Shown: one piece after another, positions 1 through 64,000 of the stretch
How the letters are laid out: the number at the start of each line of letters is the position of its first letter
How positions within the stretch are numbered: position 1 is the first letter of the stretch
Assembly (NCBI GenBank): GCA_015075105.1
Contig: JABTUZ010000001.1
Coordinates: forward strand, 631,001-695,000
Reading direction: 5' to 3'
Length of the DNA stretch: 64,000 nucleotides
Source: Leptospiraceae bacterium
GTDB taxonomy: Bacteria > Spirochaetota > Leptospiria > Leptospirales > Leptospiraceae
The notes under the pieces: generated by a model
Told to the model about the DNA's origin: nothing
Databases searched by the model: none
The model's input: only the letters and a program-made list of their open reading frames with translations
Made by a program: the position numbers and the translations under genes

Positions 1-2
1 AA

Positions 3-1805
3 GGAGAATTTAAACAGGGAGATAGTTTTGAGGAAAAGAGCTTACATTCTCTAATTGATTTTTATAAATCTTCTTTAGCAATACACGAGGATTGGCAAGT
101 TTTCAACTTTCAATTTCAGAACACTTCCAACTATAAAGATATTTCTCAATTCTATAGAGAAGTAGAGAGTCAAGGTTATAAGATGAGTTTTACACCAATC
201 TCAAAATCTTATATAGATAAATTGGTAGAAGAAGGGAAACTCTATCTTTTTCAAATTTATAGTAAAGATTTTTCACAGAACAAAAAGAAAAAGGAAGGAA
301 AACCAAATCTACATACCATTTATTTTAAAACTTTGTTTGATAAAGAAAATTTGAAAGATGTCGTATTGAAGCTAAATGGAAAGGCAGAAGTATTCTATAG
401 AAAAAAATCCATTGAATACGATGAAAAGAAAATCCACGAAGGATTTCATATAGATAAAATTCGTGGTAAATTTTCTTATCCTATTATAAAAGATAAGAGA
501 TTTACAGAAAATAAATTCCATTTTCATTTTCCGATTACTTTGAATTTTAAATCGGGTGAAATGAAACAATTTAATGCAAAGGTCAACGAGTTTTTAAAAA
601 CGAATAAGGATGTGAAAATTATCGGCATAGATCGAGGAGAAAGGCACTTACTCTATATCTCTATAATTGACCAAACCGGAAAAATTTTAAAGCAAGAGTC
701 TTTAAACCTAATTCAAAACGATCGGAGGTTTTCAAGTGTGAACTATAAAGAAAAACTTCAAACTAAGGAAAACGAAAGAGATAAGGCAAGAAAATCTTGG
801 GGGACTATAGAAAATATTAAAGAGCTAAAAGAAGGATATTTATCCCAAGTAGTTCTTAAGATTTCTGAGATGATGGTAGAGCATAAAGCAATTGTAGTAT
901 TGGAAGATTTGAATTTTGGGTTTAAAAGAGGGAGACAAAAAGTAGAAAGACAGGTCTATCAGAAGTTTGAAAAAATGCTTATAGAGAAACTCAACTTTTT
1001 GGTATTTAAAGACAAAAAAGATAACGAGGCAGGTGGAGTTTTGAAGGCGTATCAACTAACGGATAAATTTACGAGCTTTGAAAAAATAGGAAAACAAACT
1101 GGATTTTTATTTTACGTCCCAGCTTGGAACACAAGTAAGATTGATCCAAAAACAGGTTTTGTGAATTTTTTGAATTTGACTTACGAAAATGTAAAACAAG
1201 CAAAGGAGCTTATTAAAAAATTTGAAAGTATTCGGTTTAATACTAAAAATAAGCAGTTTGAGTTTAAAGTAAATTCAAATTCTTTTTTCTCAAAAGAGAA
1301 GGCACCGAGGGAAAGAGTTTGGACGATTTTCTCTACCGATGAAATAAGGTATTTTACTAAAAAGACTCAAAACAGCTCAATTTCTACCCAAGAAATAAAC
1401 GTGAACGAAAAACTAAAAGAGCTATTTAAAGAATCTGGTTATGAAACCGGGATAGAATTAAAAGAAAAAATTTTAGAAAAGGATACTAAGGAATTTTTTA
1501 GCTCTCTAATTTTTTATTTGAGGGTCTTAACGAATTTAAGACAAAATAATGGTAAGACAGGAGAAGATGAAAAAGATTTTATTTTGTCGCCAGTAAAAGA
1601 TAAGTCTGGAAAATTTTTTAATTCGTTGAACGGAAAACATGATGAGCCAAAAGACGCAGATGCAAATGGAGCCTACCACATTGCTCTAAAAGGTTTAATG
1701 AACCTAAAAGTTTTGAGTGAAACAAAAGATGAGGAATTAGAAAGACCCAGTTGGAAAAATAAAAACAAAGACTGGTTGGATTTTATTTGGGAATTCCACG
1801 AATAA
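3..1805 (+). CDS. cas12a: Cas12a (Cpf1) CRISPR effector nuclease, 5' end outside window
   Basis: This is the type V-A RNA-guided DNA nuclease; it processes its own pre-crRNA and cuts both target strands with one RuvC site. The frame is open from base 3, so the N-terminal recognition lobe lies upstream of the window. The RuvC-I motif IGIDRGERHLLY (Asp codon at 630), RuvC-II VVLEDLNFGFK (Glu codon at 903) and RuvC-III DADANGAYHIA (around 1653-1661) are all present. The Nuc-domain stretch TGEDEKDFILSPV lies between RuvC-II and III. No stop or frameshift occurs in the visible 600 codons, so the effector looks functional. The matching repeat array lies 3.7 kb downstream on the same strand. Family identity is certain; activity is inferred. 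Confidence 0.97.
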   Translation, partial: GEFKQGDSFEEKSLHSLIDFYKSSLAIHEDWQVFNFQFQNTSNYKDISQFYREVESQGYKMSFTPISKSYIDKLVEEGKLYLFQIYSKDFSQNKKKKEGKPNLHTIYFKTLFDKENLKDVVLKLNGKAEVFYRKKSIEYDEKKIHEGFHIDKIRGKFSYPIIKDKRFTENKFHFHFPITLNFKSGEMKQFNAKVNEFLKTNKDVKIIGIDRGERHLLYISIIDQTGKILKQESLNLIQNDRRFSSVNYKEKLQTKENERDKARKSWGTIENIKELKEGYLSQVVLKISEMMVEHKAIVVLEDLNFGFKRGRQKVERQVYQKFEKMLIEKLNFLVFKDKKDNEAGGVLKAYQLTDKFTSFEKIGKQTGFLFYVPAWNTSKIDPKTGFVNFLNLTYENVKQAKELIKKFESIRFNTKNKQFEFKVNSNSFFSKEKAPRERVWTIFSTDEIRYFTKKTQNSSISTQEINVNEKLKELFKESGYETGIELKEKILEKDTKEFFSSLIFYLRVLTNLRQNNGKTGEDEKDFILSPVKDKSGKFFNSLNGKHDEPKDADANGAYHIALKGLMNLKVLSETKDEELERPSWKNKNKDWLDFIWEFHE

Positions 1806-1834
1806 AATATACGGTTATATAGGTTTGTGCAGTT

Positions 1835-1923
1835 GTAGGGGTTGAATAGATTTTAGATTGTAGATAGGTTTTAGAGGATAGATGTAGGTGATGATGTAGG
1901 GGTTGAAAATTTTCAACCCCTAC
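1835..1923. repeat. REP-like palindrome beside the RAYT transposase
   Basis: A 28-nt perfect palindrome at 1896-1923 begins GTAGGGGTTGAAAA and ends with its reverse complement. A direct copy of its first 12 bases, GTAGGGGTTGAA, lies at 1835-1846. A GTAG foot next to a hairpin is the known hallmark of REP elements mobilised by RAYT proteins, and the RAYT gene ends 11 bases away. The hairpin could also act as a bidirectional terminator for the convergent cas12a and RAYT genes. Confidence 0.6.
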
Positions 1924-1933
1924 GAATTTATAA

Positions 1934-2464
1934 TTAATAATATTCATCATCATGCCAATTAGCGGGATTATTTTTGATATATTTTGAAATAGTCCAGTAC
2001 AATTGTTCATTACGGATAATGTGTTCGTAATAATTGCGCTGCCATATAGCACGCTCTATAGGAAAATCATCCATCGAGGCATTTCTGAACCATTTTGTAA
2101 CCCCAATTTTATACCCTTTCACAATGGAACTAATAGAACGGGGTATCATTTTTTGGAATTGATTTTGCGAATACGGTCGTGGAGGGTGATGGTTTTCAAT
2201 CAATTCAATTATTCCGTGAACATGATTTGGCATTACAACATATTCGTGTAATTTGGCATTGGGAAAATGATTAGGAATATCCATCCAAAATTGGTTTGCA
2301 ATTTTACCTGCATCATTCAATACCATTTCTCCATTAGCAATATTCCCAAACAAATATTCTTTATTTTTACAACAGATTGTAATAAAATACAATCCTGCCT
2401 GCGAATAATCATATCCTTTCAGGCGTATTGGTCTTCGTTTATGAATTTTAGGATTATAACTCAT
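1934..2464 (-). CDS. REP-associated tyrosine transposase (RAYT, IS200-like Y1 family)
   Basis: This is a 176-aa HUH single-strand transposase. The HUH motif is MPNHVHGI with His81 and His83. Tyr145/Tyr146 in NYYEHIIR supply the candidate catalytic tyrosine, and the C-terminal KYIKNNPANW block is typical of RAYTs. The gene is intact and runs convergent to cas12a. It occupies the place between cas12a and cas2 where cas4 and cas1 usually sit in type V-A loci. RAYTs are usually single-copy domesticated genes that act on REP hairpins, and one REP-like palindrome lies just past its 3' end. Family assignment is strong; mobility is unknown. Confidence 0.9.
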   Translation of the reverse strand: MSYNPKIHKRRPIRLKGYDYSQAGLYFITICCKNKEYLFGNIANGEMVLNDAGKIANQFWMDIPNHFPNAKLHEYVVMPNHVHGIIELIENHHPPRPYSQNQFQKMIPRSISSIVKGYKIGVTKWFRNASMDDFPIERAIWQRNYYEHIIRNEQLYWTISKYIKNNPANWHDDEYY

Positions 2465-2618
2465 AAATTGTCTTTTTTAAACTCTCTTTGATAGCATTAT
2501 CTAATCTACTCGCTTTTTGCACTTGCGCTGAAAGCATTATCATTAAATGGCTATAAATCTTGTAAATCGAATTCAAGATAAACTTTCCAAAGCATCTAGT
2601 ATAATATATGCTACTCAT
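2454..2618 (-). other. possible small ORF (54 codons) between RAYT and cas2
   Basis: An ATG-started frame of 54 codons lies upstream of the RAYT gene and overlaps its start in another frame. It also overlaps the first codons of cas2 on the opposite strand. The predicted peptide ends in a helical stretch around NAIKESLKKTI. It has no recognisable family and no clear ribosome binding site, so it may be chance. The interval holds no convincing remnant of cas1. Confidence 0.2.
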
Positions 2619-2862
2619 CTCTTACGACATAAGCGATACAAAACTTAGAACAAAATTTTCAAAGTACTTGCAAAAATACGGCGAAAGATTACAGTATTCT
2701 GTGTTCGAGATCAAAAATAGCGAGAGAATACTCGAAAATATAGAAACTCAAATCAAACACTATTTTGAAAAAAAGTTCTCTCAAGACGACAGTATTATGA
2801 TATTTAAAATGAGCACGCATTGCAAGATTACCCGCTATGGATACGCCAAAAACCAAGAATGA
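2608..2862 (+). CDS. cas2: Cas2 adaptation protein, C-terminus cut by an IS end
   Basis: This small ferredoxin-fold protein normally bridges two Cas1 dimers during spacer acquisition. The Cas2 signature LLISYDISDTKLRTKF at the N-terminus, RLQYSVFEI and ITRYGYAKNQE are clear. The 84-residue frame ends at a TGA that is the first three bases of the IS3-family terminal repeat beginning at 2860. Cas2 proteins normally continue for a few residues into a final beta strand. Such a tail, DDVLIF-stop, is readable just past the far end of the element at 4103-4123. The insertion has therefore replaced the native C-terminus. No cas1 is visible beside it, so adaptation is probably lost. Confidence 0.9.
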   Translation: MLLISYDISDTKLRTKFSKYLQKYGERLQYSVFEIKNSERILENIETQIKHYFEKKFSQDDSIMIFKMSTHCKITRYGYAKNQE

Positions 2863-4098
2863 ACTGTACCCGAAAAAGTGTAGAAATTTTAGCCTTTAAA
2901 AGAGGATAAAAATGACCAAGGGACCAAAAACAAGGAAACATATACAGAGGAATTCAAAAAGGATGCAGTAAATCATTTTATTTCATCCGGCAAATCAGCA
3001 AAAGAAATTGCTTCCAATTTAGGAATACGAAAAGATCTTTTGTATCATTGGAGAAAGAATTTACAATTCAAGAAAGGTGATATAATGGAAAAGAAAATCG
3101 ATCCCAAAGATATTGAAATCCAACAGCTTCAGTATGAATTGTCCGAAGCAAAGATGGAACGTGATATCTTAAAAAGGCTATGGCCGTTCTCTCAAAACTA
3201 CAGAAATAATAGTATGTGTGATAAATGAAAACCGTAAGGAATATACGGTAGAGAGAATGTGCAGGGTTTTAGAATATCACCCAGTAACTATTACAAGAAG
3301 CGGAGAGCCAATTCTTCTGAAAGAAAATTTCAAGATGGAATTCTGAAACGAAAGAGATATTGAATATTTACGAAAAGAACGAAAAAGTTTATGGAGCGAG
3401 GAGAATTGTAAAAGAGCTACATCAACAGGAAAAATTTTATAGGGAAAAGAAGAGTAAAAAGGGACTCATGAAAGAGCTGAAAATACAGGGTATTAACCTG
3501 CAAGATTTCGACTCACAACAACTGCAACGAATCAAAATCTCCCAGTCTCTCCAAATCTCCTGGATCGAAATTTTTTACATATGCACCAAATAAAGTTTAA
3601 ATTTGATAATATACATATATCAAAATAAAAATGGATTTTATTATTTGTGTGTAATCGTCGATTTATATTCCAGAAAAGTAGTTGGCTGGTCGTTGAAAAA
3701 CCATATGAAAAAAACTTGTGATTGATGCTCTCAGAAGTGCCATCAGAAAAAGGAAGCCTGCTTCAGATTAATATTTCATTCGGACAGAGGTTCTCAATAT
3801 CAAAGCAATCTGTTCCGAAAAATTTTATTCTGAAATGGTTTTGAATCCAGTATGAGCCGCAAAGGAGTTATTGTTGGATAATGCAGTTGCAGAATCTTTT
3901 CAAGACAATCAAAAACAGAATTGATTTATAGAAATAAATTTGAAAATTATGAAGAATTGAGAAAAGATGTTTCTCAAATATATTGAAGTATTTTACAATA
4001 GGAAAAGACTTCATTCTTTCATTGGCTATCAAAGCCCTTCAAAGTTTGAAGAAAAATTTGTGGCTTAAAAATCTCTCCAATAAAACGGGTACACCTCA
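2860..4098 (+). mobile_element. degenerate IS3-family insertion sequence in the end of cas2
   Basis: The element is about 1.24 kb. Its left end TGAACTGTACCCGAAAA (2860-2876) pairs with TGAGGTGTACCCGTTTT, the reverse complement of 4082-4098. Inside are an OrfA-like HTH with the motif KSAKEIASNLGIRKDLLYHW near 2990-3050 and a coiled segment ending in DILKRLW. OrfB fragments follow: VYGARRIVKELH near 3390, [11 protein letters not shown] near 3670 and RKRLHSFIGYQSP near 4000. Several frameshifts and internal stops separate these pieces, so no transposase can be made. The 3-base flanks are GAA and GAC, so no exact target duplication is visible. Confidence 0.88.
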
Positions 4099-4102
4099 GA
4101 CC

Positions 4103-4123
4103 GATGATGTACTCATTTTCTAA
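4103..4123 (+). pseudogene. displaced 3' tail of cas2
   Basis: Immediately outside the right end of the IS3-family element one frame reads Asp-Asp-Val-Leu-Ile-Phe-stop. Cas2 proteins commonly end in an acidic pair followed by hydrophobic residues, and cas2 upstream stops abruptly at the left IS end. I infer that these codons are the original end of cas2. The reading frame across the junction cannot be proven because the target duplication is not clear. Confidence 0.55.
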
Positions 4124-4332
4124 ATTGCAAACCTCAGTCTCAATGCAAAAAAATCACATATAAAAATATTTTTAGGTATTTTTACTGTGATAACTGCGTT
4201 TTTTGTAATATATGATTTTGTGCAGCTAAATGATTATTTTGGAATGGGGGATATTATTGCTGCAAGAGAAAGACAAGAAATGGTCTTGCCCCCTAAAACT
4301 GGAATACAAAAAAAGGGGATAAAGGAGACTTG
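4124..4332 (+). other. open frame for a one-TM peptide in the cas2-array interval
   Basis: After the cas2-like stop a frame stays open for 69 codons with no early ATG. It encodes one hydrophobic helix, IFLGIFTVITAFFVIYDF, followed by a charged segment with ARERQEM. It then enters the second IS at 4287. Its position is that of a CRISPR leader, so the frame may be accidental. It could also be a 5'-truncated fragment of a small membrane protein gene. I do not recognise a family. Confidence 0.25.
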
Positions 4333-5483
4333 ATAATATGATAAGAAGAAATAACTATGGCAAAGAATTTAAGGAAAAAATAGTAATGGAAATTTTGTCC
4401 GGGCAGAGTTCCGTTTCGCAAATAGCTCAAAGGGAAAAGGTAAATCCTCAAACAATCCGAAATTGGAGAAATGAGATAGATACAGGAAAGTTTGAACAAA
4501 ATAATCAAACCGAATTTGCTTTAAAAGAAACGAGTCGTAGAATTGGAAGGTGCACTTGCCAACCTTGCGTTAGATAATCACATTTAAAAAAGCCAAAAAT
4601 ATCTGCAAGACTGAAGCAAAAAGAGAAATTATCAGGAAGTATCTCGCACCAGAATTTGAATTGTAAAAGCTGTAAAAGCTTTGGAGATCAGTATCTCTTC
4701 CTTTTATTACCAATCGGATGCAAAGATTAAAAGAAAACAGGAGGATAAGCAACTAATAGAAAAGATTAAAGCATATCTGGATTTAATGCCTCAATCAGGT
4801 TACAGGTCTGTCACTTATTTTCTGAGAAATGATATGAAAATCAATCATAAGCGAGTTTACAGGATCATGCATGAAAACCTTTTAAAATGCAGTCCGAAGA
4901 AGGCTTATCATCATGCGACCACGGATTCAAAACATAACCTGAAAAATATCCAAATCTTCTTAAGGACAAGTCAATTAATCAATGCACAGTAATAGTTGGT
5001 GATGTTACTTTTTTGATGTTCAGGGGAAAAATCATTATCTGGCATCACTAATGGATATGGAAACAGAGAGGTCATCGGACGAGCTGTTTCTGATAAACTT
5101 AATAGTGAACTTGTCAGTGTCTGCATTTGAGTCGGCTCTCATGAACAGAGGAAGTCTCGAAGGTTACATTCATCATACTGATTCTGATAGAAGATATTGT
5201 TCGTTGAATATATAGAACTTTGAACAATTCCAAATACAAATTTCAATGTGTCTTGGTAATGCATATGAAAATGCACACGCAGAATCTTTTAATAAAACTA
5301 TCAAGTATCAAGAGATAAATATCTCCTGTTATGCTGATAAAATTGAAGCAGCCAAAAGTATTTTTCAATTTATTGATCGGTACAATTCAATCAGACCTCA
5401 TTCAGCTTTAGGAGGACTATCTCCTCTGCAATTTAAAAATAAACAAAAAATATGATTTTTTTCTTTACAGTTTTAGGGGGGCA
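4287..5483 (+). mobile_element. second degenerate IS3-family element, inside the CRISPR leader
   Basis: The element is about 1.2 kb. The left end TGCCCCCTAAAACTG (4287-4301) pairs with TGCCCCCCTAAAACTG, the reverse complement of 5468-5483. OrfA starts at 4338 with an HTH (SVSQIAQREKVNPQTIRNW) and shifts frame near 4520. OrfB pieces include SGYRSVTYFLRNDMKINHKR from about 4795, HHTDSDRRYCS near 5175 and NAYENAHAESFNKTIKYQE near 5260, ending in YNSIRPHSALGGLSP. Frameshifts and stops near 4990, 5010, 5130 and 5210 make it inactive. It differs in ends and protein from the element at 2860-4098, so the two are independent insertions. Confidence 0.88.
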
Positions 5484-5516
5484 CTTCAATCGAATTTCAA
5501 ACACCATGAAAAATTT
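5484..5516 (+). promoter_or_regulatory. leader-proximal remnant of the CRISPR array
   Basis: These 33 bases separate the IS end from the first repeat. Together with 4124-4286 they would rebuild an interval of about 196 bases between cas2 and the array, the usual size of a leader. No promoter elements are obvious in the 33 bases alone, so array transcription may now start inside the IS or the older leader DNA upstream. Confidence 0.4.
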
Positions 5517-5734
5517 CTCTAAAAGAGGAAAAAAATTTCTACTATTGTAGATTTCGGCTGCGTCCTCAAAACCAAACACTCTAAAAGAGGAAAAAAATTT
5601 CTACTATTGTAGATTCAAAAAGCAAATTTGTTATTTGTAACTCTAAAAGAGGAAAAAAATTTCTACTATTGTAGATGTTGCTAACTTTTCAACTTCGTTT
5701 GCTCTAAAAGAGGAAAAAAATTTCTACTATTGTA
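5517..5734 (+). CRISPR. type V-A CRISPR array, 4 repeats and 3 spacers
   Basis: The 36-nt repeats start CTCTAAAAGAGG and end AATTTCTACTATTGTAGAT, the Cas12a crRNA handle (stem TCTAC/GTAGA, loop TATT). They lie at 5517-5552, 5579-5614, 5641-5676 and 5702-5734. The first three are identical; the last loses the final bases of the handle, which marks the leader-distal end. Spacers are 5553-5578 (26 nt), 5615-5640 (26 nt) and 5677-5701 (25 nt). The orientation agrees with cas12a. I saw no match to any spacer by eye elsewhere in the window. Confidence 0.97.
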
Positions 5735-5832
5735 ATGCCATCGGGCTAAAGACCACTGGCATGGATTCTGAAAGACATGCTAAGCTAATTGACCTATAAG
5801 AGAGAAATAAAAACTTGTTAGAATAGGGGATT

Positions 5833-6468
5833 ATGGGAAGAAGGGCACAAACTGAAACCGAGAAAGAAGAAATCCGAAATAAAATACTCGATGCAACTTT
5901 AGAGCTTATTTCCAAAGAAGGATACAAGGGATTTAGTATGAGAAAGTTGGGTCCGATGCTCGGAGTTGCACCGAAAACAATTTATAATTATTTTCAAAGC
6001 AAAGAAGAAATCTATCTACACGTCTTAACCAAGGGTTTTGATTTGCTGTATGAAGAGCTTGTTCAGTGTTCAAAATTGGAAGTGCATCCATTTCAAAAAG
6101 TTTTTGAAATTATAAAAACCTACATTAAATTCGGATTTGAAAAATCGAATTATTACGATGTTATGTTTACTTGGTATGTACCTAAATACAATGATTTTGT
6201 TGGTACTGCATTAGAGTCCTTGGCTTATAACGAATTGCAGTCTGCTTTAAAATGTTTTCAGATATTGGTAGAAAGTATTCGGCAAGTGAAAAATAATTTA
6301 TTAACAGAAGAGAGGGTGAATTTATTTTCGCTTCAACTTCTTGTTTCTGTGCACGGGATTGTGGCTCTAAGAAATAATACAATTCTTGGGTATGTACATG
6401 AAAATCCAGATTCTATAATTGAGCCATTAATTCTATCTATTTTAGATCCTTTGAATCCTAAAATATAA
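5833..6468 (+). CDS. TetR/AcrR-family transcriptional regulator
   Basis: This 211-aa protein has an N-terminal TetR helix-turn-helix (roughly residues 15-60, with GFSMRKLGPMLGVAPKTIYNYF). The ligand domain contains a VHGIVAL stretch like the WHG-type TetR C-terminal domain. Such proteins are ligand-released repressors, often of genes for hydrophobic compounds. It lies 2 kb upstream of and parallel to the glycyl radical enzyme operon, and a 23-bp palindrome suited to a TetR dimer sits in that operon's promoter region. An IS256 remnant now separates the two. The regulator-target link is inference; the family call is firm. Confidence 0.93.
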   Translation: MGRRAQTETEKEEIRNKILDATLELISKEGYKGFSMRKLGPMLGVAPKTIYNYFQSKEEIYLHVLTKGFDLLYEELVQCSKLEVHPFQKVFEIIKTYIKFGFEKSNYYDVMFTWYVPKYNDFVGTALESLAYNELQSALKCFQILVESIRQVKNNLLTEERVNLFSLQLLVSVHGIVALRNNTILGYVHENPDSIIEPLILSILDPLNPKI

Positions 6469-6601
6469 GCGTATTGGATTTAGAAAATTTTTATATAAAA
6501 TAAAAACGATGTATTCATGTTAAATCTATATTCTGAATTCAATACGCACTTAGAATCAAAATTAAATCTTGACATATATTGTAATAACTAAAAATAAAAA
6601 T

Positions 6602-7751
6602 ATGTTAAATCTTGAGAAAAGAGAAAGAATCCGATCCAAGAGATAGTCCCAAAAATCGTTAGGGTTTGAAAAAAGAGGAACCAGCCAAAACTATGGTTTT
6701 TGGCAAAAAAATAAATAATGGAAGGTTCCCAATGAACAAACAAAACAAATCTCAATCCTCTGATCAATCACAAAAAATGAGTCTAAATTATTTTCGTACA
6801 TATGCTGTGACTGAAATAGAACGTTTCGTGCGTGAAAGCGCCGTTAAACTGAATTCGAGAAAAATAGCAGACCGAAATTTTTGGGCCATAATGGTTGATG
6901 GCATCCACATTGGAGGTGATGTAGTCGTTGTTATTCTTGGTGTTGATACGTTAGGCGAGAAGCATTTTCTATCGATTTCTCAAGGTTCTACCGAAAATAC
7001 AGAAGTAGTTCTTTCTTGTCTTGATCAGTTACGAGAAAGAGGAATCCTCTTTACTGAAAAGGTTGTTGCGGTAATCGATGGATCAAAGGCACTTAAGAAA
7101 GCTCTGGAAAATCATTTTGATAATCAGGTTGTCATCCAAAGATGTTTGAATCATAAATCATGGAACGTTGAATCAAAATTGGCAAAAAAATATCACTTCG
7201 AATTCAAGGAAAAACTTCGCCAGGCGTATGGACTCAATGACTATGATGAAGCAAAACGAGAATTCGAAAATCTTCATAATTAGCTGGGAAAGATTAGTCA
7301 TAACGCTGCCGAAAGTTTCCATGAATGCATTGATGAGTTGTTGACTTTACATAAAATAAAAATGCCCCCATCTTTACGGATTTCCTTCTATACGACAAAT
7401 CTAATTGAATCGGCATTCTCTAATCCACGCTTTAGAATGTTCAGAGTAAAACGTTGGATTAAGCAGGGAGACATGATTAAGCGTTGGGCTGGTGCTGCAT
7501 TTCTACATCAGGAACAAAAGTTCCGGAGAGTGAAAGGTTATGCGACAATCGATGATTTTTTAAAGGTATTTGTAAGGACTGAAAAATATATTGACGAAAA
7601 AGAAATTATGCAACATGCTGTATGAAAATTCCTCTGTAAACCCTAACGAAAAATGGGACATTTTCTTGATTTATCTTATTTTTTTAAAATATCAAAACAG
7701 CAAATGAAAAAGCTTTTAGACGGAAAAATTAGCCTTTCGGATCTTTTCTGA
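6602..7751 (+). pseudogene. possible small gene split by the IS256-family element
   Basis: Before the IS a frame from the ATG at 6602 reads MLNLEKRERIRSKR and closes at a stop made by the IS end. A TTGACA at 6569-6574 precedes it. After the IS (from 7660) a frame reads through DLSYFFKISKQQMKKLLDGK and ends in ISLSDLF at the TGA at 7749-7751. The two halves could be one gene of about 45 codons interrupted by the insertion. No 8-9 bp target duplication is visible to confirm this, and I recognise no family. Confidence 0.25.
6646..7659 (+). mobile_element. IS256-family (Mutator) element, inactivated
   Basis: The terminal repeats are GTCCCAAAAATCGTTAGGGTTT (6646-6667) and, in reverse complement, GTCCCATTTTTCGTTAGGGTTT (7638-7659). 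One frame from 6666 to 7625 encodes transposase pieces: the first Asp in MVDGIHIGG, the second in VAVIDGSKALKK, and the IS256 C-terminal block TTNLIESAFSN followed by VKRW. An in-frame TAG at 7281-7283 interrupts it. The whole is about 320 codons against roughly 400 in the family, and the N-terminal DNA-binding part is missing. It is a remnant. Confidence 0.9.
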
Positions 7752-8037
7752 TTATAATATATATTATGGTAGGTTAAAACTATATTAAAATACTATAATA
7801 CCCAACTTTTTCCTATTAAAATAATTTTTACTAATTTATTGAATCTTACCTGTCAATTTGTAAAAATTAGCATAAGATTGCCCTTTTTTTTAAATAAATT
7901 GTCAATTTTGACATAAATTTTCTTTTTTTGAAAGAATTTGAAAAAATACTTGACAAGTTTTAGAAGAGTAGTTAAATAACTCTTTATGTAACGCTGTTAC
8001 ATAAATAAAATAGAGATAAGATCTAAGAGGAGATAAT
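7660..8037 (+). promoter_or_regulatory. AT-rich upstream region of the glycyl radical operon with a palindromic operator
   Basis: A perfect 23-bp palindrome, TTTATGTAAC-GCT-GTTACATAAA, lies at 7983-8005. It sits just downstream of a possible promoter (TTGACA at 7950-7955, 17-base spacer, weak -10 TAAATA at 7973-7978). A second short palindrome, TGTCAATTTTGACA, is at 7900-7913. A good ribosome binding site (AGAGGAG) precedes the ATG at 8038. A repressor dimer bound to the 23-bp site would block the promoter start. Apart from the tail of the split reading frame ending at 7751, no other gene is seen. Confidence 0.6.
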
Positions 8038-11000
8038 ATGTTCCATTTTAACAAAGCCCCTACTGCCAAAACCACCCCTAAGTCGTTTACAAACTTTCTT
8101 GTAAAGTTTTTACTTCAAATCATGGCCTTCAATTATAGACTTAGACCTTCTCTAAAAAAGTATCTGAAAAGCGACGAGGGTTGGATTAATTTTACAATTG
8201 GAATTGCTACTCAAAATAAAAGTGTAGAGACCGCGATTCGTTTTCTTAATGGTAAAATTTCTATTTTAAATCATATTCCAAAAGATAGCGACGCTTCTCT
8301 AATTTTTCAAACTGACTCTGGGATTAAAAAACTTTTGAGTGCAACGCCCACAGAGCAAATATTTATGATTATGCGTAGCGAATTAATTACGCAAGGAAAT
8401 ACAAACTACCTGAATTTATTTTTCTTTTTACTCTCTCTTTTGATTTTAAAAAAGCAAAAGAAGATGATGGAACTTGAGAAAAAAAATTCTAAGATTAAGG
8501 CAGAGAAAATCGCATCCGACGGTAAAGGTGGTTTAAGTAAAGAAGCTATCCAGAAAATGGCTGAGAGGTTAGTAGGGGATTCAATTGATCCGGGAGTGAA
8601 ATATTTAAGTGACCCTTATCTTTCTAAATACAAATTGAGTGATTTTCCTCGAATTCAAGAATTTTTAGACATCCATTTTGAAGTGAAGCCGGAAGTGTGC
8701 CCCGAAAGACCAAAACTTGTAACCGATTGGTGTAAGAAGAATGGTTTTGAAAAAGATAGTACCGGAAAAGATTGGATCCCCGAACTTAGACAAGGTGAAA
8801 TTTTTAAATACCTTATGGAAAATCGTAAACCGGTTATCCGTAAAAATGACCTCATCGCAGGGACCACCACCTCAAAAGAAATCGGAGTGGTAGTTTATCC
8901 AGATAGCCATGGGATGATGATTTGGAGTGAGCTTCTCACTGTTCCTCATCGCCCTTTGAATTCTTACGATATTTCAGAGGAGACTCTCAGTATCTTACAC
9001 CATGAAGTTTTTCCTTATTGGTCAAAAAGAAATTTTAGAGAATGGGTTAGGGATAATTACAATAACCCAATAGGGCAAAAAATCGACGAAAGGTTTGCAG
9101 TGTATTTTTTATGGAAGACAGTAGCCATTTCTCATACTATACCCGACTTTCCTAAGATTTTAAAAATGGGAACTAAAGGAATTATAAAAGAAGTTGATGA
9201 AAAACTAAAAGATTCTTCTCTGAATGAAAAACAAATCGCTACTCTAAAAGGTATGAAGCTTACTCTTGAGGGCATAGCAGCGTATTCTAAAAATTTATCT
9301 AAAGAAGCAGAGAAAGAGGCGAATCTTGAGTCAAACCCAAAAAGGAAAAAAGAGTTAGAGAAAATAGCTCAAATTTGCAATACAGTTGTAGAAAATCCAG
9401 CAAGCACTTTGGATGAGGCAGTAAATGCAATGTGGATTACTTGGGTTGGACTTCATAACGAAAATACAAATGCGGGTCTTTCTTTAGGTCGTTTGGATCA
9501 GTGGCTACAGCCATACTTTGAATCTGATATGGCTAAATTAAAAACTGTAGAAGAAAGAGAAGAATACACTAAGCACGCAATAGAGCTTATTTGTGATTTT
9601 TATATGCGAGCTACAGATCACCTTCCGCTTACTCCAGATATTGCTAACTGGTATTTTGGTGGTAGCTCATCCGATCAGGCAATTACTCTTGGGGGGCTTA
9701 CTCCTGACGGAAAAGATGCTGTAAACGATATGACCTATATTTTCCTAAAGGCTACTGAGTTCTTAACAATTAGAGACCCAAATGTAAATGCACGTTTTTC
9801 TATTGGAGTAAATTCTAATACATACCTAAAAAGACTTTGCGAAGTAAATTTAATAACAGCAGGAACTCCTTCGATCCATAACGATGGTGCAGTCATTAGC
9901 TCTTTGGAACAGTATGGTTACGCAAAGGAAGATATGCGGAACTGGGCGGCTACCGGTTGTGTCGAGCCTACGTTATGCGGTATGCATATTGGACACACAA
10001 ATTTTCAGATGATGAATATGGTTGGAGCCTTAGAAATGGCTCTAAATAATGGATATCACCCGGTTATGAAATGGAGTCTCGGTCCAAAGACAGGTAGTAT
10101 TGAAAATGGAGACTTTTCGGATTTTGAGTCTTTTTTTGAAGCATTCACTAAGCAGTTTTCATTTCTAATAGACTCATCTATTGAATACAATGAGCTTCTC
10201 GCAAAAGCTCATCAGGCAATACGTCCTACCCCATTACTATCTTCTTTAATTGAAGGTACTATCGAGTCAGGTAAGGACGTTGTATGGGGTGGAGCAAAAT
10301 ACAATAGCTCAGGTGCGGCTTGCATTGGTCTTTCTGATGTTACAGACTCACTTATGGTTATTAAAAAGTTGGTGTTTGACGATAAACTAATAACCTTCCA
10401 AGAATTGAAGAGGGCTATTGACAGTGATTTTCAAATTGACTCAAGGGTGCTTTCTTTAATTAAAAGTAAGTCTCACTTTTTTGGATCAGGAAATTCAGAC
10501 TCTGTAGCTATGGCTAACCGTGTTACAAAGTTTACCCATGACTATTATAATAAATTTACAAACTACCGTGGAGGGAAATACACAGCAGGATTTTGGTCTA
10601 TGTCTAACCACGTTATATTCGGGACTTTGAGTGGTGCCTTGCCTTCAGGAAAAAGAGCTGGTAAATCTTTGACTCCGGGTCTTACTCCAAAAGGAGAGGC
10701 ATCCAATAATATCCTAGATAATTTGAGAGATGTGGCAAGTTTAGATCCAAAAAATTTAAGTAATAATATTGCGTTTAACGTAAAAGTAGTACCAAGCTAC
10801 GAAGACTCACGAGAAAAAACTGTAAATACAATGAAAGCCTATACAGAAGGGTATTTTAAAATGGGAGGAATGCAAATGCAGTTGAATGTAGTTACTGTAG
10901 ATACGCTAAAAGATGCAATGATTCACCCTGAAAACTATCGTAACCTTCTTGTGCGTATTTCGGGTTATAATGCGTACTTTGTTACTTTAAATAAAGATAT

Positions 11001-11043
11001 GCAGCTTGAGCTAATAGAAAGGTCTTCCTTTGGCTTGAATTAG
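8038..11043 (+). CDS. SCP2-domain-fused glycyl radical enzyme (PFL/diol-dehydratase superfamily)
   Basis: At 1001 aa this is well above the usual 780-850 aa of the family. Residues ~45-140 resemble an SCP2 sterol-carrier domain (INFTIGIATQNKSVETAIRF, then DASLIFQTDSGIKKLL). A charged linker (~140-190) leads to the glycyl radical barrel. The active-site loop has TGCVEPTLCG with Cys641 and Glu643; Cys-X-Glu is the signature of dehydratase, decarboxylase and C-N lyase members and differs from the Cys-Cys pair of pyruvate formate-lyase. The radical site is RISGYNAYF with Gly976. The activase follows 9 bases downstream. The substrate is unknown; the lipid-binding domain suggests a hydrophobic compound. 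This is an oxygen-sensitive cytoplasmic enzyme. Confidence 0.92.
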   Translation: MFHFNKAPTAKTTPKSFTNFLVKFLLQIMAFNYRLRPSLKKYLKSDEGWINFTIGIATQNKSVETAIRFLNGKISILNHIPKDSDASLIFQTDSGIKKLLSATPTEQIFMIMRSELITQGNTNYLNLFFFLLSLLILKKQKKMMELEKKNSKIKAEKIASDGKGGLSKEAIQKMAERLVGDSIDPGVKYLSDPYLSKYKLSDFPRIQEFLDIHFEVKPEVCPERPKLVTDWCKKNGFEKDSTGKDWIPELRQGEIFKYLMENRKPVIRKNDLIAGTTTSKEIGVVVYPDSHGMMIWSELLTVPHRPLNSYDISEETLSILHHEVFPYWSKRNFREWVRDNYNNPIGQKIDERFAVYFLWKTVAISHTIPDFPKILKMGTKGIIKEVDEKLKDSSLNEKQIATLKGMKLTLEGIAAYSKNLSKEAEKEANLESNPKRKKELEKIAQICNTVVENPASTLDEAVNAMWITWVGLHNENTNAGLSLGRLDQWLQPYFESDMAKLKTVEEREEYTKHAIELICDFYMRATDHLPLTPDIANWYFGGSSSDQAITLGGLTPDGKDAVNDMTYIFLKATEFLTIRDPNVNARFSIGVNSNTYLKRLCEVNLITAGTPSIHNDGAVISSLEQYGYAKEDMRNWAATGCVEPTLCGMHIGHTNFQMMNMVGALEMALNNGYHPVMKWSLGPKTGSIENGDFSDFESFFEAFTKQFSFLIDSSIEYNELLAKAHQAIRPTPLLSSLIEGTIESGKDVVWGGAKYNSSGAACIGLSDVTDSLMVIKKLVFDDKLITFQELKRAIDSDFQIDSRVLSLIKSKSHFFGSGNSDSVAMANRVTKFTHDYYNKFTNYRGGKYTAGFWSMSNHVIFGTLSGALPSGKRAGKSLTPGLTPKGEASNNILDNLRDVASLDPKNLSNNIAFNVKVVPSYEDSREKTVNTMKAYTEGYFKMGGMQMQLNVVTVDTLKDAMIHPENYRNLLVRISGYNAYFVTLNKDMQLELIERSSFGLN

Positions 11044-11052
11044 AAATTTCAG

Positions 11053-11952
11053 ATGAACGAAGCGGCAATCTTTGAAATTAAAGGTCATTCTTTGGATGAT
11101 GGCCCAGGAATTAGAACTGTAATTTTTTTCAAAGGGTGCCCTCTATCTTGCGTGTGGTGTCACAACCCAGAGTCTAAAAAAGCAAAATTTGAGCTTTCTT
11201 TTTACTTAGAAAAGTGCTCCTCCTTAGGGAATTGCTTGAAAGTTTGTCCGGAAAATGCCTTAGACAAAAATAACCCAAATTTTATAGATAGAGATAGGTG
11301 CACTTCTTGTTTTAAGTGTGTAGAAACTTGTGACTCAGGAGCTTTATCTATTGTAGGAGAAAATATTTCTGTTGAAAAAATTATTTCTGTAATCGAGAAC
11401 TATATTCCGTTTTATGAATCGTCGGGAGGTGGAGTTACTTTATCTGGTGGTGAGTTTAGTATGTATCCTAACTTTTGTGAAAACCTTCTAAAAGAGATTA
11501 AAAAGAAAAATATTCATGTTCTAATAGAGACTTCAGGACAGTTCAATTTTTCTACGTTTGAAAAAAGTATTCTTCCATACATAGACCAGATTTATTATGA
11601 TATAAAAATCTATGACGAAGATCATCATAAAAAATTTTGTGGAATTTCTAATAAAAAAATTCTGGATAATTTTGAAAAATTGCACAGATTTCACATTGAT
11701 AAAAAAATTCATCTTACTCCAAGGACTCCTTTGGTTCCAAATATAACTGCAACAAAAGAAAATTTAGAAGCTATTGCTAATTTCTATCGTAAAAATAAAG
11801 TAAAAAATATTTCACTTTTACCATACAATCCTCTTTGGAGTAATAAATCTGGAAAATTAGGAATTAGCTTAGATTATAAAAATAATTCTTGGATGACTAA
11901 AAAAGAAATCGAAGATTGTAGATTGGTGTTTCAAGATTTTGAAATTGTTTAG
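11053..11952 (+). CDS. glycyl radical enzyme activase (radical SAM, PflA-like)
   Basis: This 299-aa enzyme uses S-adenosylmethionine and an iron-sulfur cluster to put the radical on Gly976 of the upstream partner. The radical SAM motif is FKGCPLSCVWCHNPES (Cys-X3-Cys-X2-Cys). Two further ferredoxin-like clusters follow, CSSLGNCLKVCPENAL and CTSCFKCVETCDSGAL, as in activases of non-PFL glycyl radical enzymes. The GGGVTLSGGE motif for SAM binding is present. It is the second gene of the operon and ends at 11952. Assignment is firm; specificity follows from the neighbour. Confidence 0.96.
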   Translation: MNEAAIFEIKGHSLDDGPGIRTVIFFKGCPLSCVWCHNPESKKAKFELSFYLEKCSSLGNCLKVCPENALDKNNPNFIDRDRCTSCFKCVETCDSGALSIVGENISVEKIISVIENYIPFYESSGGGVTLSGGEFSMYPNFCENLLKEIKKKNIHVLIETSGQFNFSTFEKSILPYIDQIYYDIKIYDEDHHKKFCGISNKKILDNFEKLHRFHIDKKIHLTPRTPLVPNITATKENLEAIANFYRKNKVKNISLLPYNPLWSNKSGKLGISLDYKNNSWMTKKEIEDCRLVFQDFEIV

Positions 11953-12039
11953 TTTTTTGTTATTTAGGTTTTTATATATAAATTTTTCACTTTTAGATTA
12001 TATGTATTTCAATGAAATTTTCTCTTATTTGGTTCAACT

Positions 12040-12240
12040 TTATAGTGTATTTCGCGTTTAGTGCAGATTTGGGACTTTTCGTGCTAAAATGTGGGATCTC
12101 CACTCTTTTCAGTAAAGTGCATGTTTTATACCAATTGTTCACCTTTCACGCAAAAATGTGGGAACTCCATCGTTTTCGGGGATAAAAAAGATTTCGCATT
12201 TAGTTTGGATTTGGGACTTTTTCTGTAAAGCTAAAAATTT
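12040..12240 (+). repeat. dispersed TGTGGGAACTCC-type repeat, copy A
   Basis: The intergenic DNA holds two diverged units, each with GTGCAGATTTGGGACTTTT or similar, then AAAATGTGGGA and (A/T)CTCCA. Bases 12071-12136 match the reverse complement of 20902-20966 with only a few differences. The block continues up to the DUF1564-like pseudogene starting at 12325, and this arrangement is repeated inverted at 20.05-20.99 kb. The remaining bases 11953-12039 show nothing recognisable. Confidence 0.8.
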
Positions 12241-12324
12241 TTCTAAAATTGCAAAATTTTTTCTAAATCAAACTTTTTACCTTATATTAAAGAGAGCAGA
12301 AAATTTTACTTTAAGGAGAAATTT

Positions 12325-12822
12325 ATGAACCCACAAAATTTACAGAAACACAATCGAGCTTGCTTGTTCCAGCAAAATATATGGACGAAAGTTCAATAGA
12401 AGAACGACGGTTTTTCGAGACGAAAATATTTGCGCATTGCTGAACAGATACAGAAATATGATTCTTTGGGGACTTTTTAGAAAATGGATAGATAAAGAAA
12501 GCGTATCAAAGTTTCAGCAAAATTTGGTAGAAGAAGAATTTTACCCCGAATAACGATGACTGGAGTTGAGCTTAGCATTCTTGCAGACTGGCTTGGCACC
12601 ACACAAAGACCGCTCTTTTCTTCTGTTAGTGTTTGACCTTGCCGAATGGGACATAATTCTCCTCACCAGATTCTTCGAGAATGGAGTTCCCACCCGGTGA
12701 CCACGATTGCATGGGGAGCTTACCTTTCAAAGAAAAACTACCCGCTACAATAGGCTAAAACGACACAAACCCGACGAAAAGAAAAGAGCCCCTATAAAGA
12801 AAAACACGCTACAAAAAACTAA
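12325..12822 (+). pseudogene. DUF1564-like gene remnant, copy A
   Basis: The DNA matches, in the opposite orientation, the remnant at 20053-20544 along its whole length. Both begin ATGAACCCACAAAA and end in a lysine-rich tail. Conceptual pieces include ELACLF-like, a frame with NNDDWS and ILADWLGTT, and a stretch matching FFENGVPT. This resembles my memory of DUF1564, a multicopy family of unknown function in Leptospira. Stops and indels begin within the first 25 codons, so it cannot be translated. A ribosome binding site (AAGGAG) still precedes the ATG. Confidence 0.65.
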
Positions 12823-12865
12823 CTAATCGTAAAAAAATAGAAATAGGAAAACTATACCAAAAGGC

Positions 12866-13495
12866 TTAAAACTTCTTTTGAAATTTTACAAACACTATAA
12901 TAAAAAAAATTAAACCAATTGCAACCATCACAACTCTATTATAAATAGTTAAAATTTTTAAAATAAGTTCCCAATTTTTTCCAAGATAGAATCCCCCACC
13001 AATTAGAAGCCCACACCAGATAGCAATAGCAATTGAAAAATAAAATAAAAAATGCGAAATAGGCATTTTAGACATACCTGCAACTATAGAAACAAAAAAA
13101 CGAATTCCTGCGGAAAATCTAGATAAAACGATTACCCAAACATTGTTATTAGAAAACCAATCAAAAGTTTTCTGTAAATTTGTTTCATTATAGATAGACT
13201 TTTTAAAAGGAAAATTATTCGAATGCATCCAGTGTATTGCTGTTTTTCCAAATTTATACATTAGAAATCCACCAAATAAGTTTCCAAAAAAGGTACTAGA
13301 TAAAATTAATCCCCAGCCAATATTTCTTTTTTGAGCAACAAGAAATCCTCCAATTACTGTTACAGTATCTCCCGGCCATGGTGGAAAAATATTTTCTGTG
13401 AGGTTGGAAATAAAAAAAAACATCCAGATAAGAATTGAGTTTTGTTCTGAAATCCAGTGGAGCACTTTTGTTGTGATTAGGTCTATCTCTGTCAT
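12866..13495 (-). CDS. DedA-family membrane protein (VTT domain)
   Basis: This 209-aa integral membrane protein has about five hydrophobic segments. The DedA signature appears as ENIFPPWPGDTVTVIGGFLV near residue 35 and SRFSAGIRFFVSIVAGMSKM near residue 125. DedA/VTT proteins are thought to act as lipid scramblases, including recycling undecaprenyl phosphate, and help keep membrane potential. It is the last gene of a minus-strand run beginning with the M23 peptidase and lies 16 bases after hldD. The exact lipid substrate is unknown. Confidence 0.9.
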   Translation of the reverse strand: MTEIDLITTKVLHWISEQNSILIWMFFFISNLTENIFPPWPGDTVTVIGGFLVAQKRNIGWGLILSSTFFGNLFGGFLMYKFGKTAIHWMHSNNFPFKKSIYNETNLQKTFDWFSNNNVWVIVLSRFSAGIRFFVSIVAGMSKMPISHFLFYFSIAIAIWCGLLIGGGFYLGKNWELILKILTIYNRVVMVAIGLIFFIIVFVKFQKKF

Positions 13496-13511
13496 TTGTG
13501 TTTGGCTTATA

Positions 13512-14471
13512 TTATGTACCAGTTTGATTTAGTAAACCTACGTACTCTTTGATGCTATCATTTAAACTAAAAAATTTTTCATTATAGCCGGTCTCTTGCA
13601 ATTTTTTAGTTTCAGCTTTGGTGTAGTACTGATATTTTGCTTTTAAAGAATCAGGCATGTCTATATATTTTATGTTAATAGTTATATCCATGGCTTGAAA
13701 TAATGCCTTTGCCAAATCATTCCAAGTTTCTGCAATTCCTCTACCTACATTAAATAAACCGTTATAATTGTTTAAAAGAATGTGTAGAGTAATTTTTGCA
13801 GCATCCCTAACATACAAAAAATCTCTCTTTTGCTCTCCATCATGAAATTCTTTTTTATACGATCGGAATAGGGAAAGCTCTTTTTTTTCTTTGATTTGAT
13901 TATATCCTTTTAATACAAGGCTTTGCATATTCCCCTTATGAGATTCACCAAATCCAAAAACATTAAAGTATTTCAAGCCAGCTATTTTTTTTTCTAGACC
14001 GGAGTTTTTCGCATAAAGATCAAAAAGGTGCTTTGAATAACCATACATATTTAATGGTCTAAGACTATCAATGCTGGTACAATCATCATATCCTTTCTCT
14101 CCGGCACCATATGTCGCAGCACTGGATGCATAGATAAAGCGAATGTTATTTTTTACGCATACTTCGGCTAATATTTTAGTATATTCAAAATTATTTTGAA
14201 TAAGATAGCTTGCGTCGGTTTCAGTTGTAGAAGAGCAGGCTCCAAGGTGAATTACGTGTGTGATTTCGCCTAACGCATTCCCATTCTCTAATTTCTTTAA
14301 AAAATTGTCTTTTTCGTAATAGTCTCGATATTTTAATCTGGAAAGGTTTTTCCATTTTTCACTTGCCCCAAGGTGATCTACAATCCAGATACGATCTTCT
14401 CCAGAGTTGTTCAATTCTTCAACTACATTACTTCCGATTAATCCAGCTCCACCTGTAACGATAATTTTCAT
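13512..14471 (-). CDS. hldD: ADP-L-glycero-D-manno-heptose 6-epimerase
   Basis: This 319-aa extended-type short-chain dehydrogenase makes the heptose precursor of the LPS core. The nucleotide-binding motif GGAGLIGSN sits at residues ~7-15. The active site carries SSAATYG and the YGYSK Tyr-X3-Lys pair. The stretch FNVFGFGESHKGNMQS and the KRDFLYVRD motif are typical of HldD. It overlaps the preceding gene by 4 bases (ATGA), so translation is probably coupled. Its presence shows a diderm with heptose-containing LPS. Confidence 0.95.
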   Translation of the reverse strand: MKIIVTGGAGLIGSNVVEELNNSGEDRIWIVDHLGASEKWKNLSRLKYRDYYEKDNFLKKLENGNALGEITHVIHLGACSSTTETDASYLIQNNFEYTKILAEVCVKNNIRFIYASSAATYGAGEKGYDDCTSIDSLRPLNMYGYSKHLFDLYAKNSGLEKKIAGLKYFNVFGFGESHKGNMQSLVLKGYNQIKEKKELSLFRSYKKEFHDGEQKRDFLYVRDAAKITLHILLNNYNGLFNVGRGIAETWNDLAKALFQAMDITINIKYIDMPDSLKAKYQYYTKAETKKLQETGYNEKFFSLNDSIKEYVGLLNQTGT

Positions 14472-15505
14472 TTACTCTCCACTATATCCGGAGATTGAGG
14501 TGGAATAAAAATAATGCTATTTACTTTTCCCCCTTTCATTTTACCGGAAACATAAATTTCTGCTTTCATGGGGAATGCAGGCTTGTAAAGAATGTATGCC
14601 TTTACTGCATCATAAATTTTCAAAGAATAGTCAATTGCGGTTACTGCGGCAGTAATTGGAATAAATCTTTCCCTTACTAAAGGTCTTGTCTTTGTTTCTT
14701 TGCAAACTACAAGCCATTTAAACATTCTTAAAGACGTATTAAGATTTTTAAGAGTTTCTAATTCTATTTTAGTGTCAGGAAAGGATACATTTGTTCCTCT
14801 AAAATTAATTTTCACATTTGTATTTGTAGCTTGACTTTCTTTTAATGCGTTGGAAAGACTCAAGTCAAAAGACTCATCATCTATGTATTCAATCTCGTTG
14901 CATTTTGAGAAAATAGTGCTACACACATCACCATAGTTTCGATTCACAAAAAAAACCATCATTACTTTCTGTTTAGTCGGGTGATACAAAACCTTTGCAT
15001 GATAATTTTTCATTACCATATACTTAAAGAAATTTCTAATTCTAAAAAATATGTCTATTCCAAGACTCACAATATCTTTAAATCCGGGAATATCTATTTC
15101 CATTGATCTAGTGCCCATGTAGAACGGCTCTATAGAAACCTTCCCCTCATTTTTTAAGATTCCCTTTAAATACCCTAAAATACTTTTTAATTCTTTGTCG
15201 TTTAGTTTTAAATTTTTTTTCCTAAGATCGATTAAGATTTTACCTGCATTTTTATCTAACAAGTCTTCCAATTCTTTCGTGCTTTGTTTTTCATTTTCAA
15301 AAATAATTTTTGTACAAGAATCTTCTGCACAGGAAATTTGTTCATTGATTGCAGGTGTTTTTACCTCTTGCAAATTCTCTTCGCTTGTTTCTTCTATATT
15401 TAAGTTTCTATTTTCGTCTTGTGAAAAAATAAAAAGATTCAGTGATAAAAAAAATATAATGAGTATAATTTGAAAAGTATATTTTTGTAATTTCTTAAGC
15501 CACAT
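14468..15505 (-). CDS. conserved membrane-anchored or secreted protein of unknown function
   Basis: This 345-aa protein has an N-terminal hydrophobic segment (residues ~10-28, [18 protein letters not shown]) that acts as signal or anchor. An acidic region (to ~65) follows. The rest is a mixed alpha/beta domain with [20 protein letters not shown] and later [20 protein letters not shown]. Paired cysteines (CAEDSC, then [10 protein letters not shown]) suggest disulfides outside the cytoplasm. It sits between the HTH-cupin regulator and hldD, overlapping both, which suggests an envelope role. I do not recognise a family. Confidence 0.8.
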
Positions 15506-16073
15506 TTTCTGTATAATTCATTACAAGATACATTAGAGTCTCTTTATCTGTCGGATTAGAATATTCGTGAGGAATATCTCCTCGAAAAAAAACAGAATCT
15601 TTTTCTTCTAATTCGACCACTTCTTCACCCAATCTAAGTCTCAGTTTTCCAGAAACAACTACAATATTTTCCGTAGTTCCTGTTTTGTGAGGATCAGCTA
15701 CTTCTATCCCTCCGGGTTTCAAAGTGAGCTCATAAAATTCTGTATTTCGATTTCCTGTAAAAGGAAATAACGCTCTGCTGGAAAAAACCTTTGAATTAGA
15801 AAATAAGATCTTGGTATTTTCGTATTTCAGCAGGTGGATTCCTTCGTTACTTTTTTCTTTCAACAATTCAGAAAAAGGTACATTCAGACCATTGGCTATT
15901 TTCCATAAAACAGAAATAGTTGGTGTGCTTTTTCCTTGCTCGATTTGGGATAGCATGGCTCTACTTACGCCACACTTGGATGCGAGTTTATCCAAAGAAA
16001 GCCCTCTAGTATGTCGGAGGATTCGAAGGTTGTCTTTTACTATTTGAATAATGTGTTCCGGGTTTTCAGGAAT
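15495..16073 (-). CDS. XRE-HTH/cupin transcriptional regulator with an odd start
   Basis: The protein of about 192 aa joins an XRE helix-turn-helix ([20 protein letters not shown], then [19 protein letters not shown]-like) to a C-terminal cupin ([24 protein letters not shown]). Such proteins sense small ligands and often regulate polyamine or amino-acid genes. No ATG, GTG or TTG in frame lies far enough upstream to include the first HTH helix. An ATT at 16071-16073 follows AGAGGAG by 6 bases. An ATG at 16108-16110 would fit if its following A6 run had five A's. The start is therefore an unusual ATT or a homopolymer frameshift. Confidence 0.85.
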
Positions 16074-16149
16074 AGAATTCTCCTCTGTTATTTCGGATTT
16101 ATTTTTTCATGTATAATATACTTTTCCAATATATGAGAAATGAGTCAAT

Positions 16150-16827
16150 TTATTTTTCAAGGCTGATGACGATTACGGGCAGAGATTTTGGAAGTTTTTC
16201 TAATTTTGGTAAAATATCTTTGATTTTGCCTCGAAAAATAAATTCATCCTCACAAGTTAAATTCAACCCAAGAAAGATTTCTCTTTTTGGAGGTAAATGT
16301 TTGGAGATTTCTTGAATTACTTTTTTATATCTATACGGTGTTTCGTAGAATATAATAGTGTGTTTTATGTTGAGAAGCTTTTTTATTTCCTGTGATCTTT
16401 TTTCGTTTTCTCTATTTAGAAATCCGACAAAAGTAAATGGAGATGATGAAAACCCGCAAATAGAAAGTGCAACCATTAAAGCCGATGCCCCGGGAATAGC
16501 AGAAATAGAAATATTTTTCTGAATAGCGTATTTGACAAATCTTTCGCCCGGGTCTTCCAAAGTAGGATTTCCTGAATCAGAAATCAGGCAAACACTTTTA
16601 GAGTTTTGAACTTTTTCTAACAAGCTAAACAATTCATCATCGGTTGAGTGCTCATTAAATAATTCAAATTTTTTTTCAATCCCGATTTGCTTTAAAAATT
16701 TAGAGGTCTCTTTGTATTCTTCACCAATTACAAATTCGCATTCGTTTAATTCTTGAACTGTTCTTGCAGATATATCCAAAGGATTTCCAATCGGAATTGA
16801 AACCAAAACTAATTTTTTTTTTGTCAT
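16150..16827 (-). CDS. rsmI: RsmI-type tetrapyrrole-methylase-fold methyltransferase
   Basis: This 225-aa SAM-dependent enzyme is expected to 2'-O-methylate C1402 of 16S rRNA. The N-terminal LVSIPIGNPLDISARTVQEL matches the family motif with the PIGN core. SDSGNPTLEDPG and AIPGASALMVALSICGF correspond to the conserved SD.G.P...DPG and PG.SA blocks. It is shorter than the E. coli protein (about 285 aa), lacking most of the C-terminal extension. Where the family usually has AEDTR it has GEEYKETSKFL, so a related but distinct substrate is possible. It overlaps the HAD gene by 4 bases. Confidence 0.82.
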   Translation of the reverse strand: MTKKKLVLVSIPIGNPLDISARTVQELNECEFVIGEEYKETSKFLKQIGIEKKFELFNEHSTDDELFSLLEKVQNSKSVCLISDSGNPTLEDPGERFVKYAIQKNISISAIPGASALMVALSICGFSSSPFTFVGFLNRENEKRSQEIKKLLNIKHTIIFYETPYRYKKVIQEISKHLPPKREIFLGLNLTCEDEFIFRGKIKDILPKLEKLPKSLPVIVISLEK

Positions 16828-17612
16828 TGAAATCGAGGTTGAATTAGAGAACCAATTTCTAAAAATTTCTCTTTATATTTTTGAATTCCTTTATCAATAA
16901 ATATACCTTTTTTAGAATATTTTAATAATTCAAAATCATTTTCAGAATCTCCAAATGCAAGTGCAGGTGTATCTTTTAAAAATTTTTGAAGTGCCTTCAC
17001 TTTGCCCTTTCCATAAGTATAAGGCTCAATTATTTCATCGGTGAAAATTCCATTCAGTATTTTAGAATTCATTCCAATAACATTTTCTTCTTCAATACCA
17101 AATTCACCAGCAATCTCTTGAATCACTACGGTAGGTGAGGCAGTAACTATAAATATATCTTTTTGTAATTTTTTAAAATATACAATTAGGTCTTTCATTT
17201 CTTTATATGGGCTAATAGTTTTGTCTTTATTCCACACTTCTCTTGCAAGGTTTCTTAATTCTTGTGGCGAATACCCGGAAAAAATAAATGAAGTCCATCT
17301 ATAACCTTTCTCCAATCCTTGAACTTCAATAATTTTCTCATATTCACTAATTGTAAAATCTCTAAGTATCTTAGGAGAGTGAAATTTACTTTTCCATATC
17401 TCTTTGGCTTCGATTTCATTTGGTAGAAAATATTTAGAAAAATCTCCTTTAAATTTTGGCATACCAGAATACAAAATATATTCCATGACAGCTTCGCCGA
17501 AATCGTTTTTTATTAGTGTATTATCAAAGTCAAATGCGACTACTTCTTTGCCTTCACGAATAGAGGTCAGAAAATTATAAACTTCGTCTGTCCAATTTTT
17601 TTTTGGAAGCAA
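16824..17612 (-). CDS. HAD-family phosphatase (phosphoserine-phosphatase-like, subclass IB)
   Basis: This 262-aa hydrolase has the nucleophile motif FDFDNTLIKND near residue 28. Motif II is IFVTASPT-like and motif IV is FGDSENDFELL near residue 225. A helical cap lies between motif I and II. Subclass IB enzymes act on small phosphorylated metabolites such as phosphoserine or phosphocholine; the substrate cannot be told from sequence. It is translationally coupled to rsmI (4-base overlap) and lies 3 bases after the M23 peptidase gene. Confidence 0.88.
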   Translation of the reverse strand: MLPKKNWTDEVYNFLTSIREGKEVVAFDFDNTLIKNDFGEAVMEYILYSGMPKFKGDFSKYFLPNEIEAKEIWKSKFHSPKILRDFTISEYEKIIEVQGLEKGYRWTSFIFSGYSPQELRNLAREVWNKDKTISPYKEMKDLIVYFKKLQKDIFIVTASPTVVIQEIAGEFGIEEENVIGMNSKILNGIFTDEIIEPYTYGKGKVKALQKFLKDTPALAFGDSENDFELLKYSKKGIFIDKGIQKYKEKFLEIGSLIQPRFQ

Positions 17613-17615
17613 ATA

Positions 17616-18395
17616 CTATTCTTCTTTACTCGCAACTATAGGGTCAGTATTTTTTATGAGCATTGGTAGGTAATGCTCTGGATTTAAAACTACATTTAAA
17701 TATTTCACTTCAAAGTGAAGATGAGGGCCTGTAGAGTGACCAGTGTTTCCAGAAAAAGCAATAATTTGTCCTTTCTTAACCTTTTCTCCTTCCTTTACAA
17801 GTAAAGTAGAGTTATGAGCGTACATACTTTGTAAATTATTTATCTCGTGTTGAATGGTGACTAAATTTCCGTAGTTTCCTGCATTGACTCTGGAATAAAT
17901 AACTGTTCCGTCGGCAGCAGCTACAACTACAGATCCTTTTGAGCAGGCAATATCTAACCCACTGTGAAATATATTCCATCTCTTTCCGAGTTTCGACGTA
18001 ATTCCGTAAATTTTTGATGAACTGACAGGCCAGATAAACTCTCTAAAGTCAGACACTACTATTTCCCTGCCTTTTCCACTAGATAAAAGTGACTTTAAAT
18101 AGTCTTCACTATAAGGAAAAAATAGCTGCTGAAACTTGGGAAGAGAATCGGTTATTTTTATATCATTGATGAATTTTACCTCAATTTCTTCTGTTCCGAT
18201 CTCTTTTAAAAATTTTTCGGTGCTTTGTTTTATTTCATTGATGGAAGCCCATCTCCCATGCTTGTCTCTATAGGTTTGGATGAACTCATTGTCTATCATG
18301 ATTTCCTGTTTAGAACTATTTTTTCCAGAAAATGCAAGTAGATTCGCCAATATTAATAATGGCAAAAGTATGGCAGTTAATTTAATAATTTTCAT
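17616..18395 (-). CDS. M23-family (LytM) peptidoglycan peptidase, exported
   Basis: This 259-aa protein begins with a hydrophobic signal or anchor (residues ~5-23). The C-terminal M23 domain keeps all zinc ligands: His144 and Asp148 in FHSGLD and His225/His227 in GPHLHFE, with MYAH near 191-194. It probably cuts peptidoglycan cross-links, or activates an amidase, in the periplasm. It is the first gene of the minus-strand run 18395 to 12866. The upstream DNA has no strong promoter match. Confidence 0.93.
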   Translation of the reverse strand: MKIIKLTAILLPLLILANLLAFSGKNSSKQEIMIDNEFIQTYRDKHGRWASINEIKQSTEKFLKEIGTEEIEVKFINDIKITDSLPKFQQLFFPYSEDYLKSLLSSGKGREIVVSDFREFIWPVSSSKIYGITSKLGKRWNIFHSGLDIACSKGSVVVAAADGTVIYSRVNAGNYGNLVTIQHEINNLQSMYAHNSTLLVKEGEKVKKGQIIAFSGNTGHSTGPHLHFEVKYLNVVLNPEHYLPMLIKNTDPIVASKEE

Positions 18396-18717
18396 CGTAA
18401 TTTTAAGTAGTTTTCGCTTAGAATTTTTTAATGTAACATGGTTTGTGGATTATAGTGTTTTTGTCAAGGATTTTTTCGATTTTTAGTATTTTAATGTATT
18501 TCCCCATTTTATGGTATTTTTGCCCATTCATTGAGTTGCAAGAGCTGGCATCGCTTACAAATGGCGATTTCACTTAAGTAAATGAGCGTATATATTTCCA
18601 TAAAATTATTTACATGAGCCTTTAATTAAAAAAATATTTAATGATCAAAAAAAAAAGAAGACAAAATTTTTAAAGATAGCTAGAATAGATGAAAAAAAGA
18701 AAAATCCGAGGCTTTTT
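18396..18717. other. 322-bp intergenic region between divergent genes
   Basis: The region lies between the minus-strand M23 gene and the plus-strand gene at 18718, so it should hold promoters for both. It is AT-rich with no convincing -35/-10 pair or hairpin that I can see. A GTAACAT half-site at ~18434 resembles half of the palindrome at 7983-8005, but a single copy is not evidence. No coding frame stands out. Confidence 0.4.
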
Positions 18718-20001
18718 ATGAAAAGTAAGAGTATATGCAGTTTTTTGATAATCCTTTTCATTTCATTTTTTTCCATAAACCCGATAAGCTCTCAAGAAAA
18801 ATGGCAGGTAATTTTTGGTTCTGAAGAATTTACAGGACTTGTGAAAAAGAATCTTCCAGAAGACCTCCCCGAAAAAGTTTTAGTAAATAAAGACGGTGAT
18901 ATTTATATTACCTCAACCAACAGCTTAAATAATGGCGACCCAAAGCCGAATACATTAGGAACGTGGATTGCAAAATTTAACAAAACAGGGAAGTTTTTAT
19001 GGTGGAGAAGTCCTCACGAAAATTTTCAAGTATTTTCTCCATCTGTGGTAGCTTTAACCTCAGATGCTTCTATTGTTTCGGCAGGCAAATCTGCGTATGG
19101 CAGTTTAGGGTTAGATACTGACGGGATTGAGCTATTCAAATATGATAAAAACGGAAATAAAATTTTTCAAATATCAAGTGCATCCAAAGGTAAATTTTGT
19201 GATCGAGGATTATGCGCAAGATATAATGATATACCTTTATTTATGTTTGAAGGTGAAAATAAACATATTCAGGTAGTAACCTTACTTTCAGTTGAAGTGA
19301 AAGAACAAAAAGGTGATACGACCTATTTTAATTTAGTTCGAAAACCAGCTCTAATATCCTTTGATAGAAATGGGAAATACGTTTCTACAAAATTTCTCGA
19401 TTTACCAGAAAATCCAGGTGTAAATCAATTTGCTACTTCTGCTAATGGAGGATTTTATTTTTTTCAGCATCAAAAAGAATGAGGGGTTGAATTAGTAATA
19501 CGTTTTGATTCAAAAGCTAAAGAAACTCTAAGGAAAGAAGTTGCGATTGGCGGGAATCTTGTTGGAGCTTTGGCTGAGAAAAAAAATGGCGACATTATTT
19601 TATTTTTAACTTCCAGGGACTTAGATGAAAAAAATAATTCGAGTTTAATTCTTTTGAATTCAAAAGGTGAACAATACTTTGAAAAAAAATTTACTTTAAA
19701 ATGCTTTATAACTAAGATTTTTGAAACAAAAGATTCCGGATTTATAATCACATCGAGTTCTGAAATTGGTGAAAATTTTTTCTATATAGAAAAATTGGAT
19801 TCTAAAGGGAACTCGGTTTGGAAAAAAAACTATGGCAGTAAAAGATCCAATCTGGTTGATACTGCGCCGACAAGCGATGGTGGGGCAATTTTACTTTCAT
19901 ATACTAAAGATTTTGGAGCTTTGTATATTGATGCACTTATAGTCAAAGTAGATTCTAATGGAGAAAGTGGTCCAACTCCCAAAAGAATTCCCCCTAAGTA
20001 A
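18718..20001 (+). pseudogene. secreted beta-propeller-like protein gene with an in-frame TGA
   Basis: One frame runs 428 codons and is interrupted only by a TGA at 19480-19482. The first half (254 aa) starts with a clean signal peptide (SICSFLIILFISFFSINPIS) and cleavage near SSQ. Both halves contain repeats such as KFNKTGKFLWW, KYDKNGNKIF and KLDSKGNSVWKKNYG, which are spaced blades of a propeller-like fold. The second half resumes immediately after the stop with GVELVIRFDSKAKE. A single nonsense change or sequencing error explains the break. It may be under relaxed selection next to the repeat unit that follows. Confidence 0.75.
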
Positions 20002-20052
20002 AAAATTGATGCAATTTCAATTCGAACAACGGATACTTGCAGATTTTTTCTT

Positions 20053-20544
20053 TCAATGATTTTTTGTGTTTTTCTTTATAGGGGTTCTTTTCTTTTCGTC
20101 GGGCTTGTGTCGTTTTAGTCTATTGTAGCGGGTCGTTTTCTCTTGAGGTAAGCTCCCCGCAATCGTATCACCAGGTGGGAACTCCATTCTCGAAGAATCT
20201 GCTGAGGATTTATGTCCATTCGGCAAGGTCAAGCACCAATAAAAGAGTAAAAGAATCTGGTCTTCGTAGTACCAAGCCAATCCGCAAGAATCCCAAGCTC
20301 AATCCAATCCTCGTTATTTGGTAAAATTCTTCTTCTGCAAATTTTGTCCGAACTTCTTGGTAGCCTTTTCAACCCTCTCCATCTTCTCAAAGTCCCCAAA
20401 GAATCACGTTTCTGTATCTGTTCAGCAATGAGTGCAAATATTTTCATCTCGAAAACCAGTTGTTCTTCTATTGAACTCAACCATATATTTTGCTGGAACA
20501 AAAGCAAGCTCGATTAACGTTTCTGCATATTTTTGTGGGTTCAT
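20053..20544 (-). pseudogene. DUF1564-like gene remnant, copy B
   Basis: Read on the minus strand from the ATG at 20544, the frame encodes MNPQKYAETLIELAF and KYMVEFNRRTTGF before shifting. A second frame has KIFALIAEQIQKRDSLGTL and NNEDWIELGILADWLGTT, and a last frame ends in KPDEKKRTP-like basic residues. At least two frameshifts are needed to join them. The parts resemble DUF1564, a Leptospira-associated family of unknown function. It is better preserved than copy A at 12325-12822 and lies in inverse orientation to it. Confidence 0.7.
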
Positions 20545-20990
20545 ATTCTTCTTTTTAGCAAATTTTTCTGCTCTCATTTATAAGGTAAAAAAGTTTGCTT
20601 TAGAAAAAAAATTTTATCGTTTTTTTAGAATTTTTTCTTCAGTTTTACGTAAAAAGTCCTAAATCTGTATTGAATGCGTATTTTTTTTTAATCCCCAAAA
20701 AAGTGGAGTTCCCACATTTTCACACGAAAAGTGCAAAAACTGCACTAAAAGCGAAATTTCAAAAACTCTACAAAAGCTCAAAACCTCTATCTACAAGATA
20801 AATGTAATTAAAAAAAATCCTAGCTCCTCTATTTCAGTCCTCGGATTTCAGTCTTCAGTCCTCCGATTTGGAGCTCCCACATTTTTGCATAAAAGGTTCC
20901 AAATTGGTATAAAACATGCACTTTACTGAAAAGAGTGGTGATCCCACATTTTAGCACGAAAAGTTCTCTATTGGTATAAAACGTGAATAT
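20545..20990 (-). repeat. dispersed TGTGGGAACTCC-type repeat, copy B
   Basis: On the minus strand this block holds three units with AAAATGTGGGA followed by a CTCCA-like run, around 20700-20720, 20870-20885 and 20935-20955. Bases 20902-20966 match 12071-12136 inverted with a few differences. Compared with copy A it carries about 120 extra bases near 20760-20870, including near-duplicated runs of TTTCAGTC. It leads directly into the pseudogene at 20544, as in copy A. Confidence 0.8.
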
Positions 20991-20994
20991 CTTC

Positions 20995-22395
20995 TTAAAG
21001 AAAAACTTCAACACCTAAGAAAAGAGAAAAAACACTGACAGTTTTTGAGTGAGAATAACCTGGAGCTTGTACATTGTCTTTGGAATATACAGAGTTTGCA
21101 ATTGCCCAATCTGAACTTTTGGCTCCGGTCATTTTTTTGGGGAAAGCGTATTCTAATGCAAAATTAAATCTAAATGTCTCTGATCCAAGTCCAAGCCCTG
21201 TTGATAAATGGTGCTCGGTTGTGGTTCCAATCATAGGGTTGATTCCGTAAGGACTTAGAGGAGTTTTTCCATAATTGTAGCCCAATCTGAAAAAGTAAGA
21301 TTTCTTGAATTCGTATTCCATTCCAAGTGCAAATACTGTTTGGTCTTTCCAGTTGATATTGAATTGAATAATATTGGTATCTACACCTAGGGGAGTTGGA
21401 ATCAAAGGTCTTTCCAGAATAAATTTATTTGCACCAAACCCTTGCGACCATTGAATATATCTGATATCAAATGCAAATAAAAAATCTCCGGTTTTGTGTG
21501 AAATCCCGATTATATGTCTTGGCGGAAGAGACATTAGTTTTGATATATCTGTATATTGAACAGGGAAATTTCTATCAGAAGTATAGACTTCCATTCTTCC
21601 ATCGAGGTGAGAAACATGACCTGAAATATAGGCGTAAGCTATCTTCGTATCAGGGGTGAGTTTGTAAGTTGTGCCGAATTTTCCTCCAAGCGAGTAAGAG
21701 ATATTGCTTTGGTATCTAAATGTCCCGGGAAGTTCTATTGTATCCGTAGTATCAGTAAAAATTCTCTGAAACATCATTCTAGACACAATAAAGTCAATCC
21801 CACCTCCGATGGATAATTTTCCGAAATTCACGCCTATCGCTGGAGTGATTTTATTTGTAATGAATTTGAATGTAAGACTTTGGTGAATTTGTTTTTGTCT
21901 TCCTAAGATAGGGTCATTTGTTCCAAGAGTTTCGTTTAGAGTTTGACCATTTAAACTATTTTTGAGAATATCTCTGAACACTCCTCCACCTCCGGCTTGA
22001 GTGTAAAATGCAATTCCAAGTCCTATATTTCCTGTTATGGGAGAGATGTATCCTATGTAGGGAAGAGGGGCGATCGGGTGGGACTCGATTCGATTGGAAA
22101 AAGAAAAATCTGGATTAGGTGAATTTAATTTATCTTCATATCTTAGATTGGCAAAATGAAATGCAGAGCCTGCTTCAAATTTTTTAGATTTTAAATCGCC
22201 AAGGTGAGATGGATTGGATTCTAAATCCATTACACTTCCACCGACTGCAAGATTTGCACCACCCATTCCTGCTTGTTTGGCTCCAAAACTAGTTTGGAAT
22301 AAGCCATTGAAAGAAAATATTTCATTTACAGATAGAAACCATAAGGACAAAAAAAATACCGAATAGATAGTGATTTTACGGAAAAGTAATAGCAT
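20995..22395 (-). CDS. FadL/OmpP1/TodX-family outer membrane transporter
   Basis: This 466-aa protein has a signal sequence (residues ~8-29). The mature start FNGLFQTSFGAKQAGMGGAN is followed by DLESNPSHLG, the typical FadL N-terminal hatch region. The rest is beta-strand rich and ends in an aromatic-rich VFSLFLGVEVFL strand typical of outer membrane barrels. FadL proteins bring long-chain fatty acids or aromatic and aliphatic hydrocarbons across the outer membrane. The gene stands alone; the repeat block begins 5 bases after its stop. Confidence 0.9.
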   Translation of the reverse strand: MLLLFRKITIYSVFFLSLWFLSVNEIFSFNGLFQTSFGAKQAGMGGANLAVGGSVMDLESNPSHLGDLKSKKFEAGSAFHFANLRYEDKLNSPNPDFSFSNRIESHPIAPLPYIGYISPITGNIGLGIAFYTQAGGGGVFRDILKNSLNGQTLNETLGTNDPILGRQKQIHQSLTFKFITNKITPAIGVNFGKLSIGGGIDFIVSRMMFQRIFTDTTDTIELPGTFRYQSNISYSLGGKFGTTYKLTPDTKIAYAYISGHVSHLDGRMEVYTSDRNFPVQYTDISKLMSLPPRHIIGISHKTGDFLFAFDIRYIQWSQGFGANKFILERPLIPTPLGVDTNIIQFNINWKDQTVFALGMEYEFKKSYFFRLGYNYGKTPLSPYGINPMIGTTTEHHLSTGLGLGSETFRFNFALEYAFPKKMTGAKSSDWAIANSVYSKDNVQAPGYSHSKTVSVFSLFLGVEVFL

Positions 22396-22664
22396 AATTC
22401 AGGATTTTGAGACTCATTATCATAGGCAATGAAAAAATATAGAATGGACTGATTTTTTTTAAGATATAAGATTTGAATATTGGGAAATCGAATTTTTCTG
22501 GAATTTTGCTTAAAAATAACCCTGCATTTAATGAAATTGCAAGAAAGTTAGAAATTTTTTATGAGTTTTCAAAAAAAATTGATTCCGGTTGAAAAAAAAT
22601 TTTGCATATATTGTTATAGAAATAGGAAATGAAAAAAAATTGGAATCAAAATGAGAGGAAAAAA

Positions 22665-23846
22665 ATGAAAGAGTTAAGGATTGGTTTTTTATTAGGTTTA
22701 CTTGCAACAGTATTTTTATTTTCAGTTTGCAAAAAGCCAAATGACGGGATGAATACTTCTACGGATAAAAAGGACAATGTTCTTTCTGCAGTAGTAGTGT
22801 TTAGTATTGGGGAATCTAAAATTCTGCACGCAGATTCAACCGAAGAAAAGGCAAATTTGGGTTCAACCTTAAGACCCGGTGATAAAGTTTTGACCGGAGA
22901 TAAGGCAAAAGTAGATATCCAGATCGGAGACGGATCGGTTGTTAGACTTGCGGCAAAGACTACGATGGATTTTAACAAATTGATGTTAAATGATAATGGA
23001 ACTGCGGACACTCAGATGGCTTTAGTGTCAGGAAAAGTCTTTGCAAAGGTGCAGAAAGCTCAAAAGAATGATAATTTTAGTGTAGTTACTCCAACCGCAA
23101 TCGCTGGTGTGAGAGGAACTTCTTTTATTATGGAAAATGGTAAAGACAATAAAGCAACTGTAAAAGTGATAGACGGCTCTGTGGCTCTTGCTCCAAGAGT
23201 GCCTGCTTTAGACAACTTACCTTCTTATGAAATAGACAAAAATGCAGAATTGAAAAAATTGAGAGATCAACTTTCTGAAAAAGAAGTGGTAATAGAAAAA
23301 GACCAATCTTCTTCTATCCAATCTGACAATAAGTCTCTTGGGAAGAAGTTAGACGATAACTCTATTTCTACAACTATAAGCACAGTTGAAAAAACAAATC
23401 TGAAAGTTGTAAAATCAGATGCTACAAAAAGTGAGGAGATGGAATTAAAGACTGTAGTAACAGTTGATCCTAAACTTGCCAATCAAATGGTTAAATTGAA
23501 CGAAGAGTCCGGAAGTAAATTGGATGAAACGAAAGCTGCTCAAAATGAGCAAGAAAGGAGAAAAATTGAAGAGGAACTTAGTCGTCGTCAAGAGAGCGAG
23601 AAAAAGAAATTTACCGATTCAATCATTCAAACTCCTAAAAAATTTGAAACAAAGAAAGACATAGTGAGATACTATGAAAGAATTGAGAAAATTGTATTGG
23701 AAGATGGAAAGACCGAAATCATCGGTGCGATTATCAACCAAGAAGGGAACGTAATGTATGTTCACACAGAAAATGGTATCAAGCAGGTAAATCAAAACGA
23801 TGTGAAAGAAGTTATTTACGACTTACAAAACAAAACAAAATTGTAA
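22665..23846 (+). CDS. FecR-domain lipoprotein
   Basis: I place the start at ATG 22665, after GAGAGGAAAAAA, because MKELRIGFLLGLLATVFLFSVC then gives a lipoprotein signal with the modified Cys at residue 22. An upstream in-frame ATG at 22629 would add 12 polar residues and spoil the signal. A FecR domain spans ~50-180, with GDKVLTGDKAKVDIQI, GSVVRLAAKT and TAIAGVRGTSF. A long charged, coiled-coil-prone region (225-350) follows. FecR-domain lipoproteins in spirochaetes are envelope proteins of uncertain function. A strong terminator follows at 23867. Confidence 0.88.
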   Translation: MKELRIGFLLGLLATVFLFSVCKKPNDGMNTSTDKKDNVLSAVVVFSIGESKILHADSTEEKANLGSTLRPGDKVLTGDKAKVDIQIGDGSVVRLAAKTTMDFNKLMLNDNGTADTQMALVSGKVFAKVQKAQKNDNFSVVTPTAIAGVRGTSFIMENGKDNKATVKVIDGSVALAPRVPALDNLPSYEIDKNAELKKLRDQLSEKEVVIEKDQSSSIQSDNKSLGKKLDDNSISTTISTVEKTNLKVVKSDATKSEEMELKTVVTVDPKLANQMVKLNEESGSKLDETKAAQNEQERRKIEEELSRRQESEKKKFTDSIIQTPKKFETKKDIVRYYERIEKIVLEDGKTEIIGAIINQEGNVMYVHTENGIKQVNQNDVKEVIYDLQNKTKL

Positions 23847-23865
23847 TCTGTAACCTTTTTTGAAT

Positions 23866-23898
23866 ACCCGGTTTTTTTTAAAGAAGCCGGGTTTTTTT
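23866..23898 (+). terminator. rho-independent terminator of the FecR lipoprotein gene
   Basis: The stem CCCGG (23867-23871) pairs with CCGGG (23887-23891), supported by flanking T/A pairs, and is followed by seven T's. It lies 20 bases after the stop of the FecR-domain gene. Confidence 0.9.
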
Positions 23899-24013
23899 AT
23901 GTACAACACTTCCTGCAAAAGCCATAGAATAGAATTTTAAAGTATGAAAATTTTTACTCTAAAATTGTTTTTAATTGCAACTTTATATTAGTTTTATTCT
24001 CATACCTTATAAT

Positions 24014-24811
24014 ATGTTTTTAGAAGATTCCTATAGCACTCCGGTAGATACACCCACTGATTGGCAAGACTATTTATTTTTACGCTCCAGATGGTGGTTG
24101 TATTCTCGTTTTGTAAAAGTTGTGTTTGCATGTAGAAAATTAATCGATCAAGATCAATTCAATAATGAAAACTGGGCAAAGACTTCTCGTGATATTCTTA
24201 GTGCTGTAGAAGCCGTAGGGGGTAGGCTAAATGTAACAGGAATTGACAATCTGAGAAAAGCCGAGGGACCTTTGGTGATTGTAGCTAATCATATTAGTGC
24301 ACTTGAAACTTTTATCCTTCCTAGTATTGTAACTCCAATTAAGCCGGTAACTTTTGTGGTAAAAGAAAAATTGATGCGAGGAATTTTTTTTGGGAAAGTT
24401 ATGAAGTCTAGAGATCCGGTAGTAGTGGGTAGAAAAAACGCTAGAGAGGACATGGAAGTAGTAATGCGAGAAGGAACAAGAATTTTAACTGAAGGCAAAT
24501 CTATTATTTTATTTCCTGAAGGGACAAGACAAAAAGAATTTCTTCCTGAAAATTTTAATACTCTGGGTGTTAAGTTAGCAAAAAGGGCAGGAGTTGGAAT
24601 TATTCCTATTGCATTGAAAACTGATTTTTGGAGTAACGGCAGATTCCTAAAAGGTTTTGGACCGTTGAATAGAAAATTGCCTATTCATATCGAGATAGGT
24701 GAATCTTTAAAGATTGATAAAAATGAAAAGGAAGTGCAGAATCAAATCTTGAATTTTATAGATTCACGATTTTCCAAATGGAAAAAAGAAGAAATTAAAG
24801 GGAATGGATAA
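24014..24811 (+). CDS. 1-acyl-glycerol-3-phosphate acyltransferase-like protein
   Basis: This 265-aa PlsC-family protein is expected to acylate lysophospholipid or a related alcohol at the membrane. The catalytic motif is NHISALE, which has His-X4-Glu instead of the usual His-X4-Asp. The second motif is FPEGTRQ. I prefer ATG 24014 over the TTG at 23975, because the TTG extension reads through a poor leader. No clear ribosome binding site precedes either. The gene converges on the alpha/beta hydrolase gene and overlaps its 3' end by 17 bases. Confidence 0.85.
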   Translation: MFLEDSYSTPVDTPTDWQDYLFLRSRWWLYSRFVKVVFACRKLIDQDQFNNENWAKTSRDILSAVEAVGGRLNVTGIDNLRKAEGPLVIVANHISALETFILPSIVTPIKPVTFVVKEKLMRGIFFGKVMKSRDPVVVGRKNAREDMEVVMREGTRILTEGKSIILFPEGTRQKEFLPENFNTLGVKLAKRAGVGIIPIALKTDFWSNGRFLKGFGPLNRKLPIHIEIGESLKIDKNEKEVQNQILNFIDSRFSKWKKEEIKGNG

Positions 24812-25796
24812 AATTCAGAATTTTTCTATCTCTGGATGAATTTTCTGAAAGTACAATTTCAGAGTGGTTGCAATCTTCGAGGGTATAGGCTTTGCATTTT
24901 CTGATTTTTTTTACCATTGATTCCATAGAGGCTAAAGGCAAAACATCATCTCCTTTTTTTAGGTTGAATTTCCCTGCTCTTAAAATTAGAACGGGGCATT
25001 TGATTTTTTCATAAGGAATTTGATTCATTTCTTTTAGCTTTTGTATAAATCGACGAGGGTCGTGTAAGAAATTTTTAATTATCATAGAAGGTTTTAAAGA
25101 TCCTGCCATTGAATTTAATTCTGATTCTATATTTTCCGGTCTGAGGTTATTTCTTACCCCCCCACCTTTTCTTGCATCTAATTCATAGCTAAATACATCG
25201 TCCATTGTAGGGTTCCATTTTTTGAGTAACCCAATAGATTTAATTTGTTCTATATAATCTTTCGTAGAAGAAAATTTTTGCCCGAGTCTCGAAAGAGACG
25301 GACGAATTGCAGAGAGAGCTTTAATTTTTTGCCATACATTCAGAATTCCACCTCCATCTAAAAGTATCAGCCCTTTAAAATATTCCGGGTGTTTTGCTAC
25401 TGTGTGAATGGAGATGAAACAACCGAGGCTGTGACCTATGAGTACGATATTTCTTAAATTTAGTTTATCTATAATTGCAATTATATCTTTTACATGAGTA
25501 TCAATCCCATAGGGCCCGTAAGGTCTGTCGGATCTCCCTCTTCCTCTTAGATCAGGAGCATAGATGTGCATTTTATTTTTGTGAAGAAAATCTGCAATCA
25601 ATTGAAACGATTTGTGGTTGGCTGTAATTCCATGGATGCAAAATACGGTGTCTTTCGATCCAGGCCATTCTCCAAGGTGGATATTAATTTCATTGACTTC
25701 TATATCGGTTTGTCTATAATCTGGTTGAATTAGGTCTTTTACTTTTTTAAAAGATTTGTAATAGAATTTTAGAATTTGGTTTAGATACTTTTTCAT
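24795..25796 (-). CDS. alpha/beta-fold hydrolase
   Basis: This 333-aa protein has the oxyanion segment FCIHGITANHKSF near residue 55. The nucleophile elbow is VLIGHSLGC with Ser123. An acid in the VLILRAGKFN region and a late His in DCNHSEIV complete the triad. Residues ~140-240 form an insert or cap. The substrate is unknown. It is 21 bases from hisC on the same strand and may be transcribed with leuA-hisC, although no metabolic link is evident. Confidence 0.9.
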   Translation of the reverse strand: MKKYLNQILKFYYKSFKKVKDLIQPDYRQTDIEVNEINIHLGEWPGSKDTVFCIHGITANHKSFQLIADFLHKNKMHIYAPDLRGRGRSDRPYGPYGIDTHVKDIIAIIDKLNLRNIVLIGHSLGCFISIHTVAKHPEYFKGLILLDGGGILNVWQKIKALSAIRPSLSRLGQKFSSTKDYIEQIKSIGLLKKWNPTMDDVFSYELDARKGGGVRNNLRPENIESELNSMAGSLKPSMIIKNFLHDPRRFIQKLKEMNQIPYEKIKCPVLILRAGKFNLKKGDDVLPLASMESMVKKIRKCKAYTLEDCNHSEIVLSENSSRDRKILNFIHSL

Positions 25797-25817
25797 TATA
25801 ATAAGTATCGTCAGTTT

Positions 25818-26906
25818 TTAATTTTTGGTAAAAGAGTTTGTGATAAGGCTACTTATTGTATTCGTAACCATTTTATTTTCGCGTTCTGTTCCTATCGTGA
25901 TACGGATATAGTCTTTTGAAATTCCATCAGAAAAGTATCTGATTAAGATACCACTTTTTGTCAAACTGTCAAAGATTTCTTTTGCGGAGAGACCTTTTGG
26001 AGGTTTTGCGAATAGAAAGTTTGTATCACTTTTTGGAATTTCAAAACCAAGCTCGATGAGTTTGGCTCTCACTTTTTCTCTTTCTATAATAACTTTTTTT
26101 CTGTTTTGTAAAAAGTATTTTTGATCAATTTGGGCAGCGAGGGCAATGTACTGCTCGAGCATCCCTACATTATAAGAGTCTTTGAGTTTTTCTAATAAAC
26201 GTATTGAGTTTTCGTTCCCCGCAAGGTAGCCGACTCGAATTCCAGTAAGAGAATAGGACTTTGAGTACGTTCTAGATACGATTAGATTTTCGTGATTGTT
26301 AATTTCTGAAATTAAGCTAGAACCGAATGGAGAAAAATCAATGTAGGCTTCGTCTGAAAGCACAACCCCTGAAAAATTTTTTATAAGGTTGATTAGCTTT
26401 TCTTTTTCTTCCAGAATTCCTGTAGGTGCATTCGGGTGAGCAAAAGTCAAAAGCTCTCCCTTGGATTTTTGGAGGTTTAGAAAATCAAAGTGCAGGTTTT
26501 GTAAGAGTGGAATTTTTTTTATATTTACACTATTCATCTGAATATCAGCTAAGACGGGGTATAAAGAATAGGTCGGGTAGGGCATCACTACAGTAGAGTT
26601 TTTTCCGAGGACTCCCTTAAAAAGTAAAGCCAAGCCTTCGTCGGAGCCATTGGTAACTAAGATTTGGGATTCTTGTAATTTGTAATGGCGTGCTATTTCT
26701 TTTCGTAAGTCTTTTGAATTTGGATTTGGGTATCTTTTTAGAAGTTGATTTTTTATTATTCTGTCTATTTCTTTTCTAATTGTCGGTGAAGGTGGATAGG
26801 GATTTTCATTTGTATTGAGTTTAATAATCTTATCTTCCGGGTTAGGCTGAATTCCCGGGGTGTAGGCTTTTAATTTATAAAGTTCTTTTCTAAAATATTT
26901 TCTCAA
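25818..26906 (-). CDS. hisC: histidinol-phosphate aminotransferase
   Basis: This 362-aa fold-type I PLP enzyme catalyses a late step of histidine biosynthesis and can also act on aromatic amino acids. It shows the family N-terminus IKLNTNENPYPPSP, the substrate region RYPNPNS, the DEAYIDF segment that contacts the cofactor, and the Schiff-base lysine in RTYSKSYSLTGIRVGY. It overlaps the end of leuA by 4 bases, so the two are coupled. Length is typical. Confidence 0.94.
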   Translation of the reverse strand: MRKYFRKELYKLKAYTPGIQPNPEDKIIKLNTNENPYPPSPTIRKEIDRIIKNQLLKRYPNPNSKDLRKEIARHYKLQESQILVTNGSDEGLALLFKGVLGKNSTVVMPYPTYSLYPVLADIQMNSVNIKKIPLLQNLHFDFLNLQKSKGELLTFAHPNAPTGILEEKEKLINLIKNFSGVVLSDEAYIDFSPFGSSLISEINNHENLIVSRTYSKSYSLTGIRVGYLAGNENSIRLLEKLKDSYNVGMLEQYIALAAQIDQKYFLQNRKKVIIEREKVRAKLIELGFEIPKSDTNFLFAKPPKGLSAKEIFDSLTKSGILIRYFSDGISKDYIRITIGTERENKMVTNTISSLITNSFTKN

Positions 26907-28420
26907 AGTCTGTTTAGAGCGTTTATCATTGCAACTGCAGATGCTTCAATGATATCTGTAGAGCTTCCTTTTCCTACAACAAATTTACCATCGTGCTTGA
27001 GAGTTACGGACGCTTCAGCCAAAGCATCGTGTCCCTCTGTAACCGGTGAAATTAAAAGTTTGTGCAAATTGGATTGTCTTCCGGTTGCCTTCTCTATAGC
27101 TTTGTAAATTGCATCTACAGGCCCGTTTCCTGTTGAAGACTCTTCTACAACCATACTGTCTATCTTCATCTGAATGGTAGCGGTAGGCACTGTTTTACTT
27201 CCGGTAGTGATATGAAAATACGTTAGTTGGTATCTGTCTGATTTTGACTTTCTGGATTCATCCGTAAATAGAGCGAGCACATCTTCGTCAAAAATTTCTT
27301 TTTTCTTGTCTGCTATTTCTAAAAATCTTGTATATGCTGCGTCTAACTCTTCTTGAGTAGGAGAAAATCCTAATCGAATAATTCTGTCTTTAAATCCGGC
27401 TCTACCGGAGTGCCTTCCAAGTACCATTCTGTTGGATTCAAGTCCTATGGACTGTGGAGTCATGATCTCATAAGTCTCTCTGTGTTTAATCACACCATCT
27501 TGGTGGATTCCTGACTCGTGGGCAAAAGCATTCCCTCCCACTATTGCCTTGTTTGGCTGTACCACCATTCCTGTAATTGTTTTCACAAGGTGAGATGCGC
27601 GAGAAATTAGAGTTGTATCAATATTTGTCGTGATAGAATAAAAATCTTTTCTTGTTCTTAGAGCCATCACTACTTCTTCCATTGCAGTGTTTCCTGCTCT
27701 TTCTCCAATCCCATTGATTGTACATTCTACTTGTCTGACACCATTTTTTACCGCAGAAAGTGAATTTGCGGTAGCAAGCCCCAAGTCATTGTGGCAGTGT
27801 GCCGAGAAAATAACTTTTTCAGCACCTTTTACATTTTTGATAAGAAAGGCGAACAACTCTCCATATTTTTCAGGAGTGGCGTAACCTACAGTATCAGGTA
27901 CGTTTATTGTGGTTGCTCCAGCTTCGATAACTGCTTCACAGATTTCTCTCAGGAATTCGGATTCAGAGCGTGTTCCATCCTCTGGAGAAAACTCTACATC
28001 TTCTACAAAATCTCTTGCAATTTTTACGGCTTCTTTTGCCATTTCTAAAACTTCTGACGGAGATTTCCCTAATTTATGTTTCATGTGAATTGGAGAGGAG
28101 GCTAAAAAAGTATGGATTCTTTTTTTCTTCGCATTCTTTAAAGCATGAAATGCGCTTTCTATATCTCCTCTAGTGGCTCTTGCAAGTCCTACGATAATAG
28201 GACCCTCTACCTCGCGGGCAATTCTTTCAACTGCTTTAAATTGAACAGGTGAAGAAACAGGAAAACCAGCTTCAATACAATCAACTTTCATCTTGGCAAG
28301 AAGATGAGCGATTTCTAATTTTTCGTCTTCGCTCATTGCCGCACCGGGGCACTGTTCGCCATCTCGGAGGGTAGTGTCAAAAATTCTTACATGCTCTGTT
28401 GGATTATTTTCTTCAATCAC
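26903..28420 (-). CDS. leuA: 2-isopropylmalate synthase
   Basis: This 505-aa enzyme condenses acetyl-CoA with 2-oxoisovalerate at the entry to leucine synthesis. The start is a GTG at 28420 after GAGGAG. DTTLRDGEQCPG binds the metal and substrate, FSAHCHNDLGLA carries the HXH metal ligands, and GNAFAHESGIHQDG closes the catalytic domain. The C-terminal regulatory domain (from ~385) suggests feedback control by leucine. Citramalate synthase is a close homologue in Leptospira, but the overall sequence and the regulatory domain fit LeuA best. Confidence 0.9.
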   Translation of the reverse strand: MIEENNPTEHVRIFDTTLRDGEQCPGAAMSEDEKLEIAHLLAKMKVDCIEAGFPVSSPVQFKAVERIAREVEGPIIVGLARATRGDIESAFHALKNAKKKRIHTFLASSPIHMKHKLGKSPSEVLEMAKEAVKIARDFVEDVEFSPEDGTRSESEFLREICEAVIEAGATTINVPDTVGYATPEKYGELFAFLIKNVKGAEKVIFSAHCHNDLGLATANSLSAVKNGVRQVECTINGIGERAGNTAMEEVVMALRTRKDFYSITTNIDTTLISRASHLVKTITGMVVQPNKAIVGGNAFAHESGIHQDGVIKHRETYEIMTPQSIGLESNRMVLGRHSGRAGFKDRIIRLGFSPTQEELDAAYTRFLEIADKKKEIFDEDVLALFTDESRKSKSDRYQLTYFHITTGSKTVPTATIQMKIDSMVVEESSTGNGPVDAIYKAIEKATGRQSNLHKLLISPVTEGHDALAEASVTLKHDGKFVVGKGSSTDIIEASAVAMINALNRL

Positions 28421-28544
28421 TGATTTTCTCCTCGATGTTATTTTGGTCTAATTTTCAACCTCAAGTCAAATTTTTTATATTTTCATTTGGAGACAACTCA
28501 GATTTCATGAAAATCAAATGAAAAGCGTTTTACGATTCAAAATA

Positions 28545-28575
28545 AAAAAGCCACAGAATTGGTCTGTGGCTTTTT
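28545..28575 (-). terminator. bidirectional-type terminator after the CAP-domain gene
   Basis: The stem GCCACAG (28550-28556) pairs with CTGTGGC (28564-28570), flanked by A-run and T-run on either side. It lies 24 bases past the stop of the minus-strand CAP-domain gene and upstream of leuA. Confidence 0.92.
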
Positions 28576-28598
28576 CGATTTGAAAACTATAGGAAATT

Positions 28599-29300
28599 TT
28601 ATTTGGGAATTTTTTCTGTATAGTTACCCGAAAAGTCAACTACGCAATAATTTTCATAATGAGTGTGTTTTCCGCAAGCAACTCCCATTTTTCGGTATTT
28701 AGGGTTGAATAGGTTTACTCGTAAGTCTCTTTTAGGAAAACCATCAGAAAGAATAAAAAGCGCTACTACTCCTTTTGCAGTGAGTGCCCCATAAGCAATG
28801 TTTTCACCGAGGGGTTCTTTCCAAGTTCCGTATCTGGACATTCTTTGGTCAGGAGTGCTTCCGTCTGATCCAGTGAAACTAATCGCCGGGTTACTGCCTT
28901 GGTCTTCAACGTGCTCTTTTGCACCTTTTGAAAGCCCTTTGGCTACAGTCATTGCAATCGTGGGTCTGGAAGACTTCAAATAGCGAATAGCATCGTCTAA
29001 AGCAGACACGCCTTCTCTTGTCAGGTATTTGTATTCACCCGGCAGCTCTAACATTTTTCCTTTAAAATGTGGTCGCATTTCCTCCAATACAGAGATAAAA
29101 GCGTTAGGATTCATCCTTGCGAGGTTGATTTGCTCTACGATCTGTTTTTCGATTTCAGTCAGATATTCGCCTCCGATTACTTGTGCTTCAAGATTTGAAT
29201 TTTGAAATACAGTTTTTTCCTTTTTGAGTTCAAATTTTGGGGAAAATCCCGGCAAAATTGCAAGTGCAGAGATTATAGAAATGCTAAATAGTTTTTTCAA
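28599..29300 (-). CDS. secreted CAP-domain (SCP/PR-1-like) protein
   Basis: This 233-aa protein has an N-terminal signal segment (FSISIISALAILPGF). The CAP core begins with EKQIVEQINLARMNPNAF and includes GLSKGAKEHVEDQG, RMSRYGTWKEPLGENIAYG and CVVDFSGNYTE, which match conserved CAP motifs 3, 4 and 1. Bacterial members are exported and mostly of unknown function, some binding lipids or sterols. It is monocistronic, with a terminator downstream. A TGTTACATAAA half-site occurs upstream at ~29337. Confidence 0.9.
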   Translation of the reverse strand: MKKLFSISIISALAILPGFSPKFELKKEKTVFQNSNLEAQVIGGEYLTEIEKQIVEQINLARMNPNAFISVLEEMRPHFKGKMLELPGEYKYLTREGVSALDDAIRYLKSSRPTIAMTVAKGLSKGAKEHVEDQGSNPAISFTGSDGSTPDQRMSRYGTWKEPLGENIAYGALTAKGVVALFILSDGFPKRDLRVNLFNPKYRKMGVACGKHTHYENYCVVDFSGNYTEKIPK

Positions 29301-29441
29301 TGTATTACTCCTGAAATTTATTTACAATTAGCCTAATGTTACATAAATCCAAAATGACTGCAAGTCTTTTTTTTTCGTATTTTTAGTGATTTTAAGCTAA
29401 ATCGGGTAACAATTGTATAATGGAGGCTCTATTTTTTTGGT

Positions 29442-29819
29442 TTAATTTACAAAATGGAATTTGTTGGCGAGGTAGTAACCTAATCCGCCGAATACAAGGC
29501 TGAAAAAATTATTCATAAAAATATTTAAAACTGCAAGTCCAATTTCTTGATTTTTTAGAAATTGGATAGTTTCAAAAGAAAATGTAGAAAAAGTAGTAAA
29601 TGCTCCCAAAAAGCCTACAGCGAAAAACAATCGAAATGGATCTGTGGAGCTTGTTTTAGAAAGTATTGTAAATAGGAAAAGCATTGTAAACGAGCCGAGT
29701 GTATTTACAAATAGAGTGCCATAAGGAAAAGAAGGAAATTTTGCTACTATAATAAAATTCAAAAAGTATCTGGAAATCGAGCCTAAAGCCCCTCCGATTG
29801 CGATATAGAAGTATTTCAT
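29442..29819 (-). CDS. crcB: fluoride ion channel CrcB/Fluc
   Basis: This 125-aa four-helix membrane protein forms dimeric fluoride channels. Conserved motifs are GGALGSISRY near residue 9, the pore Asn in YGTLFVNTLGSF, and the Phe-box GFLGAFTTFSTFSFE. No fluoride riboswitch pattern is visible in the 100 bases upstream. It appears as a single copy with no partner gene beside it. Confidence 0.95.
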   Translation of the reverse strand: MKYFYIAIGGALGSISRYFLNFIIVAKFPSFPYGTLFVNTLGSFTMLFLFTILSKTSSTDPFRLFFAVGFLGAFTTFSTFSFETIQFLKNQEIGLAVLNIFMNNFFSLVFGGLGYYLANKFHFVN

Positions 29820-30120
29820 GACTAACTCTCAGCAAAAATATTTTTTGACATTTTTATAATTGGTGCACCTGCAAAAAGTCTTTCTTGAAAATATGTACGC
29901 TAAAATACTTAAGATAAGTCGCTATTTACTATAGAACCCAGCTCTTTCTTAGATTATTTGCAAGGGCTGGGCAGTAGCGTCATAATTAGAAAAAATTTAT
30001 TTTAAATCATTTTGTGCATTAGCGGAATGTAAACAAAAAAAAATCTCTAAAAATAGTTTTGATTTATTGTGGGAGTTATGAGAGTAACCCCGACAAATAG
30101 CCGGGGTTAAAAATTTGTAT
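29820..30120. other. 301-bp intergenic region with two hairpins
   Basis: A hairpin with stem CCCAGC/GCTGGG spans about 29938-29970. A second, AACCCCG...CGGGGTT at about 30085-30106, lies just beyond the stop of the nitrite reductase gene and probably ends its transcript, although no T-run follows. No coding frame is seen. Confidence 0.5.
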
Positions 30121-31137
30121 CTATTCTTTCATTTTGCCTGAAAAAATAGTTTTATTTTCAGGGCCTTCGACTTTTAAAATTCCGAGCGAGCCTTTGTTGA
30201 ATGCACGGAAAATAGAATGGTCAACTAATACATAGTTACCAGGAACGTCAACTTTGAAATCAACTATTGCAGATCCACCGGCAGGAATTAGAGTAGTTTG
30301 AACATTTTTCTGATTTTTTTCTGTTCCACCCTCTGTATAAACATGGTCAAAAATTTCACCGATTACGTGAAATGAAGACACTAAGTTCGGTCCACCATTC
30401 CCAAGAAACAAACGAACTTTTTCTCCTACTTTTGCAGTAATTGCCTTGTCTCCCACAAGAGAGCCAACAGAGCCATTAAACACCACATAGTCAGGAGTCT
30501 CAGTCAGTGCCTTATCAAGGCTGAATGGTTGAAGTCCTTTATCTCCGTATTTGCCTTTTGTATAGAATTCACTTTGGAGAACATAGTATTCTTTATCAAC
30601 ATGAGGTAGTCCGGCCGCAGGCTCTACTAAGATTAGTCCGTACATGCCATTTGCAATGTGCAGTCCTACAGGAGCTGTAGCACAGTGGTAGATATAAAGT
30701 CCAGGGTTTATCGCCTTGAAAGAAAAACGAGAATTTTGTCCAGGAAGGGTCAAAGTAGCTGCAGCTCCTCCACCGGGTCCTGTCACAGCGTGTAGGTCAA
30801 TATTGTGAGGTACTTTGCTATCGCTTGCATTTTTCAATACAAAGTCAACTAAATCGCCTTCTCTTACTCTCATAAATGGTCCGGGTACAGTTCCACCGAA
30901 AGTCCAGAAAGTATATTCAACACCATCAGAAAGTTTACCTACCAGTTCTTTTGTCTCTAGTTCTATAGTAACTTTTGCAGGTACTCTTCTTTTAATTGGA
31001 GGAGGAACATTGGGTGCAGTTGTAAGCACTGCTTTTTCTTCCGCCATCTTTCCACTACAATTCGTAAGGATAGTTAAAGAAATTCCAAAAGTGAATAGAA
31101 TTCCCAATCTCCCTAGAATAAATAATTTTTGCTTCAT
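30121..31137 (-). CDS. nirK: copper-containing nitrite reductase, lipoprotein form
   Basis: This 338-aa two-cupredoxin enzyme reduces nitrite to nitric oxide. Type 1 copper ligands are in PHNIDLHA and [15 protein letters not shown]; type 2 copper histidines include those of PHNIDLH, YHCA and VDHSIFRAF, and the catalytic Asp is in HNIDLH. The N-terminus ([13 protein letters not shown]) is a lipoprotein signal with Cys27, so it is probably anchored in the periplasm or outer membrane like neisserial AniA. A palindrome just upstream of its ribosome binding site suggests repressor control. No nitric oxide reductase or maturation gene is adjacent. Confidence 0.93.
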
Positions 31138-31154
31138 AACAAATTCTCCTTATT

Positions 31155-31175
31155 TTTATGGAATTTTTCCATAAA
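31155..31175 (-). promoter_or_regulatory. 21-bp palindromic operator candidate upstream of nirK
   Basis: The perfect palindrome TTTATGGAA-AAA-TTCCATAAA (minus strand) lies 17 bases before the nirK ATG, next to its AAGGAG ribosome binding site. Its place suits a repressor or an RNA hairpin masking the start region. It does not resemble an FNR/CRP box (TTGAT-N4-ATCAA). Confidence 0.55.
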
Positions 31176-31485
31176 TCTATATATACTATCCATCTCCAGA
31201 ATTCAGGTATTTTTATAAAAGAAAAATTTAGTTTTTGTATCAATTTGTGAATTGGCTGCAAGAAATTATTTCTTTTTTCTGTAAAAATATTTGAGTGTAG
31301 ATTCTAGAATTTGTATTGGATACTTTTCGATCGGCTAAGCGAAAAAACCTTAAATTCATTAGGATTTAGAAGATGAAAGATATAGTTTGGAGTTATTATA
31401 AAAAAAAATTCAATCATTTTACCATATAGAATTAGATAAAATTTGCAGTGAGTTTAGTCGATATGATAAATATCATACTCACTCT

Positions 31486-31530
31486 TGGAATAAAAAAAAG
31501 AAAACCCTCTGAACTTTTCAGAACAGAGGT
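31486..31530 (-). terminator. terminator of hppA
   Basis: On the minus strand CCTCTG pairs with CAGAGG (31506-31511 and 31524-31529) and is followed by TTTTCTTTTTTTT. It lies about 30 bases after the hppA stop. The rest of 31261-31485 shows nothing recognisable. Confidence 0.85.
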
Positions 31531-31560
31531 TTATTTTTTCTAATGAGTTTTTTACTAAAA

Positions 31561-33681
31561 CTACTTAAAGAACTTCAATAAAAAACCGCCTTGGTGCACA
31601 AAGAATTCTGCAAATACTAGGCTTGTGATCGCCATTAGTTTTATCAGAATATTTATGGAAGGACCGGAAGTATCTTTCAACGGGTCACCTACAGTATCTC
31701 CTACAACGGCAGCCTTATGTTTTTCGGAACCTTTCCCACCGGCTTGAGACTCAATGTATTTCTTGGCGTTGTCCCAGCCTCCACCGGAGTTTGCGCTGGA
31801 AATTGCCATCACCACTCCACTCACAAGAGAGCCTGCGAGTAGTCCTGCAAGAGTTGGAACTCCAAACAAAAATCCAACTAAGATAGGAGTGAGTAAAATC
31901 AGTAGCCCGGGAGGAATCATTTCTCTTAGAGCCGCTGCGGTAGAAATATCAACACACCTTTTGTAGTCCGGCTTGGATTTTCTTTCCATGAGTCCGGGAA
32001 TTTCTTTGAATTGTCGTCTCACTTCCTTTACCATATCGAGTGCGGCTTTCCCGACTGATTTCATAGTCATTGCAGAGAAAATAAAAGGAAGCATGGCCCC
32101 AAGTAAAAGCCCTCCATAAACCCAAGGGTCAAGTAAGTCAATATTACTCTGTGCAGGGTTACTTACCTTGGCTCTTGTTATAAACGCTGCAAATAATGCA
32201 AGCGAGGTCAAGGCTGCCGATCCGATTGCAAAACCTTTACCGATTGCTGCTGTAGTGTTTCCGGCAGCGTCTAACGTATCTGTTCTTTGTCTTACTTCTT
32301 TTCCAAGCTCAGCCATTTCAGCTATACCTCCTGCGTTATCCGAAACAGGTCCATAAGCGTCGATAGTCAGTCCGATTGCAATTGTTGAAATCATGCCGAG
32401 TGCTGCGATTGCAATTCCATACATTCCTGCAAGTACACTTGAAATTACGATTGTGATTACAAGTAGTATAACAGGGAATACGGAGCTTTCGTATCCGAGT
32501 GCAAGCCCGTAAATAATATTGGTTGCAGCTCCTGTTTCGCAAGATTCTGCTACATCTCTAACTGGTTTGTAGGAGTGAGAAGTGTAGTATTCTGTTATGA
32601 TTCCTATAAACATCCCTGCAAAAAGTCCAATCACAAGAGAAATATAAACACTCCACTTAGTAATATTTTTTCCAAGAATTTCAAAAGAGTCAACCATGAA
32701 CATATCTGTAATAAAATACATTACGACTGCCATTAAAATTGTAGAAATCCAAAGTTGTTTTTTTAGAACAGATTCTACATTCCCACCTTCTTTTACTTTG
32801 GCAAAAAATGTAGTGATTAAGGAAACTGGGATTCCGAATGCAGAAATAAGAACAGGGTAGAGTAATGCGTTCATGTTTCCGCTAAGTGCAGTAGCTGTTG
32901 CTCCAATTACAAGTGCTGCACAGGTCGCCTCTGCACAAGAGCCGAAAAGGTCTGCACCCATTCCCGCAATGTCTCCTACGTTATCTCCTACATTATCTGC
33001 AATCGTTGCAGGGTTTCTCGGATCGTCTTCAGGGATTCCTTTTTCAACCTTGCCTACAAGGTCAGCACCAACATCGGCTGCCTTGGTGTAAATTCCCCCT
33101 CCCACTCTACCAAAAAGAGCAACTGAAGAACCACCGAGTCCAAATCCTGCAAGCGCTTCCATTAAAATATGTTTTTCTACTTCAGAGTGTAGTCCAGTAA
33201 ATAACAAAAAGACTGCAATCAATCCGAGTATGGCAAGACCTACAAGCCCAAATCCCATAACTGCACCAGAGTCAAACGCAACTCTGAATGCGCCTGTGAT
33301 ATTGGTTTTGGCTGCTTGTGCCGTTCTTACATTTCCCTTGGTAGCAATTTTCATTCCGATAAATCCAGAGATGCAGGATATGATAGCACCTGTAACAAAT
33401 GCTAACGAGGTGTGGATACCTTCGTTGAATGGAGTTGCTGGATTATCTAAAAGTAAAACGATTAGAATAGCCATAAATGCGATAAAAATACTAATTACCT
33501 TGTATTCACGGATTAAAAATGCCATTGCTCCGTCAGCTATGGCAGAAGAAATTTCCACGAGTCTGTCGTTTTGCTCTTTGGAGCCGCCTTCGATTTTTAT
33601 TTTTACGACTTTTATCGCAAAATAAACGGCAACGATTAGGGATAAAACAGACATCCCTATGATTATATATGCAGATTGCAT
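31561..33681 (-). CDS. hppA: membrane-bound ion-pumping pyrophosphatase, K+-dependent type
   Basis: This 706-aa protein with about 16 membrane helices couples pyrophosphate hydrolysis to H+ or Na+ export. The substrate-binding motifs [20 protein letters not shown] and [19 protein letters not shown] are intact, as is the late [17 protein letters not shown]. The segment [10 protein letters not shown] has Ala where K+-independent enzymes have Lys, so this belongs to the K+-dependent group, which includes Na+ pumps. Whether it moves Na+ or H+ cannot be read with certainty. It has its own terminator. Confidence 0.96.
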
Positions 33682-33916
33682 TTAGTTAACCTCTTAAATT
33701 TTGGGGACAAATTGGAAAAACTACTAAATACTCTTGAAAAATTTTTAGAAACCCTGAAAAATTCTCGCAAATACCTGAATTTTAATGAAAAAATTTTAGC
33801 TTTTTATTTTCATCCCGCGAATTGTACAAATATGCAGAATATTCAAAGGAATCTGCGATTTACAGTCAAGAAAAAAACTAAAATTTTAAAAAAACTTCTC
33901 TAAATTTTTCTAAAAG

Positions 33917-34687
33917 TTAAATTTTGATTCCACCTGAGGCTTCTATTACTACACCCGTAATTAAATCATTTTCGACTATAAATTCTGCAGTTTTAGAAAT
34001 TTCATCCGGCTCTCCCAGCCTTCCTATTGGGATTAGAGACTTCCATTTTTCCAAGGCTTCCGGTTTCATGTCTTTCATAACCATGTCTGTAGCAATAAAA
34101 CCGGGTGCAATTGCAGCTACTCTGATCTTGTACTTTGATAATTCTTGTGCCCAAAGTTTTGCTAAGACTGCGACACCTGCCTTTGCTGCGGAATAATTGG
34201 TTTGACCAGGGTTTCCGTGCATGGCAACAGATGAAATAGGGATAATTACCCCACCTTTTTTAGAGTTAATCATCTGAATTGCTGCTTCTCTTCCTGTTAA
34301 AAATACCCCGGTAAGATTCACATCAATTACAGATTGCCATTGTTCGAGTGACATTTTTCCTTTTACATTGCCTGTTTCTTTGTCCACACGGACGAGTAAG
34401 CCGTCTCTTAGGATGCCTGCATTCAATACGGCTACATCCAGCGAGCCAAATTTGTCAACACTACCTTTCATTAAATTTTCTACATCGGTTTCTTTGGAAA
34501 CGTTTGAAACTACTCCAAAAGCTGTCCCGCCTAACGCCTCAATTTCCTTGACAGTTTGAGTAACCGCTTCTTCTCGAATATCTGTGATGATTACTTTTGC
34601 GCCTTTTTTTGCAAAATTTATCGCCATAGATTTTCCAAGTCCCCCGGCAGATCCTGTAACTACTACTACTTTATTTTGAATTTCCAT
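33917..34687 (-). CDS. short-chain dehydrogenase/reductase (FabG-like)
   Basis: This 256-aa classical SDR has the cofactor motif [11 protein letters not shown] (residues ~10-20), NAGIL near 90, the catalytic Ser in ISSVAMHG, and YSAAK. It has PGFIATDM after the active site, as in 3-oxoacyl-ACP reductases. The substrate is not determinable; it is not placed with other fatty-acid genes. Its start overlaps the end of the upstream GHKL-like gene by 17 bases, which suggests a two-gene operon. Confidence 0.9.
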
Positions 34688-35378
34688 TGAGTGCCTGTAC
34701 CTCTTTACTTCTTATTGAAATATAATTTTCCGAGAATGGGATTTCTACCCTAGCGATAGTTTTGTCTTTACCTGTAATTATCCTAAATAGGTTAGGGTCA
34801 ATATTTTCATTTTTTAGTAAGATCATTATGAGTGCGATTCCGAGTCCTGCACCTTCCGTATTGTCCATATTGTCCATATAAAACTCTGCAATATCGTTGT
34901 ATCCCATTGCTTTTCGCATTTTTTCACGCATTCTCGATTCTTCTTGTTTCAATACAGGAGTGTTATTTATTACTTCTACATACAACCCTTCGCTGTGGTA
35001 ACTAAAGTTCAGCATAACATAGACCCCGCGAGAAAGACACCTTTTTCCATACTCATTTGCCATAGCGTCTGAAAATTTTTGCTTATATAGCTCGAGACCC
35101 TTGCTGTATTCTATTTCATTAGTTATATCCAAGCCCTGATCCTCAAAAAAAATCCTTTTTTGGTTCGCTTTTACGCCGTTTATCGCCATTTCCTTGGTGA
35201 TAGTGTACAACATATCGATAAATCTTTGTTGGTTGAACTTGGCTAGAATGTCTGTAATTATTTTAAGTACATATTTTTCGAGTTGGGAATTGATCTTGGA
35301 GGATTTTACGGTAATTTTATCACTCGAATTTATATGCTCAGTGATTTCTGAATTTAAGTCTGTGAAGCTTTTTGCCAT
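34671..35378 (-). CDS. GHKL-ATPase-like regulatory protein
   Basis: This 235-aa soluble protein has features of a histidine-kinase-type ATP-binding fold without a phospho-acceptor His domain. An N-box-like segment is [15 protein letters not shown] (~70-85), and a G-box-like segment is [17 protein letters not shown] (~180). This resembles anti-sigma or partner-switching kinases, but the ADP-lid Asp is not obvious. It heads a pair with the SDR gene. Function is inferred at fold level only. Confidence 0.65.
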
Positions 35379-35566
35379 ATTTACCGTTTAAGAAAAGTCT
35401 TACATGCTATATTTTCTAAATTCCTGAATGCGTAAAGAAGTTTCTTATACTTTAAATTTGATTTTTTTTATCAATCCGGAATTTCTATGATAATTTTTTG
35501 TAAACCTATTGACATAAGAAAGGACTTTTTTTCTTATTTTGATTATATTAAAAAGAGGATTTTGCT

Positions 35567-36787
35567 ATGAAGTCGAAAAAGTCAGTATTTGGAGCCAATT
35601 GGAAAATTTTTGCAGGGATTGGAGCGGTTTTACTGCTTATTCTTATTTATTTTACTTTTTCAGATTCAGATTTTACTGGAAGCAAGGTAAAATCTAAGAA
35701 AAATATGATGTCTAAAACCTCCGATCCGACTAAAAAAGGTACCGGTAGTGATAATTTAGGTGGAACTGAATACAGTGAAGTAATGGAAGACGATGGGGCC
35801 ACTCCTGAAATTTTATTGGATCATTATAAAGAATGGGCAAAATACCCTCCAAATTCCAGACCTCTTGCGATTGAAAACTATGATTTAGTGTATCCTTTTA
35901 AAGTAGATAATTCCCCGACTATAATGTTTGATTCTCCTTCTGCCAAAGAGCCAAACGGATACAGGTGTTTAATGCAACCTAGAACTTGGGCAGCAATCGG
36001 TGGACAAGAAATGTTTATTACTCTTGAATGTAGGGACTCTACAAGCACCCCCGTGAAAATTCAAGTAGAAAGCTATAATGTGTTCAAAGAATGGGAAGGA
36101 AAGCAGTACCCCACCCACAGCCCTGACGTAAACGACGACGGTAGAGATGGAGATGATGTAGCCAAGGACAACATTTTTACCTTTAGATGGAGACCCATGC
36201 AGGCAGACTGGGGGCAGATGTCTTTGGAAACAAATATCCTTTACGGTAGAGAAAGCAAAAAGGCAAAAGTATCTGCGAGCTTTTATTCATCACCAAATAA
36301 ACCTGCACAGTTTTCTAACTTTTTTAGAGATATGGTCATTGACGGTAGTTTAGTGATTAAGGCAGAGATTAAAGTGGTAAAGCCCGGTAATTACCACTTA
36401 GAAGCTAACCTAAAAGAAGCCGAAGGCGGAAACTATGTAGCTTACGCCACTTATGACGGACAGTTGAAAGGAGGCACAAACGAGGTTGATTTTTTATTTT
36501 TCGGTAAAGTGTTAAGAGACAAGGGTTACGACGGTCCTTATATTTTTACTGCGGGCAGAGGACATAGAGTCAATTTGCCAATAGATCCTGCGTGGTTTAC
36601 CCAAGGAGAAGAGGGTTTACGGAAAATCCAAGCCGCAAAAACTACAGAGCCAGACAGAGAGCTTGTAGTCCCTTATACAGAAGAATACAAAACCAAAGCC
36701 TACACTATTTCGAGTTTCTCCAAAGCAGAATGGCAAAGTGAAGAGAAAACTAAAAGAATCCAAGAATTACAAAATTTGAACAAATAA
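35567..36787 (+). CDS. conserved membrane-anchored protein of unknown function
   Basis: This 406-aa protein has one N-terminal membrane helix (residues ~12-30, IFAGIGAVLLLILIYFTFS). A low-complexity Lys/Ser/Asp linker (to ~80) and a large extracytoplasmic region follow. That region includes an acidic calcium-like loop DVNDDGRDGDDVAKD near residue 195 and beta-rich repeats (VVKPGNYHLEANLKEAEGG). It may be a periplasmic structural or binding protein. It is monocistronic and followed by a large hairpin. No family is recognised. Confidence 0.8.
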   Translation: MKSKKSVFGANWKIFAGIGAVLLLILIYFTFSDSDFTGSKVKSKKNMMSKTSDPTKKGTGSDNLGGTEYSEVMEDDGATPEILLDHYKEWAKYPPNSRPLAIENYDLVYPFKVDNSPTIMFDSPSAKEPNGYRCLMQPRTWAAIGGQEMFITLECRDSTSTPVKIQVESYNVFKEWEGKQYPTHSPDVNDDGRDGDDVAKDNIFTFRWRPMQADWGQMSLETNILYGRESKKAKVSASFYSSPNKPAQFSNFFRDMVIDGSLVIKAEIKVVKPGNYHLEANLKEAEGGNYVAYATYDGQLKGGTNEVDFLFFGKVLRDKGYDGPYIFTAGRGHRVNLPIDPAWFTQGEEGLRKIQAAKTTEPDRELVVPYTEEYKTKAYTISSFSKAEWQSEEKTKRIQELQNLNK

Positions 36788-37133
36788 TCCCACTCTCTCC
36801 GCTCTTAGATTGTGAGCTTAAAGCTTACTGTCTAAGAGCTAAAGCTATACACAAGAATCTACTATGTATAGGTATAGTGTTTATGGAAATGTAACTAATA
36901 ATTTTTGTAGCGAATAATTCAAGAAGTTTTCCTCGAATGAGAATATTTTGATTACGAATGGGAATGTGGAAATCTTATTTTTATAAGAAAATTCCAACTA
37001 TTGAAGAAAAATTTCATACATGAGCCAGAAAATTCAATTGTAAATATTTGAACCATGATGTCAAATAATGAACTTTTTTAAAAAAGATGGTGTCTGAGAA
37101 ATATATAGTCCCTCGGAAAAGTGAAATAGAGTC
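36788..37133 (+). other. 346-bp intergenic region with a 39-nt hairpin
   Basis: The hairpin at 36801-36839 has a perfect outer stem GCTCTTAGA/TCTAAGAGC and a nearly complementary inner part built on GTGAGCTT/AAGCTTAC. It lies 13 bases after the stop of the preceding gene and lacks a T-run, so it may be an mRNA 3' stabiliser or a weak terminator. The rest of the gap is AT-rich with no frame or promoter I can support. Confidence 0.55.
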
Positions 37134-37733
37134 TTGAAGAAATTTAGAAAAAATTCAAAACTGCATGTATCGTTCCGTAAAAAAATATTTTTTATTATTT
37201 TACTGTTTTTCTTTCAGGATTGTCAAATCTTCAAACTCCCGAAAATTAGTCGAGAAGCAGAAATACTCGCATTAATGTCTTCAATTCTAAATTCAGTACA
37301 TACTGTAGCCAAGCCGGTATTTAGTCCAAGTGCAGGGCATTACTCTTCTCCAAAAAATATCACAATAACTACAACTACGCAGGGCGCTTCAATCTATTTT
37401 ACAACTGATGGTAGAACTCCAACAAAAGAGTCAAATTTGTACACTTCTCCAATCCCTATATGGAGTATCGCCGGAAAGTCAATTCAAGCCATCGCAATTA
37501 AATCAGGTTCAAAAGATAGCGAAATATTAAGAGGGGTTTTCAGCTATCCTCCATTGAGAACAGTGCAAGCCCACTCCTCTACATTTTCAAATTCACTACC
37601 AATGCCATATTGGAGCTCTATTACTTTACAAACTACTACCAATACTGCAATGCATTTAACGTATTCTAATGGAAATAGTCAAAACTTTATGAAAACAAAT
37701 CCCTATTACGTTCGTTGCGTGGCAGATCCTTAG
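37134..37733 (+). CDS. putative lipoprotein with chitobiase-C-type repeat and truncated DUF1566-like end
   Basis: This 199-aa frame starts with TTG; no better start is present. A hydrophobic segment ends in LLFFFQDC, a plausible spirochaetal lipobox. Residues ~65-130 match the CHB_HEX_C fold (FSPSAGHYSSPKNITI, then IYFTTDGRTPTKES), often found as a surface linker. The end (PYWSSITLQTT, then YYVRC) looks like the last part of a DUF1566/Lcl C-terminal domain whose first part is missing. An internal deletion is likely. A tandem repeat array begins 17 bases after the stop. Confidence 0.65.
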   Translation: MKKFRKNSKLHVSFRKKIFFIILLFFFQDCQIFKLPKISREAEILALMSSILNSVHTVAKPVFSPSAGHYSSPKNITITTTTQGASIYFTTDGRTPTKESNLYTSPIPIWSIAGKSIQAIAIKSGSKDSEILRGVFSYPPLRTVQAHSSTFSNSLPMPYWSSITLQTTTNTAMHLTYSNGNSQNFMKTNPYYVRCVADP

Positions 37734-37749
37734 ACAGTACCTAAGTTTA

Positions 37750-38033
37750 CAGATTTTGCACTAATAGCGAAATTCGCCGAAATAGTTGGAGTTCCCACAT
37801 TTTTACACAAAAAGTGCAGATTTTGCACTAAAAGCGTAATTCGCCGAAATAGTTGGAGTTCCCACATTTTGCACAAAAAGTGCAGATTTTGCACTAAAAG
37901 CGTTTTGCCGGAGTAGTTGGAGTTCCTACATTTTGCACAAAAGTGCAGATTTTGCACTAAAAGCATAATTCACAGAAATAGTTGGAGTTCCCACATTTTT
38001 GCACAAAAAGTGCAGATTTTGCACTAAAAGCGA
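37750..38033. repeat. tandem array of four ~67-bp units
   Basis: Units start with CAGATTTTGCACTAAAAGCG at 37750, 37817, 37883 and 37946, with a partial fifth at 38013 (lengths 67, 66, 63 and 67). Each contains TTGGAGTTCCCACATTTT and an inverted GTGCA/TGCAC pair that can form a hairpin. The shared core GGAGTTCCCACATTTT is the reverse complement of the motif in the dispersed repeats at 12.04 and 20.7 kb. On the minus strand the units make an open frame of repeated LLVQNLHF, which I take to be a by-product of the repetition. Confidence 0.9.
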
Positions 38034-38514
38034 AATACTAAAAATAATTCGAAAAATCAAAACCTATAACGAAAAGAAAAATCTATTGAAAAAAGATTTC
38101 CAACTCTGTACAAAAATTCAGCTGAAGAATGGATTTAGTGCCTGAAATTGATAGATAAGATCAAAACAAGAAAAAAATGTTTGATGGATTTATATAATAA
38201 AGGTATAAATAATATACCATAAGATTTGAATAAGATTGGGCAAAAAGCAAAATCAATAAAGAAAAACATGGACGAATTTAGAAATTTTTATTATAGTTGC
38301 GTAAAAATTGATACCTTTATTTTCGAATAAAAGCAAGAAGTGTGTATGAGGAAGAAAAGTAAATGCTTTTTGAGCATATCGAAATTTTTTATAATAGATA
38401 AAGAGCCCATTCGTTTTTGGGGTTTAAAATTTCTTATGAATTTGAGAAAATTGTATAAATTGTGTCAACCAAAACGTCACTAGGTTTTATTTTATAAAAT
38501 AATATTGGTATAGA
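38034..38514. other. 481-bp AT-rich intergenic region
   Basis: No coding frame, RNA or repeat is recognisable. A small hairpin GGTATA/TATACC occurs near 38201-38217. The region upstream of the metallophosphoesterase gene has no clear promoter and no good ribosome binding site. Confidence 0.4.
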
Positions 38515-39249
38515 ATGAAGATCGCAGTGATTTCAGACATACACATCGGGGATGAAAAATTCGAGAAGAATCTTTCGGGCTTTGAAGAATTTTTAGACTA
38601 TCTCGAGCGTAATTTCGATGAGATAGTTTTACTCGGAGACATCATCGAAACCTACTGGTGCGTTTTTCCCTGGCAGACCGCAAAGATTTACAAAAGAAAT
38701 TTAGAAAAATATAATCGGATTACGAAACGGTTTTCGGAAAATCCCTATATATTTCTTTCCGGAAATCATGACAATATCGCCTATCGCAAATGGAAAATTC
38801 CTTATCGATATTCCAAAGAAATTGATGGAATGAAAATTTTATTTACCCACGGGCATGAATTGGATACAGTTTATAGGAATTATTTTACTGTCAAATTTGT
38901 GGAGCTTTTCATGTGGGCAGGCTACAGGCTGAAAAAAATGGGCTTTCCGTTTTTGTATGATTACGGCTATAAAGTCGATCACAAAAACAATGTGGAAAAT
39001 GGAGGAATCCAGTATACCCTCGCGGCGAAAAAATATATTGTAGAAGAAAAATTCAATCTCGTAGTGATGGGGCACACTCATGTTGAAAAAATTGTTTCTT
39101 TCGGAAATGGAAAGTACATCAATTCAGGCGATTGTCTTACCCGGAAAATGTTTGTTGCTATTGATACCAATACAAAAAAAACCACGCTGAACTATTTCCT
39201 TGGCGGAAAAGTAATAAAAAAAATTTCTAAGCCATTGGAAAAATACTAA
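38515..39249 (+). CDS. calcineurin-like metallophosphoesterase
   Basis: This 244-aa protein keeps all five metal-binding motifs: DIHIGD near residue 8, LLGDIIE near 40, SGNHDN near 82, FTHGHE near 110 and VMGHTHVE near 180. The general layout resembles LpxH-type or YfcE-type phosphoesterases, but the specific UDP-diacylglucosamine-binding residues are not clear enough to name it. It could act on lipid A precursors or other phosphodiesters. It is monocistronic. Confidence 0.88.
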   Translation: MKIAVISDIHIGDEKFEKNLSGFEEFLDYLERNFDEIVLLGDIIETYWCVFPWQTAKIYKRNLEKYNRITKRFSENPYIFLSGNHDNIAYRKWKIPYRYSKEIDGMKILFTHGHELDTVYRNYFTVKFVELFMWAGYRLKKMGFPFLYDYGYKVDHKNNVENGGIQYTLAAKKYIVEEKFNLVVMGHTHVEKIVSFGNGKYINSGDCLTRKMFVAIDTNTKKTTLNYFLGGKVIKKISKPLEKY

Positions 39250-39479
39250 AATCTACAAAAATGTCGCAATCAAATTATAGCCAAAAAAATGATATTATTT
39301 GTCATTTTAAGGGAAAATCCTTGCCAAATCATTGCGTGTATATAAAAATTATCCAAGAGATATATGAATTCTGGAAAAATGCAATCAGATTTAATTAGAA
39401 TCCGAGATTGGAGGTCTCAGAAAAACCAGAATTTATTGCGATTTCTTTATTTTCGTATCAAATATTTGTTAAATGGAGA

Positions 39480-39890
39480 ATGTTTTTGAAAAAGGAAAAT
39501 CAAAAATTGCGATGGAAGTATTTAATTCTTCCAGATTTTCAGATCAGATATTTATGGAAATTGTTCATTCCGATTTTATTTCAAATCGGAATTTGTGTTT
39601 TATGTATTTCTTGGGTTTCTTTGAGATGGGATTCTTTGCCACTTAACACACGAGAAAATGGTATTGTCCTAGTAAGTATTTTTTCTATTCTTGTGACGAT
39701 ATTCAATATTTTGCTATTTATTGTTTTTGGAATTTTACATTCCCATTCATTTGCAGGTCCCTTAGTCAAGATTTATAAAGTGCTGGATGAAGTTATTCAG
39801 GGTAGGGAATACACTAAATTACATCTTAGAAAAAATGATGAAATGAGCATTCTTGCTAAAAAGTTAAACAGGATTTTTTTACGTTCTTAA
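39480..39890 (+). CDS. two-TM protein with a HAMP-like end
   Basis: I place the start at ATG 39480, giving 136 aa; the earlier GTG-type start at 39408 adds an unlikely leader. Two membrane helices (LFIPILFQIGICVLCISWV and VSIFSILVTIFNILLFIVF) are followed by AGPLVKIYKVLDEVIQGRE and LRKNDEMSILAKKLN, which resemble a HAMP domain. No output domain follows; the gene ends and yhhN starts at its last base. It may be a small regulator or the truncated front of a sensor. Confidence 0.7.
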   Translation: MFLKKENQKLRWKYLILPDFQIRYLWKLFIPILFQIGICVLCISWVSLRWDSLPLNTRENGIVLVSIFSILVTIFNILLFIVFGILHSHSFAGPLVKIYKVLDEVIQGREYTKLHLRKNDEMSILAKKLNRIFLRS

Positions 39891-40528
39891 TGACTGTTGA
39901 AAATTTAATTTTTTTGTCTTTATCAGTTTTTGTTCTGATCGTGATGGGCATTCGCAAGAAAAGATTCAGGCATCCTTATCTTCTAATTTTTGTTTTATTA
40001 TTATCTGTAAACTCAATTTTTTACATACCAGTGAATCTTTGGATATCTTTGGCTTTTATGTTAATTCTTCTTGGTGATATTTTTATTTCAAATTATTTCG
40101 AATTACTTGTTCCGGCAGTAGTCTGTTTTTTTTTGGCTCACTTCTTGTATTCTTTTGGAATATGGGACACAAGTTTTGATTTTCGTTTCCTTTTATTGTT
40201 TAGCGCTTTGGCTTTTATTGTTTCTTATGGAATTTTTCTGGTTTTGGGATATAAACCTGATTTGCCATTTGCAATGAAAGCAATATTTTTGATATATAGT
40301 ATGGTTATCTCTTTTTCACTTGGAGTTTCATTTACGAGGTTAATTTCATCGCTTTCATTAAAAAATGCTCTAATAGCGTTTGGCTCAGTTTGCTTTTTTA
40401 TTACAGATATGCTTGTCGGTTATGATATTCTGTATGATGTGGACAGAAAAAATCTAACATGGTCATTCTATACTCCGGCACTGATCATATGGAATATTTC
40501 ACCTTTTCTGATTGATAATAATATTTAA
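39890..40528 (+). CDS. YhhN/TMEM86-family membrane protein (lysoplasmalogenase-like)
   Basis: This 212-aa protein has about eight membrane helices. The family signature is seen as LILLGDIFI near residue 60, FFLAHFLYSFGI near 83 and GSVCFFITDMLVGYDIL near 165, each with the conserved acidic and His residues. Animal TMEM86 proteins hydrolyse lysoplasmalogen; the role of bacterial members is less clear. Its ATG overlaps the stop of the preceding gene, so the pair is coupled. Confidence 0.82.
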   Translation: MTVENLIFLSLSVFVLIVMGIRKKRFRHPYLLIFVLLLSVNSIFYIPVNLWISLAFMLILLGDIFISNYFELLVPAVVCFFLAHFLYSFGIWDTSFDFRFLLLFSALAFIVSYGIFLVLGYKPDLPFAMKAIFLIYSMVISFSLGVSFTRLISSLSLKNALIAFGSVCFFITDMLVGYDILYDVDRKNLTWSFYTPALIIWNISPFLIDNNI

Positions 40529-40653
40529 TTTCATGGGAAAATCCTTCTTGCCAAAACGTTCCAAAATTCGAATCATTATAAAATAATCAAAATTTGATGA
40601 ATAGTGAAAGTGTCGAATGCTTGAAATAAAAAAAAATAGATAAAGGACTTATT

Positions 40654-41592
40654 ATGACTCAAAAATTTACAAATTTCATATTGTTGGTATTTTTTTCAGC
40701 TATCTTGACTCAAGTAGGGTGTACTCTGGTCATGCCAAGATTAATGCGGGTCGAAAAGAACATCGATTTGAAAGAAGAAAGAGGAACCATTCTTGAATAT
40801 AAAAATATTCCAAAGGGGATGTATGCGAAACCATTCATTATTCCATTTCATGATTACCTGATGGAAATGTCCGACGGTAAAATTGACATTGATGCAGTAA
40901 ATACTTACACCGTTGGGAACTATGAAAACGTCAAGGGTTGCCCATTGACGATTAAATATTCACACATGATAAGCCCAAACTGCAAGTTTGTAAATTCATG
41001 GTGGGGAATTTATCTGATTTATGACGATCCGGCAGGGAAAGGCGCGAATTTTATATTGAAAAATCCAAAAGGTCAAAAGGATGCTTTGGACAATTTGAAG
41101 ATTGAATCAATTCAGACAGTTCCGATGCTGGATCAAAAACTGATCACCTGGTCGAGTCATGAAAATCAGAAAGATTACCCTTGGGAGGTTTTTCAGAAAG
41201 ATTTTATTTTTAAACAAAAAGGAGAATTTCAGGAGGCTGATATTTCGGATTTGAAGCTAAGAAAGTGGAAAAAGATTTATGGAGAATTTGAAACAAATTC
41301 AGCTTTGACAGATACAAAAAAGACCGATATGCACTATACAACTTCAATCCGAGCATATATCGGACTGCCGGACGAATCTGTTTATAAATATGTTGAGCCA
41401 TGGTATCCGTTTGTTTTAAAAGGCGAAGTCGTTACCAGATATTTTTCCTGTAAGAAAAATTCATTCTGGGCTATTGTATATTACAATGGTAGCGAGTTTA
41501 TAAATAAGGAAGGGAAAAAGATTGACACATGGAGAGATGTTCAATCCGAATTCCAGAAATCATTTTATTCTTTAAAGTTGGATTGTGGGTAG
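40654..41592 (+). CDS. putative lipoprotein of unknown function
   Basis: This 312-aa protein has a signal peptide FILLVFFSAILTQVGC with candidate lipidated Cys near residue 23. The mature part is mixed alpha/beta with no family I recognise. Notable segments are WWGIYLIYDDPAGKGANF and YVEPWYPFVLKGEVVTRYF. It lies 2 bases before the ATG of the large hybrid kinase and is probably co-transcribed with it, so it may serve that sensor. Confidence 0.75.
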   Translation: MTQKFTNFILLVFFSAILTQVGCTLVMPRLMRVEKNIDLKEERGTILEYKNIPKGMYAKPFIIPFHDYLMEMSDGKIDIDAVNTYTVGNYENVKGCPLTIKYSHMISPNCKFVNSWWGIYLIYDDPAGKGANFILKNPKGQKDALDNLKIESIQTVPMLDQKLITWSSHENQKDYPWEVFQKDFIFKQKGEFQEADISDLKLRKWKKIYGEFETNSALTDTKKTDMHYTTSIRAYIGLPDESVYKYVEPWYPFVLKGEVVTRYFSCKKNSFWAIVYYNGSEFINKEGKKIDTWRDVQSEFQKSFYSLKLDCG

Positions 41593-41594
41593 AT

Positions 41595-44500
41595 ATGCGA
41601 CTTTTTGTCTGGCTGATTTGTATTGGATTCTTTTCTGCTTGCTCTGTCCCTGATTTTCATGTGGTCGGGGGAGTCGAGTCCGAGAAAAAAATCCAGATTC
41701 CATCAGATAAAAAAATTGTTAAAATATTCGGCAACTTTCCGTTTTCCATTGAAGATTCAAAAGAATTTTCTAATCCAGATTATGATGACAGAAATTGGAA
41801 AAGAGTTCGCGTTCCGGGGGCATGGCACATGCGTGGCATAAATCATGACGGAATCGCTTGGAATCGAATTCATTTTTCTTATAACAAAGAAGCAATTCAG
41901 GGAAATCTTGGAGTGATGACTCCCTATGTTGACCATGCTTATGAGGCTTATGTTAATGGAGTAAAAGTTCATTCAACCGGAGAAATTGCTCCAGATGGAA
42001 AGCTATTAAAGCTAAGCAACAGATATGATTATTTTGTCATACCGAAGGAAATTTTAAACTCTGAAAATCTTTTATCTTTTAGAATTGCGAGCTTTGGAAA
42101 ATTAGGCGGTTTTGCGTTTCCCGAATTTTATATCGGAGATGAAAAAATTGTAAGGAACAATTACGAAACATTCCTGATGAGGATTCTGTTTTTTATATCA
42201 ATCTTTTTCTTTGTAGGACTTTACCATATAACACTTTATCTTTCCAGAAAAAAAGAAAAGAGTTATTTCTATTTCGGATTACTTTCGATTGCTACCTTTA
42301 TCCACATGGTTGGGGTAAAATCGCTTGGATTGTGGTTTTTTGATAATACCTGGATCAATTTGTATTTTAATGGCACAGGTCTGCTCTTTCTTCCGTTTCT
42401 GATTTCAAGATTCAACCATGAATTTTTTTCTTTTAAGGAGGGAAAATTTAGTTTCACTCTCTATGCGGTTACTTCAATTTTATTTGTCTGGATGACAATA
42501 GTTTTTGCCGGGTTATTGATAAATCCCGAATTATGGAAATCGGCATATTCATTTTTTTGGATAAATGGTATTCCTATTATTTTACTTTGCATCATCTCCA
42601 CAAATATTCAATCTACTCTGATTACGCTTAGGGCGAGAAAAGAAAAATTATTCGGATATAGAATTTTATTTTTTGGCAATCTCGGATGGACTGCAATAAA
42701 TATATTTTTTACTCTTTCATTTTTGGGGCTTATACCTGACAACCAATTAACTGAAGTTGGCTTTTTCTTATTAATCGTCAGCATGGCGTCTGCGATGTCT
42801 CTTCGATTTGCAAATGTTTACAAAGAGACAGATCATCTGAATCTTGAGTTAGAGAAAAAAAATAAAGACCTTGAGTCTCTCGACAAAATGAAAGACGAAT
42901 TTTTAGCAAACACTTCGCATGAGCTTCGGACTCCACTGAATGGAATCATCGGTCTTGCTGAATCTATGGCAGACGGTTCTGCGGGGGATATTCCTGTAAA
43001 GGCAATGTCCAATCTTATGTTTATCGTATTTTCGGCGAAAAGGCTGGGGAGTCTTGTAAATGATATTCTCGATTTCTCAAAATTGAAAAATCATCAGCTT
43101 GAAATTCAGAAAAAACCAGTGGATTTAGATATTGTTTCTAAAATTGTAATGAAAACTTTCCAACACCAGAAATCTGGAAAATCACTTGAGATACTAAGTG
43201 AAATCCCGGAAGGGTTTCCCTTGGTATTGGGGGATGAAAATCGTATTCAGCAAATTTTTTTCAACTTGATTGGAAATTCTTTCAAGTTTACGGAGAAAGG
43301 ATTTATAAAAATTTCTGCGATAATTCACTCGGATAGAGCTAAAAACATGGCTGAGGTCATAGTTTCTGACACAGGAATCGGTATCCCAAAAGATAAACTC
43401 GAAGATATTTTTAAGAGCTTTGAGCAGGTGGATTCATCTAACTCTCGGAATTATGGTGGAACCGGACTTGGACTATCCATTACTAAGCAATTGGTAGAGC
43501 TACATGGTGGACAATTGTGGGTTGAGTCTGAATCGGGGAGGGGGTCTCGTTTTCATTTCACGCTCCCACTACAAGACTCACTTGATAAGGTAACCCTTGA
43601 TTCGCTTTTAAAAGTCCAAAACCCAATGGATAGGGATGAAATTGTATTTAATGAGGGAATCGAAGTAGTGAATGCTTCCTATGATATTTTTTCAGAATTC
43701 GAGAAAGAAGAAGCTAAAGACTTACTACCTATCGATAAAAAGAATACGAGTAAAAAGAATGTAGCGTATAAAATTCTTGCAGTTGACGATGAGCCGATTA
43801 ATTTACAAGTAATTCAAAACCATTTTCACTCAAAAGACTTTGAGATTACAAAGGCGTTAAACGGAATTGAAGCTGTAAAAATGATTAAGGATGGATATAT
43901 TCCAGACATTATGCTTCTCGACGTAATGATGCCAAAAGCCTCCGGTTATGAAGTGTGTAAGGTGATTAGAAAAAGATACTCATTATATGAACTTCCAGTG
44001 CTTATGCTTACAGCCAAAAATCAAGTGAGCGATATTATAGAAGGGTTTAATTCAGGTGCAAATGACTATCTAATGAAACCCTTCGATAAAAAGGAGCTAT
44101 TAGCTAGGGTTGACACTCTACTCACTATGAAAAATGCAGTAGCTTCTCAGAGTTTTGCTGTAATGATAGGACAAGAGTTAAAGATTGCAAAAAATATTCA
44201 GAAGTCCATTCTGCCGACAAAAATGCCAAAAAATGAGAGATGGGCTGTTGTGTCTAAATACCAACCCATGCAGTCTGTCGGGGGGGATTTTTTTGATTTT
44301 TCTTTAAGCGAAGAAGGTGGACTTGGTGTAATTGTGGCTGATGTTTCAGGTCATGGAGTTCCCGCTGCACTGATTAGTGCAATGCTAAAAGTTGCGTTCA
44401 GTTCTGCAAGAGACCATATCAAAGACCCGGTGGAAATGCTAAATAGAATATTTTATTCTTTAAAAGATAAACTTGGTGGGAATTTTATAACAATATCGTA

Positions 44501-44891
44501 TTTTTATATCCGACCGGATGCAAAGTCAATGATCCACTCAAATGCAGGGCACTTATCTTTAATTATCCAAAGAAGAGAAACTGATGAATTTATATTCTCA
44601 AAGCCGAAAGGAAGTTTACTTGGAGGACTTGCTAAAACTCTGAAATTTGAAATAGACGAGATCCGTATTCAACCTAATGACAGGATTATTTTTTATACCG
44701 ATGGAGTTACCGAAACAAGAAACTCATCCGGTGAAATGATAGATGAGGAAGGGTTACAGGAATTTATGAGAAATCATATCTCTTCTGATTTGTCAAAGAT
44801 ACCCGACTTGCTTGAAACCTACGCAAAGGAATGGAGTGGAAAAAGTTCGTTTGACGACGATTTGACTTTTGGAGTAATCGAGATTTTATGA
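41595..44891 (+). CDS. hybrid sensor: 7TMR-DISM, histidine kinase, receiver and PP2C phosphatase
   Basis: From ATG 41595 the protein is about 1098 aa and begins with a lipoprotein-like signal (LFVWLICIGFFSAC). Next come an extracytoplasmic beta-sandwich (~30-190, DISM-type) and seven membrane helices (~195-410). A HisKA/HATPase pair follows, with His442 in NTSHELRTPLNG, N-box NLIGNSFKF and G-box GGTGLGLSITK. The receiver has Asp776 in LLDVMMPKA. A C-terminal SpoIIE phosphatase (from ~865) has VGGDFFDF and VADVSGHGVPAAL. The kinase probably controls the PP2C output, which would act on a STAS partner. One such partner is encoded at 61207 but need not be the cognate. Confidence 0.92.
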   Translation: MRLFVWLICIGFFSACSVPDFHVVGGVESEKKIQIPSDKKIVKIFGNFPFSIEDSKEFSNPDYDDRNWKRVRVPGAWHMRGINHDGIAWNRIHFSYNKEAIQGNLGVMTPYVDHAYEAYVNGVKVHSTGEIAPDGKLLKLSNRYDYFVIPKEILNSENLLSFRIASFGKLGGFAFPEFYIGDEKIVRNNYETFLMRILFFISIFFFVGLYHITLYLSRKKEKSYFYFGLLSIATFIHMVGVKSLGLWFFDNTWINLYFNGTGLLFLPFLISRFNHEFFSFKEGKFSFTLYAVTSILFVWMTIVFAGLLINPELWKSAYSFFWINGIPIILLCIISTNIQSTLITLRARKEKLFGYRILFFGNLGWTAINIFFTLSFLGLIPDNQLTEVGFFLLIVSMASAMSLRFANVYKETDHLNLELEKKNKDLESLDKMKDEFLANTSHELRTPLNGIIGLAESMADGSAGDIPVKAMSNLMFIVFSAKRLGSLVNDILDFSKLKNHQLEIQKKPVDLDIVSKIVMKTFQHQKSGKSLEILSEIPEGFPLVLGDENRIQQIFFNLIGNSFKFTEKGFIKISAIIHSDRAKNMAEVIVSDTGIGIPKDKLEDIFKSFEQVDSSNSRNYGGTGLGLSITKQLVELHGGQLWVESESGRGSRFHFTLPLQDSLDKVTLDSLLKVQNPMDRDEIVFNEGIEVVNASYDIFSEFEKEEAKDLLPIDKKNTSKKNVAYKILAVDDEPINLQVIQNHFHSKDFEITKALNGIEAVKMIKDGYIPDIMLLDVMMPKASGYEVCKVIRKRYSLYELPVLMLTAKNQVSDIIEGFNSGANDYLMKPFDKKELLARVDTLLTMKNAVASQSFAVMIGQELKIAKNIQKSILPTKMPKNERWAVVSKYQPMQSVGGDFFDFSLSEEGGLGVIVADVSGHGVPAALISAMLKVAFSSARDHIKDPVEMLNRIFYSLKDKLGGNFITISYFYIRPDAKSMIHSNAGHLSLIIQRRETDEFIFSKPKGSLLGGLAKTLKFEIDEIRIQPNDRIIFYTDGVTETRNSSGEMIDEEGLQEFMRNHISSDLSKIPDLLETYAKEWSGKSSFDDDLTFGVIEIL

Positions 44892-44982
44892 CCTGAAAAA
44901 AAGCAATATGAACAGTAGATTTAAAAAAAAGGCATTTGGGAGTCAAAGTCTATTTTAATCAGTAAATTATTTTATTTTTCAT

Positions 44983-45043
44983 AAAGTACGTATCATGCGT
45001 TAAGCGAAACCCTTTTAAAGTACTTTACATGCGTTATGCGAAA
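44983..45043. repeat. pair of 27-bp direct repeats
   Basis: The copies at 44983-45009 and 45017-45043 share AAAGTAC, CATGCGTTA and GCGAAA with few differences and are spaced 34 bases start to start. They lie in the gap 44892-45154, upstream of the small gene at 45155. They could bind a regulator; nothing else in the gap is recognisable. Confidence 0.65.
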
Positions 45044-45154
45044 TGCTATAAAAATTTTTGAAAAAAAAATTAGAGACATAAAATTTTGCTAAAGGGGTTT
45101 TGTGCTTGTACCGTTACAAATAGTAAATACAAATAATCCTGAAGGTTTCCCGAT

Positions 45155-45367
45155 ATGGCAATAAGCTCCAATTTTAGAAAGACATTAGAAAGATACGTTA
45201 ATTACAGAGGTATAGATATAGTTCTACACTTAAAAGACGGCACTGTGATTGAATTAGACAAAAATCGAAGAATTGAGGGCGATGTAGTGATTAAGAACGG
45301 AAAAGAGGGAATAGTAGCCAGAATTGAGTTAGCCGATATTCAAAAAGCCGATTTTTTTGCTGCATAA
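45155..45367 (+). CDS. small conserved protein of unknown function
   Basis: This 70-aa protein contains NYRGIDIVLHLKDGTVIEL and GDVVIKNGKEGIVARIELAD, a pattern of short beta strands. It is well formed, with a plausible start, and lies upstream of rpsU. It may belong to the same transcription region, although rpsU has its own promoter. No family is recognised. Confidence 0.65.
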   Translation: MAISSNFRKTLERYVNYRGIDIVLHLKDGTVIELDKNRRIEGDVVIKNGKEGIVARIELADIQKADFFAA

Positions 45368-45393
45368 TTTTTCTGAATTAAACTTCCTGACTC

Positions 45394-45422
45394 TTGACAA
45401 AAAACCCGACGTTAATTATGCT
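45394..45422 (+). promoter_or_regulatory. sigma-70 promoter of the rpsU-dnaG-rpoD cluster
   Basis: TTGACA at 45394-45399, a 17-base spacer and TATGCT at 45417-45422 give a near-consensus promoter. It lies about 40 bases before the GTG of rpsU, which has the ribosome binding site GGAGG. Confidence 0.75.
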
Positions 45423-45461
45423 GGTAAAATTCCTTAGTATAGGATTTATTTGGAGGTATGA

Positions 45462-45671
45462 GTGGTCGGAATAGTTATTAAAGAAGGCGAATCAATCGAA
45501 GGTGCGCTTCGTAGGTTTAAAAGAGATTGTGCGAATGCTGGAATTTTGAGTGAAATTAAAAAACGTGAGCATTATGAAAAACCGAGCATCATAAAGAAAA
45601 AGGCAAATGATGCAGCAAGGCGTAAAAGGGACAAAAAGAAAAGAATTTTTGCCAAAAAAGATAAAATTTAG
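45462..45671 (+). CDS. rpsU: 30S ribosomal protein S21
   Basis: This 69-aa basic protein starts with GTG. It has the S21 pattern GESIEGALRRFKRDCANAGI followed by REHYEKPS and a lysine/arginine-rich tail. S21 helps initiation of translation. As in many bacteria it opens the macromolecular-synthesis cluster rpsU-dnaG-rpoD; here a yqeY-type gene is placed between rpsU and dnaG. Confidence 0.97.
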   Translation: MVGIVIKEGESIEGALRRFKRDCANAGILSEIKKREHYEKPSIIKKKANDAARRKRDKKKRIFAKKDKI

Positions 45672-45828
45672 TAAATATCCCATTTTTTAAAATATACTGC
45701 ACTGTACTATTCTAAAGGCGGTATTTGTGCACAGGCACTTGTAAAGAGTCTTTTTCTCTATGAGAAATTGTGCTTTTTACCGGGCTATTAATGAGTGTAA
45801 TCAATTTCGTATTTTTGTTGGAGGTACT

Positions 45829-46281
45829 ATGTCGCTTCAAGACAAGATAAATCAGGATTTAAAGGATGCAATGAAGGCTAAAGAAGAGTTGAAACTTGCG
45901 ACTCTTCGTTTGATAAAAGCTGATATTCAATATGAATTAACAAGGACCGGATCGTCTTCTTTGAACGACGAGCAAGTTATGGGAATTTTAAAAAGCAATT
46001 CCAAGAAAAGAAAAGAGACTGCCGAAGAATACCGAAAAGCCAAACGGGACGATCTGGCTCAAAAAGAAGAAGACGAGAACCAAATCATAATTTCTTATCT
46101 GCCACCTGATTTATCTGAAGAAGAAATCCGTAAGGTAGCCTCTGTAGTGATTCAGGAGTTTATCCCTGTGGGGCCTCAAGATACAGGAAAGATCATGGGC
46201 AGAGTTATGCAGGAATTGAAGGGCAAGAACGCAAATGGTGCTCTCGTTTCCTCTGTTGTAAAATCTATGCTATCCAAGTAA
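45829..46281 (+). CDS. YqeY/GatB-tail-domain protein
   Basis: I start this at ATG 45829 after GGAGGTACT, giving 150 aa; the upstream in-frame ATG at 45760 adds an unrelated leader. The sequence LQDKINQDLKDAMKAKEELK, LRLIKADI and ITGKIMGRVM-like GKIMGRVMQELKGKNANGAL match the YqeY family, which shares the tail domain of GatB. Its role in tRNA-dependent amidation or tRNA handling is unproven. It ends directly at the dnaG start. Confidence 0.92.
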   Translation: MSLQDKINQDLKDAMKAKEELKLATLRLIKADIQYELTRTGSSSLNDEQVMGILKSNSKKRKETAEEYRKAKRDDLAQKEEDENQIIISYLPPDLSEEEIRKVASVVIQEFIPVGPQDTGKIMGRVMQELKGKNANGALVSSVVKSMLSK

Positions 46282-48117
46282 TTGGTCTATACCTCATTGC
46301 AAAAGAAAAATGATTTTATCGAGAGAATACACAGGGAAGTAGCCATTGGTAGTTATATTTCCCGTTTTGTGAAGTTGACAAAGCATGGTAGATACTATAA
46401 AGGTCTTTGTCCATTTCATAACGAAAAAACCCCTTCTTTTACCGTGTCTCCAGACAAAGGTGTTTATCATTGTTTTGGTTGTCATAAGTCAGGAGACATC
46501 ATTCAGTTTGTAAGAGAGTTTGAAAATGTAGAATTTTTACCTGCACTTGAGATACTTTCTAAATTTTCCGGAATTCCTCTACAGTCTAAATCTCAGATTG
46601 AATCCGGGCAAAGTGAAGAGAAAACAAAACTCTATCTATTGAACAAAAAAGTTTCTGAATACTATTTCAATAACCTTCGGTCAAGTGGTGGAAAAGAGGC
46701 TTACGAGTATTTGAAATCGAGAGGAATTGAAGAATCTATTTTTGATCAATTTCAGTTGGGGTATTCTTTTTTGGGGTTTGACAATTTAAAAAGAGACATA
46801 TTGAAGTCAGAAGAAGAAATTCGTCTTGGTTCAAAATTGGGTTTATTAAAGGAAAGACCGAATCAAAAAGGCTCTTACTATGATTTTTTTCGAGATAGGG
46901 TGATGTTCCCGATTATTGATATTTCCGGGGAAGTTGCAGGGTTTGGGGGAAGGATAATTCGACAAGCAGAAGAAGCCAAATACGTCAATAGTCCCGCTTC
47001 CTTGGTTTATGATAAGGGGAAAATCCTGTACAACCTGAATAACGCATCATCCTCGATTAGAAAATCCAGAAAGGTAGTTTTAGTAGAAGGGTATTTGGAT
47101 GTACTTGGATTAGTTTCAAAAGGTATCGAAAATACAGTGGCTTCTCTGGGGACATCTGTAACCGAAAGTCAGGTTAGGCACTTGAAAAACTATGCAGACG
47201 TGCTGATATTGATGATGGATGGTGATTTGGCGGGCAGGAAGGCAGCTTACAGATCAAGTTTAATCTGTCTAAAAGAAGGGTTGGAATTGAGAGTTTCTGT
47301 CTTGGATGAAAAAATTGACCCATTTGATTTTTCGAGACAAAAAAATCCTACAGAAATACAAAATAAGATTGATTCTGCTATTTCTGCTTCAGATTTTTTA
47401 ATAGGAGAAACCATAGGGAAGGCGAGGTCCAATTCTACTCCGGATGAGAAAAAATACGCAGTTGGTCAGTTGTTTGAATTAGTCAAAGTTTTAGAAAAAA
47501 AAACAGACAGGGAAGCCTACTTAGAGGAGGGAGCCAGAAGGCTTGGGCTTAGCATGTCTTCTGTACTTTCTGATTTTTCTACAACGGTTGGAGAGAATTT
47601 TCAAGTTTCAAAAACCGATAATAGAACTACGGTGTCTGTTCCTAAAAAGAGGACAAGCTCCAATTCTGCAATTATTTGTGAGAAAAAGATTGTGTCTATG
47701 CTGATATTACATAATGAGCTTTTATCTGAATCGAGAGAATTGAACGAGATTGAGTTTTTAGACGAGGATTGTTCAATACTATGGGATTACATATACACTC
47801 AATTTATAAATAATGAAGAGGTTAGTCCAAGGTCAGTCCTTTCTTCTGAGCTTCCCGAATTTGTAAAAAATTCAATCGCTCCTTTTCTAATAGAGAAAGA
47901 AGAAGTTCCCGATTTTGAAAATTATCGGTCTATATTGAATGAATTGATTCATCGTCAAAAAATATTTTTTATAGACGATGAAATCAGAAAATTGGACGAA
48001 GCCCGAAAAATGAGCCAAATAGACGAGATGCAATATTTGTCAGATTTATCGTTTTATAAAACGGAAAAAGAAAAACATTTAGACTATATTCGAAAACTGT
48101 CTTTATCGACAGCATAA
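46282..48117 (+). CDS. dnaG: DNA primase
   Basis: This 611-aa enzyme makes RNA primers for replication. The N-terminal zinc finger has Cys43 and His46 (CPFHNEK) and Cys64/Cys67 (CFGCH). The TOPRIM domain has VLVEGYLDVLGL and LILMMDGDLAGRKA. A C-terminal helicase-binding region follows. The only plausible start is the TTG at 46282, directly after the yqeY stop, so translation is coupled and probably weak. Length and domain order are normal. Confidence 0.96.
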   Translation: MVYTSLQKKNDFIERIHREVAIGSYISRFVKLTKHGRYYKGLCPFHNEKTPSFTVSPDKGVYHCFGCHKSGDIIQFVREFENVEFLPALEILSKFSGIPLQSKSQIESGQSEEKTKLYLLNKKVSEYYFNNLRSSGGKEAYEYLKSRGIEESIFDQFQLGYSFLGFDNLKRDILKSEEEIRLGSKLGLLKERPNQKGSYYDFFRDRVMFPIIDISGEVAGFGGRIIRQAEEAKYVNSPASLVYDKGKILYNLNNASSSIRKSRKVVLVEGYLDVLGLVSKGIENTVASLGTSVTESQVRHLKNYADVLILMMDGDLAGRKAAYRSSLICLKEGLELRVSVLDEKIDPFDFSRQKNPTEIQNKIDSAISASDFLIGETIGKARSNSTPDEKKYAVGQLFELVKVLEKKTDREAYLEEGARRLGLSMSSVLSDFSTTVGENFQVSKTDNRTTVSVPKKRTSSNSAIICEKKIVSMLILHNELLSESRELNEIEFLDEDCSILWDYIYTQFINNEEVSPRSVLSSELPEFVKNSIAPFLIEKEEVPDFENYRSILNELIHRQKIFFIDDEIRKLDEARKMSQIDEMQYLSDLSFYKTEKEKHLDYIRKLSLSTA

Positions 48118-48128
48118 GGAACTAAAAA

Positions 48129-49874
48129 ATGGAAAATTTACAGAGTTTGCCGGAAGTTCAAAAAATCATCGCAATAGGAAAAGCCAATAGTGAGGTTTCT
48201 TATGATGAAATCAACGAGATACTACCGGATAAAATTTTAAATTCGGAAAAGATAGATGATGTATTCACTCTACTCCATGAAATGGGGATTGATATTGTAG
48301 AAGAATACTCTAAAAAATCTGTAGAGCCTGTAGTATCCGGAAAAGAGGAAAAGGCAACAAAGAAAAAGAAAGACAGCCCTTCGATTAGTGCTACCTCTGA
48401 AGACCCTATTCGTCTATATTTGAAAGAAATCGGAAAGGTAAGTTTGATTTCCGGAGAGACAGAGGTTTTTCTTGCTAAGAGAATAGAGAAGGGTGAAAAA
48501 ATTATAGAAGAGACGATTCTCGGTTCCAGTATTTTGAGGGCGAGCTTTGCAAAACTTATGCCAAAGATTCGCAGCAGAAAAATCAAAGTGTATGAATTGG
48601 TTCGAGTGGATAAGCCTTACGCACTGAGTCAGTTAGAAGCAGAGAAGTTAGAAAAATTATTTTTTGGAAACATGGAGATCATCCAAGCCGAAGAAAAAGT
48701 ATTTAATGAATGTATCAATCGAATTCGCAAATATTCAGAGAACAGTAAAAAATACAAAGAGCTGAAAGAAAAAATAGAAGTTTCTTCTTCCAAGATTGAC
48801 AGGGCTACAAGAGAAGTCGGTGTATCTCAAAGAGAGATTCAGAAAATTTCACAGAAAATTAAGTCTATGGTTTTCAGAATTAAAGAAATTGACAGACATT
48901 TCTTAAAAATTAAAGCAAGATATGGTCACGATGTAAGAGAAATTAAAACTTTTAACAGGTTCATCGAAAAGAACGAAAATCTCGAAGAAATCGAAAAGAT
49001 GATGGGGGTCGATATTGACGAGGTAAGAGAAGTTATCAAGGATATAAGAAACAATGAAAGAAAACTTCGTCGTATGGAGCAAGAAGCCGGTTCTTCCACT
49101 AACGATATAAAAGAATGGGGCGAAAAAATAATCAAAGGTGAAAGAGAAATCTCACAAGCAAAAAAAGAATTAGTAAAGGCAAATCTTCGTCTTGTAGTTT
49201 CTATTGCCAAGCGTTATGCAAATAGAGGGATGCATTTTTTTGATCTCATTCAAGAAGGAAATATCGGTCTCATCAAGGCAGTGGACAAATTTGAATACAA
49301 AAAAGGATACAAGTTTTCTACTTACGCTACATGGTGGATACGTCAGGCGATTACCCGTGCTATATCTGATCAAGCAAGAACGATTAGAGTTCCGGTTCAC
49401 ATGATCGAACAAGTGAACAAAGTAATCCGTGAAGCAAGATTATTCGTGCAGGAGTTTGGGAGAGACCCAAGCAATGAAGAGATCGCAGAAAGATTGGGCT
49501 GGCCGGTTCAGAAGGTTAAGGCTGTAAAGAATGTAGCGAGAGAGCCTATCTCGCTTGAGATACCTGTAGGTAGTGAGGAAGATTCTGAGCTTGGAGATTT
49601 TATAGAAGACAGAGAAGTCGAGTCTCCGGTGAATACGGCTGCTGGCACAATACTCGCAGAACAAATCCGTCAGGTTTTGCATACTCTGCCTGCAAGAGAG
49701 CAAAAAGTAATTCGTATGAGGTTTGGTTTGGACGATGGCTATGCTCAAACTTTGGAAGAGGTCGGTTACCAATTTAAGGTAACAAGGGAAAGAATTCGTC
49801 AAATTGAAGCAAAAGCACTAAGAAGGCTTCGTCATCCGACTCGATCGAAAAAACTCAAAGACTATATAGATTGA
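48129..49874 (+). CDS. rpoD: primary RNA polymerase sigma factor (sigma-70)
   Basis: This 581-aa factor has region 1.2 ([18 protein letters not shown], ~95-125). A long non-conserved charged insert (~150-340) follows, then region 2 with [18 protein letters not shown] and [14 protein letters not shown]. Region 3 has [14 protein letters not shown], and region 4 has [19 protein letters not shown] for -35 recognition. Length and domain order are those of a housekeeping sigma. It follows dnaG by 11 bases in the macromolecular-synthesis cluster. Confidence 0.97.
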
Positions 49875-50902
49875 CTTTCGATGAATTAAAAACACGGCTT
49901 AGTTCAAAATCTTTAGATACGGACAATCTATATAAAAATACTATTTCCAATTTTGCAGAATTAGGTTTTTTTTCTCCTTTGAATGGAGCAGGTTTTTACG
50001 AATTTCATAAAAATTTATTTCGATTGGCTACACTTCCACATGGAGTAGGTCTGTCTCTTTCTATAATGTCTCAAGTAAATGTAGCCGGGTATATTTTAAA
50101 GATAGCAAAAGAAGAAGGAGATACTCTTTCCAAAAAGATTTTACATGAAGTGGTTCTTGGTGAAAAAATAGTGTCTTTTGGAGTGAGTGAGAAAAATTGG
50201 AATTTTAAATTAAGAGATTTGAAAAGCAGAATTGAGCTAAAAGAAAATAACTTCATATTGAACGCAGAAAAAAGTTTTTTGACCAATGGTCTTCATTCTG
50301 ATTATTACCTACTCGTTGTAAATAGTGTTTCGGAAAATAAAGCTAGGGTAGTTTGTGTTGACCAAAATAAAATTGGTTTACAAAAGAAAAAATTTTCATT
50401 GCCGTTTGCTATGGAAGCCACCCACGTACAATTAAAATGTGAAGAGGTCACAATTTTAAGTGAAGAAATATTAAATTTTGATTATAGAAAATACGCTGAG
50501 ATTTTAAGATTTTCGGAGATTCTTTCTATTTCTGCAATATTTTGTGGTTGGATACATTCCTTACTTTCTTTGGTCAAAGAAAATAAGAATATAGATTGGA
50601 CTAAGGTAGAAGAAACTACCCAAAAAAAAATTCTAAAAATAAAAGTCTTTGGCGAACTTTTATTTCAAAGAGTGTTGGATATATCAAAAAGAAAAGACGA
50701 GAATAGCGAATACAATGTAAAAGAAGACTATCCTTTCGGTTTAGAAGATATGGCTGATACAATTTTACCCGAATTAAAATACGTGTGTGGATTAGCAAAA
50801 ATACAAGATGAACTCCAGAAAGAGATCGGACTTTTTTTGTGGCGCGACTCATTTCATAAACACAACGAAAAAAAAGCATTTCTGAAATGGTTACACGAAT
50901 AA
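49871..50902 (+). CDS. divergent acyl-CoA dehydrogenase-like protein
   Basis: This 343-aa protein starts with a TTG overlapping the rpoD stop by 4 bases, so it is coupled to rpoD. The middle has the ACAD-type beta domain pattern [20 protein letters not shown] and [13 protein letters not shown], like the flavin-contacting segments of acyl-CoA dehydrogenases. The N-terminal and C-terminal helical regions are shortened and poorly conserved, and I cannot find a clear catalytic Glu. It may be a degenerate or specialised oxidoreductase. Confidence in the fold is moderate and in activity low. Confidence 0.6.
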
Positions 50903-50919
50903 ACTCAAGTTAAAAGAAA

Positions 50920-51693
50920 TCAGGATTTATCTAAAAACCTTCCTACAAAAAAAATGTAGGCGTATGTTCCGATCACAGATCCAATGATAGGTGCTACAAT
51001 AGGTACGTAAAAATAATAGTCGCTCGCAGTAAAAACTATTTTACCCCAGCCGGAAAAGTAAGAAAATAGTCTGGGTCCAAAATCTCTTGCCGGATTGATA
51101 GCGTAGCCTGCATTCCCGCCAAAAGCCATCCCTATTGCAACTACTACAAGCCCTATGATAAAAGGAGATCTGTTTGCCTCGTCTTTTTCGTTATTTGGAT
51201 TTGTTACGGCAAAAATCAAAATTATTAAAAGTGCAGTTCCAAGAATCTGGTCAAAAAACGCACCCCAATTCGTCACATACTTTGAGGGGTAGGTAGCAAA
51301 CACTTTTGCGGTAGCAATGCTTTCAATGCTCCCTCTCACTAAACCGGAATTTTTTTCAAAATGAAAAAACGCTTCATTGTAGTTATAGTATAGAAGTGCA
51401 GAGGCAACAAAGGCTCCAAATATTTGTGATAGGGAGTATGGAATGACTTTTTTCCAAGGCAGAATTTTTCTTATGGCAAGAGCAACAGAAACTGCCGGAT
51501 TTAGGTGTGCACCACTGGTTTTAGAGCTTACATAAATTCCAAATACGACCGCAAGTCCCCAGCACCAGTTGATCGATTCAAAGCTACCGAGCCCATACAG
51601 CACTACCATTGCCACAACCCCGTCACCGAAAAGAATTAGAATGAAAGTTCCGAAAAATTCCGATAGCAGTTCTTTTTGTAGTTGTTTGTCCAT
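50920..51693 (-). CDS. glpF: aquaglyceroporin / glycerol facilitator
   Basis: This 257-aa channel has six membrane helices and two NPA half-helices: SGAHLNPAVSVAL near residue 70 and GYAINPARDFGPRL near residue 205. The Asp after the second NPA-Arg (NPARD) is typical of glycerol-permeable members. The charged insert NPNNEKDEANRSP lies between helices 4 and 5. No glycerol kinase gene is next to it. It converges on the gene ending at 50902. Confidence 0.93.
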   Translation of the reverse strand: MDKQLQKELLSEFFGTFILILFGDGVVAMVVLYGLGSFESINWCWGLAVVFGIYVSSKTSGAHLNPAVSVALAIRKILPWKKVIPYSLSQIFGAFVASALLYYNYNEAFFHFEKNSGLVRGSIESIATAKVFATYPSKYVTNWGAFFDQILGTALLIILIFAVTNPNNEKDEANRSPFIIGLVVVAIGMAFGGNAGYAINPARDFGPRLFSYFSGWGKIVFTASDYYFYVPIVAPIIGSVIGTYAYIFFVGRFLDKS

Positions 51694-51868
51694 AGAGGCA
51701 AAATTTGATTTGCCTTAAAAAATTTCAAATCAAAAATTTTCACACAAATGTAAAGCAAAACAGATTTGAATGAGTTATTCTAAATAAAATAATACGGATA
51801 TTTTACTTGACAAAAAAAAATCTTATGATTCAATATAAAGAGTCTAAGAAAGTATAAAAAGAGGTCCA

Positions 51869-52549
51869 ATGATTTTTGAAAAAGGCTCAAAATCACATCC
51901 TACTGGTAACTTAATCGTCTATTGTTACGTTGTCGGTGATAACCCGATACAGAAAGGCGGCAGAGTCATTGCATCCAATGTAGTAGTTAGCTTTCTAAAA
52001 ATAGGAGATAATTTTCCTGTGGTTACATTTCCACCAATTTCTTTTGATTCTGTAGAAGAATTGAGATCTATCATTTCTGACAATGGAGACTCTTACGATG
52101 TAGTTCATATTTCAGATTTTGAAATGCCGGACGACGATAAGAAAGCCGACTTGTACATTCAGGAAAGAATGGATCAGTTTAACCTGCTTGTGATGAAGTA
52201 TGTAGAAATGTGCAAGTCCAAAGAAAGAAATCCAATCCCGGTGATCGAAGGAGATGGGGTAAAAGATTATTTAGATGCACTTGCGAATTTATCTATCCAG
52301 TATAGAAAATCACAGGGTATCGCAAGAGAGGCTGCGAAATTAAAAGTAGATAAATTTCTAGAAAAATTTTCCTCTAACCACCCACAGTTTGATTTAGACA
52401 ATTACAGAAGAGTTCTTACTTATCCGGGGCAAAAGGGAGAAGACTTGGCAGAATTGTATTTGAAAAAATACGATGCTATCTCTGTAGAAAAGTATGAAAT
52501 AGCGTCTGATTTAAAGCAAAGAATACAAGAAATAGAGAGGGCAGGCTAA
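51869..52549 (+). CDS. conserved cytoplasmic protein of unknown function
   Basis: This 226-aa soluble protein has an N-terminal half with beta-strand pattern ([19 protein letters not shown]) and a helical C-terminal half. An acidic loop [12 protein letters not shown] separates them. It has a good GAGG-like ribosome binding site and probably its own promoter. Its last codons overlap the end of the convergent ubiX by 4 bases. I recognise no family. Confidence 0.75.
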
Positions 52550-53154
52550 TCTTTTAATGACCCCCAATGCGGGAAAAGTGTGTTTTCAATTCCTAAGAGA
52601 TTCAGTATTCTCCCTGAAATAAAATCTGCAATATCGTCTAACGTCCTTGGTAATTGATAGAAAGCAGGAGAGGCAGGAACTATGATCGCACCAGCTTCGT
52701 CCAAAGACAGCATATTCTTCAAGTGGATTCTGTTGTAAGGGGTTTCCCTTGGGACTAAGATTAATTTTCTTCTTTCTTTTAAAGTAACATCAGCGCATCG
52801 TTCAATTAAATTTTCTGTGATTCCTGAATTTATAGAAGCGATCGTTTTCATTGATGTAGGAATGACTACCATTCCATCCCATTTGTTTGAGCCAGAGGCA
52901 ATATCACTTCCGATATCTTTAAAATCTCTTTCGAGTATATGATTTTTGTTATGCGTAATGTGCCATCTATCTGATATGAATTCTAAGATTTCTTTTCCTG
53001 ATGAAATATTGGTTGAATACTCTTCGCGAAATATTCTTAACGCAGCCGGGCTTACGATTAGGTACGTCTCACCTTCCATCGACATTATTGCTCGCAGGAA
53101 ACTCGCAGCGTAAATCGAACCACTTGCACCGGCTATTCCTACTATCAGTTTCAA
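52546..53154 (-). CDS. ubiX: flavin prenyltransferase (UbiX/Pad1 family)
   Basis: This 202-aa enzyme makes prenylated FMN for a UbiD-type decarboxylase. [11 protein letters not shown] at the N-terminus binds [20 protein letters not shown] and [16 protein letters not shown] are conserved active-site segments. The gene overlaps the upstream UbiA-type prenyltransferase by 4 bases. A UbiA-UbiX pair is what ubiquinone or futalosine-type menaquinone synthesis needs. The UbiD partner is not in the window. Confidence 0.95.
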
Positions 53155-54056
53155 ATCATGATTCCTAATTTAGATAATACGATACTCCACTTATCTAAAA
53201 ATATTCCTATAAATAAAATTATACTAATCGAAGCATTGATATGAAAAAACGCAATGGGGAGTCTTTTCATATTCCTTGGAGATACAAGTAAATGCTCCAC
53301 AATCAAAAGTATGCCTGTGATTCCTAAAAATGTGTAGTACCATACTCCAAGTCCCGCAGTGAAACCTGCAAATAAAAATAGAATAAAACAAATTGCATGC
53401 GTTAGTTTTGAAATTAGCAGGGCATAGAGAATTCCAAATTTTACGGGGATAGATTTCATTTCAATAGTTTTGTCTATTTCTATATCTTGGGTAGAGTATA
53501 AAATATCAAACCCAGCGATATGGAGCATAAGTCCGAATGACCATAGAATAGGTGGTAAAGAAAAATATTCTGTCACGGAAAGATAAGCACCCATAGGCGC
53601 AATGCCTATCCCAAGTCCCAATACATAGTGACACAAATAAGTAAATCTTTTTGTATAGGAGTAAAATAAAATTATTCCGAGAGTCGGAAAAGATAAAAGA
53701 AAGCATAAAAAATTTATGAAGTAGGAAGACAGAATAAATAATACACAAAATCCAACTACAAAAAAAAGGACAGACTTTTCCGAAATCACGCCTTTTGGGA
53801 TTTCTCTGTCTTTTGTTCTTGGATTTAAGGCATCTATCTTTCTGTCTGCCCATCTATTAAACCCCATAGCAGCGTTACGCGCAGAAAACATACAAAGCAC
53901 AATCAAAAATAAAATCCTTTGGAGCTCGCTTGGAGTCTTATTAGTTTCTGCAAGTGCACTTACAAAGGAAAGTCCGGCAAAAGGAAGAGCAAAAAGTGTA
54001 TGGGAAAATTTTACCATTTTGCCGTAATCTAAGGTAATTTGAATTAATTTTTTCAT
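53151..54056 (-). CDS. UbiA-family polyprenyltransferase for quinone synthesis
   Basis: This 301-aa membrane enzyme has about nine helices. The first Asp-rich motif is [21 protein letters not shown] and the second is [10 protein letters not shown], the two Mg-pyrophosphate sites. It attaches a prenyl chain to 4-hydroxybenzoate or the equivalent 1,4-dihydroxy-6-naphthoate of the futalosine menaquinone route; the sequence does not settle which. Four-base overlaps on both sides couple it to the glutamate-synthase-like gene and ubiX. Confidence 0.92.
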
Positions 54057-55720
54057 ACTAAACCGGAAGTAGGTTGACTTGTTTGGTGTTTAGAAGGTTT
54101 ACTAAAAAAGTTTTCATAAGAGAACATTCTTAGATCTTCCGGTTGAATATCTCTCGGATCGGAGTGTCCAGTGATTTTTGTAATCTCCAACATATCCTCG
54201 TGAAACCCGGTTAAGTAGTTATGGATTCTTGTGGACTTTTCTGGGATATGGATGGCTCGAATCCTCCATTCTTTATTTGTAGTGATTCCAGTCGGGCATT
54301 CATTGGTATGGCATTTCAGTGCTTGGATGCAACCAAGTGAAAGCATAATCCCTCTTGCAGTTTCAATCGTATCTGCACCCGCAGCAAATGCAGATGCAGC
54401 ATGAGCAGGTGTAAATAATTTTCCGGAGGAGCTTATTGTTACAGTATCTCTGATTTTAAGCCTTTTTAGAGTTTTGTCTAAAATTGCGGTAGTCTCTACT
54501 GTACTACCGTAACCTACATAGTTCACGAATATATTTGGACCGGCACCAGTTCCACCATCGGCTCCATCTACTTGAATTGCATCTGGCCCTTTCTTGGATA
54601 TTTTCATTGCATTTGCGAGTAGCTCTATTTCTTCCAAATTTCCAAAACAAATTTTTATGCCTACGGGTAGCTCTGTAATTTTTCTAATCCTTTCTATAAA
54701 ATCCATAAGTTTAAAAACGCTCTCCTTCGGAGTTTGTGCAATTAACTCTGCGTGCTGGGGCGGAGAGATAAGCATTTTATAGGGAGGTACTTTTCTGATT
54801 TCTGCAATTTCAGGAGTCACTTTGTCTTTTGGGAGCACTCCTCCAATTCCGGGCTTTGCACCCTGTGAGATTTTTAGCTGAATCATTTTTATATTAGGGT
54901 GGGTTTTTACTAATTGAATTAATAATTTTTCGTTTAGGACTCTGGTAGTTTTACCATCTTGGAGAGTTTTTTCTTCACCTACGCTAAACTTCCCTGTTCC
55001 GATTTGAAAAACAATATCGTTTCCTGAAAATCCGTGGGGCCCGTAACCGCCCTCTCCCGTATTTACATACCCTACATCTTTTGCACCCAGACTTATGGAC
55101 TCGGCGGCTTTGTAACTCAAAGAGCCGTAGCTCATCCCGGATACATTGATCGTATTTTTAACGATGAAGGGTTTTATATTTTTTCTAGACCCTCCTATGA
55201 TAACCTCGTAGTTTAAATTAGTGATTTTGGCTGGAAAATTTCGGTGTAAAATTCTGACTCCGGGGGTATTTTCCGGATCGTAGATATCCAATTCTGTCCC
55301 GAAGCTGGTTACTGATTTTAGATTGTGGGCTTTTTGATAAACATAGTCTCGAACAATTCTTGGAATCGGTCTTCCGTCTGTGTTGGTTTCTTGGAAATAT
55401 TGCAGGTATTTGTCTCGAATCAGATTTTCGGTAATATACCTCAATCTTCCAAGAGGCCCGTAGATTTTTACGATTCCGTGGGTTTGCTGTAAAAATAACT
55501 CGCTATAACTAAACAAAATTACTGAAAAAATAAAAATTGCCAAGGATAGTTTCCAATTGGAGAAAAATGCAGGGATAGACAAAATTATAAGTATCAAACA
55601 TAAATACCTTATAATGCTTAAATAGAATGGTTTTTGCTTAAGGGACGATACTACATCTTTTTTATTGGAGTTTTTTAGCTTTTCTGCAAGATTCTTGGCT
55701 TCTTTGGATGATTTATACAT
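54053..55720 (-). CDS. FMN-binding glutamate-synthase-like protein with membrane anchor
   Basis: The ATG at 55720 follows GAGGAAGG and is preferred over a TTG nine codons upstream. The 555-aa protein has an N-terminal membrane pair (~40-75), then a GltS central FMN domain: NVSGMSYGSLSYKAAESISL, IKISQGAKPGIGG-like and DGADGGTGAGP. Iron-sulfur cysteines lie in GCIQALKCHTNECPTGI. It lacks the amidotransferase domain of glutamate synthase, so the electron acceptor and substrate are unknown. It heads an operon with the quinone genes, which hints at a quinone-linked redox role. Confidence 0.88.
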   Translation of the reverse strand: MYKSSKEAKNLAEKLKNSNKKDVVSSLKQKPFYLSIIRYLCLILIILSIPAFFSNWKLSLAIFIFSVILFSYSELFLQQTHGIVKIYGPLGRLRYITENLIRDKYLQYFQETNTDGRPIPRIVRDYVYQKAHNLKSVTSFGTELDIYDPENTPGVRILHRNFPAKITNLNYEVIIGGSRKNIKPFIVKNTINVSGMSYGSLSYKAAESISLGAKDVGYVNTGEGGYGPHGFSGNDIVFQIGTGKFSVGEEKTLQDGKTTRVLNEKLLIQLVKTHPNIKMIQLKISQGAKPGIGGVLPKDKVTPEIAEIRKVPPYKMLISPPQHAELIAQTPKESVFKLMDFIERIRKITELPVGIKICFGNLEEIELLANAMKISKKGPDAIQVDGADGGTGAGPNIFVNYVGYGSTVETTAILDKTLKRLKIRDTVTISSSGKLFTPAHAASAFAAGADTIETARGIMLSLGCIQALKCHTNECPTGITTNKEWRIRAIHIPEKSTRIHNYLTGFHEDMLEITKITGHSDPRDIQPEDLRMFSYENFFSKPSKHQTSQPTSGLV

Positions 55721-55829
55721 TACCTTCCTCGTATCTGTAATAGTCAAATCGCTTTATTAAAAAAAAAATACAATCAAATAAAGTAAAAACTTTCTATAGA
55801 TTTAGTGAAGATAATGAGATAATGAAAGT

Positions 55830-56618
55830 ATGGTGCAATTTAGAGTCGGTTTACTTGTTCTATTTCTATTTTTTTTAAACTCTTTTAAACCAATCAGTCT
55901 AAGCGACAGAGAAATAGAAATCTTATATTTGTGCAATATTTCCGGGTTATTTGAATTTGACGAAGATGGAAGGCTTGGTCTATCTACCTTATCTGAGTTG
56001 AAAAGGAGGGAAAAAACAAGACTCAGCCATTCCAATGGAGAAGTGCTTTTATTTACGGGAGGAAATGTTTTCGGAAAAGGGAAAGGACTTCGATCGAATT
56101 TTAAAATATTGAACCAAGTTCCTTTTGATGCAGTATTTTTAACCGAAGAAGAAATTGCATATTTAGATTCCAATCTTTCTCTAAAATCTCTAAATCTACC
56201 CTTGGTAACTTCTCGCAAAAATTCTTTTGGAATCGTTGAAAATAAGGATTTTCAAATAGGAGAAATTTTGTTGTCTGCCAGAGAAAAAACAGGAAATATT
56301 TCCGGTGCAAGTGAAAAGAACGAAAATGTTAGAATCGTATTCTTGCAGGAAAATTTACTTCAAACAGCAATTGTCCCGGATTCGGACAGGTTAGATATAC
56401 TTATCGGAAAAAGAGAAAATATGTCATCCTACTTTTATACAAAGGGAATATTTTTTGCTGAATGCCCTATATATAAAAACTCGGTCGGAAAAATAAATTT
56501 AATTTTTCGAGAGGGAGATTTGATCAGGCATAGTCAAGAGTTTATACCTCTAAATACAATAGATAGAAACCGTTCTTGGATACCTCCCAATCGAGAAATA
56601 AGTAACGAACTAAAATGA
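55830..56618 (+). CDS. exported 5'-nucleotidase-like protein lacking metal-site motifs
   Basis: This 262-aa protein has a signal sequence (VGLLVLFLFFLNSF). The order of elements is like the N-domain of 5'-nucleotidases: a strand with ILYLCNISGLFEFDEDG where ILHTNDxHG is expected, then GEVLLFTGGNVFGKG where LLDAGDxxxG is expected. FDAVFLTEEEIAYLD then stands where the GNHEFD helix should be. All the metal ligands are changed, so it is unlikely to be a phosphatase. It converges on def. Confidence 0.6.
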   Translation: MVQFRVGLLVLFLFFLNSFKPISLSDREIEILYLCNISGLFEFDEDGRLGLSTLSELKRREKTRLSHSNGEVLLFTGGNVFGKGKGLRSNFKILNQVPFDAVFLTEEEIAYLDSNLSLKSLNLPLVTSRKNSFGIVENKDFQIGEILLSAREKTGNISGASEKNENVRIVFLQENLLQTAIVPDSDRLDILIGKRENMSSYFYTKGIFFAECPIYKNSVGKINLIFREGDLIRHSQEFIPLNTIDRNRSWIPPNREISNELK

Positions 56619-56621
56619 AGC

Positions 56622-57158
56622 TTAGTCTAAATTGTCTTCGGTTTCGTCTAACGCATCTATAAAGCCAAAAAGTTTCGTATCTTTCAATCTGTCCACATAC
56701 AGTATCCCCGAAAGATGATCTATCTCGTGTTGAAACACTACCGCTTGAAATCCTTCTATAACCTCGTTGTACTTATTCCACTTCTCATCAAAGTATTCTA
56801 TGGATATTTTAGAAGGTCTTTCGACTAAACCCCTCATTTGTGGAACAGACAAACAACCCTCCCAGTAACCGGATAAAGGAGAATCTAAAATAGTAATTTT
56901 TGGATTGATAATTACTTTTTCAGGAATGTTGGGAGAGTCCGGGTAGCGGTCGCTTTTTTCTGATCCGATTACAATCAATTTTTTTAGAATTCCGATTTGT
57001 GGTGCGGCAAGCCCCAAACCTTCCGCGTGTTTCATCGTATCAAACATATCTCGAATGAGTTTTTTGAAGTCTTTTTCTTTGATCTCTTCTTCTGTGACTT
57101 CTTCGCTTGGTTTTCTTAAAATCGGATCGCCTAATTTTAAAATTTTTCTTACAGACAT
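56622..57158 (-). CDS. def: peptide deformylase
   Basis: This 178-aa metalloenzyme removes the formyl group from new proteins. All three motifs are intact: [10 protein letters not shown] (~48-56), EGCLSVP with Cys102, and QHEIDHL with His144 and His148. The start and length are normal. It stands alone between convergent and divergent neighbours. Confidence 0.97.
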
Positions 57159-57251
57159 AGTTTCCTTGTTATCATTAGACTGTAGCTATTCTTTAAAATC
57201 CATATTTGGTATAAAAGAAATTTTGAATAGTATTTTGTATGCAGCTGAATA

Positions 57252-57917
57252 TTATTTCTGGTTCAGTATCTCAAAAATCAGTTTTTTGAATCTCCAGTCA
57301 TTTTTATTGACCTTCGTGGAAGAGTATCTGAATCGGACTACCTCTGGATTTTTGGAAATACGTAAAGAGTCTTTCGTTTGAAAATCATTGAGATAGGATT
57401 TCTTAGCAGATAAAATAAACACTACTTTTGTGTTGAAATTTAGATTCTTCAAAAAAGAAATTGTATTTGTTAAGCGGATAAACAGATTTCTTGATTTGAA
57501 AATTGCATATACCGAGAAAAGTCTGATTTTCTCGTTTTGTAACCAGTTTAGGATATTTTTTATTTTAAGGAGAGCTTGCTTTAAGCGGCTTTCGGTTAGT
57601 ACCGGAGAAATTAAAATGCACTGAACGATTTTTTTGGGGTATTTATACGCTAACTCTAATGCCAGGGCAGAGGTAAAACCGGTAGAAACAATTGCAATCG
57701 GATTTGGGTCTTCCAATACCTTTTTTTCGATAGAATTTAAAAATTGGGAGTAATTTTGCCCTTTTTCGTTTTTTTTGTGGCCTGGTAGCTCAAAAAGGAA
57801 AAGTCTGTATTTTCCTTGCAGGAAAGTCGCCCAGACCTCTTTTTCAGAATGGGTCAAATAGTCTGGCAGGATGTAGATGTCTTTTTTTAATCGGTTTGGT
57901 TTTTCTGTATTTTTCAT
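57252..57917 (-). CDS. alpha/beta-hydrolase-like protein without the nucleophile Ser
   Basis: This 221-aa protein has an alpha/beta-hydrolase layout: YRLFLFELPGH near residue 38, then AIVSTGFTSALALELAYKYP. The latter aligns with the nucleophile elbow (VGHSMGG...ALELA), but the Ser position is Gly. FILSAKKSYLN near residue 170 aligns with the strand carrying the acid. The catalytic His is not obvious. It may be a binding protein or non-enzymatic paralogue. Confidence 0.6.
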   Translation of the reverse strand: MKNTEKPNRLKKDIYILPDYLTHSEKEVWATFLQGKYRLFLFELPGHKKNEKGQNYSQFLNSIEKKVLEDPNPIAIVSTGFTSALALELAYKYPKKIVQCILISPVLTESRLKQALLKIKNILNWLQNEKIRLFSVYAIFKSRNLFIRLTNTISFLKNLNFNTKVVFILSAKKSYLNDFQTKDSLRISKNPEVVRFRYSSTKVNKNDWRFKKLIFEILNQK

Positions 57918-57998
57918 GAATCACATAGATTATTTATAAAAAAACATTGACGTAAGACTATTTTACAAAGAAAAAATCATTAGGCGATGTTTTTTTGT

Positions 57999-58071
<73 letters not shown>

Positions 58072-58135
58072 CTCAGTGTAACCTGAGTTTTTGCCACGAA
58101 AGTGTCAAGTGAATAGTAGGAAAGGAAAATTGCTT

Positions 58136-58438
58136 ATGGAAACGATTGAAAATCTGCAAAAGAAAGTCAAGACCCAAGACGATATTATCAGGGGTTATGA
58201 AAAAGTGTTAAAGTTGAATGAGGAAGAGCTTGCCAATGCAGATGAGATTATGCGAATGTATGAAATGATAGTCGATTATTCCAGACTCGAATTGAAGCAA
58301 GCCCAAGACACAGTGACTGCGTCCACCACTGTATCCAATTTATCAAGAGCTGAGCTTATTAGTGCATTTGATAAAATCAAGCAATTGGAAGATGCAAATA
58401 AAAAACTTCGAGAAGAGGCGATGAAGTTTACAAAGTAA
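58136..58438 (+). CDS. small coiled-coil protein
   Basis: The ATG at 58136 has an AGGAAAGG ribosome binding site and gives 100 aa. An upstream in-frame ATG-like start at 58091 sits in the tRNA promoter region and is unlikely. Nearly the whole chain has heptad character (ENLQKKVKTQDDIIRGYEKV, then IKQLEDANKKLREEAMK). It lies 14 bases before the GAF/SpoIIE gene and may be its partner or scaffold. No family is recognised. Confidence 0.75.
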   Translation: METIENLQKKVKTQDDIIRGYEKVLKLNEEELANADEIMRMYEMIVDYSRLELKQAQDTVTASTTVSNLSRAELISAFDKIKQLEDANKKLREEAMKFTK

Positions 58439-58452
58439 ATTTTTTTAGCGTA

Positions 58453-61191
58453 TTGGAAAATTCAAGTCTCTCACCATTATTAAAAAGGAATACAGAGAAT
58501 AATTTCTATGTTTCTTTTGACCCCGAATTAGTTGATATATTTCAATTGGTTCTAAACGAAGCAATCAGACTTGTAGGGGCAAAGAGAGGGTCGTTTTTTT
58601 TTCTAAGTGAAAAAAACGAACTTCAAAGTCTAAACGAGCTCCAAGAAGATAAAATTTCCAATGATATAGCACTCAAAAGTTTTCAAGACAGGAAAAATTT
58701 CTTATTAAAAAAAGGAGATTTTGTTCCCGGGGAAAACCGCAAAACAACAGAATCGTATATTTCTTGCTATCTCGGTTTAGAAACAGGCGACTTTGACCTT
58801 GGAGTTTTTTTACTCGAAGGGATTTACCACTTTGAGAATTTTTCGACAAGCGATTTTGAGTTAATTGTAGTGTATTGCAATTACTTGAGTATGATTTTGA
58901 AAGATACTCAATTGGACTCTTCCAGAAAAGAGATATATCTTTCGATTGCTACTTCCATTCTTCTATTGATAGAAAATACAAACAATTATTTTAAAAACTC
59001 AAGGATGGAGTATTTACTAAAAGAAATTATACGAGTTTCAGGGCTAATCAACTCTTCTTTGGATTTATCTAAGCTATTGCTATCGGTTATGGAATCAGTG
59101 AAATCAGTTTTTAGAACTGAGTCTTGCTCTATTCTTTTGGTAGATAAAGAAAGAAACGAGTTGTATTTTCATATTGTGGCAGGTGAAAAACAAGAAGAGT
59201 TGAGCCGGCTTAGGGTTCCTATCGGTCAAGGAATCGCCGGTACGATTGCAGTGACCAAAAAACCCATGATTATAAACGACGCTCAATCCGATCCGAGAGT
59301 TTTCAAAAGCGTAGATAAGGCGGTTGATTTTGTAACTAGAAATATATTGGGTGCTCCTTTGATAGTAAACGACGAAGTGATCGGAGTCATGGAAGCAATT
59401 AACACAATAGATCGTAACAATTACAATTCAAACGACATAGATTTGTTCCTAAGTTTTTCGGATGCGGCAGCCCTTGCAATTCAGAAAACCAGACTACTCC
59501 AGAATTTAGAAACTACCAATATCGAGTTAGAAAAAAAGGTTAGTGAACTTGGGAGTCTTTTTGAATTGGGTGAAGCTGTATTGGAATCAAGAGACGAGCT
59601 GGATCTGCTGATTCGCTCAGTTCAAATTATTTCGGCTGAGCTGGAATCCAATAAGACCTTTATATTTATCCGACAAAATGGAGAAAAAGAATTTCAAGTA
59701 GTGTCAAAGTCAGGAAATCAGGAAAAGATACTCTCTCAAGTTCTTACGGAAGATTCTTTGATTTATAAATGTATTTCAGATAACGAGACTTCGATTGCTT
59801 CTATTTCAGAATGGACTCTTGCTGCCTTATCCAATGAGGACGAAAAATATATTTTAAAGTCATTTATCATCATCCCTATTTTTCAGACTGCAAAAAGGCC
59901 ATTTGGAGCGATTGTAATCTCTGATAGAAAAGCCAATGAGTCTTTCGATGAAAATCACAAACGATTGCTCCAAGCTATATCTTCTCAAATTACAAAGGGT
60001 TACGAAAATTTCAAACTAAACCAAGAAATGCTTACTAAAAAAGCTATGGAAAAAGAGATAGAGATTACCAAAAATATTCAGAACAATCTTTTACCTTCTT
60101 TGAAACTATCCAACTCTAATTTTGAAATCGGAGTAAAGACAGTAGCCGCAAAAGAAGTATCGGGTGATTTTTTTGATTATTTTCAATACTCGGACGGCCA
60201 GTTTTCTTTTTTGGTAGCGGACGTTAGTGGAAAGAGCCTTCCTGCATCTATATTTATGGCAATGAGCTCTTCGATAATTAGAACATTATCCAGAAATCAT
60301 GAACTAATACCTGAAGAAATTTTAAAAAGAGCCAACCAGCTTATTTACGAGCACTCACAATCCGGAATGTTTGTGACTCTTTTTTATATCCACTACAACC
60401 CGGCTAATTTTGAGTTGGAATTTGCCTCTGCGGGACACAACGATCAGCTATTGATTAAAAAAGATGGAAGCTATTCATGCTTGAAAGGGGTAGGTGCCCC
60501 ACTTGGAGTTGTTCCGTTTACGAATTACAAAGGTGGAAAATTTAGAGTAGAGCCAGGGGATATTGTTGCTTTGTACACAGATGGGGCAATTGAAGAGAAA
60601 AATGAAAAAGATGAAGAATTTGGGTTAGACCGATTTGTTCAAGAAATTATTTCCAGAAAAAATAAGCATGTCCAAGAAATTGTAGAAGATATATATAAAT
60701 TAGTAGATGAGTATTCAGGAGACAATGAACAATTTGATGACTTTACGGTATTGCTATTGAAATTTACCGATGACTATCAATTTATTAAAAAATTCTCTGC
60801 AAATACCGGAGAGATTCCCAAACTGAGAGAATTTGTGTATGATGCGATCAAGGTAAAGTCCCTAAACGAAAATCTAAGGGACGATATTTTATTAGCATGC
60901 GATGAGGCAGCCACCAACATAGTCCTTCACTCGTACAATGGCTTGCCTTCCAAAGGACTTTTCTTTGATTGTAAAATCAAATTTTCAGATGAATTCGTAA
61001 AAGTACTTTTTTCTAATTCGGGTAATCCATTCGATCGCTCAAAGGTCAAGCCTCCAAGTGTAGAAGCCAATATGGCAGGGGAAAGAAAGGGTGGTTTTGG
61101 AGTGTATTTGATTGAAAAATTAATGGATAAAGTCACCTATTATAAAGAAAATGGTTTAAATTATATACTAATTGAAAAAAAAATCAATTAA
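58453..61191 (+). CDS. GAF-SpoIIE phosphatase with C-terminal anti-sigma-type ATPase
   Basis: This 912-aa cytoplasmic protein starts with TTG. A GAF-like segment (~20-160), a clear GAF domain (~195-345, with GQGIAGTIAVTKKPMIINDA) and a third GAF-like region (~365-520) act as sensors. A SpoIIE/PP2C domain (~545-775) has KEVSGDFFDYF, VADVSGKSLPAS and ALYTDGAIEEKN. The last ~130 residues form an RsbW-like HATPase with ACDEAATNIVLHSYNG and GGFGVYLIEKLMD. It thus holds both a phosphatase and a kinase-like part of a partner switch. The STAS antagonist is encoded 15 bases downstream. Confidence 0.92.
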   Translation: MENSSLSPLLKRNTENNFYVSFDPELVDIFQLVLNEAIRLVGAKRGSFFFLSEKNELQSLNELQEDKISNDIALKSFQDRKNFLLKKGDFVPGENRKTTESYISCYLGLETGDFDLGVFLLEGIYHFENFSTSDFELIVVYCNYLSMILKDTQLDSSRKEIYLSIATSILLLIENTNNYFKNSRMEYLLKEIIRVSGLINSSLDLSKLLLSVMESVKSVFRTESCSILLVDKERNELYFHIVAGEKQEELSRLRVPIGQGIAGTIAVTKKPMIINDAQSDPRVFKSVDKAVDFVTRNILGAPLIVNDEVIGVMEAINTIDRNNYNSNDIDLFLSFSDAAALAIQKTRLLQNLETTNIELEKKVSELGSLFELGEAVLESRDELDLLIRSVQIISAELESNKTFIFIRQNGEKEFQVVSKSGNQEKILSQVLTEDSLIYKCISDNETSIASISEWTLAALSNEDEKYILKSFIIIPIFQTAKRPFGAIVISDRKANESFDENHKRLLQAISSQITKGYENFKLNQEMLTKKAMEKEIEITKNIQNNLLPSLKLSNSNFEIGVKTVAAKEVSGDFFDYFQYSDGQFSFLVADVSGKSLPASIFMAMSSSIIRTLSRNHELIPEEILKRANQLIYEHSQSGMFVTLFYIHYNPANFELEFASAGHNDQLLIKKDGSYSCLKGVGAPLGVVPFTNYKGGKFRVEPGDIVALYTDGAIEEKNEKDEEFGLDRFVQEIISRKNKHVQEIVEDIYKLVDEYSGDNEQFDDFTVLLLKFTDDYQFIKKFSANTGEIPKLREFVYDAIKVKSLNENLRDDILLACDEAATNIVLHSYNGLPSKGLFFDCKIKFSDEFVKVLFSNSGNPFDRSKVKPPSVEANMAGERKGGFGVYLIEKLMDKVTYYKENGLNYILIEKKIN

Positions 61192-61206
61192 TCGCCGGGT
61201 GAAAAA

Positions 61207-61539
61207 ATGGAAATAATTCAAAGTGAAAAGAATGGATGTACAATTTTTTCTTTAGAAGGGAAAATGGATGTACATTTGGTTCATAAGATAGAAGAAGATT
61301 TTAATAAAAAGATCCAGTCTATGACCGGAGATGTTTTAATTTTAAATCTAGAAAAAGTTGAATACATTTCTTCATCGGCATTACGAATTTTTGTAAACGC
61401 CATGAAGATGTGTAAAGAGAAAGAAATCCAGCTTAGATTTTGTTCTTTGCAGCCTGCTGTAGTAAAGGTTTTAGAGCTTGTAGAGATGCTATCTTTATTT
61501 CAAGTTTACAAAGATTTAGACAGTGCAATTCGTGGTTGA
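61207..61539 (+). CDS. STAS-domain anti-sigma-factor antagonist
   Basis: This 110-aa protein has the SpoIIAA/RsbV fold: TIFSLEGKMDVHLVHKIEED near residue 12 and VEYISSSALRIFVNAMKMC with the phosphorylatable Ser among Ser55-57. It is the expected substrate of the upstream SpoIIE phosphatase and HATPase kinase. The pair probably controls a sigma factor or another enzyme in response to GAF-sensed signals. Its target is not in the window. Confidence 0.93.
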   Translation: MEIIQSEKNGCTIFSLEGKMDVHLVHKIEEDFNKKIQSMTGDVLILNLEKVEYISSSALRIFVNAMKMCKEKEIQLRFCSLQPAVVKVLELVEMLSLFQVYKDLDSAIRG

Positions 61540-61733
61540 CAAACTATGAGGATCCCGCAAATACCCCCAAACCATTTTTGCTTTTAGCCAATGGAGATTG
61601 TACTTAAAATTTTGTATATATTTATTTGAAGATTGACTTTTTGCAAGCTACACCAATTATAAAAATCACTTTCCAAGAGACTAAATTCAAAAATACTGGA
61701 AAGCCAGTACCTAAATATTAAGAGGACTATATC

Positions 61734-63395
61734 ATGGAAAAAGAAGAATATTCTTTAGAAAATCCTTTCATCGATTCTAATATTTCTAAACAAAAGGAAA
61801 CAACCCGCAAAAAAGGGATTTATGAAGAAATCATTGAAATGGGTGAAGAGCTGATTGCAAAGCCCAAACTAAGTGGAGGAGTGGATCGGATACAAGTTCA
61901 ACACTCTAAAGGCAGGATGACTGTTTGGGAAAGAATAAAGGTACTCACTGACGAAGAGCCAAATATTTTATACCAAAACTGGGGGCCAGGTCTCGACGGG
62001 GCATCTATTGTTACTGGAATTTTAAATATCAAAGGCAGAGATGTGGCTATTTACGGACACGACTTTACTCTTAGAGCAGGATCTATGGATGCCACGAATG
62101 GAAGTAAACTCGCAAGACTATTGTATATGGCCGGAGAGCACGGGATTCCTGTCATAGGGATGAATGATTCAGCAGGTGCTTATGTTCCTGCTGGCGTGGG
62201 AGGTCTTGACGGTTACAGTGAAGCGTTTACTGCACTTCGCAAAATAAGCGGAAAAGTTCCGAGTATCATGCTAATGTTCGGTTTTAATGCCGGTGGCGGG
62301 TCATACCTTCCAAGGCAAGGCTCGTTTATGATTCAGTGCGAGAATACTTTTTTTGGATTAACCGGGCCCGGTGTAGTCAAGTCTGTTCTTGGTGAAGATG
62401 TTACTGCGGATGATCTAGGGGGACCTAAGGTTCACGGTCAAAGTGGGGTAGTCGATCTGACTACCTCGGATGAGCTTGGATCGCTTAGGACTGCTTTGAG
62501 ACTACTTAGCTATCTACCTGACAACAACCATTCTTTTGCTCCATTTCATCCTACCTCGGATCCATTGGATCGGTTTATTCACGAAGAAGATATTCTATTT
62601 CGCAAAACTTTCAATTCACCGACAGGATTAAACACTCCTTTCGATATTACAATTTATTTACAACAAATTTGTGATCACGGTGCGTATTTTGAACTTCAAC
62701 CTCAAAGATCCAGAAATTTGGTAACTGCGTTTGGTAGGATTGGTGGGCACGTAGTTGCTTTTATGGCAAATAATTCTGCGGTCAGTTCCGGACAAATTGA
62801 TATAAACGCCGCAAAAAAAGGAGCCAGATTTGTACGATTTGCAAACCTTTACAATATACCTGTAATATTTTTAGAAGATACTACTGGATTCTTACCGGGT
62901 AGAGATCAAGAGTCGGGTGGGATAGTATTAGAAGGAAGAAAACTTCTCGATTCGATTATTGATTTAAGAGTTCCAAGGATCACTCTAATTATTCGGAATG
63001 CTTTTGGAGGTGCTTACGCTACTTTCAATTCTTACTTTACCGGTGCAAGTATCGTATTCACCCTGCCTACTGCAAGAATTGCCGTTATGGGGCCTGCCGG
63101 AAAAGAGTATGTTTACAAAGACGAGATTTCCGGTATAAATAAAGATTACTCCGAGAATATGAAAAAAGGAATGAGTGAGACCGAAGCCAAATCTCTTAGG
63201 GATTCTAAACTTGCAGAATTGTCCATGCGTTATGAGAAAACTCTAATGAATCCGAAGGAGGCATTGTCCCTTGGATCGGTATCGAGTGTAGTTATGCCGG
63301 GTTATACAAGAAGTGTGCTTGGCAGAGAGTTAAATTATTTGATTAGTCATTACAAGCCGGAACCTATGTCCGGCGTTCAAAGGGAGTTCGAGTAA
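61734..63395 (+). CDS. acyl-CoA carboxylase, carboxyltransferase subunit
   Basis: This 553-aa protein belongs to the PccB/AccD5-like group. The N-terminal crotonase-like half has [19 protein letters not shown] and [20 protein letters not shown]; the C-terminal half has [19 protein letters not shown] and [18 protein letters not shown]. These hold the two oxyanion holes. It moves carboxyl from biotin to an acyl-CoA (acetyl-, propionyl- or similar). The next gene, overlapping by one base, encodes the biotin carboxylase half, so they form one enzyme. Confidence 0.92.
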
Positions 63396-64000
63396 TGTTT
63401 GATTTTGAAGGGAAAAAAATAAAATTTCACGAATCTGAGAATGAGTGGATTCGTTCGTTTGCTTTGGACAGCATCAAGTGTTTGATCGTTTGTCGCGGGC
63501 CGGTTAGAAAAGAGGCAATGGAAGTATTCGATGAAATCGGTGTAAAAGAATACGGTATCTTACTATCGGAGAAAGATAGTATTGTGTATTCGATGGCTTT
63601 GGCACCTGAGTTAAGAAAATTCCCCTATCAGGAAAATATCCATAGAGTTCCAGACTACATGGGTGCAGGAAAGGAAGAAAAAGAAGAGAGAATAAGGCAG
63701 ATTATAGATATCGCAGTTTCCAATAACTATACCCATATATTTGCGGGCTATGGATTTATGGCAGAAGACGCAGAGTTTATCGAAGCCATTGAGAAAAGTG
63801 GAGTTACATTTATGGGCCCCTCATCAAGTGTCGCAAGAAGGGCCGGAGCAAAAGATGAGGCAAAAAAATTAGCAAGAAGTTTGAACGTGTCAGTTACACC
63901 CGGTGTGGACAACGTATCTGCCCTTGCTCTGATTTCCAAATATTCAGACTCTAAGGGAATGGAAAAATTCGCTAAAGAGAATAATATAAACTTTCAGTAT
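63395..64000 (+). CDS. biotin-carboxylase-like subunit, truncated by window end
   Basis: The ATG at 63395 overlaps the previous stop (TAATG). The visible 202 residues match the biotin carboxylase N-domain: THIFAGYGFMAEDAEFIEAI and VTFMGPSSSVARRAGAKDEA, then LNVSVTPGVD. The usual ANRGEIA start is replaced by LIVCRGPVRKEAMEVFDEIG, so this is a divergent member. The ATP-grasp domain lies beyond the window. It partners the carboxyltransferase upstream. Confidence 0.85.
   Translation, partial: MFDFEGKKIKFHESENEWIRSFALDSIKCLIVCRGPVRKEAMEVFDEIGVKEYGILLSEKDSIVYSMALAPELRKFPYQENIHRVPDYMGAGKEEKEERIRQIIDIAVSNNYTHIFAGYGFMAEDAEFIEAIEKSGVTFMGPSSSVARRAGAKDEAKKLARSLNVSVTPGVDNVSALALISKYSDSKGMEKFAKENNINFQY

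Follow-up and report, generated by a model that had tools for sequence, protein, structure and literature searches.

In degenerate cas loci mobile elements interrupt cas genes or leaders, the adaptation module is lost and a short leftover array remains. The closest published parallel that we found for the cas2 gene described here is Cas2C of L. interrogans serovar Lai, a frameshift-truncated protein reported to keep its nuclease activity in vitro (PMC9510766). Like the gene studied here it stems from a related spirochaete and has lost its C-terminal part, and its CRISPR locus has no array (PMC9510766). Lai Cas2C however belongs to type I-C, comprises 58 residues and lost both beta4 and beta5 through a frameshift (PMC9510766), whereas the Cas2 of our locus keeps beta4 and beta5 and lacks only the last 6 residues, due to an insertion sequence (IS). 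From IS-interrupted cas loci in general it differs in that the break lies at the very last cas2 codons, the terminal repeat of the IS supplies the stop codon and a protein remains that is predicted to be foldable. We consider it highly likely (probability of about 0.9) that an IS3 insertion clipped cas2 in a type V-A locus that is now a fossil, in which adaptation probably failed first and Cas2 is left without an integrase role.

The window, i.e. the whole analysed stretch of 64,000 nucleotides (G000:C1:631001-695000 of a 3.42-Mb genome), carries the clipped cas2 on the forward strand at 2608..2862. Its 84 residues were recognised above the respective cut-offs by Pfam CRISPR_Cas2 PF09827 (62.2 bits, E=5e-17, cut-off 23.8) and by the NCBIfam Cas2 model TIGR01573 (48.6 bits, E=7e-13, cut-off 24.5). 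The N-terminal Tyr-Asp pair (Y6 and D7) is invariant in the alignment with relatives, and every other invariant residue of this alignment is unchanged as well. The frame ends on TGA at 2860-2862, which is a normal stop codon in the host genome, since it terminates 10 of the 42 open reading frames of at least 200 aa within the window; a use of TGA as sense codon was ruled out by the same count.

To obtain uninterrupted versions of the gene we scanned bacterial genomes, which provided 33 cas2 relatives, 25 of them with a complete frame that was translated. All 25 measure 89-94 aa and carry a hydrophobic C-terminal segment past the NQE position that is missing in the window Cas2. None of them ends at NQE, such that the truncation claimed by the sequence-only reading stands. 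The nearest carriers are three Leptospiraceae/Leptospirales assemblies from the same family as the window genome; their proteins are 90 aa long and end on NQE-[R/S]-DVLIF. At 90, 88, 83 and 79% identity the C-termini read NQERDVLIF, NQERDVLIF, NQESDVLIF and NRETDVLIV, respectively. The V-A loci L006-L009 (UBA2033, 336R_metabinner_194, WN_Leptospirales bin32 and ADurb.Bin218) share with the window locus the Cas2 lineage (79-90% identity), a leader element and the kind of repeat; unlike it they have intact cas4-cas1-cas2 genes and an array immediately behind the leader, and their Cas12a is distant from that of the window where aligned (33-47%, tblastn). As a side observation, the Cas2 frames of the Patescibacteria/Gracilibacteria relatives L025, L028, L031, L032 and L034 stop early in table 11. 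Some lineages of this type read TGA as glycine, which is possibly the origin of these early stops.

The element that interrupts cas2 is a decayed, 1239 bp long copy of an IS3-family element (2860..4098, forward strand). Searching the genome with 2860-4098 returned three full-length copies of 1242 bp, mutually identical and 97% identical to the window copy, as well as a fourth copy that starts ten bases in and has no left end. The left terminal repeat TGAACTGTACCCG (2860..2872, forward strand) is identical in the three full-length copies and the right one, CGGGTACACCTCA (4086..4098, reverse strand; reverse complement TGAGGTGTACCCG), in all four, while the outer flanks of these copies are unrelated to each other. 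The IS boundaries at 2860 and 4098 are therefore exact, and the proposal that an IS3-family remnant supplies the cas2 stop with its first three bases is thereby confirmed. With TGAACTG...CACCTCA the element has the 5'-TG...CA-3' ends of the IS3 family, and an intact copy (L043) encodes the IS3-type pair of open reading frames, HTH_Tnp_1 followed by HTH_21 and rve. Both element ends begin with TGA, such that any insertion in phase gives an instant stop; an insertion in either of the other phases would be read for about 12-15 codons before a stop. That cas2 stops right at the IS end thus follows from the insertion phase with a chance of 1 in 3 and is no special device.

The window copy differs from the three identical copies by 23 substitutions as well as 15 indel events. 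When the divergent copy L046 served as outgroup, 34 changed columns fell on the side of the window copy versus 1 on the other side. IS3-family elements typically duplicate 3-5 bp of their target site. The flanking triplets form a clean 3-bp duplication at one copy (GTA/GTA), read GAA/GAC at the window copy and show no duplication at two others. Within the IS, positions 2894-2913 resemble the CRISPR repeat in 18 of 20 bases. This region belongs to the IS and is present in its other copies, and we take the likeness as a chance AT-rich similarity.

Past the IS the DNA (4099..4123, forward strand) reads GACCGAT-GATGTACTCATTTTCTAA, the latter part encoding DVLIF and a TAA stop at 4121-4123. Directly after this stop follows TTGCAAACCTCAGTCTCAATG, which is found 3' of cas2 in the relatives too. 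From the DVLIF and DVLIV ends of the closest relatives and from the leader element behind it, the tail is, on sequence grounds, the severed end of the window cas2, in agreement with what had been supposed from the DVLIF-stop reading alone. The junction is imperfect: GAA on the left and GAC on the right differ by one base, and the tail register is off by 1 nt assuming a 3-bp duplication and by 4 nt assuming none. Both the mismatch and the 1 (or 4) surplus bases fit later decay.

Beyond the tail lies the conserved leader start, TTGCAAACC; the leader element (TTGCAAACCTCAGTCTCAATG, 4125..4145, forward strand) has one mismatch to the consensus TTGCAAACCNNNGTCTTAATG. Allowing for at most 2 mismatches, this consensus was present in 15 of 26 V-A leaders (L006-L012, L015, L016, L018, L019, L022, L033, L035 and L076), sitting behind cas2 in loci from several phyla and about 154 nt (SD 13.5) before the TCTACT in the first repeat. 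The pattern TGCAAACCNNNGTCTTMATG matched 4 times in 393 Spirochaetota genomes, each time directly behind a V-A cas2, and its reversed control zero times. The element may act as a leader signal for either Cas1-Cas2 or a host factor. String and keyword look-ups in the main text of a study of V-A acquisition (PMC13034035) returned no description of it, and the matches listed in a literature search with TTGCAAACC were all unrelated.

In relatives the intact order behind cas12a is cas4-cas1-cas2-array. Of this arrangement the window retains the 3' part of cas12a (1..1805, forward strand; TIGR04330, E=5.5e-212), whose gene start lies about 2 kb before the window. The gene contains an in-frame TGA at codon 666 of ~1271 (L003:8986-8988) that precedes the RuvC domain and ends 13 bases short of the window start; otherwise its frame is intact, as seen in one assembly from a continuous one-frame tblastn alignment with this single TGA. 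Between cas12a and cas2 no similarity to cas4 or cas1 was found. Their position is occupied by a gene for a REP-associated tyrosine (Y1) transposase (1934..2464, reverse strand; NF047646, E=5e-16, below the cut-off of this model) that is single-copy in the genome. It is adjoined by a perfect 28-bp REP-like palindrome, GTAGGGGTTGAAAATTTTCAACCCCTAC, at 1896..1923; a close copy of the palindrome lies at C1:423538. A decayed copy of a second, different IS3-type element (4281..5488, forward strand), of which the genome has 13 other near-full-length copies, splits the leader and cuts the conserved element off from the array. Seven of 11 other aligned copies of this IS are nearly identical, and its old copies show small indels about as often as substitutions. 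The array remnant (5517..5738, forward strand) comprises 4 type V-A repeats (CTCTAAAAGAGGAAAAAAATTTCTACTATTGTAGAT), the last one degenerate, and 3 spacers. An Rfam search of 1800-5900 gave zero matches.

A type V cas1 was not found anywhere in the genome. Its two cas1 genes, neither of which scores as type V above the cut-off, belong to a II-B locus with cas9 and to an I-MYXAN-type locus. The former (L004:5364-11649, G000:C1) encodes Cas9/Csx12 (1473 aa frame), cas1, cas2 and cas4 in apparently intact frames, and the latter has an in-frame TGA within a Cas4-Cas1 fusion (L005:9185-9187, G000:C2). The window locus thus has neither the cas4 and cas1 beside cas2 that make up a V-A adaptation module nor the uninterrupted cas12a of an interference module. 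Since cas2 has no cas1/cas4 partner, cas12a carries a nonsense codon and the leader is interrupted by a second IS, the adaptation module looks dead. For these reasons the earlier wording that the gene survives as an 84-residue product was too strong, although the 84-residue frame itself is present. Taken together, the window locus is a case of ordinary CRISPR decay by mobile elements.

What the loss of the tail may mean for the protein was assessed using AlphaFold monomer models of an intact 90-aa relative and of the 84-aa window protein. Both share a core of beta1-alpha1-beta2-beta3-alpha2-beta4-beta5 and a short helix. The 84-mer is predicted to fold confidently (pLDDT 93.5) with beta5 kept, and the 90-mer has a confident core up to about residue 83, its residues 81-90 reaching a mean pLDDT of 59. 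Compared with the PDB, the model of the intact L006 protein fits Cas2 structures; a sequence search of the PDB with L006 returned weak Cas2 relatives only. That the clipped protein lacks its last beta strand, as had been suggested, is plausible, but beta5 is kept in the model and the last residues of the intact relative are poorly ordered. Cas2 dimers use beta5 (PMC9510766). In both E. faecalis and S. thermophilus the C-terminal strand of Cas2 forms a pair with Cas1, and complex formation as well as acquisition fail in E. coli when the Cas2 C-terminus is altered (PMC12216489; PMC6977970). Judging from the models, the 84-residue Cas2 should keep its fold and perhaps dimerises. Since the C-terminal strand docks Cas1 in those complexes, the clipped protein should not build an integrase and would support no spacer integration, the role of the tail being carried over here from Cas1-Cas2 complexes of other CRISPR types rather than from V-A ones.

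The relative age of the damage can be estimated from indels. The two window IS copies contain 26 indels in 2447 bp versus 0 in the ~3.8 kb of cas12a, for which about 40 would be expected at the IS rate. Given that the cas12a frame was kept while both IS copies decayed, adaptation was probably lost before interference, provided that the IS copies decayed in place and did not arrive already broken. Two scenarios would account for the contrast: selection on cas12a continued past the insertions and its stop is recent, or the IS copies were broken on arrival.

Similar reasoning could be applied to cas2 and would suggest that selection keeps the protein as an orphan nuclease or regulator, independent of Cas1. 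Its frame has no indels compared to the many in the adjacent IS copies, its invariant residues are all unaltered, and the truncated Cas2 of serovar Lai was reported to keep DNase as well as RNase activity in vitro (PMC9510766), which leaves a small chance that the window Cas2 does something. However, only about 2.7 indels are expected in cas2 at the IS rate, such that their absence (P(0) about 0.07) is not significant and so short a gene can survive by chance. The remainder of the locus is broken, and the dN/dS of cas2 versus its relatives is uninformative because dS is saturated, such that recent selection is not measurable. We thus regard an orphan role as quite improbable. The wider idea that the tail-less Cas2 was kept as a Cas1-independent nuclease and that cas12a was selected as memory-only defence after the loss of adaptation is very unlikely too.

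Two further explanations deny the truncation altogether. If cas2 were natively 84 aa long and the IS had landed on the gene's own TGA or immediately after it, the DVLIF beyond the IS would be due to chance. IS3 ends read TGA, such that an original stop could indeed coincide with the IS end, but all complete relatives run past the NQE point and on the far side the DVLIF tail is followed by the leader element as in relatives. An original 84-aa Cas2 was hence rejected on the basis of the 25 longer complete relatives, and the probability left to it is minute. Equally hard to credit is an assembly artefact, i.e. a chimeric join at the IS. The element is multicopy and thus a usual site of misassembly; the two flanks are however parts of one gene and its leader, and the window copy carries 38 changes versus the other copies.

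We therefore return to the truncation of cas2 by the IS3 insertion, for which we propose the following course. An IS3-family element transposed into the last cas2 codons of a V-A locus (cas12a-cas4-cas1-cas2) in a Leptospiraceae-type genome. As it inserted in codon phase, the opening TGA of its terminal repeat became the cas2 stop, severing six residues. Further damage comprises the loss of cas4 and cas1, with a REP-type transposase now in their place, the splitting of the leader by the second IS and the nonsense codon in cas12a. The clipped Cas2 would retain its fold and the strands used for dimerisation but miss the Cas1-docking C-terminal strand, making spacer integration impossible, and a type V Cas1 to dock is in any case absent. 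The locus would be a fossil that probably lost adaptation first and interference afterwards.

Whether Cas1 binding by a V-A Cas2 depends on its six C-terminal residues is a question for which the clipped protein provides a natural test case. As a whole, the locus is a clean example of V-A decay, in which adaptation genes would have disappeared or been clipped by mobile elements at a time when the effector frame was still kept, the stop in the effector coming later.

Follow-up and report, generated by a model that had tools for sequence, protein, structure and literature searches.

Organization of the locus

The window, that is, the whole 64,000-nucleotide stretch of Leptospiraceae DNA analysed here, carries a gene for a TetR-family regulator (tetR) upstream of, and on the same strand as, an operon encoding a glycyl radical enzyme (GRE) and its activase. 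Regulator gene and operon are 1.5 kb apart, with the remnant of an insertion sequence (IS) between them. The regulator gene, the IS remnant and a perfect 23-bp palindrome in front of the operon had been described in an earlier note, and all of these elements were found as described. The features, in window positions, are as follows.

5833–6468, forward strand: TetR-family regulator of 211 residues, the proposed repressor (N-terminal helix-turn-helix, PF00440 TetR_N, 48.9 bits against a cut-off of 24; orthologues beside the same GRE)
6646–7659, forward strand: IS256-type (Mutator family) remnant (PF00872 Transposase_mut; a TAG stop within the transposase frame; terminal inverted repeats imperfect)
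7950–7977, forward strand: candidate promoter read from the sequence (TTGACA at 7950–7955, 16 bp, TTAAAT at 7972–7977, a weak -10)
7983–8005, no strand assigned: predicted operator, the 23-bp palindrome TTTATGTAAC-GCT-GTTACATAAA with the conserved core AACGCTGTT at 7990–7998 (matrix from relatives)
8028–8032, forward strand: probable ribosome-binding site (RBS) AGGAG of the GRE gene, from the sequence
8038–11043, forward strand: GRE of 1001 residues (PF02901, PF01228; alignment; structure model and PDB matches)
8086–8487, forward strand: predicted SCP2-like (sterol carrier) N-terminal domain of the GRE, residues ~17–150 (structure search; profile matches in the family)
11053–11952, forward strand: radical SAM GRE activase of 299 residues (TIGR02494, 296.2 bits against a cut-off of 174.35)

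No target duplication was seen flanking the IS256-type remnant. Just upstream of tetR, positions 5517–5737 hold a four-repeat CRISPR array, the last, degenerate repeat of which ends ~95 bp before the tetR start. Elsewhere in the window, by eye, a 540-residue ORF (183–1805) resembles the C-terminal part of a Cas12a-type nuclease, and a 28-bp perfect palindrome (GTAGGGGTTGAAAATTTTCAACCCCTAC, 1896–1923) lies beside a 176-residue minus-strand ORF resembling a REP-type transposase.

Palindrome and promoter context

The 23-mer is the sole match to itself in the window at up to three mismatches, and none of 100 shuffles contained a match. The window contains six perfect palindromes with arms of at least 10 bases and a spacer of at most 8, where 12 shuffles averaged 1.6; when the 338-bp region 7700–8037 was shuffled 3000 times, 99 of the resulting sequences held a comparable palindrome. 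A palindrome of unspecified sequence at this place is thus only modestly unusual, and palindrome statistics were set aside as proof of an operator; it is the comparison with relatives, presented below, that makes the operator reading strong.

The earlier note had placed the palindrome over the expected transcription start of the operon. This is plausible, in that transcription would begin near 7984 if the promoter at 7950–7977 were used; its -10 box is weak, however, and the consensus promoter scan reports TTGACA-18-AAGAAT at 7908–7937 instead. In the promoter and terminator scans, match counts were no higher than in shuffles.

Distribution and gene order in relatives

Full-length orthologues of the GRE are 58–67% identical to it and come mostly from Desulfobacterota. 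When 61 genomes of its own phylum, the source genome included, were searched, five had any GRE match at E 1e-50; apart from the source, a full-length orthologue was present in a single one (G053, 59% identity), and the gene is thus atypical for the phylum. A species-level genome collection supplied 25 further loci with GRE orthologues, nearly all from Desulfobacterota. The window enzyme groups with those of Desulfatibacillum and Desulfosudis in the GRE tree with moderate support (94/84), a position that would fit lateral gain.

For the analysis of gene neighbourhoods, 26 GRE loci were used, namely the 25 from the species-level collection (L036, a 40-residue match, was left out) and L004 from the 61-genome search. 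Half of them, 13, have an orthologue of the window TetR (33–45% identity) next to the orthologous GRE and/or activase; many of the other 13 are cut contigs. The gene order is TetR–activase–GRE in Desulfobacterota and TetR–GRE–activase, matching the window, in the same-phylum genome G053; in these relatives, which lack the IS, tetR and the operon are adjacent. A paralogous second TetR and GRE pair was also observed in L056, L057, L058, L060, L074 and L080, and its tetR has a site of the same type nearby; its GREs comprise 1010–1022 residues where they could be read whole and are without an adjacent activase match.

A conserved dyad accompanies the regulator

Where the orthologous operon has retained an adjacent TetR gene, the core of the palindrome is retained as well: AAC-RSY-GTT was found upstream of tetR in 13 of 13 TetR/GRE loci, at most ~210 bp from the start codon. 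The relatives' site mostly reads GTAAC/TCAAC-RSY-GTTAC, followed 14 bp on by a second dyad that is missing at the window site. Members of the window's GRE clade (support 94/84) have GTAAC-GTTAC, as in the window, and the larger Desulfobacterota clade has TCAAC-GTTAC. No core site was found at L021 and L027, which keep the GRE and in which no adjacent TetR orthologue was seen, and the GRE of L024 has no site among the high-scoring upstream regions.

In ten of 14 relatives' sites, TTGAC stands immediately 5' of the dyad, which places the dyad between the -35 and -10 boxes, where a bound protein would cover it. This position bears on whether the element might instead work at the RNA level, with a hairpin in the 5' leader affecting stability or translation of the GRE mRNA. 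Folding of the window RNA does give a stem of 10 bp closed by a loop of 3 bases (z -3.1 versus shuffles), located between the likely transcription start and the RBS. In most relatives, however, the element lies just past the -35 box and would be largely untranscribed; the perfect arms around the core span just 3–6 bp in the 14 relatives, so that the hairpin is not conserved, and no Rfam family matches the element. The RNA reading is hence disfavoured as highly improbable.

The site stands before tetR in the relatives, as in an autoregulated operon, whereas in the window it stands before the GRE alone. The genome of L028 shares the window layout, with a two-dyad pair directly before the GRE and the best TetR (L070, 38% identity) elsewhere and without a site. 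This recurrence, which repeats the absence of a site before the best TetR, argues against the window site being the relic of a former operator, with regulation decaying after IS insertion and rearrangement had cut the link between tetR and the operon. The IS remnant between the genes, the absence of an operator before tetR and the missing second dyad would fit such decay, but the window arms are the most symmetric of all (10 bp versus 3–6 bp in relatives), which is not expected of a decaying site, and the TetR (211 residues), GRE and activase frames are intact. We regard a relic as extremely unlikely.

A weight matrix was built from the 14 relatives' sites, with the window site excluded. In the window, positions 7987–8001 scored 16.9 bits and ranked first in 64 kb, followed by a score of 10.65 inside the GRE gene; scores as high as 16.9 occurred twice in 6 Mb of Markov sequence. 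The matrix was then applied to TetR genes outside it, with a 10-bit threshold that was chosen after background scores had been seen. At least 10 bits were reached by 22 of 24 such genes whose locus contains a GRE or activase (17/18 and 5/6 in two held-out groups), compared with one of 12 whose locus does not (1/6 and 0/6). The first group was drawn from 30 loci, with 17 further matches of the same search lying outside these 30; L086, L087, L089, L094 and L095 remained uncounted, being in the matrix, and L088 was counted in the second group. The latter was drawn from 20 loci, 12 of which entered the count (L067 by way of its duplicate L088), leaving out L066 (the source genome), L073 (identical to L004), L076, L077, L081, L082, L084 and L085. 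L113 and L115 duplicate sites already met in the two-dyad genome search described below, which are outside the matrix. The two misses, L096 and L083, are neighbours of a GRE that lack a site; L106 scores above the threshold although its locus, a short one, contains no GRE.

Among the 186 ORF upstream regions of 20 loci, 20 scored at least 12 bits and the other 166 reached at most 9.6. All of the former except L061 are TetR/GRE sites or belong to divergent neighbours that share them. The full pattern as fixed from the window, TGTAACNNNGTTACA, occurred with up to two mismatches in nine of 17 TetR upstream regions, versus three of 120 control regions. Five of the 17 did no better than shuffles, as the outer bases differ; this window-derived pattern fails for the TCAAC clade and was therefore rejected as the sole test, the matrix from relatives being used as well.

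Rarity of the site in genomes

The search of the source genome found the palindrome in few other places and not widespread at unrelated genes. At up to three mismatches the whole 23-mer has one other place (three mismatches), and TGTAACNNNGTTACA at up to one mismatch likewise has one, within an ORF; the AGTAACTCTGTTACA place on contig C2 falls inside an ORF. Within its 3.4 Mb, the genome has two copies of the core TAACRSYGTTA, compared with 15 places for the reversed control. The core copy outside the GRE promoter, C1:45501–45511 (L116/L118; L118 4002–4012), lies 228 bp before icmF, which encodes a fused acyl-CoA mutase, and could be either a further target or a chance occurrence. The second GRE of the source genome (C1:1491674, 31% identical) is without a convincing site (best score 10.05, L065).

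Of 14 mismatch-free copies of the two-dyad pattern in the genomes of 16 relatives, 13 stand at a TetR and/or GRE of the same family. One mismatch added five places, of which three are the predicted operators of L015, L018 and L020. The pattern is absent from four of the 16 genomes. The exception among the perfect sites, L061 5941–5963, stands in front of an operon for an ABC transporter rather than a GRE; a distant TetR gene follows 4 kb away.

These distributions also bear on whether the site serves another regulator, either an anaerobic sensor of the CRP/FNR type or a second TetR. Half-sites of the GTAAC-GTTAC form resemble those of CRP/FNR-type regulators of anaerobic metabolism, and expression of an oxygen-sensitive radical enzyme is expected to be shut down when oxygen is present. 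Many sites would nonetheless be expected for a global oxygen regulator, and the present site is almost absent elsewhere in the genomes and tracks the TetR subfamily, as the held-out counts indicate. As to a second TetR, the window TetR is the sole match in the source genome to the query P0002 at E ≤ 1e-10. Use of the site by another regulator thus appears very improbable.

The TetR regulator and known systems

The earlier note had seen no second copy of the palindrome before tetR, and this was confirmed: when the 300 and the 600 bp preceding 5833 were searched, the best match to TGTAACNNNGTTACA had four mismatches in 12 positions, which for the 300-bp region is the level of shuffles. TetR-family regulators commonly, though not obligatorily, bind their own promoter, and the relatives have such a site there, but none was found in the 600 bp before the window gene. 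Since the site in the window lineage stands before the GRE, with none before tetR, autoregulation seems to have been lost or never to have existed in this lineage. The ligand and dimer domain PF13305 (TetR_C_33) scored 26.4 bits in the window TetR, against a cut-off of 26.8, and 37.4 bits in the Desulfatibacillum alkenivorans orthologue.

The best family models for the window TetR include regulators of lipid metabolism (FadR, KstR and FasR), all of them far below the family cut-off. FadR (Bacillus) and FasR (mycobacteria), which regulate fatty-acid metabolism, rank among the best models for both the window TetR and the D. alkenivorans orthologue over the DNA-binding half; the matches leave the ligand half uncovered and fall far short of the curated cut-offs (39.1 of 200 bits for FadR; 50 of 330 bits), so that the window TetR does not reach the whole-protein score of a FadR orthologue. 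KstR of mycobacteria is matched over the DNA-binding part (E 1.4e-9), with 37.8 bits against a cut-off of 280, which is too low for an orthologue. The window TetR also differs from KstR in that its proposed target is a radical-enzyme operon and its site is nearly single-copy. According to the published report (PMC1995591), KstR is a TetR-type repressor of lipid degradation genes, the dyad of which, TnnAACnnGTTnnA, overlaps the promoter; that operator shares AAC/GTT half-sites with the window site, its spacer being 2 rather than 3 bases.

The glycyl radical enzyme

All features of the GRE class were found in the window enzyme: a PFL-like domain (PF02901, 551.7 bits), an active-site cysteine, a C-terminal glycyl radical motif (PF01228, 80.3 bits) and an adjoining activase. 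The motifs GCVEP (Cys641, Glu643) and VRISGYNAYF (Gly976) are invariant across 24 aligned family members. The enzyme scored below every NCBIfam equivalog cut-off for known GRE subclasses (hydroxyproline dehydratase, CutC, PFL, decarboxylases). Glycerol/1,2-propanediol dehydratase and choline lyase, which are among the best PDB matches, resemble it in fold and in the GCVE and glycyl radical motifs but are just 26–29% identical, and the window enzyme adds the SCP2-like N-terminal domain. In the alignment with glycerol dehydratase, the cysteine, the glutamate and the active-site histidine are kept, and His281, Ser282 and Asp447, which we take to be glycerol-binding residues, align by eye with Ala479, Gly480 and Asn655.

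Residues 17–150 are predicted to adopt an SCP2 fold (Foldseek match 6h6p_A, UbiJ-SCP2, E 1.5e-5). For this domain, VIA gave Z scores of up to 13.6 (2.1 Å, 104 residues) with the SCP2-type region of an alkylsulfatase, and of 12.5 at 2.5 Å over 112 residues with SCP2. The profile PF02036 reaches E ≤ 1 in six of 24 family members (best 2.1e-5), the window GRE itself being without a match at this level. Among the neighbouring genes, reductases recur, either extended SDR (HpnA/OleD-like) or classical SDR; they lie between activase and GRE in L018, L012 and L015 and follow the GRE operon in L026, L014 and L028. The predicted SCP2 fold suggests chemistry on a hydrophobic molecule, which to our knowledge would be uncommon among eliminase-type GREs characterised so far. 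That both substrate and inducer are hydrophobic is our guess, based on this fold, the diol/glycerol dehydratase-like remainder with its replaced glycerol-binding positions, the likeness of the TetR to lipid regulators and the SDR neighbours. In the open-access literature, no paper was found on an SCP2–GRE fusion, nor any that joins a glycyl radical enzyme, the TetR family and an operator.

Proposed mechanism and significance

Taken with the comparison of relatives, the earlier proposal that the palindrome is an operator for the upstream TetR gains strong support: 7983–8005 is very probably the operator of the regulator at 5833–6468. A dyad in or near the promoter that is conserved together with its cognate regulator, as expected of a TetR-family operator, was found here. 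We infer that a TetR dimer would sit on TTTATGTAAC-GCT-GTTACATAAA at the start of the GRE–activase transcript, at a position that in the relatives lies inside the promoter. The bound dimer would block RNA polymerase sterically and keep the operon off, until a small-molecule ligand, most likely hydrophobic, freed the TetR from DNA and allowed GRE and activase to be expressed. Several points speak against this assignment, namely the misses at L096 and L083, the site of L106 in a locus without a GRE, the context of L061, the weaker result with the window-derived pattern, the choice of the 10-bit threshold after background scores were known, the 1.5-kb gap with the IS, and the missing tetR site and second dyad.

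The operator itself would be an ordinary kind of gene switch; the enzyme of unusual build behind it is more interesting. In a wider picture, which we put forward tentatively, a dedicated TetR may sense a lipid-like molecule and control an undescribed GRE class that, with its own SCP2 domain, could use radical chemistry in the absence of oxygen to convert a long-chain or membrane-derived substrate, with switch, two-dyad operator and enzyme travelling together across phyla. The predicted operator defines a regulon and thereby offers a handle on an uncharacterised radical enzyme. Because anaerobes such as D. alkenivorans retain TetR, site and enzyme as a set, the ligand that releases the TetR, once found, would point to the substrate or product of the GRE.
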